A stretch of 64,000 nucleotides of DNA from Phormidium sp. FACHB-1136. Its GTDB lineage: Bacteria > Cyanobacteriota > Cyanobacteriia > Phormidesmidales > Phormidesmidaceae. Position 1 is the first letter of the stretch, and each line of letters opens with the position of its first letter. The notes beneath the pieces were generated by a model. That model worked only from the letters and a program-made list of their open reading frames with translations, was not told the origin of the DNA and did no database searches. The stretch is taken from NCBI RefSeq assembly GCF_014697375.1, contig NZ_JACJRS010000008.1:1-64000 (forward strand), given 5' to 3'. The position numbers and the translations under genes are program-made. Below, piece by piece: positions 1-64,000 of this stretch.

Positions 1-317
1 TTGAAGACTTTGAGCAGGATGGCCCTAAGATTCTTATCATTTTAGACAATGCAAGTATTCATAAAAAGGCAGAGATTCTAGAGAAGATAGCGAAGGAGAT
101 GCCCAACATTGTTTTAGAATTTCTGCCACCCTACAGTCCGGACTATAATTTAATCGAGTTAGTTTGGCACTCTGCAAAGGAATTCATTGCCAATCGTCTA
201 TTTGAGTCGATTGAGGATTTAGAAGCGCTTGTTCATAACCTATTGAACGAAGGGCAGCTTGTCATCAACTGGGATCGCAAGATCAAAAATAAAGGAAACA
301 CAGTCAATGTAATTTAA
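1..317 (+). mobile_element. IS630-family transposase, C-terminal part (cut by window edge)
   Basis: The reading frame is open from the window edge to the TAA at 315-317. It contains ILDNASIHK and LPPYSPDYNLIELVWHSAKE, the second and third acidic blocks (D...E) of the DDE_3 catalytic domain of IS630/Tc1-like transposases. Only about the last 105 residues are present, so whether the element is intact cannot be judged. Its A+T content is higher than that of the following sat gene, as expected for an acquired element. The A+T-rich bases just after the stop (about 318-345) are where the element's terminal repeat should lie, but the other end is outside the window. Confidence 0.85.
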
Positions 318-787
318 ATGCATATCAGCTTAGTATTGCCCATGAGCAGGCTAGACCTAGCCAATAGTCATGCGTGGGTTGCATAGCCCCCTCAACTATC
401 CACATGCCTCTTGCCAAGCGCATGGGTCTAGACATCCGTACAGGCAGGCACCTTGGCTGATCAGATGATCCTTTGCCTGTGGCTGGATCGATAGCCCCTC
501 TTCGCTAGATTAATGATGCGATCCCAGTGGGGAATAGAGTAGCACTAGACTCGAAGTTCAAATGAATTGTGATTCAATCTAAGTCAAAATTGAATTCAAG
601 CCGAAAAATATCTCCATTGCAGGTGACATCGGTACCAAGATGTAATTTCATGGAGTAAGCGAGTCAGTACAGCCATTTTGTGTTTCACACCCTTGGCGGC
701 CTCAGCGAATGGCCTCCTGCGAGGGTTGCGGCTGCCTGGGTCTGACTTCGCGGATTATGTCGCCCAGTGTAGGAAAACGGTATCCCC
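318..787. other. Intergenic region before sat
   Basis: No gene is supported here. The first part probably belongs to the IS630 element end. Around 550-610 the sequence is A+T-rich (ttcaaatgaattgtgattcaat) and could hold the sat promoter. No convincing -35/-10 pair or terminator was found. Confidence 0.5.
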
Positions 788-1969
788 ATGACGATGCATA
801 AGGATGGTATTGCCCCCCACGGTGGCACGCTGATTAATCGCCTGGTTTCCCCCGAAAAGGAAGCGCACTTTTTGGAGCAGGCTAACAGTCTGCCCCGTGT
901 CGCCCTGGATGAGCGGGCCTTTTCTGACCTGGTGATGATCGCCATTGGCGGCTTTAGCCCCCTAGACGGCTTTATGAAGAAGGCCGATTACGATCCCGTC
1001 GTCACGGATATGCGGTTGGCCAATGGGCTGCCCTGGGCGGTGCCCGTTACCCTGTCGGTGTCTGAGGACGTAGCGGCCCCCCTGAAGGAAGGCTCTCTGG
1101 TGCGGCTAGATGACCCCACCGGGCGCTTCGTTGGGGTGCTGGAACTGGAAGAAAAGTACACCTACGACAAAACCCGCGAGGCCATCCACGTCTACCGCAC
1201 CGACGAGGACAAGCACCCCGGTGTAAAGGTGGTCTACGAGCAGGGTGCCGTGAACCTGGCTGGCCCGATTTGGCTAATGCAGCGGGATCCTCACCCCCTG
1301 TTCCCCAACTACCAAATTGACCCCGCCGCTTCCCGTGCGATGTTCCGGGAAAAGGGCTGGAAAACCGTAGTGGGCTTCCAAACCCGCAACCCCATCCACC
1401 GCGCCCACGAGTACATTCAAAAGTGCGCCCTCGAAACCGTGGACGGCCTGTTTCTGCATCCCCTCGTGGGGGCCACCAAGTCCGACGACATCCCCGCCGA
1501 TGTGCGGATGCGCTGCTACGAAATTATGGTGGAGCACTACTTCCCGCAGGATCGGGTGATTCTGGCCATTAACCCCTCCGCCATGCGCTATGCGGGGCCA
1601 CGGGAAGCCATCTTCCACGCCCTGATTCGCAAAAACTACGGCTGCACCCACTTCATCGTGGGGCGCGACCATGCCGGGGTAGGCGACTACTACGGCACCT
1701 ACGATGCCCAGTACATTTTCGACGAGTTTGACCCCGCCGAGCTGGGCATTGTGCCGATGAAGTTTGAGCACGCCTTCTACTGCACCCGCACGGGCGGCAT
1801 GGCCACCTCCAAAACCAGCCCCAGCAGCAAGGAGGAGCGCATCCACCTGTCCGGCACCAAGGTACGCGAGATGCTGCGCCGAGGAGAATTACCCCCGCCG
1901 GAATTTTCCCGTCCTGAAGTGGCGGCGGAACTGGCTCGCGCCATGCGGGTACCCGAAGCAGTCGGCTAA
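788..1969 (+). CDS. sat: Sulfate adenylyltransferase (ATP sulfurylase)
   Basis: This enzyme activates sulfate with ATP to adenosine 5'-phosphosulfate, the first step of assimilatory sulfate reduction in the cytoplasm. The 393 residues match the usual length of the monofunctional bacterial and plant-type enzyme, with no APS-kinase domain. The nucleotide-binding signature [12 protein letters not shown] is at residues 198-209 and the second signature [12 protein letters not shown] at about 292-303. The N-terminal PUA-like part carries the usual LVSPEKEA segment. Two in-frame ATGs (788 and 794) are possible starts; neither has a strong Shine-Dalgarno. The caspase-like gene begins 45 bp downstream on the same strand, so the two may be cotranscribed, although no functional link is known. 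Confidence 0.96.
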
Positions 1970-2014
1970 GGTATCCTCTACCTAGGGCAAACCATCGGTG
2001 GGGCAAGCCATCCC

Positions 2015-4273
2015 GTGACACTGAATCGACGGTCGTTTCTGCAACGGACGAGTCTGGCGCTAGGGGCGTTAGGCGTGGGGGGAAGTAGCTTCCTGAGGGC
2101 AACCCCCTATGCCCAAGCACTCAGCAAACCCGCCCGTCGCAAACTGGCCCTGCTGATCGGCATTAACCAGTACCCGGATCGAGCGATCAGCGTCACGCCC
2201 GGTCAAGATGTAGCCCTCAAAGGTTGCTTGACTGATGTGGGGATGCAGCGGCAGTTGTTGATCCATCGGTTTGGCTTTGCGCCCCAGGATATCCTCACCC
2301 TCACTAACCAGGCGGCTACCCGTCAGGGCATTGTCAACGCCCTCGACCAGCACCTCGTCCAACAGGCCCAGGCCGATGACGTGGTGCTGCTGCATTTCAG
2401 TGGCTACGGTAGCCAAGTGCGCTGGGAGGGCAATCCCAACCTCACCTATCGCGCCTGGGTACCCGTGGACGGACGTTTGCCCAGCAGCGATCAGCCCGCC
2501 TTAAACGACCTTTTAGAAGTGGAAATTGCGGCAATTCTGCGACGGGTCGCCACACCAAACCTAACCACGGTAATCGACGCCGGAAGCCAGGACACGGGAT
2601 ATCTGCGCTGGGGCAATATGAAGGTGAGATCCCGGCCCATAGTGCCCGTTGGCAATTTACCGGAACCTTTTTTAGGCACGGTGGAGGGAGCCAGGGAAGG
2701 CGAAACCCCTTGGCCAGGGCTGCTGCTGAGAGCGAACAATCCTGGAAACCTGGTGTTAGAGGGGCCATGGGATGGCTTTAGTGCTGGACTCTTTACCTAC
2801 GCCCTCACCCAAAGCCTGTGGGAAGCGGTGGCGGATCCCAATCCTAAGCTGCTGATCCAGCGGACGGGGGATCGGATCCAGCACTGGACTGGGCCGGATC
2901 AGGTACCTACTTTGGGTAATGTGCTGGCTCCTAAGGCCGTTACCATGCCCTACAGCCTGCCCCCCGATCAACCCAACGCCGTTGGCCTCGCGCAACCCAC
3001 CGACCCACGCACCCTAGACCTCTGGTTGGGCGGGCTATCGCCGGATCTGCTGCACTACCTCCAGCCTGGATCTCGGTTTACCATCCCCAATCCTTCCGCC
3101 CACGATGCCGCCACGCCTACGGATGCCGTCGCCCCCAATTCCGTCGTACCCGATCCCGTGCTAGACCTGCGCCTAGAGTCGCGCAGCGGCCTGCATGGCG
3201 TGGCTAAACCTGTGATGGCCGAAGTTTCCCTATCCGCCCAAGCCCAGCCACTCTACGAGAAAGTGAGGGTGCTGCCCACCAACCTCACCCTCACGATGGC
3301 CCTAGATAGCCAACTGAAGCGGGTGGAACGGGTGGATGCGACCAGTGCCCTAGCGGGGGTGCCCTTTGTTACCGCGATTGCCGCTGGCGAACGCAACGCC
3401 GATTGTCTCTTTGGGCGCTTACCCGTGGGGCCAGGAGGGAGTCCTGCCGATGGCGACCGTTTCTCCAGCGCTGGCAGCGAACGCCTCACAGAAAGCAGCT
3501 ACGGTCTGTTTGCCCCCAACCGCACGCTGGTACCAGGCACCATGCTGGCCAAGGAAGAGGCCGTCAAAACCGCCCTCACCCGCCTCACCCCCACCCTACG
3601 ATCCCTGCTAGCCCTAAAGCTGGTGCGCCTTACCCAAAACCGCTTTGCCTCTGGCCTTGCCGCCCTCGTTGCCGTGGAAGCCGTCGGCCCCAAACCCACG
3701 GTGCTACTGCGCCAACAAACCGAAGCCAGCCGCCTCACCCATCCCGGCCTGACGGATCCCGGCAGCGGCCCCACCACCCTCACCCTCTCGCGAGATGCCC
3801 GTTTTCAGTACCGCATCACCAATCACAGCGATCTCCCCCTTCATGTTCTAGTAATTCGCATCAACGGCCAGGGAGACTGCTCGGCCCTAGTGGTGGCCCC
3901 CGAAGACAGCGGAAACACCGACGGAACACAGCTAATCGGCCCGTCCCTGGATCCCCGGCAGACCCTGCTGGTGCCCAATAACCCTAGCGGTTGGGGCATC
4001 CTAGGGTCTACAGCGCAGGTCGAGACTCACATTATCCTCAGTGTTCAACCCTTTACCCACAGCCTAGAGGCGCTCGCCGCCGATGGCCCCATGGCCTCTG
4101 TGCAAGCCGATTTGCGCCGAGTTGAGCAACCCCTCAAATTTGCCCAAGCTCTGCTACAAGATCTCCATAGCGATGCGGCACTGCCGGAAGGCCGCAGTGC
4201 GGGAGACGTTTACGCCCTGAATCACCAGCAATGGGCGACGTTTCAGATCAACTATGTGGTCAGTTCATCCTGA
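2015..4273 (+). CDS. Tat-exported caspase-like (metacaspase/orthocaspase family) protein, probably catalytically dead
   Basis: The protein has 752 residues and a GTG start. It opens with a twin-arginine signal (NRRSFLQRT at residues 4-12, then a hydrophobic segment ending in PYAQA), so export by the Tat pathway is expected. Residues about 41-200 have the p20 caspase fold: LALLIGINQYPD, then HFSGYGSQ and VIDAGSQDTG. In active family members the catalytic pair lies in SGHG and D-x-C. Here the histidine is Tyr131 and the cysteine position is Gly190 followed by Ser191, so peptidase activity is not expected. Pseudo-orthocaspases with such substitutions are known in cyanobacteria. The C-terminal region (about 590-680) resembles the DUF4384 beta-rich domain often attached to cyanobacterial caspase-like proteins. 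It may act as a scaffold; the role is inferred. Confidence 0.85.
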   Translation: MTLNRRSFLQRTSLALGALGVGGSSFLRATPYAQALSKPARRKLALLIGINQYPDRAISVTPGQDVALKGCLTDVGMQRQLLIHRFGFAPQDILTLTNQAATRQGIVNALDQHLVQQAQADDVVLLHFSGYGSQVRWEGNPNLTYRAWVPVDGRLPSSDQPALNDLLEVEIAAILRRVATPNLTTVIDAGSQDTGYLRWGNMKVRSRPIVPVGNLPEPFLGTVEGAREGETPWPGLLLRANNPGNLVLEGPWDGFSAGLFTYALTQSLWEAVADPNPKLLIQRTGDRIQHWTGPDQVPTLGNVLAPKAVTMPYSLPPDQPNAVGLAQPTDPRTLDLWLGGLSPDLLHYLQPGSRFTIPNPSAHDAATPTDAVAPNSVVPDPVLDLRLESRSGLHGVAKPVMAEVSLSAQAQPLYEKVRVLPTNLTLTMALDSQLKRVERVDATSALAGVPFVTAIAAGERNADCLFGRLPVGPGGSPADGDRFSSAGSERLTESSYGLFAPNRTLVPGTMLAKEEAVKTALTRLTPTLRSLLALKLVRLTQNRFASGLAALVAVEAVGPKPTVLLRQQTEASRLTHPGLTDPGSGPTTLTLSRDARFQYRITNHSDLPLHVLVIRINGQGDCSALVVAPEDSGNTDGTQLIGPSLDPRQTLLVPNNPSGWGILGSTAQVETHIILSVQPFTHSLEALAADGPMASVQADLRRVEQPLKFAQALLQDLHSDAALPEGRSAGDVYALNHQQWATFQINYVVSSS

Positions 4274-4304
4274 TGACGGCTGTGGGAGACCCTCTGACCA
4301 GCGA

Positions 4305-6029
4305 CTAATCTGTGAAGGCGACGGTTTGGGTGGGGCGTTCGGTGGTGGTAGTCCCCAGGCCGAGGGCTGTTAGTAGGTGATGCTGAGCCGCCGCCATTTG
4401 GCCATAGCTGAAGCCGTAGGGAAGGTCTTGATGGGAGGGATCGGGGGCTTCGGCGGATGCCGTAACGGTGCGGGTGGGTACGCCAAGGTATTGAGTTTTC
4501 AAGTAATCCAGGGCATAGGGACTGCCGTAGATGACCAACCCCTGAAGGCATTGGGCATTCAAGATCGCCTCGATCCAAGCTTGCACCAGGGGAGACACCG
4601 CCGCCGAACCCCGGAAGGGATTGCCCCGCAGAAAGATTTGCATCAACGTCGGGCGCAGGGTGTCGGCCTGGGGCCAGCGTTGGCAACCCTGGTGATCCAC
4701 TAGTTGAAGCTGGTAGTGGGATTGGGCAGGCAGGGCAATGGCGGGGGCGGTGCGGTTCAAAAAGGGACAATCCACCACGCTATCCACCAGGATCAGATTG
4801 TCGCCGGGATGCTGGGCGTCGCCGGGTGGCACCTGACCTACCACGGTCATGGATGCCGTGAGGATATTGGTGGCAAGGCGCTGAGATTCTGGCCGCAGGA
4901 AGGGATCGAGGTGAATCGGCGGGGGCGGAATATGTTCCCAGGCGTGGCAGGATTCTGGCGGCACCGAAAGGCGAGAGGCCACCCGCTGCTTGGCTCGCCA
5001 CAGGCGTTCTACAGAATCGGCAATGCGCTCTGGGGGAATGCGTCCGGTGGTTACGGCCTCCACCACGGCCTTAATGCAGCCTTCGGGGTCGGTGGGCATC
5101 AACAGCACATCCGCCCCAGCTTCCACCGCCAGTACCGCCGCTTCGTAGGGGCCGTAGGTGCGGGTGATGGCTCCCATAATCAGCGCATCGGTGACAATCA
5201 GCCCCGTAAAGCCCATTTTCTCGCGTAGGAGTCTCGTCAAGGTACGGTCAGACAGGGTGGCGGGATACTGCCGATCCAGGGCCGGGATCGTGAGGTGTGC
5301 CGTCATCACCGTATCCACCCCAGCGGCAATCAACGCTTGGAAGGGCGGCAATTCCACCCGCTGGAGTCGTTCCCAGTTGTGGGGCAAGGTGGGTAGTTCT
5401 AGATGGGAATCCACTGCTGTATCACCATGGCCCGGAAAGTGTTTGGCGGTGGTGAGGGCACCCTGGCGCTGGGCACCGCACACAAAGGCTGTTGTCAGAG
5501 CGGCGACAATCTCCGGCGTATCCCCAAAAGCTCGCACGTTGATGACGGGGTTTTCGGGATTGTTGTTCACATCGGCCACTGGGGCCAGCACCCAGTTGAG
5601 GCCGATGGCCAGGGCTTCTTCGGCGGTGACGGCACCCATGGCTTCCGCGTAGGCTTCGGCCTGGGGAAGATCCCGTTTGGCAATTTCGGCCAAGGCCATG
5701 GGGGGCGGAAACCAAGTGGCCCCACTAAATCGCTGGCCTACCCCTTCTTCGATGTCAGCGGCGATTAGTAGGGGAACCTGGGCCAGGGTTTGTAATTCCT
5801 CGGTTTTGAGGCCCACCTCGGCGGCACTGCCCCCCAGCAAAATCACTCCGCCCACGCCTAGGTCGGCAAGGTAGTGGTGCAAGGTGTCCCGGTCGGCTTC
5901 CCAGGCGGGATAGCGAATTTCGTGGTCAAACAAATGGCCGGAGGTACGCACCACCACCATTTGCGCCACCTGTTCCGCTAGGGAAAGCGCGTCGGGGGAG
6001 GGCATGATGGCACTGGGAGCCGTCCTCAC
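4305..6029 (-). CDS. Glycoside hydrolase family 3, beta-N-acetylhexosaminidase-like
   Basis: This is a GH3 enzyme (574 aa) of the NagZ type, which removes terminal N-acetylglucosamine from muropeptides during peptidoglycan recycling. The hallmark KHFPGHGDT loop is at residues 196-204, carrying the His/Asp acid-base pair of NagZ-type enzymes. The probable nucleophile is Asp280 in [13 protein letters not shown]. It is longer than E. coli NagZ (about 340 aa) because of a second C-terminal domain, as is common in cyanobacterial homologues. No signal peptide is seen. The GTG start overlaps the TGA stop of rbfA (GTGA), which suggests translational coupling. An internal ATG at residue 9 is an alternative start. 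The substrate is inferred from the family. Confidence 0.88.
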
Positions 6030-6511
6030 GCCAAATCGTCCCCATCGTCCTCGGCGCTGGGAATGGCATCATCGAGGAAATCTCCGTCGAGATCGTCTCC
6101 CGCTTCATCCCCCTCTTCCCCCGCCTCAAACCAGGCGTCATCCATGCCCTTTTCCTCCCGCTCTTGGCTGAGCTGGTTGATCAGCGACAACACCCGCGTG
6201 CCCCGCTCCATGGAAGTATCTTCCTTAAATAGAATCTCTGGGGTACGCCGCAGTCGAATGCGCTGGCCTAGTTCGCTTCGCACAAAGCCCGTCGCTGCCT
6301 TCAGCCCTTCCATGGTTTCGGCGCGGGCTTCCTCGGTGCCATAGATGCTGACAAACACCTTGGCGTGCTGCAAATCCCCAGACACATCCACATCGGTGAC
6401 GCTGACCATGCCAGCCCCCACCCGGTCGTCCTTAATATCGCCCATCAACATGTGGCTGACTTCGCGCTTAATCAACGACGCCACCCGCTCCACTCGACGA
6501 CTATTGGCCAT
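6026..6511 (-). CDS. rbfA: 30S ribosome-binding factor A
   Basis: RbfA helps mature the 5' end of 16S rRNA and small subunits, and is needed for cold adaptation. The protein (161 aa from the ATG at 6511) has the family opening [17 protein letters not shown], the internal GDIKDDRVG and [20 protein letters not shown] stretches, and [20 protein letters not shown]. The ATG at 6511 was chosen because the family starts here; a frame open to 6538 adds nine residues without family support. The C-terminal 40 residues are an acidic Asp/Glu-rich tail beyond the KH-like core. It sits downstream of ycf33 and overlaps the GH3 gene by four bases, so the three form a likely operon. Confidence 0.95.
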
Positions 6512-6559
6512 CGCCCCGTACTCCAACGTGCTAAACAATCTTCTCGACGGTGCTTGTCC

Positions 6560-6700
6560 TAGCCTTGGCTGATGGCAAGCATTCTCTCTGTAGCTAGGTT
6601 TGGCCCTCCCCCCAGCTCCTCTCCCACGGGGAGATGAGAGCCGGAAGACTCTTCAAAGTCCCTCTCCCAAGTTGGGGAGAGGGATTTAGGGTGAGGGCAG
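6560..6700. repeat. Dispersed G+C-rich repeat (family A)
   Basis: The rbfA-ycf33 gap carries a degenerate palindromic repeat: CCCCAGCTCCTCTCCCAC, then TCCCTCTCCCAAGTTGGGGA, then GGATTTAGGGTGAGGG. Related copies lie near 20546, 24153, 38420, 38525, 40500 and 56320. It has no coding potential and interrupts an otherwise conserved gene pair. Confidence 0.7.
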
Positions 6701-6733
6701 CGGAGACCTTGGCATCCATCTGACCGACAAACC

Positions 6734-6937
6734 CTAGGCGGCACCCAGGCCCAGCATGGCCCGCAGGGTGAAGGTAAGAAACAGAAACCCCGCCACCACC
6801 GCTCCAACCAATGCCACCGCCGTGGTCGGACGCTGGAGCAGGGGCACCAAGGGCTGCACTGCATTGTAGAGAATCCCCAAAGAGAAGGAGATTAGGTAGC
6901 GCGGATAGCGGAAAACGTTCTCAAAAAACTCTTTCAT
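6734..6937 (-). CDS. ycf33: Ycf33 / DUF751 small membrane protein
   Basis: This is a 67-residue protein with the conserved N-terminus MKEFFENVFRYPRYLISFSLG and the C-terminus TLRAMLGLGAA typical of Ycf33 (DUF751), found in cyanobacteria and algal plastids. One or two hydrophobic segments (about residues 14-33 and 41-60) suggest a thylakoid or plasma-membrane protein. Its biochemical role is not known. Genes of this family commonly lie immediately upstream of rbfA, as here, which supports the call despite the short length. Confidence 0.9.
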   Translation of the reverse strand: MKEFFENVFRYPRYLISFSLGILYNAVQPLVPLLQRPTTAVALVGAVVAGFLFLTFTLRAMLGLGAA

Positions 6938-7147
6938 GGCGGCGTTTTAACAGGGCAGGTAGGGCCACAGGATACCGTTATCCAAGCTTTGCCCGCATTC
7001 CATCCTAACCCAAGCCCCAGAGCATGGTCTAGGCTGACGGCCAGACCCTTGATTGGAATTCCGTGATCGGCCTTGAGCATTTTGTCTAGGCGTTGGGTCG
7101 TAGATCTCACCCAGTGCTAACGATGTGGGTGTCGTCGCCTGGGGTAT

Positions 7148-8614
7148 TTAGGGGGTTGGGTGAACTTGCACATCGCCGGAGGGTAGGAGTTCAATCTCAA
7201 CGGTGGTGGGTTCTGTTAGGCGTAGGTTGGGCAACACGGTGCCCACCGAGGGCAGGGGCGTTTGGGTCAGATATTGGCGCGATGGGGCGGTTAGGGGCTC
7301 GATAGCCAGAATCTCTCCCGCTGGCCCCAGGGTGAGGCGATAGCGCAGGGGTGAGGCTAGTCCTGGAATTGGGTTCCAGATCTCGGCTAAAGCTAGTCGT
7401 AGGGAATCTAGGGTGTGAGCGGGGGCACTATCGGCCAAACCTGCCGAAGGGGCTGGGGCCAGTTCATCTGCCGATTCAGGGGGCTGGGTTTCTGGGGACT
7501 CTGGGGATACTAGCGGGGGCGCAGAGGATGCCGTTGCGGACACTCTAGCTTGCGATCCAATGGCCTCCGGTGGTGGCATAGGAGCGGGAGGGGGCGGTGG
7601 CGAAGACTCCTCCGGGGAGGAAGGCGAGGCGGCCTGAGGGGGCACTGCTGCGAGGTTATCCGGCCTGGGTTGGGGGGCTGGGGCAACCGCACGGTCTGGC
7701 CCGGTTGATGCCACGTCTGGCCTAGGGGCGTTTGAGGGGGGATTTGGGGTCGGGGATTGGTCGGATGCCCTAGGGACTGGGGCTAAGGCTGGAGCATCAT
7801 TATCTAATGAGTCATTTAATGGGTCTGCCCCAGCGAATGGGCCTGCCTCTAACGGATCAGCATCGAGCGGAGGAGAGCCCTCGGTTATGGCCCCGTTGTC
7901 CTCGGCGGTGCCTCCAGCAATGTCTGCTGGGGCAGATGTTTCTGCCGTGGGTGTGGGAGACAGCACTAGGGCCGGGGGAGACGACCCTAGCCATTGGCTT
8001 CCCAGTACCGCCGCCACCAGTACCGCCGCCACCGATCCCGTCCACAGGGGCAGCCTAGCAGGCCACCGTAGCCGCGATGGTCGCCGCTGGGCCGGGGCTA
8101 GTTCCTCCGACCAATGGGCTACGGCTTGCTCAGCTTGGTCTAGCACCGTGGCCAAATCCGCCAACTGCACCAAAGACAAGTTCACAGCGGCGGGGGAAGA
8201 TGCCCCGGTCACCGTCAGTCGATGGCGCGTGAGCCCCACGGGAGCCAAACGGTTCTGCCCTTGGCTAAGTCCTTGGGATGGGGTTAGCCCTTGTGCCTGA
8301 AGGTAATGCTGCACATAGGTTTGCACCAAATAGCTGAGGTCGGCTAGGTCTGGGCCATGGCCAGAGACCTCGAAGGCGGGGGGAGATTGGCGGGATCCAT
8401 CAGCAGGGAACGTTTCAGCGGGGGAGGGTGGCTGTCCATCGGCCTGAACATGGTCTGGGGTGTCGGCCCTTTCCCATAGGCATAGCTGAAACCGTGAACG
8501 TTTCAGCACCACCCGATCCGCCAGGGTACTCAAAGGCGACACCTGCCCCGTTAGCTGCAAGGCCCAAGAGCCAGCGGCGTATTGGTAGGAGGATAGGGTG
8601 GCAAGGGTGGGCAT
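7148..8614 (-). CDS. DUF4335-type cyanobacterial protein with one transmembrane segment
   Basis: The 488-residue protein has an N-terminal domain (about 1-170) opening with YQYAAGSWALQLTGQVSPLS and a region with LSLVQLADLATVLDQAE, as in DUF4335 proteins of cyanobacteria. A basic stretch precedes one membrane helix at about 189-210 (LWTGSVAAVLVAAVLGSQWLG). A long Pro/Ala/Ser-rich linker (about 215-390) follows, then a conserved C-terminal domain (LRLALAEIWNPIPGLASPLRYRL) resembling envelope-spanning adaptor ends. No enzymatic motif is present. The upstream gene on the same strand is the DUF3038 gene that usually accompanies this family. Function is unknown. Confidence 0.8.
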   Translation of the reverse strand: MPTLATLSSYQYAAGSWALQLTGQVSPLSTLADRVVLKRSRFQLCLWERADTPDHVQADGQPPSPAETFPADGSRQSPPAFEVSGHGPDLADLSYLVQTYVQHYLQAQGLTPSQGLSQGQNRLAPVGLTRHRLTVTGASSPAAVNLSLVQLADLATVLDQAEQAVAHWSEELAPAQRRPSRLRWPARLPLWTGSVAAVLVAAVLGSQWLGSSPPALVLSPTPTAETSAPADIAGGTAEDNGAITEGSPPLDADPLEAGPFAGADPLNDSLDNDAPALAPVPRASDQSPTPNPPSNAPRPDVASTGPDRAVAPAPQPRPDNLAAVPPQAASPSSPEESSPPPPPAPMPPPEAIGSQARVSATASSAPPLVSPESPETQPPESADELAPAPSAGLADSAPAHTLDSLRLALAEIWNPIPGLASPLRYRLTLGPAGEILAIEPLTAPSRQYLTQTPLPSVGTVLPNLRLTEPTTVEIELLPSGDVQVHPTP

Positions 8615-8758
8615 GGAACTAGTGATTGGGGATTGGTTATTGGTTATTGGCTATGAGTTGTTGTGGGTTAGTTATTGAAGGTTGGTTGTGAAGGGTTGGC
8701 TATTGGGGCCTTGGTGGAGATGTACCGTTGTACGTCCGACTTCCGACTATGGCCGGGA
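8615..8758. repeat. Short low-complexity repeat between the DUF4335 and DUF3038 genes
   Basis: A T/G-rich run of near repeats (GGTTATTGGTTATTGGCTAT and similar) occupies about 8625-8700 between two genes that normally travel together. It may have arisen by slippage. No promoter or terminator is evident. Confidence 0.5.
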
Positions 8759-9358
8759 CTAGGTTTTGGAGCGGTCTAGCAGGGCCAACCAAAGTTTGCG
8801 GGAACCGTCGGGGTTGCCATAGAACAACAAATCAATCAGCAGTTTGAGGGCGAGGGGGTTGAGGTCATCCGGGGTGGAGGTTGGGTCGGCCTCCATGCGT
8901 TCTTGGTAGGCGTTAACAAAGGCATCGAGGTAATTGCCCAGCATGGCGGTGCGGTGGGGGGGGCGACCTTGGTCGAGGGCGGATTCCAGGTGGGTAACGG
9001 CTTGGCGGATAGTGGTTTGGTGATCGAGCGCGAGGTGGGTGATAACCAAGACTAGGGCGCGGGCTTCATCAATATCGAGCTTTTTGCGACCTTGCCCCTT
9101 ACGCAGGGGGCTGGCCTGCCGTAACCGCCAAAGGTTGACGCGATCACTCAACAAATCCGACAGGCCCAAGTGGGTCGCTGCGGCTAACATCGCTTCAGAC
9201 CCTAGCCCGGTGAGGGATTCTAGGGCTAGCAGCACCAGATCAAGCTGGGCTTTGATGCTCTGCAACTGCTGGGGTGTGGGCGTTCCCGTCAATGGTTGCC
9301 CCAGATTTTGCCCTGAACGAGGGCCAACATTTGGCCCCGGCTGAGACGATAGCTCCAC
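8759..9358 (-). CDS. DUF3038 family protein
   Basis: The 199-residue protein has the DUF3038 pattern found only in cyanobacteria: IKAQLDLVLLALESLTGLGS, then ILxLSDLLSDRVNLWRLRQASPLRKG-like sequence, then LDIDEARALVLVITHLA and a C-terminal DPTSTPDDLNPLALKLLIDLLFY. The N-terminal 30 residues are Gln/Pro/Gly-rich and probably disordered. It is predicted to be soluble and helical, with no catalytic motif. It lies upstream of the DUF4335 gene in the same orientation, the usual partner arrangement, so the two proteins may act together. Function is unknown. Confidence 0.85.
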   Translation of the reverse strand: MELSSQPGPNVGPRSGQNLGQPLTGTPTPQQLQSIKAQLDLVLLALESLTGLGSEAMLAAATHLGLSDLLSDRVNLWRLRQASPLRKGQGRKKLDIDEARALVLVITHLALDHQTTIRQAVTHLESALDQGRPPHRTAMLGNYLDAFVNAYQERMEADPTSTPDDLNPLALKLLIDLLFYGNPDGSRKLWLALLDRSKT

Positions 9359-9489
9359 CGTTTCCTCTACCCTCTACCCTAAGAGATTGGGCCAATTGTG
9401 GCATGGGGGTTGCCATTATTGAAACCATGCTACCTGTTAACCGAGTGGGTTACAGCAGCCCTAAACCCTTTAAGTTCAGTGGGTTTGAG

Positions 9490-9529
9490 CAGATCTAGCC
9501 TAAATTAGGCTGTAGTACGTCAGATCTAG
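9490..9529. repeat. Small palindrome flanked by direct repeats upstream of the integrase gene
   Basis: The 9-bp sequence CAGATCTAG occurs at 9490-9498 and again at 9521-9529. Between them lies the palindrome AGCCTAAATTAGGCT. The block sits about 80 bp before the integrase start and could be an operator or recombinase-binding site. This is inferred from symmetry only. Confidence 0.35.
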
Positions 9530-9603
9530 TTTAATGGTTATAAGCACTTCAAAGGGTGCCCATAGAAGCCAATTGGGCGGATCATCAGCCAATTTTTTGA
9601 GCT

Positions 9604-10680
9604 ATGGCCAGAGCAAAAAACGGGACGGTCTCGGTGTACCCCTCCAGAGGGAGACTGTTTTACCGCTGGACTGAAGAGAAGAAGCGACGGCAAGCCCTCA
9701 CGGGCCTGGGGGACAATGCCACCAATCGGGCGGTGGCCGCTCGCATTGCCCAGCGAATGACCGATGATTTGAGGCTGGGGATTTTTGACCACACCTTGGA
9801 GCGCTACGCCGTGCCCAAGCGGAAAAGCGGCGGGCCAAATTTGGGCGAACTTTGGCGGGGGTATCTTGAGGTGAAGAAGCGCCGCTTAGCCCCCAGCACC
9901 CAGCGGTTTTATGGGGTGCTGGATGGTCACGTTCAGGCGCTACCCAGCCACCGTCTAGAAGATGCTGGGGAGGTGTTCCGGTTCATTATCGAGCGGCACC
10001 CCGAACACATCGCCTACCGCCTCACCACCCTGCTGAGCGCGGCCTGTGAGTGGGGACTGAAGACAGGGCAGATCAGAACGAACCCTTGGGAGCACCTGAG
10101 GGCACCCCAGCCCGAGTCAGAACCCGACCCCCACCCGTTCACGCTAGAAGAGCGGGATCTGATTTTGGCGGCGCTGGAAGGCCATCACTATCGGGCCTTC
10201 ATTGAGTTTCTGTTTCGGACGGGGTGCCGAATTGGGGCGGCGGCGGCGCTTCAGTGGGGCAACGTTCGGGGGGATGAGGTGACGTTTCTGGCCACCGTTT
10301 CCCGTGCCCAAGGGGGGCGGTATCGTCGCCTGCATCTGAAGAGCCAACGACGGCGGCGGGTGCCCTTGGATGCCAAGACTAAGGCGCTGCTGGATGGGCT
10401 ACGGCCTGAGCAGACGGCGGGGGATGCCCTGGTGTTCACCAGCCCAAAGGGGCGGATGGTCAACGGCGATCACCTAAACCGAACGCTGTGGCGTCCCCTG
10501 CTGGCCAAGCTGGGCCTTGAGGATCGCAGCCTCTACCAAACTCGCAGCACGTTTATCACGGCGGCGCTACGGCGGGGCATGGCCGTGCAGGATGTAGCGG
10601 CCTTGGTGGGTAACTCCCCTGGGATGATTTTTCGCCACTATGCCGGGGTGGCTCAAGATTTGCGGCTGCCAGAACTGTGA
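9604..10680 (+). CDS. Tyrosine recombinase / phage-type integrase
   Basis: The 358-residue protein has an N-terminal Arm-like DNA-binding region (about 1-60), a SAM-like core-binding domain (about 75-165) and a C-terminal catalytic domain. Catalytic residues visible are Arg209 (RTGCRIG), Arg314 (YQTRSTFITAAL) and the probable nucleophile Tyr346 with His345 (IFRHYAG). In box II the usual HxxR histidine is Tyr311, and the GH segment reads GN. Such variation is seen in active phage integrases, so activity is possible. The gene stops 8 bp from the convergent end of a second recombinase. No target tRNA or att repeat pair was found. It probably mobilised the 9.6-13.6 kb module. Confidence 0.9.
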   Translation: MARAKNGTVSVYPSRGRLFYRWTEEKKRRQALTGLGDNATNRAVAARIAQRMTDDLRLGIFDHTLERYAVPKRKSGGPNLGELWRGYLEVKKRRLAPSTQRFYGVLDGHVQALPSHRLEDAGEVFRFIIERHPEHIAYRLTTLLSAACEWGLKTGQIRTNPWEHLRAPQPESEPDPHPFTLEERDLILAALEGHHYRAFIEFLFRTGCRIGAAAALQWGNVRGDEVTFLATVSRAQGGRYRRLHLKSQRRRRVPLDAKTKALLDGLRPEQTAGDALVFTSPKGRMVNGDHLNRTLWRPLLAKLGLEDRSLYQTRSTFITAALRRGMAVQDVAALVGNSPGMIFRHYAGVAQDLRLPEL

Positions 10681-10687
10681 TGGGCCT

Positions 10688-11227
10688 CTATACCTCTACC
10701 GCCGCCCTCAGTTCACCCTCATCAACATCAAGGTAGCGGCCTAGGTTTTCCAGGCTGGCCCAGCCACCCAGGGCGGCGATGGCCTTCAATCTCACCCCAG
10801 CTTTGTCTAGGCGAGTTGCCCAGCTCCTACGGCATGAGTGGGTAGAGTAGCCTTCAAGGCCCAGAACAGAACAGGCCCGCCGCAAGGCCTGGTCACAGGC
10901 CACGCGGGTGATCGGCTGGCCACGGTGACGGCCTGGGAAGAGGTAGCCGCTAGTGGGCAGTTCATACTGGGCCAGCAGCTCACCCAGGCGATGGCAGATC
11001 GGGACAGATCGGCTGTGGTCTTTCCCCTTCACAATGGCGCGGCGAAAGTGGATATCAGCCTTGCCCACATCACCCGCGCAAAGTTGACGGGCCTCGGAGA
11101 TGCGACAGCCCGTATAGCCACAGATCGCAAAGATGAGTTTATGGGGCATTGGAAGCTGGTTCAAAACCGCTTCAAAGGTTTCTTGACTCCAAACCGCCGC
11201 TTGCCCTTCACGACATTTTTTAGGCAT
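10688..11227 (-). CDS. Second tyrosine recombinase, catalytic domain only
   Basis: The protein has only 179 residues and consists of the catalytic domain alone. Arg42 lies in GYTGCRISEARQL, His130 and Arg133 in STHSCRRSWATRL, then GGWAS and Tyr165 in LGRYL, giving a complete R-HxxR-Y set. It lacks the N-terminal core-binding domain that normally clamps DNA, so it would bind differently or with a partner. It converges on the first integrase (gap 7 bp). Small recombinases of this build occur on plasmids and integrative elements. It may serve excision, dimer resolution or a regulatory inversion; this is inferred. Confidence 0.85.
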   Translation of the reverse strand: MPKKCREGQAAVWSQETFEAVLNQLPMPHKLIFAICGYTGCRISEARQLCAGDVGKADIHFRRAIVKGKDHSRSVPICHRLGELLAQYELPTSGYLFPGRHRGQPITRVACDQALRRACSVLGLEGYSTHSCRRSWATRLDKAGVRLKAIAALGGWASLENLGRYLDVDEGELRAAVEV

Positions 11228-11511
11228 GATTTTGGCCTAGTTACTCTTCCATATCGTAGAGAAACTAAGGGCCAAAAGTCCTGTCTTTTAACGAACCAAA
11301 ATTTACGACCAGGACGCGGTTAGGCTGGGCATGACCAGGCCAAAACTCTAGTTTTGCTAGAAATGCGGTGCCATACCGCTTTTGGGCACAAGGCACAAAA
11401 AACCGTACATTTTCTGCCCATGGTTAACCGGAATGTGCATTACCCCTGGTTGATTCTGGCAACCAAAATGTAAGTTACAATCGACAAAATAACCCACCCC
11501 TGGAGGTGGTC
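11228..11511. promoter_or_regulatory. Divergent control region between recombinase 2 and the RHH-like gene
   Basis: About 280 bp separate two divergent genes. Near the rightward gene a possible promoter reads TTGATT (11450-11455), a 20-bp spacer and TACAAT (11476-11481). A strong Shine-Dalgarno GGAGG lies at 11502-11506. A short palindrome GCGGT..ACCGC and several CCAAAA(T) blocks are possible operators. Promoter assignment is tentative because the spacer is long. Confidence 0.35.
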
Positions 11512-11961
11512 ATGGCTATTCAAGTTAAAGGGCGTGATTTAGTTCAAATCACCTGCTACTTGCCCACCAAAGTTTACGAACGCCTGATCGAATGGAAGCA
11601 ATCGGTAGGGGGCGTCAAGTCCGAATCTGAAGCGGTGCTACGGTGCCCTCGCAGCGTCTTGTTCCCTGGGGAGTTTGATGAAGCGGCCATAGAGGCCACC
11701 CAAGCCAAGTTTCATCAGTTAGAGGCGGCGCTCGATGAACTGAGGCAGGCCCAAGCCGCCGCCCCACCCCCAGCGCCTACTCGTGTGCGGTGGCTCTCTA
11801 CCCGTCAAGCCTACGAAACCCTGACCGAGCCAGACGTGAGCTACGAACGATTCCGCCGCCTCTCCCCAGAGCAGCTCATGAGCAGATTCAACCTGGCCAG
11901 CGATATCACTCGGCGAATCCCTGGTTCAAACACGTCACGATGGCTGCACGTAACCGACTAA
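11512..11961 (+). CDS. Putative DNA-binding protein (RHH-like N-terminus, excisionase-like C-terminus)
   Basis: This is a 149-residue protein that I do not recognise by name. Residues about 10-45 (LVQITCYLPTKVYERLIEW) look like a ribbon-helix-helix fold: a beta strand followed by two helices. Residues about 60-90 are a heptad-like coiled coil (FHQLEAALDELRQAQ) followed by a Pro/Ala linker. The C-terminal part has WLSTRQAYETL and a second basic helix ending in IPGSNTSRWLHV, similar to winged-helix excisionases. The ATG at 11512 has GGAGG five bases upstream and is preferred over a GTG at 11506. Within the module it could be an excisionase or repressor; this is inferred. Confidence 0.6.
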   Translation: MAIQVKGRDLVQITCYLPTKVYERLIEWKQSVGGVKSESEAVLRCPRSVLFPGEFDEAAIEATQAKFHQLEAALDELRQAQAAAPPPAPTRVRWLSTRQAYETLTEPDVSYERFRRLSPEQLMSRFNLASDITRRIPGSNTSRWLHVTD

Positions 11962-12158
11962 CGTACAGGTGCATTGCCAGTAAAGTACAGCCGACTACCT
12001 TTCCCACTCCCCTAAGCCCTGCCTGACGGGGGTTTGCGGGGGATACCCTTGGTTGGCAGGGGGCACCCATGGGGGTAGGTTTTCGTCTGGGAAGTTCCGG
12101 GGCTTTCCGGGGTGTTTTGGGATGGAATAGGGGGCTGATTGGTTGCGTTGCGAGGCAA

Positions 12159-12659
12159 CTACTCACCGACGGCGGCGGCGGAATCCCTGATTCTGTCGTT
12201 GGGGGTGGCTTGGGTTTTGGCCAAAAATGGGCAACTGGCACACGGGGGATAGCCCGTCGTTTCTGAAAAGTTAGTCCAGCGCTGGGGGGTAACTGGCACA
12301 TGGCCCCGTCTGAAACGGGACAGGATAGATCGGATTTGGCGATTAGACAGGCCAAACTGCTGGGCTAGGGCGGGGGTGCTGGCCCCGGATTGGTGAGCGG
12401 CTAGGATGGCCACATTTCGGCGGCGGATGCGGGAATCGTAACCAAGGGGGATGAGGGGACGACACCCGCCGTAATGCTGGCTTAGAGTTTGGGCGGGGCC
12501 AAGACCGATAGCGGCGGCGATGGGGTGATCGGGGGGGATGGGGGCATGGGGAATGTAGAGAGGTTGCCCTGGAAAAGCGTCTATCAGGGCTTGGGTGGCC
12601 ACCGGGCCGATCAGTTCTGTGAGCGCCCTGGTGAAGCTACCCTTCGAGTTTTGCGCCAT
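12159..12659 (-). CDS. Mor-like (Mu middle operon regulator) transcription factor
   Basis: This is a 166-residue protein from the ATG at 12659. The N-terminal half (FPGQPLYIPHAPIPPDHPIAAAIGL) matches the Mor/C activator dimerisation domain with its YIP strand. The C-terminal half (RRRNVAILAAHQSGASTPALAQQFGLSNRQIRSIL) is the Mor helix-turn-helix. A further 40 residues contain a CASC pair. A frame open to 12836 would overlap the methyltransferase gene by 95 bp and add unsupported sequence, so the shorter start was chosen. It lies 82 bp downstream of the methyltransferase on the same strand. Mor-like proteins switch on middle or late genes in Mu-like phages, but no such structural genes are present. 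Confidence 0.75.
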   Translation of the reverse strand: MAQNSKGSFTRALTELIGPVATQALIDAFPGQPLYIPHAPIPPDHPIAAAIGLGPAQTLSQHYGGCRPLIPLGYDSRIRRRNVAILAAHQSGASTPALAQQFGLSNRQIRSILSRFRRGHVPVTPQRWTNFSETTGYPPCASCPFLAKTQATPNDRIRDSAAAVGE

Positions 12660-12741
12660 GCTGTCACCGCCAATGCTACGTTTCTCACCATGGCCAGCCA
12701 CAGGGGGCGGCGGTAGGTGGCAACCCTGCCAACGGCAAAAC

Positions 12742-13320
12742 CTAGTGAGGGCTGGGGAGAAGCCACAGGGTAAAGATGCTGTCATACACCTGCCTGCCTC
12801 GCTGGGGTTTGCCGTCTGGGCCAAGGTAGGCGACACGCCCCACGATGCGCTGCTCAGCCAGGTGGAAGGGCTGGGGGATGGCGTCTAGGATGGTGGGTTT
12901 GTGGAAGGTGTCGCAGGGGGCCAAGAACACCAGCCGCCCCCTAGGCTGTAGCAGCTCGAAGCTGTGGTTAATGAACTCTACGATGCAGCTAAAGGGCGGG
13001 TTACCGATAACCAGATCCACGGTGTCCGGCTCTCCCCAGGTGAGGTAGTCGGCTTGGTGCCAGTGGCAATGGGGTGCCCTAGCGCGGCCTTGTTCAAGGC
13101 GGTGGGGTTTGAGTTCAACGGCGTGGCTACCCTCAGGCAGAAAGCGGGCGATCTGCCCAGTCCCAGCCCCGGACTCTACGATGACATCATCAATGGGGCG
13201 GCGATGGTCTGTGAGGTTGACGTGGCTGGCCAGTACTTTGGCGACGGCGGCGGGGGTTTGCCAAGCGTCAGGTGTCCAGCCCTGTTCTATGACGGGTTCG
13301 ATTAGGCTTAGTTGGTGCAT
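12742..13320 (-). CDS. Class I SAM-dependent methyltransferase, probable N6-adenine DNA methylase
   Basis: The 192-residue protein carries the SAM-binding motif VESGAGTGQI (about 48-57), an acidic VEL at the end of the next strand, and the catalytic NPPF tetrapeptide (107-110) typical of amino-methylases acting on adenine. Gene length is near the minimum for a DNA adenine methylase, with no recognisable target-recognition domain. There is no restriction gene next to it. It is divergent from the small membrane protein gene (36-bp gap) and precedes the Mor-like gene. Within a mobile module it probably protects the element's own DNA or acts in regulation. An rRNA adenine methylase cannot be excluded. 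Confidence 0.8.
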   Translation of the reverse strand: MHQLSLIEPVIEQGWTPDAWQTPAAVAKVLASHVNLTDHRRPIDDVIVESGAGTGQIARFLPEGSHAVELKPHRLEQGRARAPHCHWHQADYLTWGEPDTVDLVIGNPPFSCIVEFINHSFELLQPRGRLVFLAPCDTFHKPTILDAIPQPFHLAEQRIVGRVAYLGPDGKPQRGRQVYDSIFTLWLLPSPH

Positions 13321-13356
13321 GGTTATAGGATGGAAGGGTATACAAGGCAGGTAGTT

Positions 13357-13632
13357 ATGACCAGCACCCCAGAGAGAGAACCCACCCTAAAGGACATTGT
13401 TGAGCAGATCCAAGAACTGCGGTCGGAGCTTGAACGTAGCCGTCAGGAACTCAAGGATGAGGTGGGGCGCTGGGATGAGCGGTTCTTTCAGTTCACCCGT
13501 GAGAACCTGGTGACGGCACGGACGATCATCATTACGGCGGGTACCGTCATCACCCTTTCGCCTGTGCTGCAAGCGTTTGCCCCGGCGATTGAGGCGGTCG
13601 TTACTCGGTTGATGGGTGGGGACGGTCTCTAG
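13357..13632 (+). CDS. Small coiled-coil membrane protein
   Basis: This is a 91-residue protein of unknown function. Residues about 8-45 form a charged coiled coil (IVEQIQELRSELERSRQEL) and residues about 58-80 a hydrophobic helix (TIIITAGTVITLSPVLQAF). The short C-terminal tail is polar. The ATG at 13357 was chosen over one at 13312 because the latter would overlap the divergent methyltransferase start. The build recalls small phage proteins such as holin-like or hemolysin XhlA-type proteins (coiled coil, one TM). That is a resemblance only. Confidence 0.6.
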   Translation: MTSTPEREPTLKDIVEQIQELRSELERSRQELKDEVGRWDERFFQFTRENLVTARTIIITAGTVITLSPVLQAFAPAIEAVVTRLMGGDGL

Positions 13633-13869
13633 CTATTTTTGAGGTGCTGGGCTTGGGCCTTTTGCTCTCGGATGAGGCGGGCCTGGTGACAGATGTGTAG
13701 GCGGCCTGTGTTGGGGCCGACAGGATACCAGGTCTCGGTTCTAACGTTGGTAGTCCCATTTCGTACAGGCCAGAGAATAATCAGGTGCCCCTAAAGACCT
13801 TACGGCAGTAGATCGCTGTTTCGGGCTGATTTTTCTCTGGTCCGTAGATTAATGCACTACCGCTGAAAC

Positions 13870-14018
13870 TTACAACCGAACAACAGCAACCTCTTGGTAG
13901 ATGTCGCCGCCAAAGTAGGTGTTCACAAACTCGCAAACGGTGTCACACACCCCGCCCTCCCGAATCAGGTCTGATTCGGGCATGAATAGCAGCGGCTCAA
14001 GCGTGGGGCGATCAATCA
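13870..14018 (-). pseudogene. C-terminal remnant of an unidentified gene, joined at the inverted repeat
   Basis: On the minus strand a frame runs from inside the inverted repeat to a TAA at 13870-13872. It reads DRPTLEPLLFMPESDLIREG and continues about 30 residues, ending in FGGDIYQEVAVVRL. The composition looks like a real protein tail, not random sequence, but the frame has no upstream body: it is cut exactly by the 21-bp repeat. An ATG at 13983 would give a 37-residue ORF. I do not recognise the family. It is best read as a gene end left by a rearrangement. Confidence 0.5.
13959..13980. repeat. Perfect palindrome, 10-bp arms
   Basis: CCCGAATCAG and CTGATTCGGG are separated by 2 bp. The palindrome lies within the gene remnant, 18 bp from the larger inverted repeat. 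No T-run follows, so it is not a typical terminator. Confidence 0.6.
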
Positions 14019-14042
14019 CGCTGATTGATCGCCCCACGCTTG
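13998..14042. repeat. 21-bp perfect inverted repeat with 3-bp centre
   Basis: Arms at 13998-14018 and 14022-14042 are exact reverse complements around CGC. The arms include GCGTGGGGCGATCAATCA and its complement. The stop codon of the DUF5615 gene lies inside the repeat. A hairpin in the RNA would be very stable, but there is no T-tract on either side. The same arm sequence is read as coding in both the toxin tail and the gene remnant, so it looks like an inverted duplication made at a rearrangement joint. Confidence 0.85.
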
Positions 14043-14476
14043 CCTCCGTAGGCTAGGTTGCGATCTACGGCATCGTGAATTAGTCGGCCCTCATCCCAGG
14101 CTTTTTGCCATGCTGCTAGGGTACGTGGCTTCCATACCCTACGGGTGGTGTCCTGGGTTCCGTTGGGGGGAGACATTGAGCCGTCCAACCAAATGAAATA
14201 ATCAATGACCTCAGCGTTAGCGGGGGAAAGTTGATGGCCAAAGATTAGTCCAGAAAATGGCTTTCCTTCTACTTGCCAGGTTTCGGCTAAAACGCGAAAT
14301 CGAATGTCTGGGGTAAACAGAATGCGATTAAGTTGAGTCACCCTTAATAAAAGCTGATCGTCAGGGAGTTCTTGGCATTCGTCTTCAAAGGCCGTCAGTA
14401 CGTCTATACCTCGACGACGCAACTGATCTGTAACGGCTTGGGGAATGTGAACATCCATATACAGAGCAATGGCCAC
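14012..14476 (-). CDS. DUF5615 PIN-like toxin
   Basis: The 154-residue protein begins with a GTG directly after the antitoxin stop (TAAGTG). Residues 1-100 (LYMDVHIPQAVTDQLRRRGIDVLTA, LPDDQLLLRVTQLNRILFTPD) match the DUF5615 PIN-like fold, with acidic residues at Asp8, Glu31 and Asp57 placed as in Mg-dependent RNases. The family usually ends near residue 110-120. The extra C-terminal 50 residues (SPPNGTQDTTRRVWKPRTLA and onward) look foreign and run into the inverted repeat, so the original end was probably replaced. It is likely an RNase toxin neutralised by the neighbouring DUF433 protein. Confidence 0.78.
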   Translation of the reverse strand: MAIALYMDVHIPQAVTDQLRRRGIDVLTAFEDECQELPDDQLLLRVTQLNRILFTPDIRFRVLAETWQVEGKPFSGLIFGHQLSPANAEVIDYFIWLDGSMSPPNGTQDTTRRVWKPRTLAAWQKAWDEGRLIHDAVDRNLAYGGKRGAINQRD

Positions 14477-14788
14477 TTACAGCAGTCCTTTTGCTTTCAT
14501 TCTGGTGTAAAAAGGCGATCTAGCTCTTTGCGCTATGCTAGTTTGTAACTGATTCCACTCTTGGGTGATTTCTTGGTCGATTTCTTCCTGGTGGTCAAAA
14601 TAGTAGCCCATTTCGGCATGGGCTTCGGCTGGCTTTAGGTAAAGGTGCTGTCGGCATATTTCTTCTACAGACCAACCATAGGCGAGATAGTCCATGACAA
14701 TTTTCGCGACTCGAATGCGTGGCAATCGCTGTAGTCGCGCAGGCTGATTTTCTAATTTCTGGATGTGTGGATAACTCAGGGCTAGCAT
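14477..14788 (-). CDS. DUF433 antitoxin
   Basis: The 103-residue protein carries the DUF433 helix-turn-helix pattern RLPRIRVAKIVMDYLAYGWSVEEICRQ followed by LKPAEAHAEMGYYFDHQEEID. DUF433 proteins are predicted antitoxins commonly encoded just before DUF5615 toxins. Here the toxin GTG abuts the antitoxin TAA with no gap, which fits tight coupling of a type II module. The protein probably represses its own promoter. The C-terminal tail (SPFYTRMKAKGLL) is the expected toxin-contacting part. Confidence 0.82.
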   Translation of the reverse strand: MLALSYPHIQKLENQPARLQRLPRIRVAKIVMDYLAYGWSVEEICRQHLYLKPAEAHAEMGYYFDHQEEIDQEITQEWNQLQTSIAQRARSPFYTRMKAKGLL

Positions 14789-14926
14789 ACGATCTCATTC
14801 TACCTAGCTAAGCTGCCATATTCTTACAGTATAGTCTTTGCTGCCACTAGGTCATCATTCGCTCCCTTCTGGCTAAATCGCTATAATCCTTAATCTCTCA
14901 TTCAAATGTAGGGGGGATGTGAACGG

Positions 14927-15115
14927 TTACTCGTCGGGGTCGTTAGGGAGAGCGGCGACGGGTTGTAGGCCAAGAACATCTAGGCTGACGGGTGGGATGG
15001 AATGTTGAATCGTGTCGGCTAAAACACTGGCAATGTCTCGGTTTGCAAGACGCGCAAAGCGTTCGGCTCGTTGGTAAATGTCGTCTGGCAAGGTAATCGT
15101 GATTTGAGTACTCAT
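14927..15115 (-). CDS. Orphan CopG/RHH-type antitoxin-like protein, probably truncated
   Basis: This is a 62-residue protein from the ATG at 15115. It reads MSTQITITLPDDIYQRAERF then ARLANRDIASVLADTIQHS, a ribbon-helix-helix DNA-binding domain common in cyanobacteria. Homologues usually continue for 60-100 residues with an acidic LSDEEVLAL-type helix. Here the frame ends after PNDPDE, so the toxin-binding part seems lost. No toxin gene follows on the same strand. It lies between the DUF433/DUF5615 pair and an attC-like repeat. Confidence 0.65.
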   Translation of the reverse strand: MSTQITITLPDDIYQRAERFARLANRDIASVLADTIQHSIPPVSLDVLGLQPVAALPNDPDE

Positions 15116-15321
15116 AACAATGCCCATCCACTATTGATGTGAATTTTACTTTCTCTGGCTATCAGCGTTTGCAGAATTGTCCCATAAATGCAGGGACGGG
15201 GGTATCTCCCACCGAAGGCTAGGATTTATCCCTTGTCTTTCCTGTATGCCAAGCTCCGACTGAGATGCAAAACTAGGGCTTCTGCTCCAATCCAATGATC
15301 GTGAGTAAGACAGGGGTTGCA

Positions 15322-15402
15322 GCCTAACGTTCCCAACCAGCGGCGGCAGATCACCTTGACTCAACACGAGCAATTTTCGTCAGTCCGTTGCGTTGGGGTT
15401 GC
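15322..15402. repeat. attC-like imperfect palindromic repeat
   Basis: The block starts with GCCTAACG (fits RYYYAAC) and ends with GCGTTGGGGTTGC. Between are CCAACCAGCGG, facing CCGTTGCGTTGGG, and an inner GACT..AGTC pair, so the strand can fold into a bulged hairpin like integron attC sites. It lies in a gene-free stretch (15116-15570) next to toxin-antitoxin genes, where such repeats are often found in cyanobacteria. No integron integrase is in the window. The right-hand box departs from the consensus, so this is tentative. Confidence 0.4.
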
Positions 15403-15451
15403 TATGCCACCGGAATTACAACAAGAGAACAGCTAAAGTAAGTAACGATTC

Positions 15452-15547
15452 TATAGTGGTTCCCCATTGGATACAGCACAGCAAAAGCCATGTTGCATAT
15501 ACGTTACAGGCGTCTCAACGTACCTCACACCAGCGAGAACCGCTATA
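15452..15547. mobile_element. MITE-like element, 96 bp
   Basis: TATAGTGGTTCCC at 15452-15464 and GAGAACCGCTATA at 15535-15547 form 13-bp terminal inverted repeats with two mismatches. TA dinucleotides lie at both ends, as for elements mobilised by Tc1/mariner or IS630-type transposases. The interior has no coding potential. It lies 24 bp from the helicase stop. Confidence 0.55.
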
Positions 15548-15570
15548 TATCTGAATCAATGTTCTGAACC

Positions 15571-18378
15571 TTATACAGGGAAATTATCAAAAATACAACT
15601 CCACTGTCCACGATCAATAACATAGGTAGCTAGCACATTCTCGAAGTCGTCATAAAATTGCAGGTGAATGCCGTTTGCATGAGAAACCCATTGAGTATTG
15701 GCGAAAAAGGACTGTATCGAGAAATTTTGTGCTGAGTAATTTCGCCACCAAGCTTTCAATCGACTATTCCACTCATAACCTTCGGCCCTTAGTAGCTCCT
15801 TAATTGCGAAGGTACCATTACTACCCCTTCCATTTTGGTTAGTTACTTTAACAGTGATTCGCCTTGCTTCTCCAACAACAGGGTCATAGGTTGACCAGTC
15901 CAACAAAGAAATATTTATTCTACTTTGCAAATCCTCAACAAAAGGAGACATATTATTTGTCTCGGTTAAAATAAATAAGTGTTCTGCGGCACGAGTTAGT
16001 GCAACGTAAAAAAGGCGGCGTTCCTCATTCACTGTACCTTCAACTGAGCTTCCCAAAACAAATGTAAACATTAAGTCTGGATGTAGCAATGGGTAAGATC
16101 GAGGGACAGCATCTAGGATAATAACAATTTCTTTTTCTAAGCCCTTATACTTGTGAGTAGTCGATATATTTATCTTTTCTCTTAAGATCTCAGGGAATTT
16201 TGAGCGTAATAGCTCTAAAAAGCTACCTAGTTGATCTCGCCTTTTATTACGCTTTTCTCCATAATTTATGTACCAAGGTAGACTATTTTTTCGGCTCAGT
16301 AGAACTACGCTTTTATCGTGCTGAAGTGCTTTATTGATCAAGCGTAAAATAGCAGGTGTAAAATCATCTCCTGGATGATTCTCTTGTTCAACTGGCAACG
16401 GCTTAAAATTACTAAGATTAGCAATCTCTACTTTCCCTAACGATTTGTTAATCTCACGGGCAGGATCGCCAAGCCCGTTCATTAGCTGATTACTAACCCT
16501 CACAATAGAGTCTGCTGAACGATAATTAGTATTAATAGAAAGCTTGATAGAGGGTTGAAAAAACTTCTCGAAGTTTTGATAAAAAGATAGATCAGAACCA
16601 GCAAATCCATTGATCGCTTGCCAGTCATCACCAACGCAAAAAATTTGCACACTAGAGTTTTGCGTCCGAATAGCTTCTATTAAGCAATGGAAGAGATTGG
16701 AGAAATCTTGATATTCATCGATAAATATATATCTTAGGTTCTTCAGATCTCCATTTCCAGATTTTCGCCGAAATACTGTTTGTCCTGAAGCAACTATCTC
16801 TGATGATCTTTGCATTAATCCATCAAAATCTTCTTCACCCGTTTCTTGAAGACGTTCAAGATAGGCTTGATAGAATACTTTGGCTAGTTCTAAAAAACGC
16901 TCTTCAACCTCATTAACACAAGTGTGATTAGCTATTATTTCAGCTAGGTCTTCAACTGAAAGAATTAACTTTCGACATCGTTGAATGAAATTTTCCATCG
17001 CTGTGGTGAATCGGTCAATAGCTCGGTCTTTGATGCGGAGCCATATTTCTTCTTCACTTAAACGACAGCAGGAAATCTGGCACTTCTCAAGAGACTGCTT
17101 TAGCAAAGCATAGAAGCCTTCGATTCCATTTTTTGTTAAGTCATTAGGATAAAACTCAAGTAGCTGCCAGCTATCTTGATTCTCCCAATATTGTCGTTTT
17201 TTATCTGACATTTCATCATAGTCAGGGTCACCCCTCAGCCCAAAGTATTCAATAATTACACCTTGATTATCCCCAGTAAAAATTGTGAAATCAGGACGAT
17301 AGTTGATTCCACTCCACCAAAAACTACGCTCATACTTGTAATTAATACCGTGTTCAAATAAAAAATCTGCAATTATTTTTTCACCAAATGACTTAACATA
17401 TTCTCCTCTAAGGCTCTCTTTTGGTAGAGAACGACGATATTTTAGTATTTCTTGAGGACTTTTATCGTAACCACCCATAATGATGCGCTCCCAATCCTCA
17501 CGAAAATGGGCTGTCATCAAATCACGGATTTCTACCCAATAATCCGCATCGCGCAGGTAATCATCAATGACTGTCTGCAATGCACGACTTTTACTTTGCG
17601 CTCCATCCGGTTCATTAAAAAGAATATCTTCTTCAGGATGAACAAGTGCATAAGCTAAAGCATGAAACGTCATAACATGAGGAATAGAGCCTTGAAGCTG
17701 TTTTGTTAGACGGTCGTGCATTTCATTTGCAGCTTTTTTATTAAAAGCTAACAACAACATTTCATTTGGAGAAACACCACAATGTTTTTGTAAAAACAGA
17801 GATCGACTAACTAAAGTTCGGGTTTTACCACTGCCAGCCCTCGCAACCACTTGAACATGGTCTTCAACTGCACCAATCGCTCTTGACTGTTCATCATCTA
17901 ATTCAAACGCTAAGTTTTTAGATGCCCACAATTTTACGAAATTTACCTTCCTCTGTTCAAAATCACTGAGAGAAATATATTTGACGCAATTAGATTCATA
18001 GAAATATTTGGCATTGAGAAAATCTTTTTCAAATATTTCTTCTAATCTTTTTAATGACGACTGAATTTCTTCTATTGTGCAAGGGTCAAGAAGGTCATAA
18101 GCAGATATTCCTGGCTTTATCTCTTGAAACTCCTCAATAAATTTATTTTTGGGATAACTTGTAGGGCCACCAAAATTCTTCAAGAAAATGCGGTGCGTAT
18201 TTATAAGTGATACTTCACCCTTTCCCCATGTACAATTGGTCACTTCTCGCCCAACTAGACAGTGCCAAAGATTATCGTTTCCATCAACAGCTTTGGCAAA
18301 TTCTTGGACATTATCAATCTGTAAGTTGTCCCTTATGCTGATACTTTCCATTGAGGATTTACTGTAGTTTTCATGCAA
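15571..18378 (-). CDS. UvrD-like superfamily 1 DNA helicase with embedded PD-(D/E)xK-like nuclease domain
   Basis: The 935-residue protein is an SF1A helicase of the HelD (helicase IV)/UvrD group. Motifs: Q-motif FELDDEQSRAI (158-168), Walker A ARAGSGKT (179-186), Walker B FIDEYQD (552-558), VGDDWQAINGF (582-592), NTNYRS (616-621), TTHKYKGLE (740-748) and FYVALTRA (790-797). Between helicase motifs Ia and II, residues about 331-415 form an insert with E350, PDF at 362-364 and E377 in VIIEYFG. This is the layout of a Vsr/PD-(D/E)xK nuclease. The C-terminal 90 residues (GTFAIKELLRAEGYEWNSRLKAWW) resemble a small DUF5710-like module. Codon use is much more A+T-rich than in the neighbours, suggesting acquisition. 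A DNA-repair or anti-phage role is inferred. Confidence 0.85.
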   Translation of the reverse strand: MHENYSKSSMESISIRDNLQIDNVQEFAKAVDGNDNLWHCLVGREVTNCTWGKGEVSLINTHRIFLKNFGGPTSYPKNKFIEEFQEIKPGISAYDLLDPCTIEEIQSSLKRLEEIFEKDFLNAKYFYESNCVKYISLSDFEQRKVNFVKLWASKNLAFELDDEQSRAIGAVEDHVQVVARAGSGKTRTLVSRSLFLQKHCGVSPNEMLLLAFNKKAANEMHDRLTKQLQGSIPHVMTFHALAYALVHPEEDILFNEPDGAQSKSRALQTVIDDYLRDADYWVEIRDLMTAHFREDWERIIMGGYDKSPQEILKYRRSLPKESLRGEYVKSFGEKIIADFLFEHGINYKYERSFWWSGINYRPDFTIFTGDNQGVIIEYFGLRGDPDYDEMSDKKRQYWENQDSWQLLEFYPNDLTKNGIEGFYALLKQSLEKCQISCCRLSEEEIWLRIKDRAIDRFTTAMENFIQRCRKLILSVEDLAEIIANHTCVNEVEERFLELAKVFYQAYLERLQETGEEDFDGLMQRSSEIVASGQTVFRRKSGNGDLKNLRYIFIDEYQDFSNLFHCLIEAIRTQNSSVQIFCVGDDWQAINGFAGSDLSFYQNFEKFFQPSIKLSINTNYRSADSIVRVSNQLMNGLGDPAREINKSLGKVEIANLSNFKPLPVEQENHPGDDFTPAILRLINKALQHDKSVVLLSRKNSLPWYINYGEKRNKRRDQLGSFLELLRSKFPEILREKINISTTHKYKGLEKEIVIILDAVPRSYPLLHPDLMFTFVLGSSVEGTVNEERRLFYVALTRAAEHLFILTETNNMSPFVEDLQSRINISLLDWSTYDPVVGEARRITVKVTNQNGRGSNGTFAIKELLRAEGYEWNSRLKAWWRNYSAQNFSIQSFFANTQWVSHANGIHLQFYDDFENVLATYVIDRGQWSCIFDNFPV

Positions 18379-18708
18379 CTAATTGAAAGAACCTCGGCAC
18401 CCAACCCTAGCTTTCCCCTAGATCCGAACCAGGAACACATACCACCCACAAATCTTCACCCAGTATCACGTCATAGCAGTCTTCTCACACTGTTGTCGCC
18501 TAGCCTAGTTCAACAGTCGTAGTTACTTAGCGCAATACATCCCAAAAATTACCTCTCGGTTCTGTCCCTACCGACAACTTGAGGCGGCATAACTCTTTAT
18601 TAGAGGGAAATTTTCCGCCTAATACCCTTATATGAGATCATAGGTGGGATATTTCAGTATAAACACCCGATACCCTGGGTGCCCCGTAATTTAAGACTCT
18701 TTAACGCA
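18379..18708. other. Intergenic region between helicase and ndhD
   Basis: A+T-rich sequence with no supported gene. It probably contains the helicase promoter (minus strand) at its left and marks the boundary between acquired and core DNA. Confidence 0.5.
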
Positions 18709-18741
18709 AAAAGGCGGGTCGTCCAAGGACAAACCCGCCTA
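18709..18741 (-). terminator. Rho-independent terminator of ndhD
   Basis: Read on the minus strand, AGGCGGGT (18741-18734) pairs with ACCCGCCT (18720-18713) across a 13-base loop, followed by five Ts (18713-18709). It lies 21 bp after the ndhD stop. Confidence 0.85.
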
Positions 18742-18762
18742 GATGAGACATAACCAGACGAT

Positions 18763-20361
18763 CTAGACTCCAGGTTCGCCCACCGAGGGCGCTTTGAGCA
18801 CAGGCAACGCCGCCAGAGGCACCGTCAGTTCCGCCGTATCGCCCTGGGAGACAAACACCTGGTTGAGGCGAGTGTTTAGCTTTTCGGTGGTGGAGTCGTA
18901 GATTTGGGTCAGCATTTTGGGATAGAGACCAAAGCCGATGATCGGCACCAGCAGACAGGCGATGATGAACACCTCGCGGGGTTCGGCATCCACCAGTTCT
19001 TCGTGTTCCACCAGTTCCTTGTTTTCGGGGCCGTAGAAGATTTCCCGCAGCATGGAAAGCAGGTAGATGGGGGTGAGAATCACGCCAATGGCCATAAAGG
19101 TGATGGCAACCAGCCGGAAGGTGAGGCTGTAGGCATCGCTGGTGGCAAAGCCGACAAACACCATCAGCTCGGCCACAAAGCCGCTCATCCCCGGTAGGGC
19201 CAGGGAGGCCAGGGAGCAGGCGGTGAACATGGCGAAGATTTTGGGCATTTTCTTACCCACGCCGCCCATTTCTTCCAAAATTAGGGTGTGGGTGCGGTCG
19301 TAGGTGGCCCCCACCAGGAAGAACAGGCTAGCCCCAATCAGCCCGTGGGACACCATTTGCAGCACCGCCCCGCTCAGGCCCAGGTTGGTGAAGGAGGCAA
19401 TCCCAATAAGCACAAAGCCCATGTGGGAAATGGAGGAGTAGGCGATTTTGCGCTTGAGGTTGCGCTGGGCAAAGGAGGTCAACGCTGCATAGACGATATT
19501 AACGCAGCCCAAAATCACCAGAACTGGCGCGAAATAGGCGTGGGCCTCGGGCAGCATGCCAAAGTTCATGCGAATTAGGGCATAGCCGCCCATTTTCAGC
19601 AGAATACCCGCCAGCAGCATGTGTACCGGGGCCGTCGCTTCCCCGTGGGCATCGGGTAGCCAGGTGTGGAGGGGAATAATCGGCAGCTTAACGGCGTAGG
19701 CGATCAGGAAGGCCCCGTAGAGCAGCAGTTGCAGCCGCATCGGGTAGACCTTTTCCGCTAGGGCGGTCATGTCAAAGGTGACGGTGTCGCCGTAGAAGGC
19801 CATCGCCAGCGCCGCCACCAGTATAAACAGCGACCCACCCGCCGTATACAGAATGAACTTGGTCGCCGCGTAGAGGCGCTTTTTGCCGCCCCAAATCGAC
19901 AGCAGCAGGTACACCGGGATCAGCTCCAGTTCCCAGAACAGGAAGAACAGCAGCATATCCTGTACCGCAAACACCCCAATCTGGCCGCTATACATAGCCA
20001 GCAGCAGGAAGTAAAAGAACTTCGGCTTGAGGGTGACGGGCCACGCTGCCAACGCCGCCAGGGTGGTGATAAACCCGGTCAGCAAAATCAGCGGCATCGA
20101 CAGGCCATCGGCCCCCAGCGACCACTTCAGATCAAGCTGGGGTACCCAGGTATAGCTCTCCACAAGCTGGAGACCGGGGTTGCTGAAGTCGTAATTGAGG
20201 TAAAAGGCGGTGACGATCAACACAAAGTCGATCAACCCCACCACGAGGGCATACCAACGCACCGTCTTGCCGTTGTCGTCGGGCAAAAAGGGAATGGCAA
20301 TGCAGGCCACCAAGGGCAGCAGGGTAACGGTGGTTAACCAAGGAAAAGTCGCGAGGTCCAT
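18763..20361 (-). CDS. ndhD: NAD(P)H-quinone oxidoreductase (NDH-1) subunit 4
   Basis: This is a proton-pumping antiporter-like subunit of the thylakoid NDH-1 complex that passes electrons from ferredoxin to plastoquinone in cyclic flow and respiration. The 532 residues match NdhD length with about 14 membrane helices. Hallmarks are the [15 protein letters not shown] stretch, [21 protein letters not shown] with the key lysine, and [14 protein letters not shown]. The sequence fits the NdhD1 type that pairs with NdhF1 in the respiratory NDH-1L form, not the CO2-uptake D3/D4 forms. It lies 406 bp downstream of ndhF on the same strand, separated by repeats, and has its own terminator. Confidence 0.96.
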
Positions 20362-20509
20362 AAAGCTGTTTCTCGTCGCGGTTTGTCAAAGGGGCATGGT
20401 GTCGGGGAGACATTCTGCCGGGAGGCTGGCCTTGCTTGTATCTGGCCTTGCTTGTATCTAACGGGAAAATTTTGAAAATGGGGAGAAATTGAAACAGTTT
20501 TTATACGAA

Positions 20510-20592
20510 AGAAGGAAATGAAAGGGTGATCCCCCTAAATCCCCGGAGCCCTCACCCTAAATCCCTCTCCCAACATGGGAGAGGGACTTTGA
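20510..20592. repeat. Dispersed repeat (family A) in the ndhF-ndhD gap
   Basis: CCCTCACCCTAAATCCCTCT then CCCAACATGGGAGAGGGACTTTGA. Same family as the copies near 6605 and 56320. Confidence 0.65.
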
Positions 20593-20597
20593 AGAAG

Positions 20598-20766
20598 GTA
20601 GGGTGGGCACTGCCCACCTGAGATCTCGTCATCATCGGCCAATATCTGGGAGATCCCCCTAAATCCCCCTTAGAAAGGGGGACTTTGAGTCCGGTTCCCC
20701 CCTTCATAAGGGGGGCTAGGGGGGATCCTCCAGGGACTAGGCAATGGTGGGCAGTGCCCACCCTAC
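20598..20766. mobile_element. MITE-like element with 21-bp perfect terminal inverted repeats
   Basis: GTAGGGTGGGCACTGCCCAC(C) at 20598-20618 is the exact reverse complement of 20746-20766. Each end is itself palindromic (GGTGGGCACTGCCCACC). The interior (20648-20728) holds a second nested hairpin built from GATCCCCCTAAATCCCCCTT and CTAGGGGGGATC. The right end stops one base before the ndhF stop codon, so the element sits directly against the gene. There is no coding capacity; mobilisation would need a transposase elsewhere. Confidence 0.65.
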
Positions 20767-20767
20767 G

Positions 20768-22852
20768 TTAGGTCACACCCGACAGCAGCACCAGTCCGAG
20801 GACGGCCCCAAACACAATCAGGGCATAGAACTGGGCGCGGCCATTTTCCAGGTACTTCAGCCCTTCCCCGGTGATCAGGGTGACGAAGCCCGCCAGGTTG
20901 ACTAGACCATCCACGATGCGGATGTCGATTTCCAGGACTTGCTTGGCCAGCTTGCGGCTGCCCTGGACGAAAACCACCTCGTAAATATCGTCCACGTACC
21001 ACTTGTTGAGCGACAGGTTGTACAGGAAGGGGATCTTGGCGGCGATGGCCTTGGGATCGATGGCCTTGGTGCGATACATCAGCACCGCCACGATGATGCC
21101 CACGGTGGCGATGGCTACGGAGCTACCCGCCATCAGGGCAAACTCGCTGAGGTCGAAGGCTTCGGCGGCTTCGGCGGCATCAAACACCTCGCTGGGGGGA
21201 TGGATGAACGCCTCGAAGTAGTTGGCGAAGGGGGTTCCCACCAGACCTACCAGTACCGAGGGCACCGCCAGGGCCACCAGCGGGAAGACCATGGAAAGGG
21301 GCGATTCGTGGGGTTCGTGGGCGTGGTGATGATCGTGGTCGTCGTGGCCATGATCATCGGCATCGAGGGTCAGCTCTTGGGGGTTCATCGCCCCAGGGCC
21401 AAGGGAGAGGCCCATCTTTTGCAGTTGTGCCCGCTTCAGGTCGCTGCGGATGCCTTCGTCGTTGCCGCGAAACTCGCCCTCAAAGGTCGAGAAGTACATG
21501 CGGAACATGTAGAAGGCGGTGATCCCCGCCGTCAGCCAGCCCACCGCCCAGAGGACGGGGCTAGCGGCAAAGGTTGCGCCCAGGATCTCATCCTTCGACC
21601 AGAATCCGGCGAAGGGGGGGATCCCGCAAATGGCCAGAGTCCCGATCAAAAAGGTAATCGCCGTGACGGGCATATACTTCCGCAGACCGCCCATCAGTCG
21701 CATATCTTGCGCCAAGACGGGATCGTGGCCCACCACCGCTTCCATGCCGTGGATGACGGAGCCGGAACCGAGGAACAGCATGGCCTTGAAGTAGGCGTGG
21801 GTCATCAGGTGGAACAGACCCGCCGAGTATGCGCCAACGCCCATGGCCATTACCATGTAGCCCAACTGGGACATGGTGGAGTAGGCGAGGCCCTTCTTAA
21901 TGTCGTTTTGGGTGATGGCGATGGAGGCCCCCATGAAGGCGGTAAACGCACCCGTGTAGGCAATCACGTTCATCACCGTGGGGATTTCCTCGAACACGGG
22001 GTACATCCGCGCCACCAGAAACACCCCTGCCGCCACCATCGTGGCCGCGTGGATCAGGGCCGAAATCGGGGTGGGGCCTTCCATGGCGTCGGGTAGCCAC
22101 ACATGGAGAGGGAACTGGGCTGACTTGGCCACGGGGCCGAGGAACACCAGCACCGCAAAAATCGCGGCAATGCTGGGGGCAAGGCTACCCACGTTCACCA
22201 GTTCCGTCAGCCGTTCGCCCATGATGTCGAACTCGAAGCTGCCCGTAGCCCAAAACAGGCCGAGGATGCCCAGCAGCAGGCCAAAGTCGCCCACCCGGTT
22301 GGTGACGAACGCCTTTTGGCAGGCATCGGCGGCGGGCTTGCGGTTGTACCAAAAGCCAATCAGCAGGTAGGAACACATCCCCACCAGCTCCCAAAATACA
22401 TAGACCTGAAGCAGGTTGGGGCTGATGACCAGACCCAGCATGGAGGAGCTAAACAGGCTGAGGTAGGCGTAAAACCGCACATAGCCCGGATCGTGGCTCA
22501 TGTAGCCATCGGTGTAGATCATCACCAAAAAGGCCACGGTGGTGACGATCACCAACATCAACGAGGCCAGGTGATCAACGGTGTAGCCCATCTCGATGCG
22601 GAAGTCTCCCGCCGAGGCCCACTCAAACATTTGGGTGTAGGCGGGGTGGCCCTGCACCTGGCTCCAAAAGATTAAGAACGAAAACACCATCGCCATCCCG
22701 GTGAGGGAGACGATGAAGATAGCGGACGCTTGCCGCAGTTTGTTGGTGGCTTGGCTGTAGGACACAAGCCCCGTGCCCACCACCGCCGCCCCAATCAAGG
22801 GCAGCACGGGCACTAGCCAAGCGTATTGATATAGAAGTTCCATCGAGTCCAT
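20768..22852 (-). CDS. ndhF: NAD(P)H-quinone oxidoreductase (NDH-1) subunit 5
   Basis: The large antiporter-like subunit of NDH-1 (694 aa) carries the long lateral helix at its C-terminus. Family marks are AWLVPVLPLIGAAVVG at the start, MEWASAGDF-like and GYTVDHLASLMLVIVT, ELVGMCSYLLIGFWYNRK, AKSAQFPLHVWLPDAMEGPT with the functional lysine, and FAGFWSKDEILG. A His/Asp-rich loop (DDHGHDDHDHHHAHEPHE, about residues 496-513) lies before helix 15, where other cyanobacteria have a shorter one. The ATG at 22852 is used; homologues start at the Met encoded at 22843, an equally good choice. With ndhD it forms the distal membrane arm of the respiratory NDH-1L. Confidence 0.96.
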   Translation of the reverse strand: MDSMELLYQYAWLVPVLPLIGAAVVGTGLVSYSQATNKLRQASAIFIVSLTGMAMVFSFLIFWSQVQGHPAYTQMFEWASAGDFRIEMGYTVDHLASLMLVIVTTVAFLVMIYTDGYMSHDPGYVRFYAYLSLFSSSMLGLVISPNLLQVYVFWELVGMCSYLLIGFWYNRKPAADACQKAFVTNRVGDFGLLLGILGLFWATGSFEFDIMGERLTELVNVGSLAPSIAAIFAVLVFLGPVAKSAQFPLHVWLPDAMEGPTPISALIHAATMVAAGVFLVARMYPVFEEIPTVMNVIAYTGAFTAFMGASIAITQNDIKKGLAYSTMSQLGYMVMAMGVGAYSAGLFHLMTHAYFKAMLFLGSGSVIHGMEAVVGHDPVLAQDMRLMGGLRKYMPVTAITFLIGTLAICGIPPFAGFWSKDEILGATFAASPVLWAVGWLTAGITAFYMFRMYFSTFEGEFRGNDEGIRSDLKRAQLQKMGLSLGPGAMNPQELTLDADDHGHDDHDHHHAHEPHESPLSMVFPLVALAVPSVLVGLVGTPFANYFEAFIHPPSEVFDAAEAAEAFDLSEFALMAGSSVAIATVGIIVAVLMYRTKAIDPKAIAAKIPFLYNLSLNKWYVDDIYEVVFVQGSRKLAKQVLEIDIRIVDGLVNLAGFVTLITGEGLKYLENGRAQFYALIVFGAVLGLVLLSGVT

Positions 22853-23313
22853 TGTGACTGCCTACTCCAAGAGCTGAGGTGAGTTGGCAAAAAACCGCTT
22901 ACATTTTGACATACCCGCACCCAGGGAATAATGAGATTAACAACACTATTTGGGCGAAAGGTCTCATATTTCAATCCGTTTTTCCCCTAAATCGGCTTAT
23001 TCTAGATTACCTGAATCCCTTGTCGTAGGGTTATTGTGGCGATTCGGCTGCCCAGACCTCTAATTCTTAAGAAAGATGTTTGTTTTGGGGAGTAAGGGAT
23101 CAAAAACATTCTTTCTATCTCAACAATCCTTGGGATAGAAGAAAGTCAATTGAAAGCAGTCAATTAGCGGGGATCGCAGGATCGACCCATGCCCATCGAC
23201 GGGTTGGCCCTAGTCCTGGCGGGCGCGGCAACCGCGCCCCTACAGTTTTCCGCTGGATCTATGGCATGATAGCGACGACCGGGGGCAAAGCCCCATCCGC
23301 GAACCGTTTCCCT
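22853..23313. other. Divergent intergenic region between ndhF and tsaB
   Basis: It should contain the ndhF and tsaB promoters. An imperfect hairpin lies near 23110-23150 (CTTTCTATC...GATAGAAGAAAG). At 23221-23239 the perfect palindrome GGGCGCGG-CAA-CCGCGCCC is a copy of a short dispersed repeat (family E, also near 32660 and 53428). No gene is seen. Confidence 0.55.
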
Positions 23314-23937
23314 ATGATTGGTTTGGCCATCCACACCTCCAGTCCGGCCCTGGGCTTGGCGCTCAGCGATTTTGAACAGATCACCCGCACCCAGACTTGG
23401 AACTTTGGCCGCGACCTCTCCATGCACCTGCACACCACCCTGGCGGACTTTGTACAGCCCTACGCCTGGGCGGATCTCTCCTTTTTAGCGGTGGCCCGTG
23501 GCCCTGGGGGCTTCACCGGAACCCGTATTGGCGTTGTTACCGCCCGCACCCTAGCCCAGCAGTTGAATATTCCGCTGTTTGGGGTCTCCAGCCTTGCCGC
23601 CCTAGCCCAGTCGGTGGTGGAGCAACGCCCTGATCTCGATCCCGCCACCGTCCTAGCTGTAGACCTCAAAGCCCAGCGGGAGATGCGCTTCACCGCCCTC
23701 TACCAGCCCACCCCCGATGGATTGAAGACCCTGCAAGCGGAACAGGTGGTCTCTCCCGCCCAATGGCAACAGACCTTAGCCGAATTTTCTGGCCCCATCC
23801 AGGCCGTCACTGCCACCGAGGACATGGCCCAAACGGTGACCCAAGTCCTGTCCCTGGCTTATCAGGATTGGCAGGCTGGTCACAGACCTCACTGGGCCGA
23901 GGTGGTACCCTACTACGGCCAACATCCCGTAGACTGA
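23314..23937 (+). CDS. tsaB: tRNA threonylcarbamoyladenosine biosynthesis protein TsaB
   Basis: TsaB (YeaZ) is the non-catalytic partner of TsaD in the complex that installs t6A37 on tRNAs decoding ANN codons. The 207-residue protein opens with MIGLAIHTSSPALGLAL, the ASKHA phosphate-1 strand, and has the GPGGFTGTRIGVVTARTLAQ block that forms the TsaD contact. The ATG at 23314 fits the family start; the frame is open back to 23080 but that part overlaps a repeat and has no family support. It is a single-gene unit between ndhF and a membrane protein. Interestingly, the window also holds a tRNA-Thr, a t6A substrate class. Confidence 0.92.
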   Translation: MIGLAIHTSSPALGLALSDFEQITRTQTWNFGRDLSMHLHTTLADFVQPYAWADLSFLAVARGPGGFTGTRIGVVTARTLAQQLNIPLFGVSSLAALAQSVVEQRPDLDPATVLAVDLKAQREMRFTALYQPTPDGLKTLQAEQVVSPAQWQQTLAEFSGPIQAVTATEDMAQTVTQVLSLAYQDWQAGHRPHWAEVVPYYGQHPVD

Positions 23938-24458
23938 CGATCTTCATCTCACGATTAACCCGAAGGCTCTAGCTGTCGGTTGCCAACGGTTGTTCTGGGA
24001 AGTCTGTCCACCACTACCATCGATACCCGACGAACGCACGGGCCAGAACAGTCGCTATGGGATAGAGGATGTCGCCTTGATCTCGTTTAGCGTGTTCTTC
24101 ACCCAACCCCCCTCCTTTTTGGCCTATCAACGTAGGATCAGTCGATCACAAAGTCCCCGCAGCCCTCACCCAGCCCCTCTCCCACGAGGTGAGGGCTGAA
24201 TCGCGGCACAAGGGCACGTTTGTGATCTACTGGGGTTGTCTTAGCAGGCCGCACCCGCTAGCAGTCCTGCCCAATACTAGCTGAATGGCCATAGTGAGAA
24301 TTGCTGCCGCTATCCCCGCTATCCTCAGGACAACCCCGTATCCATCGCTAGGTGGGTATCAATATTTACCTTATAAGTGAAGGGCTACTGAGTAGGCTAG
24401 GATAAAATAAAGCCCCAGGGTCTTGCTTCTCTGTCTTGCCCGCCATTGATCTGTTCCC
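23938..24458. other. Intergenic region with family A repeat
   Basis: A family A repeat lies at about 24150-24200 (CCCTCACCCAGCCCCTCTCC and CACGAGGTGAGGG). The remaining sequence is non-coding. An A+T-rich stretch AGGATAAAATAAAG near 24399 might be part of the promoter of the next gene. Confidence 0.5.
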
Positions 24459-24923
24459 ATGTCACTCCCGGTTGCTGTGTCCCACCGCCTAGGTCATCCC
24501 TGGATTCTGCTGTTGCTGGTTTTGGGGATGGTGTTTTGGGGCTGGTGGCTGGCGGCGTTAGCGCTGCCCTGGGGGCCGATCCTTGGTCTTGGCCTCATCT
24601 TGGTTTACCTGCTGGGTGTGGGCATGGGAGGGGTAATTCCGGCCAGTGTCTTTTGTTCGATGGGGGTGGCGGCGTTGGTCGCTCTAGACTATTTCCCCGA
24701 ATTTTGGCCAATGAATCTGCACTACAAGTACTGGGCCTTGACCATCATGGTGCTCTGGTCGGCGGCCTTAGGCTATATCTGTCTAGTGGGGAAGCAGGGG
24801 AGCGACCTGCGGCAACGCCCTTCCCGCGACCGCCAGTGGGGACGAGGGATCACCCTGGGGATGATGCTTTTGGCGATGCAAGGGGGGCGTTGGATCTACC
24901 AAACCGGGTGGCCCTTGGGCTAG
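24459..24923 (+). CDS. Small polytopic membrane protein, unknown function
   Basis: This is a 154-residue protein with about four hydrophobic helices (residues about 14-34, 38-58, 62-80 and 90-112) and a basic C-terminal loop (GKQGSDLRQRPSRDRQWGRG) before a last short helix. I recognise no motif. It stands alone, upstream of another membrane protein on the same strand. An overlapping longer frame in another phase (24446 onward) is a shadow because its composition is unlike a protein. Plain annotation as a cyanobacterial hypothetical is appropriate. Confidence 0.65.
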   Translation: MSLPVAVSHRLGHPWILLLLVLGMVFWGWWLAALALPWGPILGLGLILVYLLGVGMGGVIPASVFCSMGVAALVALDYFPEFWPMNLHYKYWALTIMVLWSAALGYICLVGKQGSDLRQRPSRDRQWGRGITLGMMLLAMQGGRWIYQTGWPLG

Positions 24924-25068
24924 GCGTTGGGAGGTCAGGCGAGGGATTGCCAGCCAGCAGGGAGGCCATGGGGTAGGTGGGAACAGCCCTGTGGGGGAGT
25001 GACGGGCAGGGATCAGGCATCAGGAAATCGCAGCAATTCAGAGATCACGAGGTTCAGAGGTCAATCAA

Positions 25069-25521
25069 ATGTCCCATCAACCCCAGTTTGCGGCGGAGAA
25101 GCACCGTCAGTCCCCTGGCCCTCAGCCTGTGGGGCGTCCCCTCACCCCCGATCATTACCTGGATCAAATGACTCCATCGGTGCGCGATAGCCTCACCCCC
25201 GACCAATGGGCCGAAGTTAGCCGTGTGGTCAATCTCGCCCTGCCCAAGCCCTCCCCCAAGCTGATTGATCTCCGGATGGATATTGACCTTTTGATCAGCC
25301 GCTACTACATCGTGATCATGGTGGGCAAAGATCGACGGCGTTCGGCTCGGCCCCCAGTGATTTCTCCCGTTACTCGCTGGGTGAACTGGGTGGCGGCGGT
25401 GCTGCTGCTGCTCGGCTTTAACTTGGCCGTCAGCGTTGGGCTGTTCCTTCTCGCCTACCTACTAAAGTCGGCCCTAGGCATTAATCTGCTCCCTGGCCAT
25501 TTTCGTGGTTTTGGCAATTAA
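25069..25521 (+). CDS. Conserved cyanobacterial-type membrane protein, unknown function
   Basis: The 150-residue protein has a polar N-terminal half with the well-formed block SLTPDQWAEVSRVVNLALPK and LIDLRMDIDLLISRYYIVIM, a basic stretch GKDRRRSARP, and one or two C-terminal membrane helices (about 108-140). The start has AGAGGT ten bases upstream. The arrangement of a small cytoplasmic domain on a C-terminal anchor suggests a peripheral regulator of a membrane complex, but no family name can be given with confidence. Confidence 0.65.
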   Translation: MSHQPQFAAEKHRQSPGPQPVGRPLTPDHYLDQMTPSVRDSLTPDQWAEVSRVVNLALPKPSPKLIDLRMDIDLLISRYYIVIMVGKDRRRSARPPVISPVTRWVNWVAAVLLLLGFNLAVSVGLFLLAYLLKSALGINLLPGHFRGFGN

Positions 25522-25626
25522 CCCCCCTGGCTGTGGCTACGGCTTATCTATAGGTTTCAACTGCTGCGTTGGCAGTAGGGACGCTTGGTATAAGAATTAG
25601 GTATCTCTTGACGGCGGAGGACGCGG

Positions 25627-26046
25627 ATGACGACCAAGACCATTGTGCTACAACAGCTTTGTGGCCATCGATTTGTAGGGCAAAACGAGACCGGGGATCG
25701 GATTTTGGTGGATGGCGACCAGCCCGCCATTGGCCCCAAACCCACCGACCTGTTGCTAGCCGCCTTGGGGTCTTGCACCGCCTACGATGTGATTGACATT
25801 ATGGCCAAAAAACGCCAGCCCCTCGCCCGCTACCGCATCGAAGTGACGGGCACCCAAGCCGACACCCATCCCCGCCGCTTTACCCACATCACCGTGACCC
25901 ACTATGGGGCTGGCCCAGCGGTGACCGAATCCGCCCTAGCGCGATCCGCCGAACTGTCCCATAGCCGCTACTGTGCCGTGGCCGCTAGCCTCAACGCCGA
26001 CATTGTGGTCAACACGGTGGTGGAACCCTGGAAAGACGACGCCTAG
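25627..26046 (+). CDS. OsmC/Ohr-family peroxidase-like protein
   Basis: OsmC-family proteins are dimeric thiol enzymes that reduce organic hydroperoxides. The 139-residue protein shows the typical GPKPTDLLLAALGSCTAYDV block with Cys50 and the second block ELSHSRYCAVAASL with Cys116, the two active-site cysteines. The sequence is closer to the OsmC-like YhfA group than to Ohr, so the substrate is uncertain. It is followed by a 250-bp gap before an OmpR-type regulator. Confidence 0.88.
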   Translation: MTTKTIVLQQLCGHRFVGQNETGDRILVDGDQPAIGPKPTDLLLAALGSCTAYDVIDIMAKKRQPLARYRIEVTGTQADTHPRRFTHITVTHYGAGPAVTESALARSAELSHSRYCAVAASLNADIVVNTVVEPWKDDA

Positions 26047-26296
26047 GTCAGCCTTGCCGTTGCGGCCTAGCCCAGAAAAGGGACATGGGCATGGGTTTTT
26101 ACGGAGATTAGCATGGCATCTTCATAAACATCTCTAGTAAGCTAGGGAATTATGCGGCCAGTGATGGCGGAAATGGTGCAAAACCCTGGAAGAATGTTAC
26201 GCTATCTTGCCCTTTCCTAGGATAAGGGCCAAGGAATCGCCTGCGGTTCCCTCTAAAAGTTTATCCTTGCAGCCCACTTAGACCAAAGGTGTAACC

Positions 26297-27016
26297 ATGG
26301 CGGAGGCCAAAATCCTGGTTGTTGACGACGATCCTGCCATTCGCAACTTGATTTACCGCTTTTTGGCGAAGCAGAACTACACGATGGAGGCCGCTGAGGA
26401 CGGGAAAAAGGCGCTGGCGCTGTTTGAGCAGTTTACCCCCGACCTGGTCATTCTAGACGTGAACCTACCCGACACCAACGGCTACGACCTCTGCAAGGAG
26501 ATGCAGTCGCGCACGGGGGTGTTTGTGCTGATGCTAACCAGTCGCACCGACGAAGCGGACAAAATTCGTGGGTTTTCGGAGGGGGCCGACGACTACCTGA
26601 CCAAGCCCTTTAGCCTGCTGGAATTGGAGGTGCGGGTGGGGGCCATCCTCAAGCGCCAACGTCCGGTCACCAATGCCGAACAGCAGTGTCTCACCTTTAA
26701 TCGCCTGGTGATCGACCCGGTGCGGCGGGAGGTGATGCTGCGGGATGAGATGGTGCCCCTGACCGCCCTGGAGTTTGACCTGTTGCACTTTTTGGCCAGC
26801 CATCCGGGGCGGGTGTGGCGACGGGCCGAACTGATCCAAAAGGTGTGGGACTACGACTATGTGGGCGACCAGCGGGTGGTCGATGTCCATGTGGGCCAAA
26901 TCCGCAAAAAAATTGAGAAGGATACCAATGAGCCCGCCCTGATCCAAACGGTGCGGGGGGTGGGCTACAAATTCGAGCCCCCCGAGGGTGGCGGGGATGC
27001 CCAGGTTTCGGCCTAG
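26297..27016 (+). CDS. OmpR/PhoB-family response regulator
   Basis: The 239-residue protein has an N-terminal receiver (residues 1-120; acidic pair DDD at 10-12, phosphoacceptor Asp54 in VILDVN, and Lys in TKPFSLLE) and a C-terminal winged helix (about 135-232) ending with the motif VVDVHVGQIRKKIE and VRGVGYKFE. It is neither RpaA nor RpaB by its receiver sequence. No histidine kinase gene adjoins it, so it is an orphan. The next gene, hetZ, is convergent (22-bp gap). Target genes are unknown. Confidence 0.92.
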   Translation: MAEAKILVVDDDPAIRNLIYRFLAKQNYTMEAAEDGKKALALFEQFTPDLVILDVNLPDTNGYDLCKEMQSRTGVFVLMLTSRTDEADKIRGFSEGADDYLTKPFSLLELEVRVGAILKRQRPVTNAEQQCLTFNRLVIDPVRREVMLRDEMVPLTALEFDLLHFLASHPGRVWRRAELIQKVWDYDYVGDQRVVDVHVGQIRKKIEKDTNEPALIQTVRGVGYKFEPPEGGGDAQVSA

Positions 27017-27037
27017 GGGCATCGGATTGCCGCCCAC

Positions 27038-28273
27038 CTAGGGTTTATCCTCCGCCCGCGTTCCTTGGTTGCGATAGTCCCAGGCTCCCTTGAGCAATTT
27101 GCTCCAGGTGCGGTGGACTTTTTTGGGCGTCCAGCCTAGGGTTTGGGCAAGGTCGGCATCATCGGCTTGGCCTTGGCGGCGTTTGAGGTCAATCAACCGC
27201 CGTTGATCGGCGGGCAGACTGGCCAAAAAGCCCTGCCATTGATCCGGCGTCATCCCCAGGCTGGCCTCCAGGTTGGCCCCAAGCCACTGGTGGACCAAAT
27301 CCCACTCGTGCTGCTGGGAAAATTTTTCGACGTGGTACTTAAACCGCTGCTGTAGGTAGTCTCGCTGGCGGGGGGAAAGGCCCAGAATGTCGTCAATTTC
27401 GGCGGCGGAGCAATCCTCCAGCTTCAGCACCAAATAATCGATGCAGTCCGTCTGGTTTTGGGCTTTAAAGTAATCCACCAGGGCGTTAATCACCCGGTCT
27501 CGCATGACGGCTTCCCCCGGATCGTAGGCGTCGGTTTTGAGTTTTTCGCGAACCTGCTGCACCACGGAACTACGGGCATAGGTTTCCGCCTCCTCCAACT
27601 TCGCCCCCTCGCTCACCAGGCCCATATCCACGGCGGTTTCGGCGGGCTGACGACGGCTAAAGGCTTGGGCACGGAGCACAATCAACTGCTGGCTCTGGCG
27701 ACCGGGTAGGGCAATGCGGCGTTTGGCATACTGCTCGCTAAAGGCCATGTATTCCGCCAGTTCCAACTGGGTACGTGGCGTGTAGGTGGTGGGCAGATGG
27801 TGTTCCCGTCGAAAGGCATTCAGCACCTCGATGTAAAAGGTTTGCATGAAGTCTTCAATCAGGGCGTAGCGACCCTGGAAGCTGAGGTAGCTTTCCTTGG
27901 GGGCCACATGGCGATAGACGATGGCGCTGAGGCTGCTGTGGAGATCCACCCGCCCCTGGCGAGATCCCGCCTCGTAGTAGGTCAAGCATTTATCGACCCG
28001 GTGACGCACCAAGGCCTGCTGCCAGTGGTGCACATCTCCCGACGCCTGAATGCGGTCACTGCGATGGCAAATGCGATCCACCTCCGCCGCCAGCCGCGCC
28101 GCCACGCCCCCTAGCCCACCGGGCCGACGACCGAGGCGATTCTCAAAGAGCTGGTCAATGGCCTGGGTCAATGCCCCTAACTCCCCGCCCACTGGCTCAG
28201 GGGAGGAATGGGAGGGAGGGGGAGACCCTGGGGGAAATGCCGCCATAGTACAGCCAGTAGATGCAGTCTTCAT
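27038..28273 (-). CDS. hetZ: HetZ-family protein
   Basis: HetZ is a DNA-binding regulator required for early heterocyst differentiation in Anabaena; relatives also occur in filamentous species without heterocysts. The 411 residues show the family signature ARLAAEVDRICHRSDRIQAS, LHSSLSAIVYRHVAP, RYALIEDFMQTFYIEVLNAF, RRIALPGRQSQQLIVLRAQA and LGLSPRQRDYLQQRFKYHVE. The last looks like a sigma-like helix-turn-helix. The first 40 residues are Pro/Ser-rich and variable. In Anabaena hetZ is near patU3 and hetP; neither is seen here. Its role in this organism is not known. Confidence 0.85.
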   Translation of the reverse strand: MKTASTGCTMAAFPPGSPPPSHSSPEPVGGELGALTQAIDQLFENRLGRRPGGLGGVAARLAAEVDRICHRSDRIQASGDVHHWQQALVRHRVDKCLTYYEAGSRQGRVDLHSSLSAIVYRHVAPKESYLSFQGRYALIEDFMQTFYIEVLNAFRREHHLPTTYTPRTQLELAEYMAFSEQYAKRRIALPGRQSQQLIVLRAQAFSRRQPAETAVDMGLVSEGAKLEEAETYARSSVVQQVREKLKTDAYDPGEAVMRDRVINALVDYFKAQNQTDCIDYLVLKLEDCSAAEIDDILGLSPRQRDYLQQRFKYHVEKFSQQHEWDLVHQWLGANLEASLGMTPDQWQGFLASLPADQRRLIDLKRRQGQADDADLAQTLGWTPKKVHRTWSKLLKGAWDYRNQGTRAEDKP

Positions 28274-28865
28274 AGATACCCAATCCTAGCAACGACACCG
28301 AAAGGAGAACCATCCCGGCGAAAATTGCGCCGTGGTCATCTGTTCTATCAGCATCCTCAATCTGGCCCAGGGAATTTCGGCGGGCCTGTGTCAGTGATGA
28401 AATTGGCTTCCGGACGGCATCTCATCGACCCTGAATCGGTTTTTGTCCCTGGCCTTGGCCTCTTGCGCCCAACGTAACAACTTGTGAATGACCGGGCTCC
28501 GTAGCCTCCTCCGTGACCTAAGTAGATACGCTGGGTCATGGGGCTGTTTGTAACCAAGCCGTTACTACGGCCCGTCTGTAGCCCCGATTTTTCCCCTCGC
28601 CTCTCCGTATTACGGAAGCCTCCCTCCCTTCGCTGACGGTTATACCTAGGCCGTAGTAGCGAACGGCTGGGAAAAGGTGAGGATGGCAAAGCGGCCAGTG
28701 TCTCAGACAATGGGCATGGGCGGTCGCCCATTGTCTGGGACGGGGTGTCATAAACCTTTAAGTTTGCGCTGCATATTTTCCGTCAATATCGGGCAACTTA
28801 GAGATGGGCTGAGATTAAGGATGACCCGCACCGTACTGTCTGCACCGCATTTTACGAGGCTAACA
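28274..28865. other. Long leader before the receiver gene cluster
   Basis: No gene is supported. The segment is bounded by the hetZ start (minus strand) and the first receiver gene (plus strand), so it should contain both promoters. It contains the hairpin at 28701-28740. Confidence 0.5.
28701..28740 (+). promoter_or_regulatory. Stable hairpin in the 5' leader of the receiver gene cluster
   Basis: CAGACAATGGGC (28704-28715) and GCCCATTGTCTG (28726-28737) pair exactly, and a G-U plus two more pairs extend the stem to 15. The loop is 10 bases. It ends about 125 bp before the first ATG (28866). No T-run follows, so it may be an RNA-level control element or a protein-binding palindrome. Confidence 0.45.
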
Positions 28866-29555
28866 ATGACTAAAATTCTGGTAATTGAGGACGAAAAAGG
28901 GGTTCAAGATAATGTCATTGATATCCTCCAACTGGAAGGATTCAAGGTGATTTCGGCGGATAACGGCTTGTTGGGTGTGCTGATGGCGCGGGCCGAGCAG
29001 CCCAATTTGATTATCTGCGACATTATGATGCCCGAACTGGATGGCTACGGGGTGCTAGAACAACTGCGTCAGGATCCCACTACGGCCACCATTCCCTTCA
29101 TCTTTTTAACCGCCAAGGCCGAAACGGTGGATCTGCGTCAGGGGATGGAATCGGGGGCCGATGACTACTTAACCAAGCCCTTTACCCCTCTAGAACTGAG
29201 AAAAGCCGTTGCCGTTCGCTTGCAAAAGCAGGCTGTGATGATGGAAAAATACAATCAGGAGCGGGAGCGGGCCTTGAAGTATCAGCGAGAGGTACAGGAA
29301 CGACAAACCCTGATTGAAACCCAGGAGGACTTTCTGCGCAAGATCATTGTCGATTTGCGGGATCCCCTCTCCAATATCAACATTGCCATTCAACTCTTGG
29401 CCACTAGCGAGGATGAGGCGGTGCGGGAACGCTACCTGAATATTCTCAGGGAAGAATGTTCGCGGGAGATTATGATGCTAAACCAGATGTCCCAACTGCA
29501 AGACCTGATTTCTCCCAAGAACCTCAAACTCCTGAGCCAATTCAAGCTCATTTAA
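28866..29555 (+). CDS. Receiver protein with a histidine-kinase-like dimerisation stub (REC-DHp*)
   Basis: The 229-residue protein has a full receiver domain (1-120; phosphoacceptor Asp52 in LIICDIMMP; Lys104), a coiled coil (about 118-158) and a final 70-residue segment FLRKIIVDLRDPLSNINIAI and onward. That segment matches the HisKA dimerisation helix, but where kinases have SHELRTPL it has IVDLRDPL: the phosphoacceptor histidine is absent. The catalytic ATPase domain is also absent. It therefore cannot be a kinase. It may bind the dimerisation helices of the third gene's product. It is the first of three similar receiver genes on the same strand; the start at 28866 is the family start. Confidence 0.85.
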   Translation: MTKILVIEDEKGVQDNVIDILQLEGFKVISADNGLLGVLMARAEQPNLIICDIMMPELDGYGVLEQLRQDPTTATIPFIFLTAKAETVDLRQGMESGADDYLTKPFTPLELRKAVAVRLQKQAVMMEKYNQERERALKYQREVQERQTLIETQEDFLRKIIVDLRDPLSNINIAIQLLATSEDEAVRERYLNILREECSREIMMLNQMSQLQDLISPKNLKLLSQFKLI

Positions 29556-29607
29556 TCCGGGAGATCAATCCGTTGTTTGTATCGTTTGGTAACGCCCTAG
29601 AGGCTCC

Positions 29608-31338
29608 ATGACAAAAATTCTAATTATTGAAGATGAACCCTTCATCCGGGAAAATCTGGAGGATATTCTGAGCCTAGAGGGGTTTGAGACCTTGGCCGCC
29701 ACCGATGGCCTTGTGGGGATTCAACTGGCGCAGCAAGCCCTACCGGATTTGATCATTTGCGACATTATGATGCCCTACGGAGACGGCTATGACGTGATTA
29801 CCGCCCTGCGGGAAGTCCCCCAAACCGAAGCCATTCCGTTTATTTTCCTTACGGCCAAAGCCGACCGGGCCAGCCTCCGCCAGGGCATGACCCTAGGGGC
29901 GGACGACTACCTCACCAAACCCTTTACCCCCCAGGAGGTGCTGGAATCGGTGCGGGCGCGGCTGAGGAAAGCCACGGCCCAAACCCAGCTTTACCAAAGC
30001 CAAATCCACCATCTGTCTACCGAACTGGAATTTCACCGTGCCCACGATGCCCTCACGGGGTTGCCCAACCGGGTGGCCCTCGCCGCTTGCTTTCAAACCC
30101 TTATTACCCGCATCCGAGGAACGCAGCAACATCTTGCCCTGCTCTATTTCACCTTTGACCAGTTGGCCTCTATTCGAGCGGCCCTCGGATCCGATCTCAG
30201 TGTGGCCCTGGTGCAGCAGATTGGCCAACGGTTAACCGCTGCCTCCCAGGGCGGGGGCATGGCCTACATCAGCGATCACCAGTTCGCCATGGTGATGGGG
30301 CCAAGTCCTACCCTGTCCCAGGCCCAGACCTGGGCCGAGGCGGTGGCCCAGGTGTTCGATGCCCCCATTACCCTGGAGGATCACAATCTCTTTCTCATCC
30401 CCAAAATTGGGGTGGCGATCTATCCCCAGGATGGGGTCAGCTTCGACACGCTACTGCTGGAGGCGGAAATGGCCGCGACGGGGTTGCCAGAACAGGGAGA
30501 TCGGCCCGTCAGTTTCTATTCGACCGATTTACATCAGCAGGTGAAGTATCGCTTTTCCATGGAGGCCGACCTCCACCATGCCCTAGACCGCCAGGAGTTC
30601 CAGATCTACTACCAGCCCCAGATTGATCTCAAAACCCAAACCCTGGCGGGGGCCGAGGCGCTGATGCGATGGTTTCATCCGGTGCGGGGGAATATTTCTC
30701 CGGCCCACTTTATCCCCATTGCCGAGGCAACAGACCTGATGGTGCCCATCGGGGAATGGGTCTTGCGCACCGCCTGTGAACAGGTGCAGCGGTGGCCCCA
30801 CTACCCCACCAATGCCCTGATCTCCGTGAACCTTTCCCCACGGCAGTTTGCGGCCCCCGACCTACGGGAAACCATCACCCAGGTGTTGGCCCAAACGGGG
30901 CTGCCCCCCCATCGTCTGGAGTTGGAAATTACCGAAACGGTGCTGATGCAGGATACCAGTTTGGCCCAGCACCTCCTCCGAGATCTGAAGGACAGCGGCA
31001 TTCACATTGCCATTGATGATTTTGGGGTGGGCTATTCTTCGTTTCAATACCTCAGCCAGTTTGCCCTCAGTACCCTCAAAATTGATCGGTGCTTTGTGCA
31101 TCATTTGGCCTCTCGCCCTAAAAACCAGACCCTGGTCGCGGCCATGATTCAGATGGCCCATGATCTGGGGCTGAAGGTGGTGGCCGAAGGGGTAGAAACC
31201 GAAGCCGACCTGGCCTGTTTGCAGTCCATTGAGTGCGACATTGTCCAGGGCTACTGGTATAGCCCACCGCTCAGCGCCGAAGCCTTTGAACAGGGCTATG
31301 CGGCCACCCCATCGGCCACCCGACAGTCTTTGCGGTAG
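29608..31338 (+). CDS. Response regulator with degenerate GGDEF and intact EAL domain
   Basis: The 576-residue protein has a receiver (1-120; Asp52 in LIICDIMMP), a short coiled coil, a GGDEF-like domain (about 140-295) and an EAL domain (about 315-565). In the cyclase domain the GGDEF signature is replaced by SDHQF (222-226), so diguanylate cyclase activity is unlikely. The EAL domain keeps EAL (350-352), SVNLS, LEITET, DDFG (471-474) and AEGVE (526-530), so c-di-GMP phosphodiesterase activity is expected. It would lower c-di-GMP when its receiver is phosphorylated; the signal is unknown. It follows the first receiver gene by 52 bp. Confidence 0.92.
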   Translation: MTKILIIEDEPFIRENLEDILSLEGFETLAATDGLVGIQLAQQALPDLIICDIMMPYGDGYDVITALREVPQTEAIPFIFLTAKADRASLRQGMTLGADDYLTKPFTPQEVLESVRARLRKATAQTQLYQSQIHHLSTELEFHRAHDALTGLPNRVALAACFQTLITRIRGTQQHLALLYFTFDQLASIRAALGSDLSVALVQQIGQRLTAASQGGGMAYISDHQFAMVMGPSPTLSQAQTWAEAVAQVFDAPITLEDHNLFLIPKIGVAIYPQDGVSFDTLLLEAEMAATGLPEQGDRPVSFYSTDLHQQVKYRFSMEADLHHALDRQEFQIYYQPQIDLKTQTLAGAEALMRWFHPVRGNISPAHFIPIAEATDLMVPIGEWVLRTACEQVQRWPHYPTNALISVNLSPRQFAAPDLRETITQVLAQTGLPPHRLELEITETVLMQDTSLAQHLLRDLKDSGIHIAIDDFGVGYSSFQYLSQFALSTLKIDRCFVHHLASRPKNQTLVAAMIQMAHDLGLKVVAEGVETEADLACLQSIECDIVQGYWYSPPLSAEAFEQGYAATPSATRQSLR

Positions 31339-31504
31339 TTGGGCTGGCCATGGTTCCCCTATCCATCTCGGTGCTTGGGTCACGCTGTTCCTGGCGTTGG
31401 CCCCCGTCTAAACCCAACGCGAAACAACGTTCAACAGCGCGACCCCCAGCGCGACCCATCGATCTAAATTCCCTGTAGTGTTCCAATCAAGGACGACCCA
31501 CACC

Positions 31505-32635
31505 ATGAAAAAGATTTTAGTCATCGAAGATGATCTTCAGGTTCAAGACAATATCTACGACATTTTGAGCCTGGAGGATTTCTATACCGTCACCGCCTCA
31601 GACGGAGCCGAGGGGCTAGCCCTCGCTAAGGAGGAAAAGCCCGATCTGATCATCTGCGACATTATGATGCCCCAGATGGATGGCTATGCGGTGCTTGCCG
31701 CCCTGCGCGATGCTGAAGAAACGGCGGCTATTCCCTTTATCTTTCTTACCGCCAAGGCCGACCGGGCCGATCTGCGCCAGGGAATGGCCCTCGGAGCTGA
31801 TGACTACCTGACCAAACCCTTCACCCCCGATGAACTGCGTCAGGCCGTGGCCGCTCGCCTTGCCCGCCAAGAAAACCAGCAGCAACAAACCCAGCGCCAG
31901 GTGGATAAGCTGCGGGACACCATTTCCTACGCCCTGCCCTACGAACTCAACACCCCCCTAGTTGGCATTATCAATGGCGCACACCTGCTGCGCACGGGCT
32001 ACAGCACCATGGATAAGAAGGAAATTGAGGAACTCCTGGATGCCATTGAAACCTCCGGCAACAAACTCTACTCCCTCATTCAGAACTTCATTACCTACGC
32101 CGATCTGGAACTGGCTACCGCCAACCCCGAAACCGTCGAGAAACTGCGGCAGCGCACCGAACCCTGCCTCACCACCCCCATCATCCAAGCCGCCGCCCTG
32201 CAAAAGGCCAAGGAGGTCAACCGTCAGGCCGATCTTCAGCTTGAACTGGAGGATGCCTACGTTGCTATTTCCGACTGGCGGCTGAAAAAAGTAGTGCAAG
32301 AAATTGTGGATAATGCCTTTAAGTTTTCCCCCGCCGGGAACCCGGTTAAGGTGATTAGCCGCATTCAAGAGGCCCATCTGCATCTTTTTGTGATTGACCA
32401 AGGTCGGGGGATGGATGCAGATCAAGTTCGCGCCATTGGGGCCTATATGCAGTTCCATCGCCAGATCTACGAACGTCCCGGCAATGGTCTGGGCCTTGCC
32501 ATCGCCAAACTCACGATGGCCCTCTATGGCGGTGAACTCGACATCGAAAGCTTTGTGGGCCAGCAAACCACCGTCCGCATGACCCTCCCCATCGCCCAGG
32601 ATGTTGTCCATAGCAACGGCCATTCGGTGGCCTAG
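31505..32635 (+). CDS. Receiver-histidine-kinase hybrid with His-to-Tyr change at the phosphoacceptor site
   Basis: The 376-residue protein has a receiver (1-120; Asp52), a Gln-rich coiled coil (about 118-138), a HisKA-like helix pair and a HATPase domain (about 240-365). The usual dimerisation motif xPHELRTPL reads LPYELNTPL, with Tyr146 (codon TAC at 31940-31942) in place of the phosphorylated His. The ATP-binding domain looks intact: N-box QEIVDNAFKF, G1 DQGRGM and G2 GNGLGLAIA. It can probably bind ATP but not autophosphorylate. The ATG at 31505 is the family start. It is third in the receiver cluster, 166 bp after the EAL gene. The protein could act as an ATP-controlled scaffold. Confidence 0.9.
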   Translation: MKKILVIEDDLQVQDNIYDILSLEDFYTVTASDGAEGLALAKEEKPDLIICDIMMPQMDGYAVLAALRDAEETAAIPFIFLTAKADRADLRQGMALGADDYLTKPFTPDELRQAVAARLARQENQQQQTQRQVDKLRDTISYALPYELNTPLVGIINGAHLLRTGYSTMDKKEIEELLDAIETSGNKLYSLIQNFITYADLELATANPETVEKLRQRTEPCLTTPIIQAAALQKAKEVNRQADLQLELEDAYVAISDWRLKKVVQEIVDNAFKFSPAGNPVKVISRIQEAHLHLFVIDQGRGMDADQVRAIGAYMQFHRQIYERPGNGLGLAIAKLTMALYGGELDIESFVGQQTTVRMTLPIAQDVVHSNGHSVA

Positions 32636-32726
32636 GGTCATCGGCCACGTCGCCAGCGGGCGAGGTTATCTCGCCCCTACCGTGGGTTAGGTAACGTCCC
32701 CTACAATTCCGAAGGGATGGGATCGG
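32636..32726. repeat. Short dispersed palindrome (family E)
   Basis: CAGCGGGCGAGGTTATCTCG followed by CCCCTAC at about 32652-32680: GGGCGAG pairs with CTCGCCC. The same core appears near 23221 and 53428. It could also act as the terminator structure of the receiver cluster, but has no T-run. Confidence 0.5.
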
Positions 32727-34331
32727 CTAGGGTGCCCCGTTGGCGGTGTAGAGGCGTTCCCAGTGGGGTTCTGCAAAATTGGCCAGCCACTCCCGGACAT
32801 GGTAGGTGGCACGGCAGTCGTCTTCGTTGTAGCGCAGGATGGCATCGAGGTAGGTGCGGTCTCCGGTTTCGGCCCAGGCGTTGTACCAACAGATGGACTG
32901 GGCACCGTTGGCCCCTTCGTCGCGCCAGTCGAAGCCCATCCAGCGGGCAATGTGCTTCAGGGCGTAGCTTTCGATGGGGAGGGTAACCCCGTCCGTCACG
33001 CACTTGTGAATATCAAAAAAACGGCTGAGTAGCGTGTCGATGTGGCGATTGTGGGTGCCGTAGCGTTGGCCCAATTTGCGCACCGTCTGGGCTTCGTAGG
33101 GGCAAAAGTGGTAGACCGGGGAGTCAGGATAGGCATGTACTAGGTCGAGGAAGTCCTTCCAGGCCCGTCGTTCTTCGGCGTGGCTTTCCGCTAGCAGGGC
33201 ATGAAAGGTCTCTTCTCCGGTGAGGCGGTTGACCACGAGCACCCCGTGCAGGTAAATCAGGTTTTGGTCGGGGGCAGATTCAATGTCGAAAAATAGCTCA
33301 ATTTCCGCCTCCGGTAAGTCCTCTGGCCAGAGGGGGAACCCATGGGGGGATTGGGAATCGGTGCGGGGGATGGCGCGGTTGTCCATTAGGGCTTGGGCTT
33401 GGTGCACCAGCTTTTCGGCCACGGGTTCGCCAAAGCCAGGGAGGGGGGCGAGGTAGGCAGGCGACGTTTGGGCGAGGGTGGCGACGGTGGTGATGTGGTG
33501 CTGGCGCAGAAACTCGTAGCGGGCGGGGGTCACTCCGGGCAGCAGGGACAGGTGGCGCTGGGCCTTGGCCTCGCCATAGCAATGGCCAAACCAGTGGCAG
33601 AGGTCGCAGCGGCTATGGGAAATAAACAGTTCCGGGGTCTGGGGCGATCTGAGGTCTTGCAGGCAGTGGTTGAGGGTGTCTTGCAACTTGAGTACCAGCC
33701 GCCCCAAATCGATGGGATACCGCTGACCATCACGCAGGGCCAAGTAACTGTGCTCCGGCCACACCCCCTGCACCCGCGACAGCACGTAGGCATGGTAGGT
33801 CGCCACCACTTGATAATCTAGCTTGGGCTTTTTGCCGAGCTTAATGTCGATGGGGGCGTAGGTCCAGTCTCCCCAGCAAGACCAGCCCGGTTGTTTAATC
33901 AGCAGGTCGGGCTGGCTGACGAACTGCACCTCCGCCACCGGGGAGGGCATGACCAACACCGCCCGGTGAATGGTCTCTACCCCTTGGGCCATCAAGTCGC
34001 GGGTGGCCTTGGCTCCAGCGGCCCAGTCGCCTGGATTAAACGGGGGCCGATGGATGGGTTGAAAGTCTTGCAAGACCTCGTGCCGATGGTCGGTGCTGTC
34101 CTGGCGCAGCTTCAACAAATAGTCGGAGGGGGGATCCTGCTGGCTGGGATCGCCATAGATGTCTAAAAAGGCCCGCCGATGGCAGCGCTGATAGTGAAAC
34201 AGCATCTCATCGGTGAGCCAGCGAATGTAGGACTGGGATTGTGGCGCGATAGCCTCAGCCGGAAACCTCAGGGGGCTTCCGGAACGCCCCCCGGCATGGC
34301 TACGTGATGGCAGGGGGGCACTAGCAGACAA
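32727..34331 (-). CDS. TM0106-type RecB-like putative nuclease with C-terminal exonuclease-like domain
   Basis: The 534-residue protein belongs to the TM0106 family of RecB-like nucleases. Its N-terminal part (about 30-265) has PDLLIK and IDIKLGKK, the D...ExK-like core of PD-(D/E)xK enzymes, and a CDLCHWFGHC cysteine cluster (about residue 240-250) that could hold an Fe-S cluster or zinc. The C-terminal part (about 345-525) is an RNase-H-fold 3'-5' exonuclease-like domain (ELFFDIES, YNEDDCRAT). The first 40 residues are low-complexity, so the true start could be later. It is a stand-alone gene. A repair role is inferred. Confidence 0.85.
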   Translation of the reverse strand: MSASAPLPSRSHAGGRSGSPLRFPAEAIAPQSQSYIRWLTDEMLFHYQRCHRRAFLDIYGDPSQQDPPSDYLLKLRQDSTDHRHEVLQDFQPIHRPPFNPGDWAAGAKATRDLMAQGVETIHRAVLVMPSPVAEVQFVSQPDLLIKQPGWSCWGDWTYAPIDIKLGKKPKLDYQVVATYHAYVLSRVQGVWPEHSYLALRDGQRYPIDLGRLVLKLQDTLNHCLQDLRSPQTPELFISHSRCDLCHWFGHCYGEAKAQRHLSLLPGVTPARYEFLRQHHITTVATLAQTSPAYLAPLPGFGEPVAEKLVHQAQALMDNRAIPRTDSQSPHGFPLWPEDLPEAEIELFFDIESAPDQNLIYLHGVLVVNRLTGEETFHALLAESHAEERRAWKDFLDLVHAYPDSPVYHFCPYEAQTVRKLGQRYGTHNRHIDTLLSRFFDIHKCVTDGVTLPIESYALKHIARWMGFDWRDEGANGAQSICWYNAWAETGDRTYLDAILRYNEDDCRATYHVREWLANFAEPHWERLYTANGAP

Positions 34332-34658
34332 GGTTCGAGGTAACGCAAAAACAAGGGAGAGGTAGACGGGGGGTAGATCGCATCCTCCGAGGGGCGACGC
34401 CCGTCACCTGCCCACAGGCCATCTGGTTCTGGCCCTGGGGTTGGTGGTGAGTAGGGTCGTAATTGCCCATGGAACGATGGTCTATCCCTTAAACAATAGG
34501 GTGAAGGAAAACGGTGCGACTAGGCTCTACCTAGGGTATCTCTTGGTGATTTAGCACAGGTATACCAAGGTAGGCTGTTATTTCTAGCATGGTATACCTT
34601 TTTTTGGCGAACGAAAACCACCGGACATCGATTGCGGTGGGATTCGTTAGAGCGGGGT
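34332..34658. other. Intergenic region with paired palindromes
   Basis: The GGTATACC palindrome occurs twice, at 34559-34566 and 34591-34598, 32 bp centre to centre (about three helical turns). Extended arms AGGTATACCA and TGGTATACCT can also pair with each other, and seven Ts follow the right copy (34599-34605). This could be a rightward terminator or a paired operator for the leftward nuclease gene. No CDS is present. Confidence 0.45.
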
Positions 34659-35699
34659 CTAGCGAATCCCCATCAGGCCGCAGAGTTTATAAACGATTCT
34701 GGCCCCCACGTTGCCGTCCCATTCGCCATCCCCGGTTTCCGAGAGGTCGAAGCCGATAATCTGCCGCCCGCTACGCACCACCTGGCGCAGTAAATAAAAG
34801 ACCTCTTCCAACTCCAACCCACCCGGAACCGGGGTACCCGTATGGGGGCACAGCTTGGGGTCAAGGCCATCCACATCCACGCTGACATAGACCTGATCCG
34901 GCAGGTGAGCCACCATGGTTTCGCACTGATCCCGCCAGGTCATGCCTTGGTAGCGGTTGTCCTTGAGGGTGGCGTCGTCGTAGGTGATGATGCGGCCCTG
35001 GGATTGCTCAATCAGCGCCACCTCGTCGTGGCACACATCCCGAATGCCCACCTGCACGAATTGGATGATTTGGGGCAAGGCTAGGGCATTGTACATGATC
35101 GAGGCGTGGGAATAGCGGAACCCCTGGTAGGCTTGGCGTAGATCGGCGTGGGCATCGATGTGAAGGATGCCAAAATCGTGGTGGCGTTCGGCCAAGGCTC
35201 GTAGATAGCCCAGGGGCACGCTGTGGTCGCCGCCAATGACCCCCACCCGCTTGCCCTGGTCGAGGGCTTGGCAGGTTTGGCCATAGAGCCAGCCGTTCAT
35301 CTGTTCGCAGGCGTGGTTGACCTGGTTGAGAGCGTCTTGCAGGAGAGGTTGGCTGGCAATATCAATGCCCTTTTCCGTGGCCTGAATCACCCGCTGGGCG
35401 GTCTCCCGCATTTGGTTGTTCAACTGGTGGAGGTGCTGGGGGATGGGCGGCATAAAAATGCCCTGCCGCCAGCCCTCCGGGTTATCTCGGTCGTAGAGGT
35501 CGAGTTGGGGAGAGGCTTCTAGCACCCGCTGCGGCCCCTGGGCGGTGCCCTCGTGGTAGGACACCGTGACCTCCCATGGCACCCCAAACACAATCGTGCT
35601 GGCCTCTTCATAGGTGCAGGGCAGGCCATAGAGATTGCCATTGTCTAGGCCAACGCCGCTAGGGTCAAAGGTTTCGAGGCTGCTGGGATGGGTCGTCAT
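34659..35699 (-). CDS. Ureohydrolase (agmatinase/arginase/guanidine-hydrolase family)
   Basis: This is a binuclear-metal enzyme of the arginase fold. The 346-residue protein has all metal-ligand motifs: GGDHSVPLG, HIDAHADLRQAY, and SVDVDGLDPKLCPHTGTP. Family members hydrolyse agmatine, arginine or, as shown for a cyanobacterial relative (GdmH, formerly annotated as agmatinase), guanidine. The substrate cannot be told from sequence by eye. The N-terminal extension before the core (about 50 residues) is long for an agmatinase and is also present in GdmH. The ATG at 35699 was chosen because the frame open to 35753 runs into a stretch without family features. No guanidine riboswitch was seen upstream. 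Confidence 0.88.
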   Translation of the reverse strand: MTTHPSSLETFDPSGVGLDNGNLYGLPCTYEEASTIVFGVPWEVTVSYHEGTAQGPQRVLEASPQLDLYDRDNPEGWRQGIFMPPIPQHLHQLNNQMRETAQRVIQATEKGIDIASQPLLQDALNQVNHACEQMNGWLYGQTCQALDQGKRVGVIGGDHSVPLGYLRALAERHHDFGILHIDAHADLRQAYQGFRYSHASIMYNALALPQIIQFVQVGIRDVCHDEVALIEQSQGRIITYDDATLKDNRYQGMTWRDQCETMVAHLPDQVYVSVDVDGLDPKLCPHTGTPVPGGLELEEVFYLLRQVVRSGRQIIGFDLSETGDGEWDGNVGARIVYKLCGLMGIR

Positions 35700-35789
35700 G
35701 GCGCTATCCGAATATCCCTCTGATCCTACCGATATTTGGAGAACTCGCGGCACAGATGACCCATGGGAATCTTAATCCTTGCCCCGTGA

Positions 35790-36455
35790 TCAGGCCCGAA
35801 ACACCACCGATAGATTATTGGCAGGCATGGCCACGGTTTCCACGCAGCGCAGCCCCACCGCTTCGGCCTCGGCCACCACGGCTTCCAAATCTCGCACCCC
35901 CCAGGCGGGGTTTTGGGCCTGGAGGCTTTGGTCGAAGGCTGCATTGCTGGGGGCGGTGTGTTGCCCACCCTGTTTGAAGGGGCCATAGAGATACAGTACC
36001 CCGCCCTCCGGTAGCAGGCGTCCGGCTCCGGCCATCAGCCCCAGGCAGGCGTCCCAGGGGGCAATGTGTACCATGTTGATGTTGACGATGGCGGTGATCG
36101 GATGCTGGGCCAAATCCACCCCCAGGTCAGCGGCAGGATCTTCCACAGGCCAGGACGTTTGCCGTGCATCCAGGGCCAGGGGCGGGTGTAGATTGGCCGA
36201 TGGTTCCGCCGTTTGCCAAGCCAAAATACTCTGGCGGGCCAAGGGCTCAGGATCGGACGGGAGCCATTGCCGGGGAGCCAACCGAGGCGCAAAAAACACC
36301 CCATGTTCTCCAGTGCCGCTGGAAATTTCGAGCACCGTACCGCTGGACGGCAACACCCGTTCTAATACCGCCAAAATGGGTTCGCGGTTGCGCTGGGTGG
36401 CGGGGGCATGGCGGCGGGCATCAGCCAGGTCATCCATGGGGGTGGCGTAGGGCAT
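35790..36455 (-). CDS. DUF938 SAM-dependent methyltransferase
   Basis: The 221-residue protein has the DUF938 signature RRHAPATQRNREPILAVLER, then the SAM motif VLEISSGTGEHGVFFA, then the block WLPSDPEP and NINMVHIAPWDACLGLMAGA. Members are of unknown substrate. The start at 36455 was preferred: the frame open to 36518 includes a recent 24-bp duplication of the neighbouring YCII gene end and has no family support. It is placed between the ureohydrolase and the YCII gene, all minus strand, with small gaps. Confidence 0.85.
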   Translation of the reverse strand: MPYATPMDDLADARRHAPATQRNREPILAVLERVLPSSGTVLEISSGTGEHGVFFAPRLAPRQWLPSDPEPLARQSILAWQTAEPSANLHPPLALDARQTSWPVEDPAADLGVDLAQHPITAIVNINMVHIAPWDACLGLMAGAGRLLPEGGVLYLYGPFKQGGQHTAPSNAAFDQSLQAQNPAWGVRDLEAVVAEAEAVGLRCVETVAMPANNLSVVFRA

Positions 36456-36484
36456 TCTAGTCAGACATTCCAAAAAACGGGCTG

Positions 36485-36550
36485 AAAAACCTGGTTCCAG
36501 GCGTGGACATTCCGACAAGTGGACTAAAAAACCTGGTTCCAGGCGTGGAC
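36485..36550. repeat. 24-bp direct duplication at the end of the YCII gene
   Basis: AAAAACCTGGTTCCAGGCGT plus GGAC occurs at 36485-36508 and 36527-36550 (period 42). The right copy encodes the YCII C-terminus (VHAWNQVF); the left copy lies between genes. It looks like a recent duplication. Confidence 0.8.
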
Positions 36551-36793
36551 TTCGTACTCCGTCCAGATGCCGTTTTGCCAGTAGGGGTCGGCCTCAATCA
36601 GTTGGCGCACGGTGGCCTCGTCCTCGGCTTCGTAGATGCCGAAGACCTTTTGGTTGTCAGTCGTTGGCCCTAGGGCAAGCAAAATCCCTTTGTCTTTTTG
36701 GGCCTGAAGCCCCTGGAGATGAGCCTCGCGGTAGGGGGTGCGTTTTTCTAGGGCGTTTTCGCAGTAGCAACCCCAGAGGACGTATTTGGCCAT
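36524..36793 (-). CDS. YCII-domain protein
   Basis: This is a small dimeric ferredoxin-like-fold protein (89 aa) from the ATG at 36793. Residues MAKYVLWGCYCENALEKR, REAHLQGLQAQKDKGILLAL and a conserved acidic VFGIYEAEDEATVRQLIEAD fit YCII proteins. The pair His30 (EAH) and Asp in the later block is the family's putative catalytic dyad. Its role is unknown; relatives include dehydrochlorinase-like and small-molecule-binding proteins. Confidence 0.85.
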   Translation of the reverse strand: MAKYVLWGCYCENALEKRTPYREAHLQGLQAQKDKGILLALGPTTDNQKVFGIYEAEDEATVRQLIEADPYWQNGIWTEYEVHAWNQVF

Positions 36794-36849
36794 CGGTTCA
36801 CGCCTCAACAATCACGGTTTAACGGGCTACGGTGGATTTCACTCGGTTG

Positions 36850-36935
36850 AAGTGCACCCTGATGATCCCCCCGCCCCCTTACCAAGGGGGAGACAGCGTG
36901 AAGCTTAGACAGCCAGGTACTAGGGGGATCTAGAA
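36850..36935. repeat. Dispersed repeat (family C)
   Basis: GATCCCCCCGCCCCCTTACC then AAGGGGGAGA, ending TAGGGGGATC. The ends are complementary, and the core resembles the interior of the element at 20648-20728. Confidence 0.6.
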
Positions 36936-37052
36936 CTAAGCCGTTGGGTACCTCACTCAAGGGAGAACCAAGATATTTTCAACATTTTTAACCGATCAGC
37001 CTCAGCTAATCAGTCTTAATCCAGCCAATTGATCCTATCAGGCCACGGGAAC

Positions 37053-40000
37053 CTAACCCACCTCGGTTTGGCGGGCTTCTAGGATGCCTTCGGCCTGGTT
37101 GGCGATTTGGCGCAGGTCGTCCAGCAGGGCCGGATTTGCCGAGGCCCACATCCCCCGCTGGTTCGCTTCCAAAAGCCGTTCGGCCATGTCCCGCAGCGCC
37201 CAGGGGTTGGATTGCTGCACAAAGGCTTGCACTTTGGGATCCAGCACATAGGCATTGGCCACACCTTCATACATATGATCGGCGACACAGCGGGCGGTGG
37301 CGTCGTAGGCGAATAGGTAATCCACCGTGGCGGCCATTTCAAAGGCTCCCTTATAGCCGTGGCGCATCACCCCCTCAATCCACTTGGGGTTGACCACGCG
37401 GGAACGGTAGACCTTGGCAATTTCCGCCTCCAGCGTCCGCACCTTGGGCTGGGCGGTGATGGCATTGTCGCCAAAGTAGACGGTGGGTTGCTGGCCTTGG
37501 ATCGTCCTTGCCGCCACGGTCATGCCGCCCTGGAATTGGTAGTAGTCATCGGAATCCAGCAGGTCATGTTCCCGGTTGTCCTGGTTGTGGAGGACGATTT
37601 GTAGGTGCCGCAGCCGTTGCTCAAAGGCTTCCGGTGCCGCTCGGCCCTCGGCCTTGCGACCGTAGGCATAGCCGCTCCAGTTCAGGTAGGCGTGGGCCAG
37701 GTCTTCGTCCGTCGTCCAATTTTGGGATTCGATCAACCCCTGCAACCCCGCCCCGTAGGCACCGGGTTTAGAGCCAAACACCCGATAGCGAGATCGCACC
37801 GTCGCTTGTTCCGGGGTCAATCCCTGCTGTTCCCAAGTCGCCGCTTCTCGCCGCGCCCTGTCCGCCAGGGGATTTTGGTCAGCGGGTTCGTCCAAATCCG
37901 CCACCGCCGCCACTGCCTGATCAAACAGGTCAATCAAATTGGGAAAGGCATCCCGAAAGAAGCCCGAAATCCGCAGGGTGACATCCACTCTAGGCCGCCC
38001 CAGGGCCGATAGGGGCAAAATCTCAAAATCCACCACCCGTCGCGAGGGGCCATCCCACACCGGACGCACCCCCATCAGGGCCAGGGCTTCGGCTAGGTCA
38101 TCGCCCCCGGTTCGCATGGTGGAGGTGCCCCACACCGAAAGGCCCAGGGTTTGGGGATATTCGCCGTTCTCCTGGGTGTATTGCTCAATCAGGGTTTCCG
38201 CCGCCCGCCGCCCCACATCCCAGGCGCTTTCCGTAGGGATGGCGCGAATATCCACCGAAAAGAAGTTCCGTCCGGTGGGCAACACGTCGGGTCGGTTGCG
38301 GGTGGGCGCTCCGGCGGGGCCACTGGGCACATAGCGACCGTCTAATCCTTTGAGCAGGTAGGTGATTTCGTCGCGGGTACGAAGGAGAGCGGGGAGAAGG
38401 GTGGTTTGGATCCAGGTGAGTTCGGCCCTCACCCCCAACCCCTCTCCCATAGGGAGAGGGGAGCTAGAGGGGGAAAGAGTTGGGTGCTTAGAAAGTGATG
38501 GGCTTACCTCAACCTGAGCATCCTGTTTACCTCCGGTTCCCTCTCCCTCTGGGAGAGGGCTAGGGTGAGGGCGGCTCGAACCTTCCAGCAAAGCATCCAC
38601 CAACCGAGCAGCTTCTTCCTCTAACACCTCAACCACGTCGCCAATAATGCAGCAATTTTGCAAGTTGGGGTGTGATGTAGCTTGGGATTTTGAATCAAAG
38701 GGTTCGCCTAAGTCAGCGGTGAGGGGGTCGATATCCAAATTCCAGGTTTCGGCAAGGGCGCGGGTAAACCCCTGGCGACCGGGGCCGGGGTGGCGGGCAA
38801 TGGCGATGATTAAATCCCGCAGTTGTCGGCCTTCGGGGCAGCGGCCAAAGATGTGGAGGCCGTCGCGGATTTGGGCTTCCTTGAGTTCGCAGAGGTAGGT
38901 GTCGAGGGTGGGGAGGAGGAGGGGGAGAGGGGGAGATTGGGGGATGGGGAGATTGGGGGAGGGGAAGGTAGGAGACTCTGGGGAATGGGGGGCTGATTTT
39001 GGGGAGATTTCAGTGAGGAGGTGGGTTTCGGTGAGGAGGGTGAGGAGGCGGTCGCCGATGACCTTGAGCCTGGTGGGGTCGAGGCTTTGGGCTTCGTAGT
39101 ATTCGTCTACCAAGCCTTCCAGTTGTTGCAGGGGGCCGTAGAGTTCGGCGCGGGTGAGGGGGGGCGTGAGGTGGTCGAGGATGACGGCTTGGGCGCGGCG
39201 TTTGGCCTGGGAGCCTTCCCCCGGATCGTTGACGATGAAGGGATAGAGGTGGGGCAGGGGGCCAAACATGGCTTCGGGGTAGCAGTCTTGGGAGAGGCCG
39301 ACTCCCTTGCCGGGGAGCCATTCTAAATTGCCGTGCTTGCCCACATGGATAATCGCCTGGGCACCAAAGCTCTGCCGCAGCCAGAGGTAAAAAGCGAGGT
39401 AGTCGTGGGTGGGTTCGAGGTCGGGGGCGTGGTAGTTGAGGGAGGGATCGACATCGTAGCCCCGGCTGGGTTGGATGCCGATGAAGATATTGCCGAGTTG
39501 GAGTCCGGGGATGGGGAAGGGGGAGTCGGGAGTCGGGAGTCGGGAGTCGGGAGAGTAGGGCGTAGGTTGCCCCCAGCGGTTGACCATGCCGGATTGGACG
39601 GGGGCGGGGAGATGTTGGAAGTGGGCCAGGTAGTCAGACTGGGGCAGGGCTTGGCGAATGGGGCGGAAGTCGCGGCCTTCGGGGTCGTTAGTGGGGCCAG
39701 CGGTGAGGCGTTGGATCAGGTCGTCGCCGTCGGTGGGGATATCCTCGACGCTGTAGCCAGCGGCTTTGAGGGCTTGGAGGATTTCGATGGCGCTTTGGGG
39801 CGTATCTAGCCCGACTCCATTGGCCAAGCGACCGTCGCGGTTGGGATAGTTGGCCAACACCAGGGCAACGCGGCGTTCGGTCACAGGGGTGCGGCGCAGG
39901 GTGGCCCAATGCAGTGCTAGATCCGCCACGAAATCCACCCGGTCGGGCACGGGTTCATAGGTGACGACATCGGTTTCTAGGGCGTCGCTGCGCTGCTGAG

Positions 40001-41111
40001 AGGCTTTGAAGGACACCGCACGGGTAATAATCCGCCCATCCACCTCCGGCAGAGCGACGTTCATGGCGATGTCGCGGGGAGAAAGGCCCAGGCTTTGACT
40101 AGCCCAAGCTTCCTGGGTGCCGCCGCTGAGGATGACCTGCAACACGGGCACATCCAACTTTTCCCAGAGATCCAGATTGAGGGTGCCGCCATCCAGCTTG
40201 GCCACCGAAAAGCTGGTGGTATTCAGCAATAGGTCAACCCCAGGGCCATCCTTGGGCTTCAGTAACTCCAGCATCTCCGCCTGCACATCGGGATCCTGCA
40301 ACGACGACACATACACCGGAACGGGTTGCAATCCGCGTTCTGCGAGGGCCGTACAGAGGGCATCAATGGGGGCGGTGTTGCCTGCGAGGTAGTGGGCGCG
40401 GTAGAAAAGAAGTCCTATGGGGAGTCGGGAGTGGGGAGTGGGGAGTGGAGAGTCGGGAGTCGGGAATCGGGAGTCGGAACTAGCCGTTAAGAGTTCAGAC
40501 TGCTCCAGTCCCCCTCTCCCACAGGGAGAGGGGCTAGGGGTGAGGGCATCCGGGGCTAGGACAAAGGGATATCGCCCTACTTTAGGAATGGCTTGGGGGG
40601 CTGGAGGCTGATACTCGGTGGCAAAAAGCTGGTCACACAGCCACAGCAGCCCGTGGGTGAGGTTTTCCACGCCGCCTTCGTTCAGGTAGCGCCAGAGTTG
40701 GTTGGCCACGGTGAGGGGTACGGTGGCATGGCTGATCAGGTCGGGGGCGGGGCGGTCGTCGCCGGGGAGGACAATCAGGTGGGATCCGGTTTGGGTGGCG
40801 GTTTCACGGACGACCTCTAGGCCGTAGGGCCAGTAGGCGCGGCCACCAAGAATCCGCACAATGATGACCTTGGCGTGGCGAAGGACGGTATCGGCGTAGG
40901 TATCAATAGCCAACTGCTGCTGAAGCTGGAGCAGATTGGCCACCCGCAAAGTTGGAAAGCCATGGGGTAAGCGCGTTTGGGCGGCGGCGAGGGTCTGAAT
41001 TTCGGTGTCGGCGGCGGTGAGGAAGACCCAATCGGCGGGGGATTGTTCCACAAAAATCACGCCTTCGGTGTCGGGAGTCCACCCTCCGGGGGTGGCGGCT
41101 AAGCGATGCAT
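37053..41111 (-). CDS. cobN: Cobaltochelatase subunit CobN, invaded by in-frame repeats
   Basis: CobN is the large subunit of the aerobic cobalt chelatase that inserts Co2+ into hydrogenobyrinate a,c-diamide on the way to cobalamin, with help of an AAA pair. The 1352 residues have the CobN/ChlH block IIHVGKHGNLEWLPGKGVGL, DYLAHFQHLPAPVQSG and GVMRHGYKGAFEMAATVDYL. The ATG at 41111 starts at MHRLAATPGGW, the family start. Four low-complexity insertions, all in frame, correspond to dispersed repeats at about 38413-38590, 38897-39008, 39501-39560 and 40413-40558. They read as PTPDSPLPTPHSRLP-like and SPLPMGEGLGVRAEL-like peptides and fall between conserved blocks. No cobalamin riboswitch was seen upstream. 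Confidence 0.92.
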   Translation of the reverse strand: MHRLAATPGGWTPDTEGVIFVEQSPADWVFLTAADTEIQTLAAAQTRLPHGFPTLRVANLLQLQQQLAIDTYADTVLRHAKVIIVRILGGRAYWPYGLEVVRETATQTGSHLIVLPGDDRPAPDLISHATVPLTVANQLWRYLNEGGVENLTHGLLWLCDQLFATEYQPPAPQAIPKVGRYPFVLAPDALTPSPSPCGRGGLEQSELLTASSDSRFPTPDSPLPTPHSRLPIGLLFYRAHYLAGNTAPIDALCTALAERGLQPVPVYVSSLQDPDVQAEMLELLKPKDGPGVDLLLNTTSFSVAKLDGGTLNLDLWEKLDVPVLQVILSGGTQEAWASQSLGLSPRDIAMNVALPEVDGRIITRAVSFKASQQRSDALETDVVTYEPVPDRVDFVADLALHWATLRRTPVTERRVALVLANYPNRDGRLANGVGLDTPQSAIEILQALKAAGYSVEDIPTDGDDLIQRLTAGPTNDPEGRDFRPIRQALPQSDYLAHFQHLPAPVQSGMVNRWGQPTPYSPDSRLPTPDSPFPIPGLQLGNIFIGIQPSRGYDVDPSLNYHAPDLEPTHDYLAFYLWLRQSFGAQAIIHVGKHGNLEWLPGKGVGLSQDCYPEAMFGPLPHLYPFIVNDPGEGSQAKRRAQAVILDHLTPPLTRAELYGPLQQLEGLVDEYYEAQSLDPTRLKVIGDRLLTLLTETHLLTEISPKSAPHSPESPTFPSPNLPIPQSPPLPLLLPTLDTYLCELKEAQIRDGLHIFGRCPEGRQLRDLIIAIARHPGPGRQGFTRALAETWNLDIDPLTADLGEPFDSKSQATSHPNLQNCCIIGDVVEVLEEEAARLVDALLEGSSRPHPSPLPEGEGTGGKQDAQVEVSPSLSKHPTLSPSSSPLPMGEGLGVRAELTWIQTTLLPALLRTRDEITYLLKGLDGRYVPSGPAGAPTRNRPDVLPTGRNFFSVDIRAIPTESAWDVGRRAAETLIEQYTQENGEYPQTLGLSVWGTSTMRTGGDDLAEALALMGVRPVWDGPSRRVVDFEILPLSALGRPRVDVTLRISGFFRDAFPNLIDLFDQAVAAVADLDEPADQNPLADRARREAATWEQQGLTPEQATVRSRYRVFGSKPGAYGAGLQGLIESQNWTTDEDLAHAYLNWSGYAYGRKAEGRAAPEAFEQRLRHLQIVLHNQDNREHDLLDSDDYYQFQGGMTVAARTIQGQQPTVYFGDNAITAQPKVRTLEAEIAKVYRSRVVNPKWIEGVMRHGYKGAFEMAATVDYLFAYDATARCVADHMYEGVANAYVLDPKVQAFVQQSNPWALRDMAERLLEANQRGMWASANPALLDDLRQIANQAEGILEARQTEVG
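38413..38590. repeat. In-frame family A repeats inside cobN
   Basis: Two copies of CCCTCACCC..CCTCTCCC / GGGAGAGGG lie back to back within the coding sequence and encode the SRPHPSPLPEGEGT and SSPLPMGEGLGVR segments. Confidence 0.75.
38897..39008. repeat. G-rich tandem-like repeat inside cobN
   Basis: Runs of GGGGGAGATTGGGGGATGGG encode a Pro/Ser-rich linker (SPNLPIPQSPPLPLLLP) in frame. Confidence 0.7.
39501..39560. repeat. GGGAGTC repeat inside cobN
   Basis: GGGAGTCGGGAGTCGGGAGT repeated units encode SPDSRLPTPDSPFPIP. Phase is kept, so cobN remains open. Confidence 0.7.
40413..40558. repeat. Composite repeat inside cobN (GGGAGTC run plus family A)
   Basis: A GGGAGTCGGGAGTGGGGAGT run at 40419-40480 is followed by a family A copy at 40500-40548. 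Together they encode a 45-residue Pro/Ser-rich insertion near the N-terminal third of CobN. Confidence 0.75.
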
Positions 41112-41473
41112 AGGGCAGGGTTGAAGAGAAGGAACGCCGAAATCTGAAGGAACTCTAGCGTATGCCGAAGAGGGGACACGGCCAAAGCTACTATAGACAA
41201 TAACCATTTACAGGCCCTGCCCTGCCACTCAGCCCTCGTCAGATCATCACCCTGGGATAGCCGCTATGGCAGAGTGTTGCTCTGGGGTGGTATCTGTGGG
41301 TTTGGGCCATTAGCGATTACCTCAACGATTAAGATATCTAGTTTTTTCGATTCCCTTAGGACAAGTCACCGCTAGGATATTGACTTCTATTAATTCCTTG
41401 ATTTCCCTTCATGACAGGCTGGCTTTCACAAAGACGAACCTGAAATGGGCGGTTTCAGCCCCTAAATAAGCGA

Positions 41474-43804
41474 ATGCCGAGGCTTTTTCCTGGTAGTGCC
41501 GAACAAATTATTGCCAGATCAGTCCTGGATCCCCTGGGACTGTTCCTAGCGCAGTATGGTCAGCGTCAGGGCTTGAGCCTGATGACGGAGGCCGATTATC
41601 CGGTGGGGCCGTTGGGGCTGGATCAGTTTTGGGGATTGATTGGCCCATCTCTGGCAGTGGTGCTGGTGGTTGGCCCTGTGCAAGAAGATGCGGATCTTCG
41701 GGATTTGCCGCCGGATTCGGCCACACTTCAGCTTTTGATGGATCCAGATGGGATCCGAATCTTTCTGGAAGCGGTAGGTACGGCCCTAGACAATCCTGAA
41801 CAATGCGCCCAACTGGCCAGCTTGGGGAATCATCTTGGCCATGGGGATCCTGCTGCCCAGGCCCAGTTCATGCTGGATTGGTTGAACTTTTGCACGACGG
41901 CGATGCCGCCCACCTGCAAGCCCGTCCAGGATCGACTGGATCGCCAGCTAGAGCGGAGTTTGGTGCTGAACCAGGTGGTGACGAAAATTCAGGAGAGCCT
42001 AGATCTCTCGGTGATTTTGCAAACCACGGTGTCGGAGGTGCGCTATTTTCTCCAGGCGGATCGGCTGCTGATTTACCAATTTGCCCTACCCCAACAGGAG
42101 GTCGGAGCGGAGACCGATCAGACCATCGCGCTAGCCCCAGAGTCGGCACCGGGGGAATCTGTGCCGAAGGAATTCGCGACAGAGAAATCCATGTTGGGGG
42201 GATCCAGAGAAGACGAAAAGGCCAACCATCGAGGCGGATACATCACCTACGAGGCAAAGTCCAACGAAACCCTGTCCTCGGTGCTGCACTACACTGAAAA
42301 CTTCTGTTTTAGCCAGTCGCCCGCCTGTCAGGAGCGTTTTTTCTCTGGCCAAACCACGGTGGTGGATAACATCGATGACGCCTACGCTTCGGTGCCCTGT
42401 CTCCATGCCTTTCTGACCCAGGTGGGGGTAAAGTCTAAGATGGTTGTCCCAATTCTGGTGGGGCAACAGTTTTGGGGCTTGTTGATTGTCCATCAGTGCC
42501 AGCAGCAGCGCCATTGGGAAGCCTGGGAAATTGAGTTTTTGGGCCACATTGCCGAGCACCTGGCCATCGCCATCAACCAGGCCCAGCTTTACCAGCAGCT
42601 TCAGCAGCAAACCCAAAATCTAGAGGTCTGCGTGATTGAGCGCACCCAGGATTTGCGAGATGCCCTGGCGGCGGCTCAAGCGGCGAACCGAGCCAAGAGC
42701 GACTTTTTGGCCACCATGAGCCACGAGCTACGCACCCCCCTCACCTACATCATTGGCATGTCTGCGACCCTACTGCGCTGGTCGTTGGGGGATTTGAGCG
42801 AACGCCAGCGAGACTATCTCAATACCATCCACACCAGCGGCGAACACCTGTTGGCGGTCATCAACGACATTTTGGAGGTGTCCAAAATCGAGTCGGGCCG
42901 CACCGCCCTAGAGGTGCGTGAATTTTCCCTCACCTCCCTCAGTCGCCAAAGTGTGGATGCCTTTCGGGCCGAAGCCGCCAAAAATGACCTGGATGTGGTG
43001 CTTGACCTCAAGATTGCCCCCGATCAGGATAGCTTTGTGGCCGATCCGCGTCGGGTGCGGCAAATCCTCAGCAACCTGATCAGCAATGCCGTGAAGTTTA
43101 CCCCAGCGGCGGGCAAGGTCACGCTGCGGGTGCGGCGGGAGCAAAATGTGGCGGTGTTTGACATTAGCGATACGGGCATCGGCATCCCGGAATCGGCTCA
43201 ATCCTTGCTGTTTGAGAAATTTCAGCAGTTGGAAAATGTTCGCCAGCGGGAATACCAAGGCACGGGCCTAGGGCTGGCCCTAACCAAACAACTGGTGGAT
43301 CTTCACGGCGGGTCGATCAAAGTGGTGTCGAAGGTGGGGGTGGGGTCTCTCTTCAGCGTGCGTATTCCCCTCCAGCGCAGCGACAGCGCCCTCCCCCCCC
43401 CCAGCGCCCCTGAGGTAGAACCCGTCGTCGGTCGTATTGTACTAGTGGAAGACAACGAAGAAAACGCCAGCATCATCTGCGATATGCTCACCGCCGCCGA
43501 CTACCAGGTGATCTGGATTGTGGACGGGTCGCGGGTGTTGGATCAGGTGGAACTCCTCCAGCCCGCCGCCGTCATCATTAACTTGAATTTGGCCAGCGCC
43601 AACAGCTACGACATCATCACCGCCCTAGGCCAGACCCTAGGCCACCGGGGGGTGAAAATCCTGGCCCTCGTCAACGGAGCCTCCTCCGACCAAGCCCAAC
43701 GGGCACAGCAGGCCGGAGCCCACGATACCCTGCCGCACCCCGTTAACCCCAAGCAGTTGCTCACTGCCGTCTACCACCTCATGCGCCATCCGGCCCTGGG
43801 GTAG
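41474..43804 (+). CDS. Hybrid sensor histidine kinase with GAF domain and degenerate receiver
   Basis: The 776-residue protein has a unique N-terminal region (1-160), a GAF domain (about 165-370), a coiled coil, a HisKA domain with phosphoacceptor His417 (TMSHELRTPLTYI), a HATPase domain (about 520-640; GTGLGLALT G2 box) and a C-terminal receiver-like domain (about 655-770). In the GAF, Cys309 in VPCLHAF is spaced exactly as the bilin-attaching Cys of phytochrome and cyanobacteriochrome GAFs, but the following His is Leu. The receiver has Asn in place of the phosphoacceptor (AAVIINLNLAS), so it cannot be phosphorylated there. Within the GAF a polar insert (about 205-250) is unusual. The kinase core should be active. 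Confidence 0.9.
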   Translation: MPRLFPGSAEQIIARSVLDPLGLFLAQYGQRQGLSLMTEADYPVGPLGLDQFWGLIGPSLAVVLVVGPVQEDADLRDLPPDSATLQLLMDPDGIRIFLEAVGTALDNPEQCAQLASLGNHLGHGDPAAQAQFMLDWLNFCTTAMPPTCKPVQDRLDRQLERSLVLNQVVTKIQESLDLSVILQTTVSEVRYFLQADRLLIYQFALPQQEVGAETDQTIALAPESAPGESVPKEFATEKSMLGGSREDEKANHRGGYITYEAKSNETLSSVLHYTENFCFSQSPACQERFFSGQTTVVDNIDDAYASVPCLHAFLTQVGVKSKMVVPILVGQQFWGLLIVHQCQQQRHWEAWEIEFLGHIAEHLAIAINQAQLYQQLQQQTQNLEVCVIERTQDLRDALAAAQAANRAKSDFLATMSHELRTPLTYIIGMSATLLRWSLGDLSERQRDYLNTIHTSGEHLLAVINDILEVSKIESGRTALEVREFSLTSLSRQSVDAFRAEAAKNDLDVVLDLKIAPDQDSFVADPRRVRQILSNLISNAVKFTPAAGKVTLRVRREQNVAVFDISDTGIGIPESAQSLLFEKFQQLENVRQREYQGTGLGLALTKQLVDLHGGSIKVVSKVGVGSLFSVRIPLQRSDSALPPPSAPEVEPVVGRIVLVEDNEENASIICDMLTAADYQVIWIVDGSRVLDQVELLQPAAVIINLNLASANSYDIITALGQTLGHRGVKILALVNGASSDQAQRAQQAGAHDTLPHPVNPKQLLTAVYHLMRHPALG

Positions 43805-43972
43805 GGGCGAAGGGGGAGCCAGGTTCAGGGCCAAGGGCAGGGCTAAGGAGATGCGGCCAACTGATGAAATCCTTAGAAGTTTAGGGATATGCTGTCTAGG
43901 TTCCGCATCCCTGCCCAAGAAACTCCCTGGGCTTGGGCCGGAACCATCGCCCCTGATTGGAGAGTTATCCCC

Positions 43973-44719
43973 GTGTCCCTTGATATCCTCGTCGTTCAGC
44001 ATACCGACGCCGTTCCGGTGGGATTGTTAGGGCGATATCTGGAATTACAAGGCGCTTGGCTCCATACCTGGAATGCCGCCCGCTGCACCAGCCCCCTCCA
44101 GGGCGACTACGACGGTCTCCTGGTGTTGGGTGGCCCCATGCAGTCCTGGGATGATGACGCCTTTCCTCACCTGCAAACGGTGATGGAAGTGATTCGCCAG
44201 TTTCACCACCAGGGGAAACCGATTCTGGGCATTTGCCTGGGGGCACAGCTCATCGCCAGAGCCTTTGGGGCCGCTGTTTACCCCAATGCCACCCCCGAAC
44301 TGGGCTTTGTGCCGATCTATCCCATCGCCACCACGTCCCCAGAGCCTTGGATTCAGGACTTTCCGGCTGGAATGCTCCTGCTGGAATGGCACTCCGATAC
44401 CTTCGACCTGCCCCCCAACGCCGACTGGCTGCTGACCAGCGACCGCTGCAAACACCAAGCCTTTCGCCTGGGCACCAGCACCTATGGGCTGCAATTTCAC
44501 CCAGAAGCCACCCCAGAGATCGTCCGGGGCTGGTGGGATTTCCTCTCCGAGGCCGTCAAAGCCCAGTTTCCCCAGCTTTTAGATCAGGTGCAGCAACAGT
44601 TTGATGCCCATTGGGCCAAGGCCGATCAGTTCACGGAAGCCCTCGCCCAAAGCTGGTGTACCCAAGTGGCCCTCGCCTCTCGCCAGTCTCCCCCGTGCAG
44701 CCTGCCGATCCTCTGCTAA
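43973..44719 (+). CDS. Class I glutamine amidotransferase-like protein
   Basis: The 248-residue protein has the triad GATase: nucleophile Cys in ILGICLGAQLIA, and His/Glu in YGLQFHPEATPE, with an upstream LLVLGGPMQSWDD block. Such stand-alone members (GuaA-like N-terminal domain only, related to gamma-glutamyl-GMP or polyamine hydrolases) often have unknown acceptors. The GTG at 43973 was chosen because GGAGAG lies eight bases upstream and the family starts at SLDILVVQH; the frame open to 43889 adds 28 residues without family features. Confidence 0.88.
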   Translation: MSLDILVVQHTDAVPVGLLGRYLELQGAWLHTWNAARCTSPLQGDYDGLLVLGGPMQSWDDDAFPHLQTVMEVIRQFHHQGKPILGICLGAQLIARAFGAAVYPNATPELGFVPIYPIATTSPEPWIQDFPAGMLLLEWHSDTFDLPPNADWLLTSDRCKHQAFRLGTSTYGLQFHPEATPEIVRGWWDFLSEAVKAQFPQLLDQVQQQFDAHWAKADQFTEALAQSWCTQVALASRQSPPCSLPILC

Positions 44720-44723
44720 GGTA

Positions 44724-44774
44724 GTTAACCGTTTGGACAAGTTAACCATTTGGACAAGTTAACCGTTTGGATCC
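44724..44774. repeat. Three tandem 17-bp repeats
   Basis: Units GTTAACCGTTTGGACAA (44724-44740), GTTAACCATTTGGACAA (44741-44757) and GTTAACCGTTTGGATCC (44758-44774) stand directly before the DUF2214 gene (ATG at 44797). Each contains the palindrome GTTAAC. They could be stacked operator sites. Confidence 0.75.
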
Positions 44775-44796
44775 CATTCCCCAACCAGGACAGCCC

Positions 44797-45261
44797 ATGT
44801 GGAGTAGTACCCTCACCGCCTACCTACACTATCTCGGCTTTATGGTGGCCTTTGCCGCCCTGGTGGTCGAGCACCAGCTTTTTGCGTCGGAACTCAGCCT
44901 CAAGCAAGCTTGGCGCTTAGTCATCACCGACAGCCTCTATGGCCTAGCTGCCGTCACCGTGCTAGTGACGGGCGTGCTGCGGGTGATGTACTTTGGCCAA
45001 GGCACCGCCTACTACCTCCACAGCCCCGTGTTTCACGTCAAGGTGGGGCTGTTTATCCTGGTGGGGCTGCTGTCGCTGTATCCCACGATTTCAGTAATTA
45101 CCTGGATTAGTGGTCTACGTAAGCAGGAACCGCCCACCCTCACCACCGCCCAAGGCCAGCGCTTTATCTGGATTGTGCGCGGAGAACTGCTGGGCCTCGC
45201 CCTCATCCCCCTCCTTGCCGCCATGCTGGCCCGTGGAGTGGCCTTGCCCTTCCTCGCCTAG
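44797..45261 (+). CDS. DUF2214 family membrane protein
   Basis: The 154-residue protein has four membrane helices (about 6-24, 45-65, 84-103 and 128-150). The sequence LHYLGFMVAFAALVVEHQLF with a conserved His, and ITDSLYGLAAVTVLVTGVLRV, YFGQGTAYYLHSPVFHVKV fit DUF2214, a family of small integral membrane proteins. Conserved histidines at helix ends suggest heme or metal binding, but this is inferred. The ATG at 44797 has AGGA eight to ten bases upstream. It is convergent with msrP and the two stops overlap by four bases. Confidence 0.85.
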   Translation: MWSSTLTAYLHYLGFMVAFAALVVEHQLFASELSLKQAWRLVITDSLYGLAAVTVLVTGVLRVMYFGQGTAYYLHSPVFHVKVGLFILVGLLSLYPTISVITWISGLRKQEPPTLTTAQGQRFIWIVRGELLGLALIPLLAAMLARGVALPFLA

Positions 45262-46247
45262 GCATACAAATTCGCCACGTAATCCCCGTAACCGTTGTAG
45301 ATCACCGTGGGCTGGTTTTCCCAGTTGAACAGGTTGGTGGTTTCCCCCAGCAGTCGCTCCGTGGCCTGCGACCAGCGGGGATGAGGCACAGCCGGATTCA
45401 CATTGGCCTCAAAGCCATACTCGTTGGGGGCGATGGTGTTCCAGTAGGTGGCGGGTTGCTGATCGACAAACTCAATTTTGACGATGGCCTTGGCCCCCTT
45501 AAAGCCGTACTTCCAGGGCACCACCATACGAATCGGGGCACCGTGCTGCTTGGGCAGGGTGCGACCATAGATGCCCACGGCAAAGAAGGCTAGGTCGTTG
45601 GCCATTTCCGCCACCGTCAGCCCCTCCACGTAGGGCCAGGGCAGGTTAAGGGCAAAGCCGTAGGCAGGCCCAGGGCAAACCTGGGGGTCGTAGTAGGAGG
45701 TGAACCGGACAAACTTGGCCGCTGCGGTGGGCTCGGCGGCCTCCAGGATGTATCGCATGGGAAAGCCAATCCAGGGCACCACCATGGCCCAGGCCTCCAC
45801 ACAGCGAAAGCGATAGATGCGCTCTTCCAGGGGAAAGCGGCGGGTGAGGTCGTCCAAATCGTAGGATTGGGGATGTTTCACCAGCCCCGACACCTCCAGT
45901 CGCCAAGGATCGGTGGGCAGGGCTTGGGCATTGGGCCAAACGGCCTTGGTACTGCCAAATTCGTAGTAATTGTTGTAGCTGCTGGCGTAGGCTTGGTCGG
46001 TGGGAACCCGGCCCGCATCGGCAAAGCTCGCATTGAGGGGAACGGCACCGAGGGATCGCCCCAGGGTTTTCTCCAGTTTGGGATCGATGGTGCGAGTGGT
46101 TTGACAGGCCGCCAAAGGCCCAACGGACAGCCCCACCCCGGCCCCAATCATCGTCTTCATAAACCGTCGTCGATTCCAAAAGGCCGACTCAGGGGTGATT
46201 TGCCGCTCAGACAATTGCCAATCGGGCTTGGGGTGAAAGAAAGCCAT
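45258..46247 (-). CDS. msrP: Protein-methionine-sulfoxide reductase catalytic subunit (molybdopterin enzyme)
   Basis: MsrP (YedY) repairs oxidised methionine in envelope proteins using Mo-molybdopterin and electrons from a membrane heme partner. The 329-residue protein starts with a Tat signal (NRRRFMKT then a hydrophobic stretch), so it is exported folded. The Mo-ligand Cys is in YRFRCVEAWAM. Other family marks are GFPMRYILEAAEPTAAAKFV, LPWPYVEGLTVAEMAND and HGAPIRMVVPWKYGFKGAK. An MsrQ partner (heme b membrane protein) is not adjacent; the DUF2214 neighbour is convergent and not a recognised MsrQ, though its histidines make a functional link worth a test. Confidence 0.93.
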   Translation of the reverse strand: MAFFHPKPDWQLSERQITPESAFWNRRRFMKTMIGAGVGLSVGPLAACQTTRTIDPKLEKTLGRSLGAVPLNASFADAGRVPTDQAYASSYNNYYEFGSTKAVWPNAQALPTDPWRLEVSGLVKHPQSYDLDDLTRRFPLEERIYRFRCVEAWAMVVPWIGFPMRYILEAAEPTAAAKFVRFTSYYDPQVCPGPAYGFALNLPWPYVEGLTVAEMANDLAFFAVGIYGRTLPKQHGAPIRMVVPWKYGFKGAKAIVKIEFVDQQPATYWNTIAPNEYGFEANVNPAVPHPRWSQATERLLGETTNLFNWENQPTVIYNGYGDYVANLYA

Positions 46248-46823
46248 GCTTTGGGGGAAAAATAGTCTCAATACCCTCTATTGTGGCACTCGCCTGCGGC
46301 ATTACCAAATCACCCTAGCCCAGGGAGATGGCCACGGCCCCGCCGATGAATAGCGAAGTTCTGTGAAGTTGTCCCCGCAATCCTACGGAGATTCCGAAGA
46401 TAATCTAAAGATCTAGCCCCTCTAGCGACAACATAAGATAGGTCATCAAACACCGATTGAGGGGGGCCGCCACACTAAGCATGGATAGTCGTAGCGGCAT
46501 TTGCCAAAACTTGTTCGAGATGTAAATGCTTCGTAAAAGTAGTCGAACCCTAGCAAATAGAGGGCTCAGCGCCTGTTACATCATGCTGCTAGACCATATT
46601 TATAGCGTCCATAACAGAGCCATCTTGGCCCCATGGCGGGAACTGGCGGACTCCACTTCCATGAGTCATATACTAATGAAAGGTTAACAACTGTCTCCGT
46701 AGATACGACATTGTGACGGCCTAGGCTGCGCCATTAGGCTGATAGCACAGATATCTAGGTCACCGTTTAAGCACGTAGACCGTTTAAGCGCCCAGACGGA
46801 CTCGCCCTTTCCTGAACATCCCT
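46248..46823. other. Long intergenic region upstream of sigF
   Basis: No gene is supported. ACCGTTTAAGC occurs twice (46762-46772 and 46779-46789, period 17), ending 34 bp before the sigF ATG. The same ACCGTTT core and period occur in the repeats before DUF2214. The rest may hold the promoters of sigF and msrP. Confidence 0.5.
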
Positions 46824-47609
46824 ATGCAAGCTCACTCCTGTCGTCAGGCTCAAGGCAGCACCCCAACCCTGTTGCAGCAATACCACCAGCAGCCCTCCCT
46901 TGAGCTTCGGAATCAGTTAGTCAATCTCAATATTGGTCTGGTGCGTCGCGAAGCCTACCACTGGTTGCAGCGATCTACGGAGTCCTTCGATGATCTGATG
47001 CAGGTGGGCAGTCTCGGCTTGATCCGAGCCATTGAGCGGTTTAACCCTGACAAGGGCTATGCCTTTAGCTCCTTCGCCACGCCCTACATTCGCGGCGAAA
47101 TTCAGCACTACCTGCGCGATAAGGGGTGTTCCATGCGCATTCCCCGCCGCTGGCAAGCCCTAGAGGCCCAGTCCCGCCGCGTCATTCGCCAATTCCACCT
47201 CGATTTGGGACGGGTTCCCAATGACAGCGAAATGGCCACCGCCCTAGAGGTTTCCCTAGAAGAATGGCAAGACGTGAAACTGGCGTGTCAAAATCGGTCG
47301 CTGCTCAGCCTTGATGCGCCGATGCAGGATGAAGAGTCTGCCTCGGCCTGCCTGGGCGACTTGTTGCCCGATGGCAAATACCGCAGTTTTCAACTGGCCC
47401 AGGAAGATCAAATTCGGCTTCAGCATGCGCTTCAACAACTAGAGAACCGCACTCGCGAAGTGTTGGAATTTGTCTTCCTCTACGATCTCACCCAAAAAGA
47501 AACCGCCGAACGCATGGGAATTAGTGCCGTAACGGTGTCGCGACGGGTAAAGCAGGGCTTAAACCACATGCGCACCTTGCTTGCAAATTCTGATGACGAA
47601 ATGCCCTAA
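46824..47609 (+). CDS. sigF: RNA polymerase sigma factor, SigF type (group 3)
   Basis: The 261-residue protein has sigma region 2 (RNQLVNLNIGLVRREAYHWLQRS, DDLMQVGSLGLIRAIERFNPDKGYAFSSFATPYIRGEIQHYLRDK), region 3 (LGRVPNDSEMATALEVSLEEW) and region 4 (LYDLTQKETAERMGISAVTVSRRVKQGLNHM). In Synechocystis SigF controls pilin and motility genes. The length and the YAFSSFATPYIRGEIQHYLRDKG motif are typical of cyanobacterial SigF. No anti-sigma gene is next to it. Confidence 0.93.
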   Translation: MQAHSCRQAQGSTPTLLQQYHQQPSLELRNQLVNLNIGLVRREAYHWLQRSTESFDDLMQVGSLGLIRAIERFNPDKGYAFSSFATPYIRGEIQHYLRDKGCSMRIPRRWQALEAQSRRVIRQFHLDLGRVPNDSEMATALEVSLEEWQDVKLACQNRSLLSLDAPMQDEESASACLGDLLPDGKYRSFQLAQEDQIRLQHALQQLENRTREVLEFVFLYDLTQKETAERMGISAVTVSRRVKQGLNHMRTLLANSDDEMP

Positions 47610-47679
47610 AGCCGCTCCACCTCTGAAGAATTGAGCTATGGTTGAGGCATCGAGCTAGGGCCATGAAGGAGAGGTTTCC

Positions 47680-48849
47680 ATGGGAGCCGCTATTTTTCTC
47701 ATCTTGTTTGCGCTGGGCGTCCTGTTGTCCACGGTGGGTGGTCTTATTGGCCTCATCGATGCCTTTCGGGTCAGTCCGGTGTGGGGGCTTTTATCCTTCT
47801 TCGTGCCCTTTGCCCTGCTGGTCTTTTGCATTAAATTCTGGGGTAGCCGCAAGTGGGCCAAGATTAGCCTGATCACCACCCTGGCTGGGTTGCTGTCCAT
47901 GCTGGCCGGGGTTCCCTTTATGGCGGGGTTTGTGCGTCAGCAAATGGCAGACCTCCAGAATCAAGCGGAAGAGAGCCCCTTGGGCCAAGCCCCCAGTGAC
48001 CAAGTGCCCACCGACCAAGTGCCCATTGACCAAGTGCCCATCGAGGAGCCGCCTACCGACCAAGTGCCTGTTGATCAAGTCCCCGTCGATCAAGTCCCTA
48101 TTGATCAGGCTCCCGCCGCGAATGGCAACCCAGAGTTTGCCACTCCGATGGTGCCCGCCGCTCCCCAACTCGCCAATATTGCCAGCGCCGAACTGATTCA
48201 ATCCACCGACCCAGAGGAGCGCATCCGACAGATTAATAACCGTCGCCCCGATCCCTTCGCCACGGTCCCCATCCCGCCGCCGCCACCGCCCGCCCCCACT
48301 CTACCCACAGGGGCTGCTCCCACGGGAACATCGCCCACCGCCATAGCACCGACCGGGACAACGCCCACCGCTGTCGCCCCGACGGGGGTAGCCCCCACGG
48401 CTCCTCGTCCCGGTGGCACAACGGCGGGCACCACTCCAACCGCTCCTCGCCCCGGTGGCACAACGGCGGGAACGACTCCGACGGCTCCTCGCCCCGGTGG
48501 TGGCACTGCCGCCCAGCCCGCTGGCCCCGGTGGTCAGCCTGGATCACCTAGCCCTGGGGCGGTTGCCCTGGCTCCGCTGCCTGCTCTACCCCAGCCTACC
48601 CAAGCCCAGCAGGTGACGGTCACGGGGGTGGTTACCATTGGGGATCGCAACTACGCCATTGTGCAGTCGCCCGATGAGCCTACGGGCCGCTATGTTGCTG
48701 CAGGGCAACGGGTAGCTGGAGGAGCGGTTTTGGTGAAGCGCATTGATATGCGTGGCAATGAACCCATCGTTGTGCTTGAGCAAAACGGGGTTGAGGTTTC
48801 CCACTCTGTAGGGGTCCGGGAAGAGGCTGAAGCCCCCGCTGCCAGCTAA
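47680..48849 (+). CDS. Membrane protein with DQVP repeats, Pro/Thr-rich linker and a PilP-like C-terminal domain
   Basis: The 389-residue protein has three N-terminal membrane helices (about 1-27, 32-52 and 65-85), a DQVP repeat tract (about 108-140; TDQVPIDQVPIEEPPTDQVP), a Pro/Thr-rich linker with 14-residue near repeats (TAPRPGGTTAGTTP), and a compact C-terminal domain (about 312-380; VTVTGVVTIGDRNYAIVQSP). The last part looks like the beta-rich domain of GspC/PilP secretion proteins. The linker repeats are 42 bp long in DNA and very similar, so length may vary. It lies 70 bp downstream of sigF. A link to pilus or envelope assembly is inferred. Confidence 0.7.
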   Translation: MGAAIFLILFALGVLLSTVGGLIGLIDAFRVSPVWGLLSFFVPFALLVFCIKFWGSRKWAKISLITTLAGLLSMLAGVPFMAGFVRQQMADLQNQAEESPLGQAPSDQVPTDQVPIDQVPIEEPPTDQVPVDQVPVDQVPIDQAPAANGNPEFATPMVPAAPQLANIASAELIQSTDPEERIRQINNRRPDPFATVPIPPPPPPAPTLPTGAAPTGTSPTAIAPTGTTPTAVAPTGVAPTAPRPGGTTAGTTPTAPRPGGTTAGTTPTAPRPGGGTAAQPAGPGGQPGSPSPGAVALAPLPALPQPTQAQQVTVTGVVTIGDRNYAIVQSPDEPTGRYVAAGQRVAGGAVLVKRIDMRGNEPIVVLEQNGVEVSHSVGVREEAEAPAAS

Positions 48850-48969
48850 ACCATCGTCGCCTTCTATAGGCCGATACTCGAGATCCCCCCGTTCTCTCCC
48901 TATTCACCTAAGACCGCTTCCTGGGCATGGCAGAATAGGGATGCTTTTTGTTGGTGTGAGGCGTTCGGT

Positions 48970-50151
48970 ATGCCGTTGCAAACGGTTGTAATACAAGGCT
49001 TATGGGGCTTAGTCTCCGTGCTCGTGGTGGAAATTGTGCGCGATAGCTACCATGTGCTCGGCCATTATTGGTCGCCGATTATGGCGCTCCACAACTGGCA
49101 CCATCGGGCCTATAAAAAAGATTTCACCCCCGTTAGCGACGAAATTTACCGTCAGGCTCAGCTTCACAACGATGTGCCGGAAGCCCTGGTGATGATGGCC
49201 GTCATTGCCCTGGTAGCCTTGGGAACAGGTATTCCGGGGTTGTGGCTAGGGGTACTTTACGGCGGCGGCTTTTTGGCAGCGGCCATCGCCCGATCCCAGG
49301 GCTGGCTCCGCACCACCGACCTCACCCACGAACCAGGGGAACTCATCACCCCGCCTAGCAACTGGCTAGTAAACCGCACCTATCACTGGCGGCACCATTT
49401 TGACGATACCAATGCTTACTTTGCGGGATACTTTACCGTGGCAGACAAGGTGATGGGAACGGCAGTTTCGCTCAAGGGCAAAACCGTGGCGGTCACGGGG
49501 GCTTCGGGCACCCTAGGCCGTGCCCTGATTGATGAACTCCTGAAGCAGCGGGCTAAGCCGATTGCCCTCACCACCTCCGACGGGGCCGATTTCCCGGAAA
49601 CCGTACCCTGCTGGCGCTGGCAACCGGGGGCCGAAGCCGACCTACAAGAGGCTCTGCGGCGGGTAGATATTCTGGTGATTAACCACGGCACCAACGTCCA
49701 CGGGCAACGCACCCCAGAGGCCATCGCCCAATCCCTAGAGGTCAACGCCCTGTCTGGCTTACGGCTGATGGAGGTATTCTTTAGTACCGTGGAAACCTCT
49801 CCCCAGCGGGCCAATAAAGAAGTGTGGGTCAACACCTCCGAAGCTGAGGTCAATCCAGCCTTTAGCCCTCTCTACGAAGTGTCCAAGCGGCTGATGGGCC
49901 AATTGGTCACCCTAAAACGCCTGGATGCGCCCTGTGTGGTGCGTAAGGTAATTTTGGGGCCATTCAAAAGCAACCTCAACCCGGTGGGGGTGATGTCGGC
50001 GGATTGGGTGGCCTGGGCTGCGATAGCGTTAGCCAAGCGCAATGTGCGTAACATTATCGTCACCATCAATCCCCTCACCTACCTGCTGTTTCCCTTCCAC
50101 GAGGCAGGCCACTGGCTTTACTTCAAGCTCTTTTCCCGCCGGACGATCTAG
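48970..50151 (+). CDS. Bifunctional sterol desaturase-like / short-chain dehydrogenase fusion
   Basis: The 393-residue protein joins two modules. Residues about 1-165 form a membrane di-iron hydroxylase-like part with HNWHHRAYKKD and YHWRHHFDDTN histidine clusters typical of sterol/fatty acid desaturases. Residues about 168-370 are a Rossmann dehydrogenase (KTVAVTGASGTLGRALIDEL glycine motif, NHGTNVHG, SPLYEVSKRLMG with Tyr-x-x-x-Lys catalysis). This fusion is known in cyanobacteria under a descriptive name only. The substrate, perhaps a lipid or carotenoid-like molecule, is not known. Confidence 0.85.
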   Translation: MPLQTVVIQGLWGLVSVLVVEIVRDSYHVLGHYWSPIMALHNWHHRAYKKDFTPVSDEIYRQAQLHNDVPEALVMMAVIALVALGTGIPGLWLGVLYGGGFLAAAIARSQGWLRTTDLTHEPGELITPPSNWLVNRTYHWRHHFDDTNAYFAGYFTVADKVMGTAVSLKGKTVAVTGASGTLGRALIDELLKQRAKPIALTTSDGADFPETVPCWRWQPGAEADLQEALRRVDILVINHGTNVHGQRTPEAIAQSLEVNALSGLRLMEVFFSTVETSPQRANKEVWVNTSEAEVNPAFSPLYEVSKRLMGQLVTLKRLDAPCVVRKVILGPFKSNLNPVGVMSADWVAWAAIALAKRNVRNIIVTINPLTYLLFPFHEAGHWLYFKLFSRRTI

Positions 50152-50613
50152 GACGTGTCATCCGTCAGATACCCTTAACGGCTTATGCCAAGCCCCTACA
50201 GCCTTTGAATATCGTAGGGGTTAGGTCTCCTGACTCTCTTCCTGCCCCGCTTACGGATCTGGCTAACAGGTTTTGTCAAGCCATCATCCCTGCACCATCC
50301 TTTCTTTTCCCTTCTACGTTTTACTTTTTCCCGTTTCCCTTCTCCCCAATCGCCTTCCTCAACAGTTCCCCGTCGCTGGCCTGGGTAGTGCATTAATGCA
50401 CTGCCCGTTCCTTTAGAAGCCTTGCCCGTGGGGAGTTTTAGAGTACACAGGAGAACCTCGCCAGTACGTTTGAATTGCACCCAGTTTATTCCCAAACAGC
50501 CCTAGAAATACCCAACACAAGCATTAATTGAGTCGTACATAGGCACTTAATAATCGAAGGCGACTAGGTAGCAAAAAACCTGGAGCCTTTCAATTTCTGG
50601 GGTTTTGAAGAAA
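50152..50613. other. Intergenic region, no gene seen
   Basis: No supported CDS. The end of this stretch leads into the tRNA-Thr gene on the minus strand. A Pro/Ser-type T/C-rich tract (50290-50360) is composition only. Confidence 0.45.
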
Positions 50614-50686
50614 AGCTGGTGACAAGACTCGAACTTGCGACCGGCTGATTACAAATCAGCTGCTCTACCAACTGAGCTACACCAGC
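50614..50686 (-). tRNA. tRNA-Thr (UGU anticodon)
   Basis: Read on the minus strand, the cloverleaf has a 7-bp acceptor stem (GCTGGTG with CACCAGC), D arm GCTCAGTTGGTAGAGC, anticodon stem GCTGA/TCAGC around the loop TTTGTAA (anticodon TGT), and T arm with GTTCGAGTC. 3' CCA is not encoded. Length is 73 bases with discriminator U. No intron is present. Confidence 0.95.
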
Positions 50687-50999
50687 AAAAGCACCTTTAA
50701 GTATAGCGGTCTGGTGCTGCTTTGGGCAGAGGTGATGTGCCAGGGAGGGAGGGGTTGGGGAAGGAGGAGCCGCGCCCAGCGGGGGAAGTGGCACAGGTTT
50801 TGGCCTAAATCCTTGTGCCAGTGATGAAACTTTAGTTAAGGGACGGCCCAATCCTCCGGGTTTTTACAGGCATCAGCGAAACTTTTGGATATTGGGCTGC
50901 ACTCCTTACCATGGCGAGTTTGGGGTGGGTTGCTGGGTTAGGCAATCCTCGTCGGCTGGTCTTGGACAAGGTTGATTATCTACTCTTCACCTCCCTGCC
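50687..50999. other. Intergenic region between tRNA-Thr and the TPR gene
   Basis: Holds the promoters of the tRNA (minus) and probably of the TPR gene (plus). No gene or clear motif is seen. Confidence 0.45.
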
Positions 51000-53042
51000 G
51001 TGATCGCTGCTATTTCGTTGAACTCACAGACGTTTTTAGGGCACAATCGGGCCGTCTACCAGGAATTGCGGGCGGCGCTACAACTTCAGTTGCGCCGACA
51101 GTTGCTGATTGCGGTCTGCGATGACCGTGGGTTGCAGAGGCAGTTGGCCCAGCAGCTAGAGGCTGACCTTAGCCCTTACTTCGCTACTGGGCCGCGCCAA
51201 CCCCAGGGGCGGGGCAATCTATCGCCCCTGGTAACCTTGCGGTTGGATAGCCGCCATCCCGACCTTGTGCGGGAAGTTTTGCTGTGGTTGAAGCAGCAGC
51301 GACGGCTGGGGGGCCATCCGGGGATGATTCCGGCCTTTCAAATTGTGGGGGTGGAAACCCTGACGCAGCAGTCGCCCACGGTTCAAAATCGCTTTTTGGC
51401 CTCGCTGATTCGGGTGGATGCCCTGCTGACCCAGTTGGATTGTCGGTTGTTGGTGTGGGTGCCTCGGCCCTGGTTGGGCAAAATTCAGCAGGTGGTGCCG
51501 GGGTTTTGGCAATCACGCAATGGGCTGTATGAGTTTGAGGGAGAACCCACCAACGCCAACCCGCTCCCCAGTCCCGATTCCGTCCTGCCAGAGGCGTTTA
51601 CCCCAACGGGTTGGGGGCCGGATTCCGATGCCGCTGTAATCCAGGCTTGGCCCCTGCCCCAGGATCACCCCTGGGTGCCTCTGCCCTGGGCTGAGAGATC
51701 TGGGGAGGATGAGTTAGAGGTGCTACCCACGGCTTCAGTGGGTTCCGATGGTTCTGCTGCAGCGAAATCCGCCCTCACCCTACCTGCGCCCCTAGCGTCC
51801 CATGAGGGCATTTGCCACCTAGGCAGCTATATTCAACGGCTGCACCAGCAGCAGGCGGGGCCGCTGACCCTGGGGCGAGCCCATTTGGCCCTAGGGCAAC
51901 TCTGCCGAGATCACATTGGGCCGGGGGCGGAGGGGGGCACCGTGCTGGACTTTACCCTAGAGGTCTATCGGCGGGCGGTGGATGGCCTGCTGGAGGGCGA
52001 AAACGACTGGTGCGATGCCCTCAACGATATGGCCAGTCTGTACTGGATGCGGGCACAGCTAGAGACCCAACCGGAGGCGATGGAATCCTGGCTTCAGCGC
52101 AGTGTCGCCACCTATCAGCGGGCCATTGAGGGGCAAACCAGTGCCGCCCCGGCCACCCTGGGCCGGATCTACAGCAATCTGGGTAGTGTGTATGGGCTGT
52201 TGGCCAACCTAGGCGACCCCAAAACCCATTTGGAGCGGGCCGTAGACGCCTATACCCAGTCACTGCACTACACTCCGGCTACCGTTGACACCCTAGACTA
52301 TGCCAATAGCCAAAATAGCCTGGGGGCGATCCATTGGCGGCTGTCTCAGCTAGATCGACCCCAGTACCACCTGCACCGAGCCATTGTGGCCTACCAGGAA
52401 GCCCTGCGCTACCGAGTCCCCCAGGCGGAGCCCCAGGAATACGCCATGCTGCAAAACAACCTGGGCATTGCCTTCTGGAGCCTAGCCCAGCACGAACACC
52501 CCATTCCCTGGCTGGAGCAGGCCATTGATGCCTACCAAACGGCCCTGGTCTACCGCACCCTCGCCACCACCCCAGCGGGCTGCGCGGCCACCCAAAACAA
52601 CCTGGGCACCGCCTACTGGGACTTAGCCCAACAGCAAACCCAACAGCCCGATGAACGTCTGCTGAGTCTGCGACAGGCGGTAGACGCCTACGAAGCCGCC
52701 CTCGATGCCGTGGATCAGGCCCTCCAGCAATCGCCCCCCGTGGCCCCTGGGTTTGATGTGTGGGCCACCTGCCACAGTGCGGGCATTGTCCATGACCAGT
52801 TGGCCCTGGCCCTACCCACTGACCCGCCAGCCCAGCGGGAACACCACCTCAACGCGGCCCTCAACCACTACCTAACGGCCTATCAGGGATGGCGCGATCA
52901 GCCGGAACAACTGGATGTGCTGGCCGAAGCCCTGGTCTATTCCGTGCGCTTACACTTCGAGGTTTTGGGGCTGGCGGGGCAACAAATCGTCCTCTCGAAG
53001 CTGCCGCCGGAACTGCTGGGCCGAGTGCTCCCCCAAATGTAG
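51000..53042 (+). CDS. Tetratricopeptide repeat protein with NTPase-like N-terminal region
   Basis: The 680-residue protein starts at a GTG (51000). Residues about 1-200 form a domain with FLGHNRAVYQELRAALQLQLRR and RVDALLTQLDCRLLVWVPRPWL, resembling the inactive P-loop-like N-terminal domain of cyanobacterial TPR proteins; no Walker A is present. A linker (about 200-270) follows, then at least six TPR-like 34-residue units (about 275-600), for instance YSNLGSVYGLLANLGDP and NNLGIAFWSLAQHEHP with the usual NxLG...A..Y pattern. The repeats should form a protein-binding solenoid. Function is unknown. Confidence 0.8.
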   Translation: MIAAISLNSQTFLGHNRAVYQELRAALQLQLRRQLLIAVCDDRGLQRQLAQQLEADLSPYFATGPRQPQGRGNLSPLVTLRLDSRHPDLVREVLLWLKQQRRLGGHPGMIPAFQIVGVETLTQQSPTVQNRFLASLIRVDALLTQLDCRLLVWVPRPWLGKIQQVVPGFWQSRNGLYEFEGEPTNANPLPSPDSVLPEAFTPTGWGPDSDAAVIQAWPLPQDHPWVPLPWAERSGEDELEVLPTASVGSDGSAAAKSALTLPAPLASHEGICHLGSYIQRLHQQQAGPLTLGRAHLALGQLCRDHIGPGAEGGTVLDFTLEVYRRAVDGLLEGENDWCDALNDMASLYWMRAQLETQPEAMESWLQRSVATYQRAIEGQTSAAPATLGRIYSNLGSVYGLLANLGDPKTHLERAVDAYTQSLHYTPATVDTLDYANSQNSLGAIHWRLSQLDRPQYHLHRAIVAYQEALRYRVPQAEPQEYAMLQNNLGIAFWSLAQHEHPIPWLEQAIDAYQTALVYRTLATTPAGCAATQNNLGTAYWDLAQQQTQQPDERLLSLRQAVDAYEAALDAVDQALQQSPPVAPGFDVWATCHSAGIVHDQLALALPTDPPAQREHHLNAALNHYLTAYQGWRDQPEQLDVLAEALVYSVRLHFEVLGLAGQQIVLSKLPPELLGRVLPQM

Positions 53043-53228
53043 ATCCCCCAAAAGGATCGCGGCGGCCAGGGGCAGATCCTATGCAGGGCGATGCCAATTT
53101 CCATGCAGAACCTGCATTCTAGCCCCCTACAGAATCGATAAATTTGTTAGATCAGAACTAAGGATGAGTCACGCTTGATTTCGTGGGTCTTTCCATCGTG
53201 TATACCCTCTCATCAAGGAGTTTCTCCC

Positions 53229-53372
53229 ATGCCCTCCACCCCACATCCCACCAGTTCGACCTCCTCCTCAGCGGCCCGCAACGCCCTCCACAACCGTGAA
53301 GGCTTTACCCTGTGGGCGGAGGCCGTTCGTCAACAAATGCTCGACGCCCTGCAAAAACGCCAAAAAAACTAG
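53229..53372 (+). CDS. Small protein (47 aa) with strong Shine-Dalgarno
   Basis: AAGGAG (53215-53220) lies eight bases before the ATG at 53229. The product is MPSTPHPTSSTSSSAARN followed by ALHNREGFTLWAEAVRQQML and a basic C-terminus (LQKRQKN). The first 15 residues are Ser/Thr/Pro-rich; the rest is predicted to form one amphipathic helix. The frame is also open upstream to 53175 but that part lacks features. I do not recognise the family. A real gene is likely because of the ribosome-binding site and because it faces a similar tiny gene across a shared terminator. Confidence 0.65.
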   Translation: MPSTPHPTSSTSSSAARNALHNREGFTLWAEAVRQQMLDALQKRQKN

Positions 53373-53390
53373 GCCGATCCTCCCTCATCC

Positions 53391-53490
53391 TAAATCCGGA
53401 TGGCTTACCCCCGGTGTAAACGAACGAGGAGACCTCGCCCCTACGGTTTGACGGGTTGGGAATCGAGGTTTTCTAATTCGGATTGGGTAT
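53391..53490 (-). repeat. Dispersed repeat (family B, minus orientation)
   Basis: On the minus strand it reads CCGAATTAGAAAACCTCGAT to GCGAGGTCTCCTCG and AAGCCATCCGGATTTAGG. Close copies lie at about 56629-56692 and 60009-60111. Confidence 0.65.
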
Positions 53491-53565
53491 CACCCTTGTT
53501 CCGGGGCTTAGTTTGGGTATCCTCTATCAAGGCTCTGACCTCGCACCGAAAAAGGGTCACCCATA

Positions 53566-53609
53566 AGATAGGGCCGTTTGAGTGTCGTACTACCCAAACG
53601 GCCCTATCT
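53566..53609. terminator. Bidirectional terminator between the two small genes
   Basis: AGATAGGGCCGTTTG (53566-53580) and CAAACGGCCCTATCT (53595-53609) pair perfectly across 14 bases. T-runs follow on both strands (53622-53626 rightward; AAAAA at about 53549-53553 leftward). The position between convergent genes fits a shared terminator. Confidence 0.7.
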
Positions 53610-53648
53610 AGGGTTGGCTGATTTTTACCAGCGAGACCAACCGGGGGG

Positions 53649-53783
53649 CTAGGAAAGCGCCTGGGGACGGTCGGTGTTGTTGATTTCCTGGGAAGAGCGT
53701 TCGAGCATAGTGGCGCGGCGCTGTTGCTGCTGTTGGCGGGTGCGGGCCACTAGGCGACGGGCGGCATCGTGGGTGAAATTCAT
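53649..53783 (-). CDS. Small Arg/Gln-rich protein (44 aa) with strong Shine-Dalgarno
   Basis: On the minus strand AGGAGG lies five bases before the ATG at 53783. The product starts MNFTHDAARRLVARTRQQQQ and ends RSSQEINNTDRPQALS. It has a basic helix with five consecutive Gln and then a polar tail; no membrane segment. It is not a shadow of any other gene. I do not recognise the family. It may be an RNA-binding or regulatory small protein; this is inferred from charge only. Confidence 0.65.
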   Translation of the reverse strand: MNFTHDAARRLVARTRQQQQQRRATMLERSSQEINNTDRPQALS

Positions 53784-53976
53784 AGGAGCCTCCTAAAAAC
53801 TGTGTTCAAAGTTACAGAATAATCTCATTCTAATGGCGTTTCTTCGACTTTGGGTTAAGCAACCTTAAGGGCTGGGTTAACCCGGTCTAGCCAAAACAAC
53901 CCTTGAACCACCCTGAGTTTCCGGGCATGGGCTGGCACCATCGCCGCACTCCATTCGCCTGAAGTGTGCCCAGACC

Positions 53977-54756
53977 TTAGAGGGGGTTGCCTTCGGTGGT
54001 GCTGGGGCGGGTACTGGCAGGGGCGTTTTCCAGTTCTTCGGCCAGCAAATTGCGGTAAATGCGGGGCAGACGGGTGGTCATGGTGTTGGATTCAATGCCG
54101 TAGCCTAGGCTCGTCCAGGTGCCCGATAGGCGGCGTAGCACATCATCGAGACGATCTTCCCGTAGGGCCGTGGCCAGATCAAACCCCCAGGCGTTTTCGT
54201 CCTGGAGCCATTGGTATACCACCCAGTCTTGGGACTCAGGGTCAAAGCTATATTCCCCCCACATGTCGTACCAGGCGGGGGGGCGAGGGTGATATTTGGC
54301 GGCCTTTTCCTCCCAGGTTTGGGTGAGGAACTGGTAGCGTCCGGCGGCGGTGGTGCAGTTGCCCGTATTTGGGCCAGCGGTAATGGGCACACAAATATTG
54401 GGGTGGCGATTTCCTGGCGCAAAGGATTCCCCTCCGTAGAGGACGGTGTAGGGATAGCTGGTGTTGGATTCGGCAGCGGAAATGGTGCGCATCAGGGCGC
54501 GAATGTAAGGATCGCCCCCCTCCATCGCCAAGGGTTCAGGATGGCTGACCCACACGACCTCTTGGATTTTGCGTAGGGAGGGGGTGGGAATGGCCCGTAG
54601 CCCTAGCCACCCCAGCAGTGCCAACACCATCAGCGTCACCGTGATCGAACCCCGCTGGCGTTTTTTGCGGCGTCTCCCCCGGCGACGGGTCAAGGGCTGG
54701 GGTGGCGTGCCATGGGAGGAAAAAGGAGTCACAGGGAAGGCTGAGGAACGAAACAT
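53977..54756 (-). CDS. Membrane-anchored muramidase (phage-lysozyme-like, COG4678)
   Basis: The 259-residue protein has a very basic N-terminus (RRRGRRRKKRQRG), a membrane helix at about 37-56 (SITVTLMVLALLGWLGLRAI) and an exported lysozyme-like domain (about 78-245). Family marks are IRALMRTISAAES with the catalytic Glu, PYTVLYGG, and TTAAGRYQFLTQTW. It would cleave glycan strands, probably in the periplasm for growth or cell separation. The domain is also used by lambdoid phages, but no phage genes are near. The C-terminal tail is disordered. Confidence 0.85.
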   Translation of the reverse strand: MFRSSAFPVTPFSSHGTPPQPLTRRRGRRRKKRQRGSITVTLMVLALLGWLGLRAIPTPSLRKIQEVVWVSHPEPLAMEGGDPYIRALMRTISAAESNTSYPYTVLYGGESFAPGNRHPNICVPITAGPNTGNCTTAAGRYQFLTQTWEEKAAKYHPRPPAWYDMWGEYSFDPESQDWVVYQWLQDENAWGFDLATALREDRLDDVLRRLSGTWTSLGYGIESNTMTTRLPRIYRNLLAEELENAPASTRPSTTEGNPL

Positions 54757-54947
54757 CGCTAATACTAGCGCATCGCCGAAAGCCCGTGCATACCCAACTC
54801 ACCGATGATAAAACTGACCGCTGCTAGACCGAAAATCGCGAGCACCGTTTGTGACTTGTCATCCTAGGCTAGGAATAGTAGTGGCGATGTCTCGTCAGTG
54901 GCTATCGCCTCGGCCCCAGCCCATATCCCCCCTACCCCACGCAAGCC

Positions 54948-55385
54948 ATGGACAGGTTATTCCCGCCTTCTTACCGTTTTCGCATGGCCCTTCCGGCTAT
55001 CCTCCGTCCCGCCCTTAGGGCCATGCTGCTCATCGTGCTGTGGGGTGGGCTGTGGGGCTGCGGTTGGGTCAATCCGGCCCCGCCTCGGTCGGTGGTGGCA
55101 GAGGCCGTGGCCCAAAAAGTGGCCCAAACCCAGGTCGCCCTTCAGCAACAGTTGGGCGGCATCACCGATACCGAGGCCATGGTATTTCCCCAGCCCAGCG
55201 GCATCCATGTCACCGGGCACCATTGGACGACCCTCAACCACCAGCCCACCCTAGAAGTCAACGGCACCTACCACCTCAAGGGCGGTGGACTAGGGTGGGG
55301 CCAACAGCGTCAAACCCGCCCCTTCAGCCTCTACCTGCGCCGCGCTGGGGACGATCAATGGATCATGGTTAATCCCCTAGAGTGA
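54948..55385 (+). CDS. Putative lipoprotein, unknown function
   Basis: The 145-residue protein has an N-terminal hydrophobic segment (about 17-37) ending in the lipobox-like GLWGCG, so lipid attachment at the Cys is likely. The mature part is short (about 105 residues) and contains VVAEAVAQKVAQTQVALQQQL followed by beta-type sequence (HVTGHHWTTLNHQPTLEVN, TYHLKGGG). I know no named family. Its stop is 17 bp from the end of the convergent Crp-type gene. Confidence 0.65.
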   Translation: MDRLFPPSYRFRMALPAILRPALRAMLLIVLWGGLWGCGWVNPAPPRSVVAEAVAQKVAQTQVALQQQLGGITDTEAMVFPQPSGIHVTGHHWTTLNHQPTLEVNGTYHLKGGGLGWGQQRQTRPFSLYLRRAGDDQWIMVNPLE

Positions 55386-55402
55386 GGGTTCCGCCACGGT
55401 GT

Positions 55403-56281
55403 CTACTTCAGCGGCCACCAAGCCACCTTGTCGCGAGTCGCCCCATAGACTTCCTTGAGCCCTTCGGGATCAACGATCTGCACGAGATCGGCGGTATGGT
55501 GGTCGGTGGTTTTATGGGCCTTCAGATAGCCCGCCCGCACCATGCCCTTCAGCACCTGCTCTACGGTGCGGTGGTTGAGCTGGCAGGCCCGTGCAATTAG
55601 GTCAATGGGTAGGTCAAACAGGTATTCATTTTTGGTGCCTTTGGGTTGGCTACCGAAGCTACGCTCTTGGTAAATCAACGCCCGCAGCAGGGCCGCCACG
55701 GCTTGGGGCGGGTAGGTGCTGCAATTGAGCAGATGGTACTGAAATTTTTCCCGTAGTTCAAACAGGTGGGTGTAGCGTTCCCGAAAGCCGGGATTTTGGT
55801 CGTAGAGGGTCTGCACCACAGCCACGGGCACCTTGATCACGTCGGTCGTTTTATAGGCTTCTACCAAGCTGGGGAAGGCATGGCCTACGGCCCCAAACCC
55901 CACGGGCAAACTCCGCGCCCCAAAGCATCCAAAGGGATAGGTGATGGCCATAATCCGGTCGAGGGGGGTGCTGCGCATAATCACCGGGCCACCGTCTACC
56001 ACGATGTAAAGGGCATCCAGCCAGGTGTTGGGGCGAAAGGCGGTGTAGATGGGCCGATTGGAGTACAGCTTTTCCATCACCAGTTGGTCGGCGGTGAGGT
56101 AGGTGCCCAACTCATCCCGCCCCATGGGATGAAACAGAAAACTGCTCTCTATGAGGAGCGTAATCGGATCGGAAGTCAGGGGCTGGCCACTGCGCCGGGT
56201 CATAGGAGGGTACTGGGTAGAGACGGTTCCATTCTCCCCCGAAAGGCCAGAAAACTTCACAGGATAGAGGACTGAGGTCAT
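55403..56281 (-). CDS. Crp/Fnr-family transcription regulator
   Basis: The 292-residue protein, from the ATG at 56281, has an N-terminal cyclic-nucleotide-binding-like beta-barrel (about 35-160; YTAFRPNTWLDALYIVVDGG and YPFGCFGARSLPVGFGAVGH) and a C-terminal winged helix-turn-helix (about 205-270; FDLPIDLIARACQLNHRTVEQVLKGMVRAGYL). The binding barrel lacks the Arg-rich cAMP phosphate cassette (RTASV), so it probably does not sense cAMP in the standard way. Cyanobacteria have several such regulators of unknown signal. It is a single-gene unit. The frame continues to 56323 without family support. Confidence 0.83.
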   Translation of the reverse strand: MTSVLYPVKFSGLSGENGTVSTQYPPMTRRSGQPLTSDPITLLIESSFLFHPMGRDELGTYLTADQLVMEKLYSNRPIYTAFRPNTWLDALYIVVDGGPVIMRSTPLDRIMAITYPFGCFGARSLPVGFGAVGHAFPSLVEAYKTTDVIKVPVAVVQTLYDQNPGFRERYTHLFELREKFQYHLLNCSTYPPQAVAALLRALIYQERSFGSQPKGTKNEYLFDLPIDLIARACQLNHRTVEQVLKGMVRAGYLKAHKTTDHHTADLVQIVDPEGLKEVYGATRDKVAWWPLK

Positions 56282-56858
56282 CAACCTAGGCTCAGTAGAT
56301 CGCAACGTCCCCGCCGCCCTCACCCCCAGCCCCTCTCCCAGGAGGGCGAGGGGAGCCGGAATGGCTTCAAAGTCCCTCTCCCAATGAGGGAGAGGGATTT
56401 AGGGTGTAGCTTGCTTCCCGCAGGGTGGGCCGGATCATGTCAAAAGAGCATGTTTGTGATCTACTGAGGCTGTCTGAGCCTTCTGATCGTCAACAGGGTG
56501 CGGACAGCGTCAAGGAACTGAACGATTCTTCCTGGCACAACGGTACTTCCCTTGAATCACGAACTATCCCCCTGGGGCGAGGCTGTCGGCGGGCGCATTG
56601 CTTCGCGATTTCCGACCCAACAGACGTTAGGGGAGAGGTCTCCTCACCCGCTAATACTGGAGGCAAACAAGCCGGATTTAGGATTAGGGTTCCGTCTTGG
56701 TGGCCCAGACGGTTCCAAACATCTGGATCGTTATTCTCCTAAGCAGGAGGCTCCAGGGGTGGGATCCAAATAAGACTAGATGCGAATTTCAATTTAATTT
56801 CAAATGAATTTCATGCAACACCCGATATGATTGAAAGAATTTCCAGCGTAGATTCACC
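56282..56858. other. Repeat-rich intergenic region before the SLC13 transporter
   Basis: A family A repeat lies at about 56315-56405 (CCCCTCTCCCAGGAGGGCGA and CCCAATGAGGGAGAGGGA). A family B copy lies at about 56629-56692. No CDS is convincing. The last 70 bp before the ATG are A+T-rich (CAATTTAATTTCAAATGAAT), likely the promoter of the transporter. Confidence 0.55.
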
Positions 56859-58784
56859 ATGAAGTACGGTCTTTTCCCCTCCCGACGATCCCTGCGGCTA
56901 CCCTGGGTGCGCTGGCTCTACCGCCATGGGTTGGCCTGGATTGGGCTGGGGGGTGGGGCCATGGTCTTAGCTATCCTGGGGGTATATCTGGCCCAGGGGA
57001 TGGCTTCGGTGGGGCTGGGCTGGCAAGGTTGGCTCACCCTCGGTGTCACCCTGGGGGCGTTTCTGCTCAATGCCCTGACCTCCCTGGCGGCGGAGGTGGT
57101 GTTCCTTGGTGCCTTGGCGATTTTGTTTTTGACGGGCATTTTGGATACCCCCACCGCCCTGGCAGGCTTTAGTAATCCCGGCATGATTACCGTGGCGGTG
57201 CTCTACATCGTGGTGACGGGGCTGCAACAAACCGGGGGGCTGGATATGATTTCGCGAACCGTGCTGGGGATGCCCAAGGGCCAAACCCAGGCTATGGCGC
57301 GGCTGGTGCTGCCCGTGGTGGGTATGAGCGCGTTTTTGAACAACACCCCCATCGTGGCCATGTTCATCCCCGTGGTCAGCGATTGGTGTCGCAAGCTGCG
57401 GATTAGCCCCTCCAAACTGATGATTCCCCTCAGCTATGCCGCCATCATGGGAGGCATGTGTACTCTGATCGGCACCAGCACCAACCTGGTGGTGAATGGG
57501 CTGCTGATTGCCGAAACCGACTACCCCGGCCTGGGGCTGTTTGACCTGGTGCCCGTGGGGGTGCCCTGTGCCCTAGCGGGAATACTGCTGCTGATTTTGG
57601 CCCAGCGCTGGCTGCTGCCCAACCGCAAACCCGCCATCACCGAAGTGGATGACCCCCGCGAATACACCGTGGAAGTGGTGGTGGACGAGGGCAGCCCCCT
57701 AGCTGGAAAATCCGTGGAAAAGGCTGGATTGCGCCATCTGCCGGGGCTGTACCTGACGGAAATTCAGCGGGGCGATCAATTGTTGACGGCGGTGACGCCC
57801 CAGGAGGTGCTACGGGAGGGGGATCAACTCGTTTTTGTGGGCATGGTCAGTTCGATTGTGGATCTCAACCAAATTCGCGGCCTCAAACCTGCCACCGATC
57901 AGGTGTTTAAGCTCGATTCTCCCCGCGAAGATCGCTGCCTGGTGGAGGCGGTGGTGTCGAATACTTGCCCATTGGTGGGGATTACCATTCGCGAAGGGCG
58001 TTTTCGCAGCCGCTATGGGGCGGTGGTGCTGGCGGTGGGGCGCAACGGGGTGAGACTCCCCGGCAAAATTGGCGATATTCGTCTGCAGCCAGGGGATACC
58101 CTGCTGCTCGAAACCCATCCCACCTTTTTAGAAGAACGCCGCGCCTCACGGGATTTCTACCTGGTCAGCGGCGTACCCAACTCCGACCCCCCCCGCCACG
58201 ACAAAGCCCCCCTTGCCCTGGGTATTCTTATTGCCATGGTGGTGCTGGCCACCTTCGGCTGGATGGAGATGCTCAACGCCGCCACCCTCGCCGCTGTGCT
58301 AATGATCCTGACCGGGTGCTGCTCCTTCCAGCAAGCCTTCCGCAGCATCGACTGGTCGGTGATTTTGGTGGTCGCCGCCGCCCTAGGTTTGGGTAAAGCC
58401 CTGGAACTGTCTGGGGCGGCAGGCACCCTGGCCAGCGGCGTTTTAGGTATCGCCGGAGATAACCCCTGGCTGGCCCTCGCCCTGGTCTACGGCATCACCA
58501 CCCTGCTCACGGAAGTGATCACCAACAATGCCGCCGCCGCCGTGGTGTTTCCCATTGCTTTTGCCCTGTCCCAGAGCCTAGGGGTGAGCTTCATTCCCTT
58601 TGTGGTGGCGATTATGATTGGAGCCTCCGCCAGCTTTAGCACCCCCATCGGCTATCAAACTAACCTGATGGTCTACGGCCCTGGGGGCTATCGCTTTAGC
58701 GACTTTTTGCGGATCGGGATTCCCTTTAACCTGCTGTTTTGGGCCATGACCGTGATCATCGCCCCCAGGGTCTACCCGTTTTAG
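56859..58784 (+). CDS. SLC13-family permease with two TrkA-C (RCK_C) domains
   Basis: The 641-residue protein has a split SLC13/DASS transport unit: about six helices (23-250) and about five more (460-635). Between them lie two RCK_C regulatory domains (about 260-345 and 355-440; DEGSPLAGKSVEKAGLRHL and VSNTCPLVGITIREGRFRSR). Signatures GMSAFLNNTPIVAMFIPVV and ITNNAAAAVVFPIAFALSQS are the paired SNT-type substrate-binding hairpins. It is a Na+-coupled carboxylate, sulfate or chloride carrier of the plasma membrane. The RCK_C parts may sense a nucleotide. The window's sat gene raises the possibility of sulfate transport, but they are 55 kb apart. Confidence 0.9.
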   Translation: MKYGLFPSRRSLRLPWVRWLYRHGLAWIGLGGGAMVLAILGVYLAQGMASVGLGWQGWLTLGVTLGAFLLNALTSLAAEVVFLGALAILFLTGILDTPTALAGFSNPGMITVAVLYIVVTGLQQTGGLDMISRTVLGMPKGQTQAMARLVLPVVGMSAFLNNTPIVAMFIPVVSDWCRKLRISPSKLMIPLSYAAIMGGMCTLIGTSTNLVVNGLLIAETDYPGLGLFDLVPVGVPCALAGILLLILAQRWLLPNRKPAITEVDDPREYTVEVVVDEGSPLAGKSVEKAGLRHLPGLYLTEIQRGDQLLTAVTPQEVLREGDQLVFVGMVSSIVDLNQIRGLKPATDQVFKLDSPREDRCLVEAVVSNTCPLVGITIREGRFRSRYGAVVLAVGRNGVRLPGKIGDIRLQPGDTLLLETHPTFLEERRASRDFYLVSGVPNSDPPRHDKAPLALGILIAMVVLATFGWMEMLNAATLAAVLMILTGCCSFQQAFRSIDWSVILVVAAALGLGKALELSGAAGTLASGVLGIAGDNPWLALALVYGITTLLTEVITNNAAAAVVFPIAFALSQSLGVSFIPFVVAIMIGASASFSTPIGYQTNLMVYGPGGYRFSDFLRIGIPFNLLFWAMTVIIAPRVYPF

Positions 58785-58826
58785 GAGGTATGGGACAACT
58801 ACGAACACCGATGCAGGGGGCTACGG

Positions 58827-59951
58827 TTAGGGATCCAGGGTTGGGCTAGGGGCCAGCCAGTGGGCGAATTCCTCCGCAAAGCGATCCGCTAGAATCGCGG
58901 CCCGGATTTGCTGGGTGAAGCGGATCAGTTCCGTAATGTTGTGGATGGAAATGAGCGTAAACGCCAGCATTTCCTTGGCGTGGATCAGGTGGCAGAGGTA
59001 GGCACGGGTGAAGGTCTGGCAGGTGTAGCAGGCACAGGTGGCATCGAGGGGGGTGTAGTCGCGGCGGAAGCGTTGGTTTTTCAGATTCCAGCGTTCCCCC
59101 GCCACTAGGGCGGCACCGTGGCGGGCCAGTCGGGTGGGAATCACACAGTCGAACAAATCTACTCCGGCGGCGATGGCCTGGGCCATTTCGCGGTAGGTGC
59201 CCACGCCCATCAGGTAGCGGGGTTTGTTCTCCGGCAGGCAGGGCGCGGTAGCCTGGACGATGGTTTCAATCAGTTCCGGCGGCTCCCCCACGCTGACGCC
59301 GCCGATGGCATAGCCCGGTAGATCCAAGTTCGCCAAGTCCTGGGCTGCTTGTCGCCGCAGATCGGGATAAACACCCCCCTGCACAATGCCAAAGAGCGCC
59401 TGATCAGGCCGCTGGTGGGCAGTCATACAGCGCTTTAGCCAGCGTCCGGTGCGCTCGGTGGAAGCCTGCACGGCCTCTCGACTGCACGGGTAAGGCGGAC
59501 ATTCATCAAAGGCCATGATCACATCGGCCCCTAGGGTATTTTGGATTTCGATGGAGGTTTCGGGGCGTAGATGAATGGTGCGGCCATCCTTGGGGGATTT
59601 GAAGGTGACGCCGTCCTCGGTGATGGTGCGAATTTGACTGAGGCTGAAGACCTGAAACCCGCCGGAGTCCGTCAGCATGGGGCCGCTCCAGCCCATAAAA
59701 CGGTGCAGCCCTCCGGCCTCGGCCACAATGTCTTCCCCCGGTTGCAGGTGCAGGTGGTAGGTGTTGGACAGCACCATCTGCGCCCCCGTAGTGGCCAGTT
59801 GGTCGGGGGTGACGGTTTTCACGTTGGCCAGGGTGCCCACGGGCATAAACCGGGGCGTTTGCACCGGGCCGTGGGGGGTGTGAAAGGTGCCTGCCCTAGC
59901 GTGGGTGTGGCTACAGTTCGCTTCGCAGTGGTAGGAGAAAGGGGACGACAA
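58827..59951 (-). CDS. tgt: tRNA-guanine transglycosylase (queuine/preQ1)
   Basis: Tgt exchanges G34 of tRNA-Asp/Asn/His/Tyr for preQ1. The 374-residue TIM-barrel protein has the conserved [11 protein letters not shown] block, the catalytic Asp in [13 protein letters not shown], and the zinc site [22 protein letters not shown]. The sequence [19 protein letters not shown] fits the bacterial preQ1 enzyme. Start [12 protein letters not shown] is the family start. It is the last of five leftward genes (tgt, AAA ATPase, VOC, amine oxidase) with spaced starts, so a single operon is not certain. Confidence 0.96.
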
Positions 59952-60008
59952 GGAAACTACCTCAGGCCAAGGATCAGCCGCAAAAAATCAGCAAAAGATG
60001 GGCCGTAA

Positions 60009-60111
60009 TACCAAATCCGAACGGGATAAACCCCAATTCCCAGCCCAGAAACCCTAGGAGCGAGGTCTCCTCGCCCGCTGATACCGGGGGCAAACAAGCC
60101 GGATTGAGTAT
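60009..60111 (+). repeat. Dispersed repeat (family B, plus orientation)
   Basis: ATCCGAACGGGATAAACCCC to GCGAGGTCTCCTCGCCCGCT to CAAACAAGCCGGATTGAG; matches the minus copy at 53391-53490 over about 100 bp with mismatches. Confidence 0.65.
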
Positions 60112-60222
60112 AAGCCAGCCAACAGGTTAACCTGAACCTTTACCAGCCCGTCAGCCAACCCCATCCCCGATTGGCAAAACCGGGGTTCAATCATACTGTA
60201 GATCGACACCCAATCGGCACCG

Positions 60223-61635
60223 CTAAGCCTTCGTAGCCTTGGGCCATTTTAGGGCCGGGTGATGCAGGGCTAGCGCCTGTTGGATATGGGCCGGAGTGAG
60301 GCTAGGGGCTTGCCCTTGGTGGGCGAGGGTTGCGGCGGTATGGGCGAGGGTTTGGATGTCGCCGCCACTGAGGGGAAATTGGGCCAGCGTTGTCCAGTGC
60401 AGGCTGCGATGGAGCGGTATATCCGTCGGGAGAGCTTGTTTCCAAAGGGTTTTGCGGGCGGCGGCATTGGGCATGGGCAGAGGAATGACGCCATCACAGC
60501 GCTGTCGCCACACCAGTTTGACGCTGTGCAACGGGTCAGTGGTGAAGAGGGTCAGCCCCGGTTGGCTTTGGCGCTGGGTAAGCCATTGTTCCACCAGGGC
60601 GGGTTCGAGGATGGGGGCGCGGCCTAGCCAGGTTTGGGCATTTTTGATCAGCAGAACCCCAGAGGGCAGAGCGGCCAGGGCATCAAAGAGGGTTTCGTAG
60701 TCGGCTTCGGTGGTGGCAGCGAGGTCTAGCACCGTCAGTGGCTGTCCCAGGCGATGGGCCAACCAGCGGGCGGATTGGGTCTTTCCGGTGCCCTTTGCCC
60801 CAGCCAGCAGCGCGAGGGGATGGGCCTCGGCTTGGACAAGGGCGCAGAGGGTGTCCAACGGCCCCATCACGGGGGCGGGCAGCACCAGGGGCGGTTCGGC
60901 CTCGGTGGGGGGGATAGCTTGCAGAGGCAGGGCCAGGGCGGCGGCCAACCAGGGCTGAATCTGGCTGGGGTCAGGGTTTTCGGACAGGAGATAGGTGGTG
61001 AGGGGTTCCGCCAGACGCAGGTGGCGGCTGAGTAGGGTGGTGTCGTCGGTGCTGGCCCACTCCACCAGGCCCAGGCTAACGAGGCGACCGCTGGGGGCAA
61101 TCATCGGGCGGGCCTGTCGCCATTCTTGGTCGTTGCGGCAGAGCAGGCGCAGGCACAGATCCACCGTGGGCAAGTCCCATTCCGACTCGTCGTGCTGGTA
61201 TTGCAGATAGCCGTAGAGCCGCCCAAACCGCTGATTGATTTCTGGGGCCAGGGCCATGAGAATCACGTTTTTCTCGAAGGCGCTGAGTTGAATCTGATCC
61301 CGCAATTGGGGCAACGCGAGGGTCACTCCCTGCTGCTGGCTGGCCTGGATGCGGGCTTCTAGGTGCTGGGCGTAGTTCGCGCCTTGGGTGGGCTTTGCCT
61401 TGGGCGGGCGGGCATGGTCGTAACCGGGCTTGCCATTGAGGGACACAATCCCCTTCCACCAGTGGCTGGTGACGCGATCCTGGTCGGAGAGGGCGAAGTC
61501 ATCCACCTCCTCAACCTCCCGCTTTTGGCGAGATACGGCCACCATCAGCAGGCGATCCAACCAGGCTAGTTCGGTCTTCAGGTAAGCCCAATTGTCGGTG
61601 AAGGGAAGCGCCTCATGGGGTATGGACATAGCCAA
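60223..61635 (-). CDS. AAA-type ATPase with degenerate Walker B
   Basis: The 470-residue protein has an N-terminal domain (about 1-245) opening with DNWAYLKTELAWLDRLLMVAV and SHWWKGIVSLNGKPGYDHARP, then an ATPase domain (about 250-450). Walker A is GAKGTGKT (279-286). The Walker B position reads GVLLIKNAQ (326-334), with Lys331-Asn332 where AAA ATPases have Asp-Glu, so hydrolysis is questionable. The N-terminal domain resembles that of AAA ATPases encoded with cyanobacterial contractile injection systems (recalled resemblance, not checked), but no phage-tail-like genes are near. The start overlaps the VOC gene by 23 bp, suggesting coupling. Confidence 0.75.
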   Translation of the reverse strand: MAMSIPHEALPFTDNWAYLKTELAWLDRLLMVAVSRQKREVEEVDDFALSDQDRVTSHWWKGIVSLNGKPGYDHARPPKAKPTQGANYAQHLEARIQASQQQGVTLALPQLRDQIQLSAFEKNVILMALAPEINQRFGRLYGYLQYQHDESEWDLPTVDLCLRLLCRNDQEWRQARPMIAPSGRLVSLGLVEWASTDDTTLLSRHLRLAEPLTTYLLSENPDPSQIQPWLAAALALPLQAIPPTEAEPPLVLPAPVMGPLDTLCALVQAEAHPLALLAGAKGTGKTQSARWLAHRLGQPLTVLDLAATTEADYETLFDALAALPSGVLLIKNAQTWLGRAPILEPALVEQWLTQRQSQPGLTLFTTDPLHSVKLVWRQRCDGVIPLPMPNAAARKTLWKQALPTDIPLHRSLHWTTLAQFPLSGGDIQTLAHTAATLAHQGQAPSLTPAHIQQALALHHPALKWPKATKA

Positions 61636-62182
61636 GGACTCGGATAAATTCTAGGGGCAGGCCGTCGGCATCGGCGAGGAACGCCACTTCGTAGACGCGA
61701 TCACCGATGATTTGCTGCTGCGGATCTAGGAGTACCCTAAGCATACCCGCCGCTGTCGCTTCCCTATCAGGGGCGACCTCCGTTGCCGATCCCGTCGTTG
61801 ATTCTGTCGTAGAGTCTGCCGCCGATCCCATTGCCGATGGCGGGGTCGATGGGGTCGTCAATTCTGGGGTCGATGGGGTCGCCGATGCCCCAGCCCCAAA
61901 GGCTTGCCGCAAGTCTGCCAGCCACCGGGGCAAACTTTCCACCCGATCTGTCAAATCAAAGGACAGATGGTAATAGCCCGTGTAGTGCTCGTCGTGGAAG
62001 GCATCGGCGGCGGGGTGGGGTTCTGGAATTTGAATCAGCTCAATCCGTCCGCCCAGGCCTTCCATCCAGCAAGCCAGGGTCATCCCCGTGGTGAACCGCT
62101 CCCGCACCTCAAAGCCTAGCCGTTCGTAAAAGGCCATGGCCCGGTGAATATCAGCAGTGCGAATGGAGGCATGGTGAAGCAT
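61613..62182 (-). CDS. VOC-superfamily protein (glyoxalase-like) with low-complexity insert
   Basis: The 189-residue protein has two VOC beta-alpha halves (about 1-90 and 140-189) with MLHHASIRTADIHRAMAFYE, IELIQIPEPH and LPLEFIRVLG. Metal ligands are probably His3 or His4, Glu in the IELIQ strand, His in YYHLSFDL and Glu in LPLEFI. Between the halves is a Ser/Thr/Pro/Glu-rich insert (about residues 96-140; STTESTTGSATEVA) encoded by near repeats of GTCGATGGGGTCG at about 61780-61900. Closest known function is glyoxalase I, but the substrate is not clear. The ATG at 62182 fits the family start; five residues upstream are also open. Confidence 0.82.
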   Translation of the reverse strand: MLHHASIRTADIHRAMAFYERLGFEVRERFTTGMTLACWMEGLGGRIELIQIPEPHPAADAFHDEHYTGYYHLSFDLTDRVESLPRWLADLRQAFGAGASATPSTPELTTPSTPPSAMGSAADSTTESTTGSATEVAPDREATAAGMLRVLLDPQQQIIGDRVYEVAFLADADGLPLEFIRVLGYVHTP

Positions 62183-62282
62183 GGTGGACAACAACAAAGG
62201 GATGCCGGGAATGGGCCGATGGCTTGATCCGTGACCACCATTTTAGCCCGTCGCCGATCCTCCCCACCCCCTCGCTGCCGTT

Positions 62283-63665
62283 CTAGCCATCGCTGTCGCC
62301 TGCCGTGATCCGGGTATGGATGGCGGCGGCAGCGGCTTCTCCAGTGCGCACGGCACCATCAAAGAAACCGGGCCAGCGCTCCGCCATTTCCGTGCCTGCC
62401 CAGTAAATGCGGCCCACCGGGGCAGCGAGGGCTTCCCCATAGCTCGTCCACACACCGGGGGGCATGAAGGCGGCATAGCCACCACCAATCCAGGGGTTGC
62501 TGGGCCAATCAGCCTCATCGTAGGAGACTGGGGCCAGGGCTTCTGTACCGAAGTAAGAGGCGAGGTCTGCTAAAACAGCCGCCCGACGGCCCTCCTCCGG
62601 CAGCGCCCGCCAAGCTCCGTAGCGATCTCCCACGATGAAGGCGGCGATGACCCCCACTCCGGTTGCAGGGTCAGAGCTATCGGCACAGAGTTCAATCCAC
62701 GGACAATTGCCTATCGCCAGTCCTGCTAGTCCTCGGTCTCGCCAGAAGGGACGGTCGTAGGACACCAGCACCTTGGCACAGCAGCCCATGGGCATACGTT
62801 GGGTGAGTTGGGCACGCAGGGGCGGCAGGGGTGGATCGTAACTAATGCGGCCCGCTAGGTGGGGAGGCATGGCCACCACAGCATACTGTCCGGCAAAGCG
62901 TCCCTGGGTAGTTTCCACTTCAAGGCCGTCGCCAGATTGGACAATGCGGAGGACGGGTTCCCCCAGGCGAACCTTCTGGCCTAGCTCTGCCGCCAGCTTG
63001 GCCGGAATTTGGCCTGCCCCACCGTGGATCAGTTCGGCTTCGGGATACTCGGCCTGGGAGGCGCAGACATGCCCCCACAGCACATGGAGCAGCGACACCT
63101 GGCCCGGTTCAGCGGGGCCAAGGAAGCCTACCGTGCGCACCATGTAGGCAAAGTACCAATGGCCAAAGGCTGTGGTGGTATTGGCCTCAATCCACTGGGA
63201 AAAGGTCTGACGGTCTAGGGCTTGGGTGTGATCGTTGCGGCGGGGATGGCCGGGGGGCAAGGTTTTCGCCAGGGCGTCAAACCGTTCCCAGGCCGTCATC
63301 GCATCCTGCCATTCCTCTGGGCTCACCGGGGGCGGCTCGCCTTCGGGAAAACCCTCAAAAAAGCCGTCAAACTCGTAGCGTTTTCCCTCAAACACCAGCA
63401 CCTTTTTCCCTTCGGTGTGAAAGGGAAAGCGACGGACGCCATACTCATCGAGCAGTGCCCGAAACCGATCCTGGGTGGGGCCAATCCATTGCCCGCCAAA
63501 GTCAATCCACTGCCCTGAGGGCAACGCCTGACCCACCATGCGCCCACCCAGACGATCCTGCGCTTCAAGCACCAGAACCCGATATCCCTTGCGGTGGAGA
63601 TCGCGAGCGGCCACTAGCCCCGCTAATCCAGCTCCCACCACAATGCAATCGTAGGCTGTGGGCAT
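62283..63665 (-). CDS. FAD-dependent amine oxidase
   Basis: The 460-residue protein starts at the ATG at 63665, where AAGGA lies eight bases upstream. It has the dinucleotide motif IVVGAGLAGLVAARDL (about 7-22), the flavin-containing amine oxidase signature GGRMVGQ, the central NPWIGGGYAAFMPPG block and the C-terminal FAD-binding GRIYWAGTEMAERWPGFFDGAV. Family members are monoamine, polyamine or L-amino-acid oxidases; the aromatic-cage residues cannot be matched by eye. No Tat or lipid signal is present. The frame is open to 63797 but that part lacks features. Confidence 0.9.
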   Translation of the reverse strand: MPTAYDCIVVGAGLAGLVAARDLHRKGYRVLVLEAQDRLGGRMVGQALPSGQWIDFGGQWIGPTQDRFRALLDEYGVRRFPFHTEGKKVLVFEGKRYEFDGFFEGFPEGEPPPVSPEEWQDAMTAWERFDALAKTLPPGHPRRNDHTQALDRQTFSQWIEANTTTAFGHWYFAYMVRTVGFLGPAEPGQVSLLHVLWGHVCASQAEYPEAELIHGGAGQIPAKLAAELGQKVRLGEPVLRIVQSGDGLEVETTQGRFAGQYAVVAMPPHLAGRISYDPPLPPLRAQLTQRMPMGCCAKVLVSYDRPFWRDRGLAGLAIGNCPWIELCADSSDPATGVGVIAAFIVGDRYGAWRALPEEGRRAAVLADLASYFGTEALAPVSYDEADWPSNPWIGGGYAAFMPPGVWTSYGEALAAPVGRIYWAGTEMAERWPGFFDGAVRTGEAAAAAIHTRITAGDSDG

Positions 63666-63818
63666 AGTAGGTATCCTTGGCGTCAACATAAGAACCGAAG
63701 AGCAAGGGTTGAAAACGGTGCCGAGCAGCCCCCATCTGGGCCTCCTGGGGCAGGCAGCAACCCGCACCCTATCCCCCTCAGGCTCAGCTAGAACCATACC
63801 AAAATGGCGTAAAGCTTT

Positions 63819-64000
63819 ATGACCAACCTAGCCCAACATTGGCGGCAAGGGCAGGATAAAGAGGTTGTTCCATCCACCCTGCATCCTATGTTGGATACCA
63901 ACCCTGTGCCCCAAGTCCCTGAATCTGCGCCCAGTGATTGCACCCCCCCAGCCCAGACTCCCTCGAATGAGGAACTGTGGGAAATTGTTGATCACCACCT
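63819..64000 (+). CDS. Start of an unidentified gene (cut by window edge)
   Basis: A frame opens at the ATG at 63819 and remains open to the window edge (60 codons). It begins MTNLAQHWRQGQDKEVVPST and ends SNEELWEIVDHHL. The first 45 residues are polar and Pro-rich. Gene orientation is divergent from the amine oxidase, with about 150 bp between. No family is recognised from so short a piece. Confidence 0.5.
   Translation, partial: MTNLAQHWRQGQDKEVVPSTLHPMLDTNPVPQVPESAPSDCTPPAQTPSNEELWEIVDHH

Follow-up and report, generated by a model that had tools for sequence, protein, structure and literature searches.

Within the window, by which we mean the whole 64,000-nucleotide stretch of Phormidium sp. 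FACHB-1136 DNA analysed here, three neighbouring genes each join a receiver to an output domain, two of them kinase-like parts without the histidine and the third a GGDEF–EAL pair without a GGDEF motif. What signal could such a set receive, and what could its outputs still do?

Gene set and receivers

All features below lie on the + strand. Gene A (nt 28866–29555) encodes 229 residues, with a receiver (residues 1–122), a long helix and a DHp-like hairpin that has neither the histidine nor an ATPase domain. Gene B (nt 29608–31338) encodes 576 residues, comprising a receiver, a degenerate GGDEF domain and an EAL domain whose motifs are kept. Gene C (nt 31505–32635) encodes 376 residues, with a receiver, DHp helices and a HATPase_c domain, a Rec-DHp-CA layout like that of LvrB. 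The three genes are intact, and their coordinates, strand and lengths are as given in the preliminary description.

Residues E8, D9, D52, T82 and K104 are kept in all three receivers, including the phosphoacceptor Asp52 as had been reported. The receivers had been called near-identical; the quoted motifs are indeed common to all, but the identity is 59% for A–B, 65% for A–C and 64% for B–C, and the wording was too strong. The likeness is not due to chance, since among 75 receiver matches in the genome the best two for the receiver of C, besides C itself, are A and B. The claim that no canonical kinase gene lies beside the unit is correct; the nearest one seen codes for a hybrid kinase and lies at nt 41474, at a distance of 9 kb.

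Upstream of A, an 18-bp block (nt 28674–28691) is identical in the window genome (G000) and the congeners G014 and G021, and is a possible regulatory element. A second block (nt 28746–28760) shares 13 of its 15 positions among these genomes. Neither G014 nor G021 showed the 16-bp inverted repeat that precedes A, and promoter and terminator scans gave no more matches than shuffled sequences.

Output domains

Gene A scores 17.6 bits against HisKA (PF00512), below the Pfam gathering cut-off of 26.9, and a domain profile search gave no HATPase match. Despite the sub-threshold score, a helical hairpin is predicted in the model of A; a PDB search with this model returned mostly receivers. Residue alignment places Val162 (codon nt 29349–29351) in the phosphoacceptor-His column, so the description of a HisKA-like stub without histidine or ATPase holds. 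In the A family this column carries another residue in 53 of 57 rows and His in 3, the rows including the near-duplicates L114/L116/L143/L145, L128/L147 and L135/L148. Phosphotransfer by A is ruled out because the histidine is absent. The +1 and +4 positions of A are both D; the +4 position differs among relatives, and no case is made for A as a phosphatase. The linker length fits a heptad register in 34 of 37 family rows, and in 48 of 56 of a larger set.

In gene B, SDHQF (residues 222–226, nt 30271–30285) stands where GG(D/E)EF is expected, as previously noted, and it recurs in G014. B thus lacks the motif of a diguanylate cyclase, which is found in none of 30 B-family rows. The metal-binding and catalytic residues of a c-di-GMP phosphodiesterase are E, N, E, DD, K and E. 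All of these are kept in B together with the EAL motif, in accord with the earlier claim, and from its motifs B is probably a c-di-GMP phosphodiesterase, breaking down a signalling molecule.

Gene C scores 28.6 bits for HisKA and 71.7 bits for HATPase_c. As the preliminary description stated, its N-box and G-box remain, and Tyr146 (codon nt 31940–31942, from residue alignment) replaces the phosphoacceptor His. The tyrosine is present in the window and in both orthologues found. In the C family, His is kept in 28 of 45 rows and replaced in 17, while D52 and the ATP-site residues E266, N270, G300, G328 and G330 are invariant (45/45).

Gene order in relatives

A scan of named genomes covered at least 80 loci. 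The A-B-C order recurs in G014, in Oscillatoria princeps (HK-RecHK-A-B-C) and in an uncultured Oscillatoriales (HK-A-B-C), the last two being the only genomes outside the genus with the complete order among the matches listed. A sensor kinase precedes A-B-C in both non-congeners, and none does so in the window or G014. Among the matches listed, co-location exceeds random expectation for all three kinds of A, B and C pairs, and such pairs occur in a minority of genomes; this test used the first 150 rows listed each for B and C and, for A, 73 full-length stub rows hand-picked from a longer list.

A REC-less kinase gene is the immediate same-strand upstream neighbour in 30 of 56 A-family loci. 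These loci have the adjacent cognate kinase gene that defines a two-component operon, which the window locus lacks. Seven kinases linked to A-, B- or C-family genes carry PAS, often with CBS and GAF, and no REC; five of their transmitters, compared by reading, have one DHp type in common. At the Oscillatoria princeps locus the first kinase belongs to a different class (HisKA_2), which counts against the explanation favoured below, although the Rec-kinase between it and A has the SHEFR-type DHp.

The genes thus stay together elsewhere, in complete order or as pairs. Close relatives do not keep the His and GGDEF motifs intact, for Tyr146 is in both orthologues and SDHQF in G014. A unit invented at this locus is not supported; the window appears instead to hold one example, lacking the kinase, of a gene set spread more widely among cyanobacteria, and judging from the alignments the degenerate outputs are largely family traits.

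Likeness at the docking face

If one kinase drives all three receivers, they should resemble each other where a kinase docks. A wider docking set, consisting of Spo0F/OmpR interface positions, was fixed before its test. A narrow set was chosen after the wider-set result and before its own first scoring. Helix 1 and the β5–α5 loop are specificity sites according to the accessible part of PMC2991266, which supports the docking set.

At the narrow sites, identity is 69% in cross-type receiver pairs that are linked (n = 24), but 47% in unlinked pairs of the same genome (n = 42) and 47% in pairs between genomes (n = 6290), with two congeners and the Rec-kinases without the C-type DHp pattern left out. 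The three pairs of the window reach 79, 86 and 79%. Permutation within linked loci gave p ≤ 0.0014 for the wider set, computed on rows other than those of the two congeners (G014, G021) and of seven distant receivers from Rec-kinases; the docking tests treat pairs as independent, though some share a locus or genome. The part of the receiver outside the wider set is also 2–4 points more alike within loci (p = 0.02, 0.02 and 0.0004), the excess being largest at the docking residues. Linked pairs at L102, L112 and L122 do not share the likeness (36–43%). The window values are consistent with the earlier suggestion that one distant kinase may serve all three receivers.

No donor kinase is claimed. 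In a comparison that left out four of 30 fetched receiver loci, the best docking-face match in G000 is the receiver of contig C224, which has its own kinase. G014 has the complete A-B-C unit, yet the C224 kinase could not be found there; this counts against the explanation favoured below, and C224 is therefore not assigned as donor. Among kinases of that DHp type, the nearest one found in G014 is C184-type, a PAS-kinase present in all three genomes with the unit, yet its partner receiver in G000 has only 29–36% docking-face identity to A, B and C.

Alternative explanations

The receivers might resemble each other through tandem duplication or gene conversion without any shared kinase, their co-location being accidental. 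In keeping with this, linked pairs are also more alike outside the docking face (63.6% vs 56.3%), and some pairs group by locus in the receiver tree. We consider it very improbable, because the excess is greatest at the docking residues, co-location is above random expectation for every pair kind among the matches listed, and four-fold synonymous sites are equally saturated in the pairs picked by the author, 0.62 in 15 of the 24 linked and 0.64 in 12 of the 42 unlinked pairs. The last result contradicts recent gene conversion, and likeness at docking residues but not at four-fold sites points to a shared kinase. On another reading A and C are helpers of an intact kinase: their DHp helices would mix with or titrate a kinase that has its His, and C would lend its ATP site in trans. 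In favour of this, the C family never varies at the five ATP-site residues and yet can dispense with its own His; the models of both A and C contain predicted DHp-like helices, and A-family genes adjoin His-keeping Rec-DHp-CA paralogues in L107 and L109. The DHp sequences of A, C and the linked kinases are of different subtypes, however, which argues against free mixing, and a helper role is unlikely.

The unit could instead be a relic that lost its kinase, with A, B and C drifting to loss and the His and GGDEF changes marking their decay. No kinase adjoins it at L033, L034 or the window, A at ≥84% identity is found in only 3 of 26 genus genomes, and B is changing fast: its GGDEF part is 51% identical between G000 and G014, and the draft genome G021 retains A and C but has only a 108-aa remnant of B, so that from its sequence B looks dispensable. 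For B pN/pS, a rough measure since synonymous sites are near saturation, is 0.41, but for A and C across three species it is 0.12–0.25, similar to the neighbour gene E (0.16–0.20). For A and C these values, with the conserved Tyr146 and D52, speak against recent decay. The receivers are intact, the ATP-site residues are kept, and loss of His in the A family and of GGDEF in the B family is found across many cyanobacterial families. The changes are thus not simple local decay, and we regard a relic as quite unlikely.

Proposed mechanism

The explanation that we favour, by a little over even chances, is an orphaned one-kinase, many-receiver set made up of a c-di-GMP phosphodiesterase and two phosphotransfer-free switches resembling LvrB and DivL. 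A, B and C would make up the receiver half of a two-component set found repeatedly among cyanobacteria, here without the neighbouring kinase gene. One histidine kinase encoded elsewhere would phosphorylate Asp52 of each through the common docking face. Phosphorylated B would alter the activity of its EAL domain and, as its intact motifs suggest, lower c-di-GMP. In A and C, phosphorylation may re-arrange the receiver dimer and the coiled-coil helix, as shown for LvrB of Leptospira; with the His missing, it could not lead on to His phosphorylation. Since their kinase-like parts lack the needed histidine, A and C probably work as switches or scaffolds: A may be a helical-bundle adaptor switched by phosphorylation, and C a DivL-like pseudokinase that binds ATP and attaches to a partner kinase or regulator without phosphorylating it.

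A broader proposal, which we put forward tentatively and think somewhat doubtful, is a cyanobacterial class of Rec-controlled pseudokinases whose output is not phosphotransfer. The DHp His would have been lost several times with the receiver and ATP site fixed, and the sister family A would have dropped the ATPase domain and kept a heptad-spaced signalling helix. One kinase would then drive three outputs side by side: a c-di-GMP phosphodiesterase, an ATP-gated pseudokinase and a mechanical Rec-coiled-coil-bundle switch. That receivers of one operon share a kinase-docking face is a testable rule, which might allow the kinase of an orphan receiver set to be picked out from sequence. The natural series at one site (His, Tyr, Arg, Gln, Asp) with a constant ATP site lets one ask what a histidine-kinase core does when unable to phosphorylate its usual His.

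Comparison with known systems

In the CdgK-CdgS system of Anabaena PCC 7120, a phosphorelay from a hybrid kinase feeds CdgS, a GGDEF cyclase, as the available part of PMC9927289 describes. There too one cyanobacterial operon pairs a kinase with a receiver enzyme that acts in c-di-GMP turnover; unlike the window unit, that description includes no DHp-stub or pseudokinase receiver gene. B resembles the REC-GGDEF-EAL response regulators with phosphodiesterase activity (NCBIfam DibA, PvrR and others) in its receiver and its EAL domain with motifs kept. It differs in having no GG(D/E)EF and no I-site by eye, and scores far under the cut-offs of these families.

LvrB of Leptospira is a hybrid response regulator, a Rec-controlled histidine kinase that keeps His161 and phosphorylates LvrC, and LvrA is a hybrid kinase (available parts of PMC13269768 and PMC5863495). 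C agrees with LvrB in its Rec-DHp-CA layout and in length, and a structural PDB search with the model of C gave LvrB (8vc9) the best E-value, with an overall TM-score of only 0.34–0.35 and domains oriented differently; a PDB search with the sequence of C returned mostly receivers. In many relatives a sensor kinase likewise precedes the C-family gene, although the seven linked kinases scanned have no REC, in contrast to LvrA. C shares the layout and the receiver Asp (D52) of the LvrB type but not the DHp His, and is not counted as a working member because Tyr146 replaces it.

DivL of Caulobacter, as far as the available part of PMC4211667 describes it, has Tyr550 in place of the His, a PAS input, sensing of DivK~P in trans and weak ATP binding. 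C also carries Tyr at the phosphoacceptor site of a DHp-CA core, the non-His residue is conserved in its orthologues, and DivL (4q20) ranks 17 among its structural matches. In place of the PAS before the DHp and the sensing of DivK~P in trans, C has a receiver of its own; and whereas DivL binds ATP weakly, the five ATP-site residues are invariant in the C family.

Genes A, B and C and their surroundings

Genes A (28866-29555), B (29608-31338) and C (31505-32635) lie on the plus strand of a 5.98-Mb genome assembled into 260 contigs, with gaps of 52 bases between A and B and 166 bases between B and C. Gene A encodes a receiver followed by a HisKA-like stub (Pfam Response_reg and a sub-threshold HisKA), gene B a receiver with an altered GGDEF domain and an EAL domain (Response_reg, GGDEF, EAL), and gene C a receiver-DHp-ATPase protein with Tyr146 in place of the histidine (Response_reg, HisKA, HATPase_c). 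Alignment places E8, D9, D52, T82 and K104 in all three receivers. The preliminary description called these receivers near-identical, which overstates a pairwise identity of 59-65%. When the C receiver is compared with the receivers of its own genome (75 matches), those of A and B are 65% identical, those on contigs C184 and C224 57% and 56%, and the remainder at most 45%.

Upstream of A lies gene E (27038-28273, minus strand), a HetZ-related gene matching NF037964 with 575 bits, below the cut-off of 612, and beside it gene D (26297), an OmpR-type regulator. A 16-bp inverted repeat with a 10-bp loop between E and A (28700-28741) was found in the window and not in the congeners G014 or G021. 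Short blocks at 28674-28691 and 28746-28760 are conserved in the three genomes carrying the unit and could be a regulator site. Downstream of C, a gene on the minus strand (32727-34331) encodes a TM0106-family RecB-like putative nuclease (TIGR03491, 534 bits).

Conservation of the gene order

The order D-E-A-B-C recurs in G014, with identities of 92, 82, 84, 61 and 85%. G021 has E-A-(B remnant)-C, the remnant being 108 residues in which the receiver start is fused to a portion of EAL; this draft assembly has about 660 contigs, and an assembly error is a possible source of the shortened B. Of 25 genus genomes, 23 have D next to E and only 3 have A next to E; in 3 of the other 22 a contig end lies less than 400 bases from E. 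A family-wide search found A at 84% identity or more in 3 of 26 genus genomes; G011 carries a 50% homologue at another place, with a kinase upstream. Among the window genome, G014 and G021, A has pN/pS ratios of 0.12-0.13 and C of 0.16-0.25, compared with 0.16-0.20 for E and 0.10 for D, and B gives 0.41 for the window genome and G014; all are rough, since synonymous divergence approaches saturation (pS 0.46-0.72).

Among the matches listed (80 loci), every full-length A-family locus that carries a name is labelled as cyanobacterial. Outside the genus, a sensor histidine kinase (HK) often heads the genes: HK-RecHK-A-B-C in Oscillatoria princeps RMCB-10, HK-A-B-C in the uncultured Oscillatoriales KTt_bin-1839, HK-A-B in G198 and G311 (B in the latter interrupted by the edge of the fetched stretch), HK-A-C in Iningainema tapete, HK-B-C in G054, and HK-(REC-EAL)-C in Mastigocoleus and Nostoc spongiaeforme; Oscillatoriaceae M7585 has A-B. 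The immediate same-strand upstream gene is a REC-less kinase in 30 of 56 A-family loci, and encodes an ATPase-domain protein of some kind in 37. Among the matches listed for a sample of 291 genomes of the class, the window genome and G014 included, pairs within 6 kb occur in 5 of 44 genomes holding both A and B (0.15 expected), 7 of 21 holding A and C (0.09 expected) and 9 of 70 holding B and C (0.31 expected). The three genes thus travel together above chance, yet in a minority of genomes.

Degenerate output domains

The degenerate sites, first described in the window, characterize the families of A and B and only part of that of C. The His column of the A family (57 rows) holds Q 30, E 11, H 3, D 3, others 9 and one gap; the missing histidine is a trait of the whole family, 53 rows being non-His. 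GG(D/E)EF occurs in 0 of 30 B-family rows with a GGDEF domain (14 rows plus 16 more), and 9 further rows have a REC-EAL layout that lacks the GGDEF domain. The displayed EAL motifs are intact in the window's B and in most rows, the exceptions being L115, L122 (cut), L151, L152, L157 and L189. In the C family (45 rows with at least 39% identity, including the window's C) His is kept in 28 rows, with R in 11, Y in 3, Q in 2 and D in 1; among these rows Tyr is confined to the window, G014 and G021. D52, E266, N270, G300, G328 and G330 are invariant in all 45 rows. On the C tree the His label must change at least 5 times (4-6 times across bootstrap trees), and the well-supported branches alone require 2.

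A stands in tandem with or close to His-keeping Rec-DHp-CA paralogues (C2) at L100, L107, L109, L112 and L149. A may derive from a C2-like gene through loss of the ATPase domain. C-like genes also occur on contigs labelled Candidatus Gracilibacteria (L217) and Anaerolinea (L180), reflecting either mis-binning or transfer.

Receiver likeness and linked kinases

Had the receivers evolved independently after an old divergence, those of one operon would be expected to resemble each other no more than receivers of the corresponding types from other loci do. They do resemble each other more. At the docking sites, the receiver residues facing the kinase, within-locus identity against between-locus identity is 71.6 vs 58.4 for A-B (8 loci), 69.5 vs 58.7 for A-C (7 loci) and 68.1 vs 60.3 for B-C (8 loci), with permutation p ≤0.0014 for each pair; outside these sites, receivers of one locus are still more alike, by 2-4 points (p 0.02, 0.02 and 0.0004). 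With the narrow set of sites in 144 receivers, linked pairs share 69.3% (n=24), unlinked same-genome pairs 47.4% (n=42) and different-genome pairs 47.0% (n=6290). Recent conversion is not supported as the source of this likeness, because four-fold sites differ equally in the linked (316/507, 15 pairs) and unlinked pairs (227/356, 12 pairs) compared. The pattern favours one kinase serving the several receivers of a locus.

The preliminary description suggested, as a plausible reading, a distant kinase for the three receivers. The window's receiver pairs share 79, 86 and 79% of docking sites; of the 23 further receivers from this genome that were compared with them, none exceeds 50% except that of C224, with 71, 64 and 64%. 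A receiver or kinase of the C224 type was not found in G014, and the C224 kinase is therefore not named as donor. Domain scans covered seven kinases linked to genes of the A, B or C family: all carry PAS, four CBS and four GAF; six have HisKA and one, in Oscillatoria princeps, HisKA_2; none has a receiver. By eye, one DHp type, SHEFRTPL, is common to 5 of their transmitter regions, and the Rec-kinase that separates A from the first kinase in Oscillatoria princeps has SHEFRNPL. The closest SHEFRTPL-type kinase of the window's genome is that of C224 (57%), accompanied by an Arg-type C paralogue, followed by C184 (46%) and others (at most 41%).

At the C224 locus (L044, 8090-11902) the kinase has CBS, GAF and PAS domains and precedes the paralogue. 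Arg-type C paralogues stand behind a kinase in genus and family members too (L047-L052, L056). Separately, a gene at 41474-43804, 9 kb from A-B-C, encodes a hybrid kinase with transmitter, receiver and, by eye, a GAF domain; its transmitter and that of the linked kinase in G198 share 34% identity.

Structure models and comparison with known systems

The A model (mean pLDDT 87) consists of the receiver, a single 73-residue helix and a hairpin. In 34 of 37 A-family rows, which are partly related and not independent, K104 and the His column lie 58, 65 or 51 residues apart; shifts in sevens match the coiled-coil expectation. The top match of the C model (pLDDT 85) by E-value is LvrB, and DivL ranks 17. 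Published work describes LvrB, in which receiver phosphorylation makes the linker a coiled coil and releases the ATPase domain (PMC13269768), DivL, whose His-to-Tyr core senses a phosphorylated receiver without kinase activity (PMC4211667), and Osp of Rhodobacter, a receiver-like protein that inhibits a kinase by binding its transmitter (PMC9430884). A and C would be receiver-switched helical bundles without phosphotransfer, C presumably acting with ATP bound, and B would hydrolyze c-di-GMP.

No description of a REC-DHp family lacking both His and ATPase, of A, B and C as a set, or of His having been lost repeatedly in kinases under Rec control was found in the portions of the open-access literature covered, PMC9953108 and PMC8682488 among them, which leaves absence unproven. 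Hybrid response regulators, DivL and REC-EAL enzymes are kinds already known; the single parts of A-B-C are ordinary, and the interest is in their combination.
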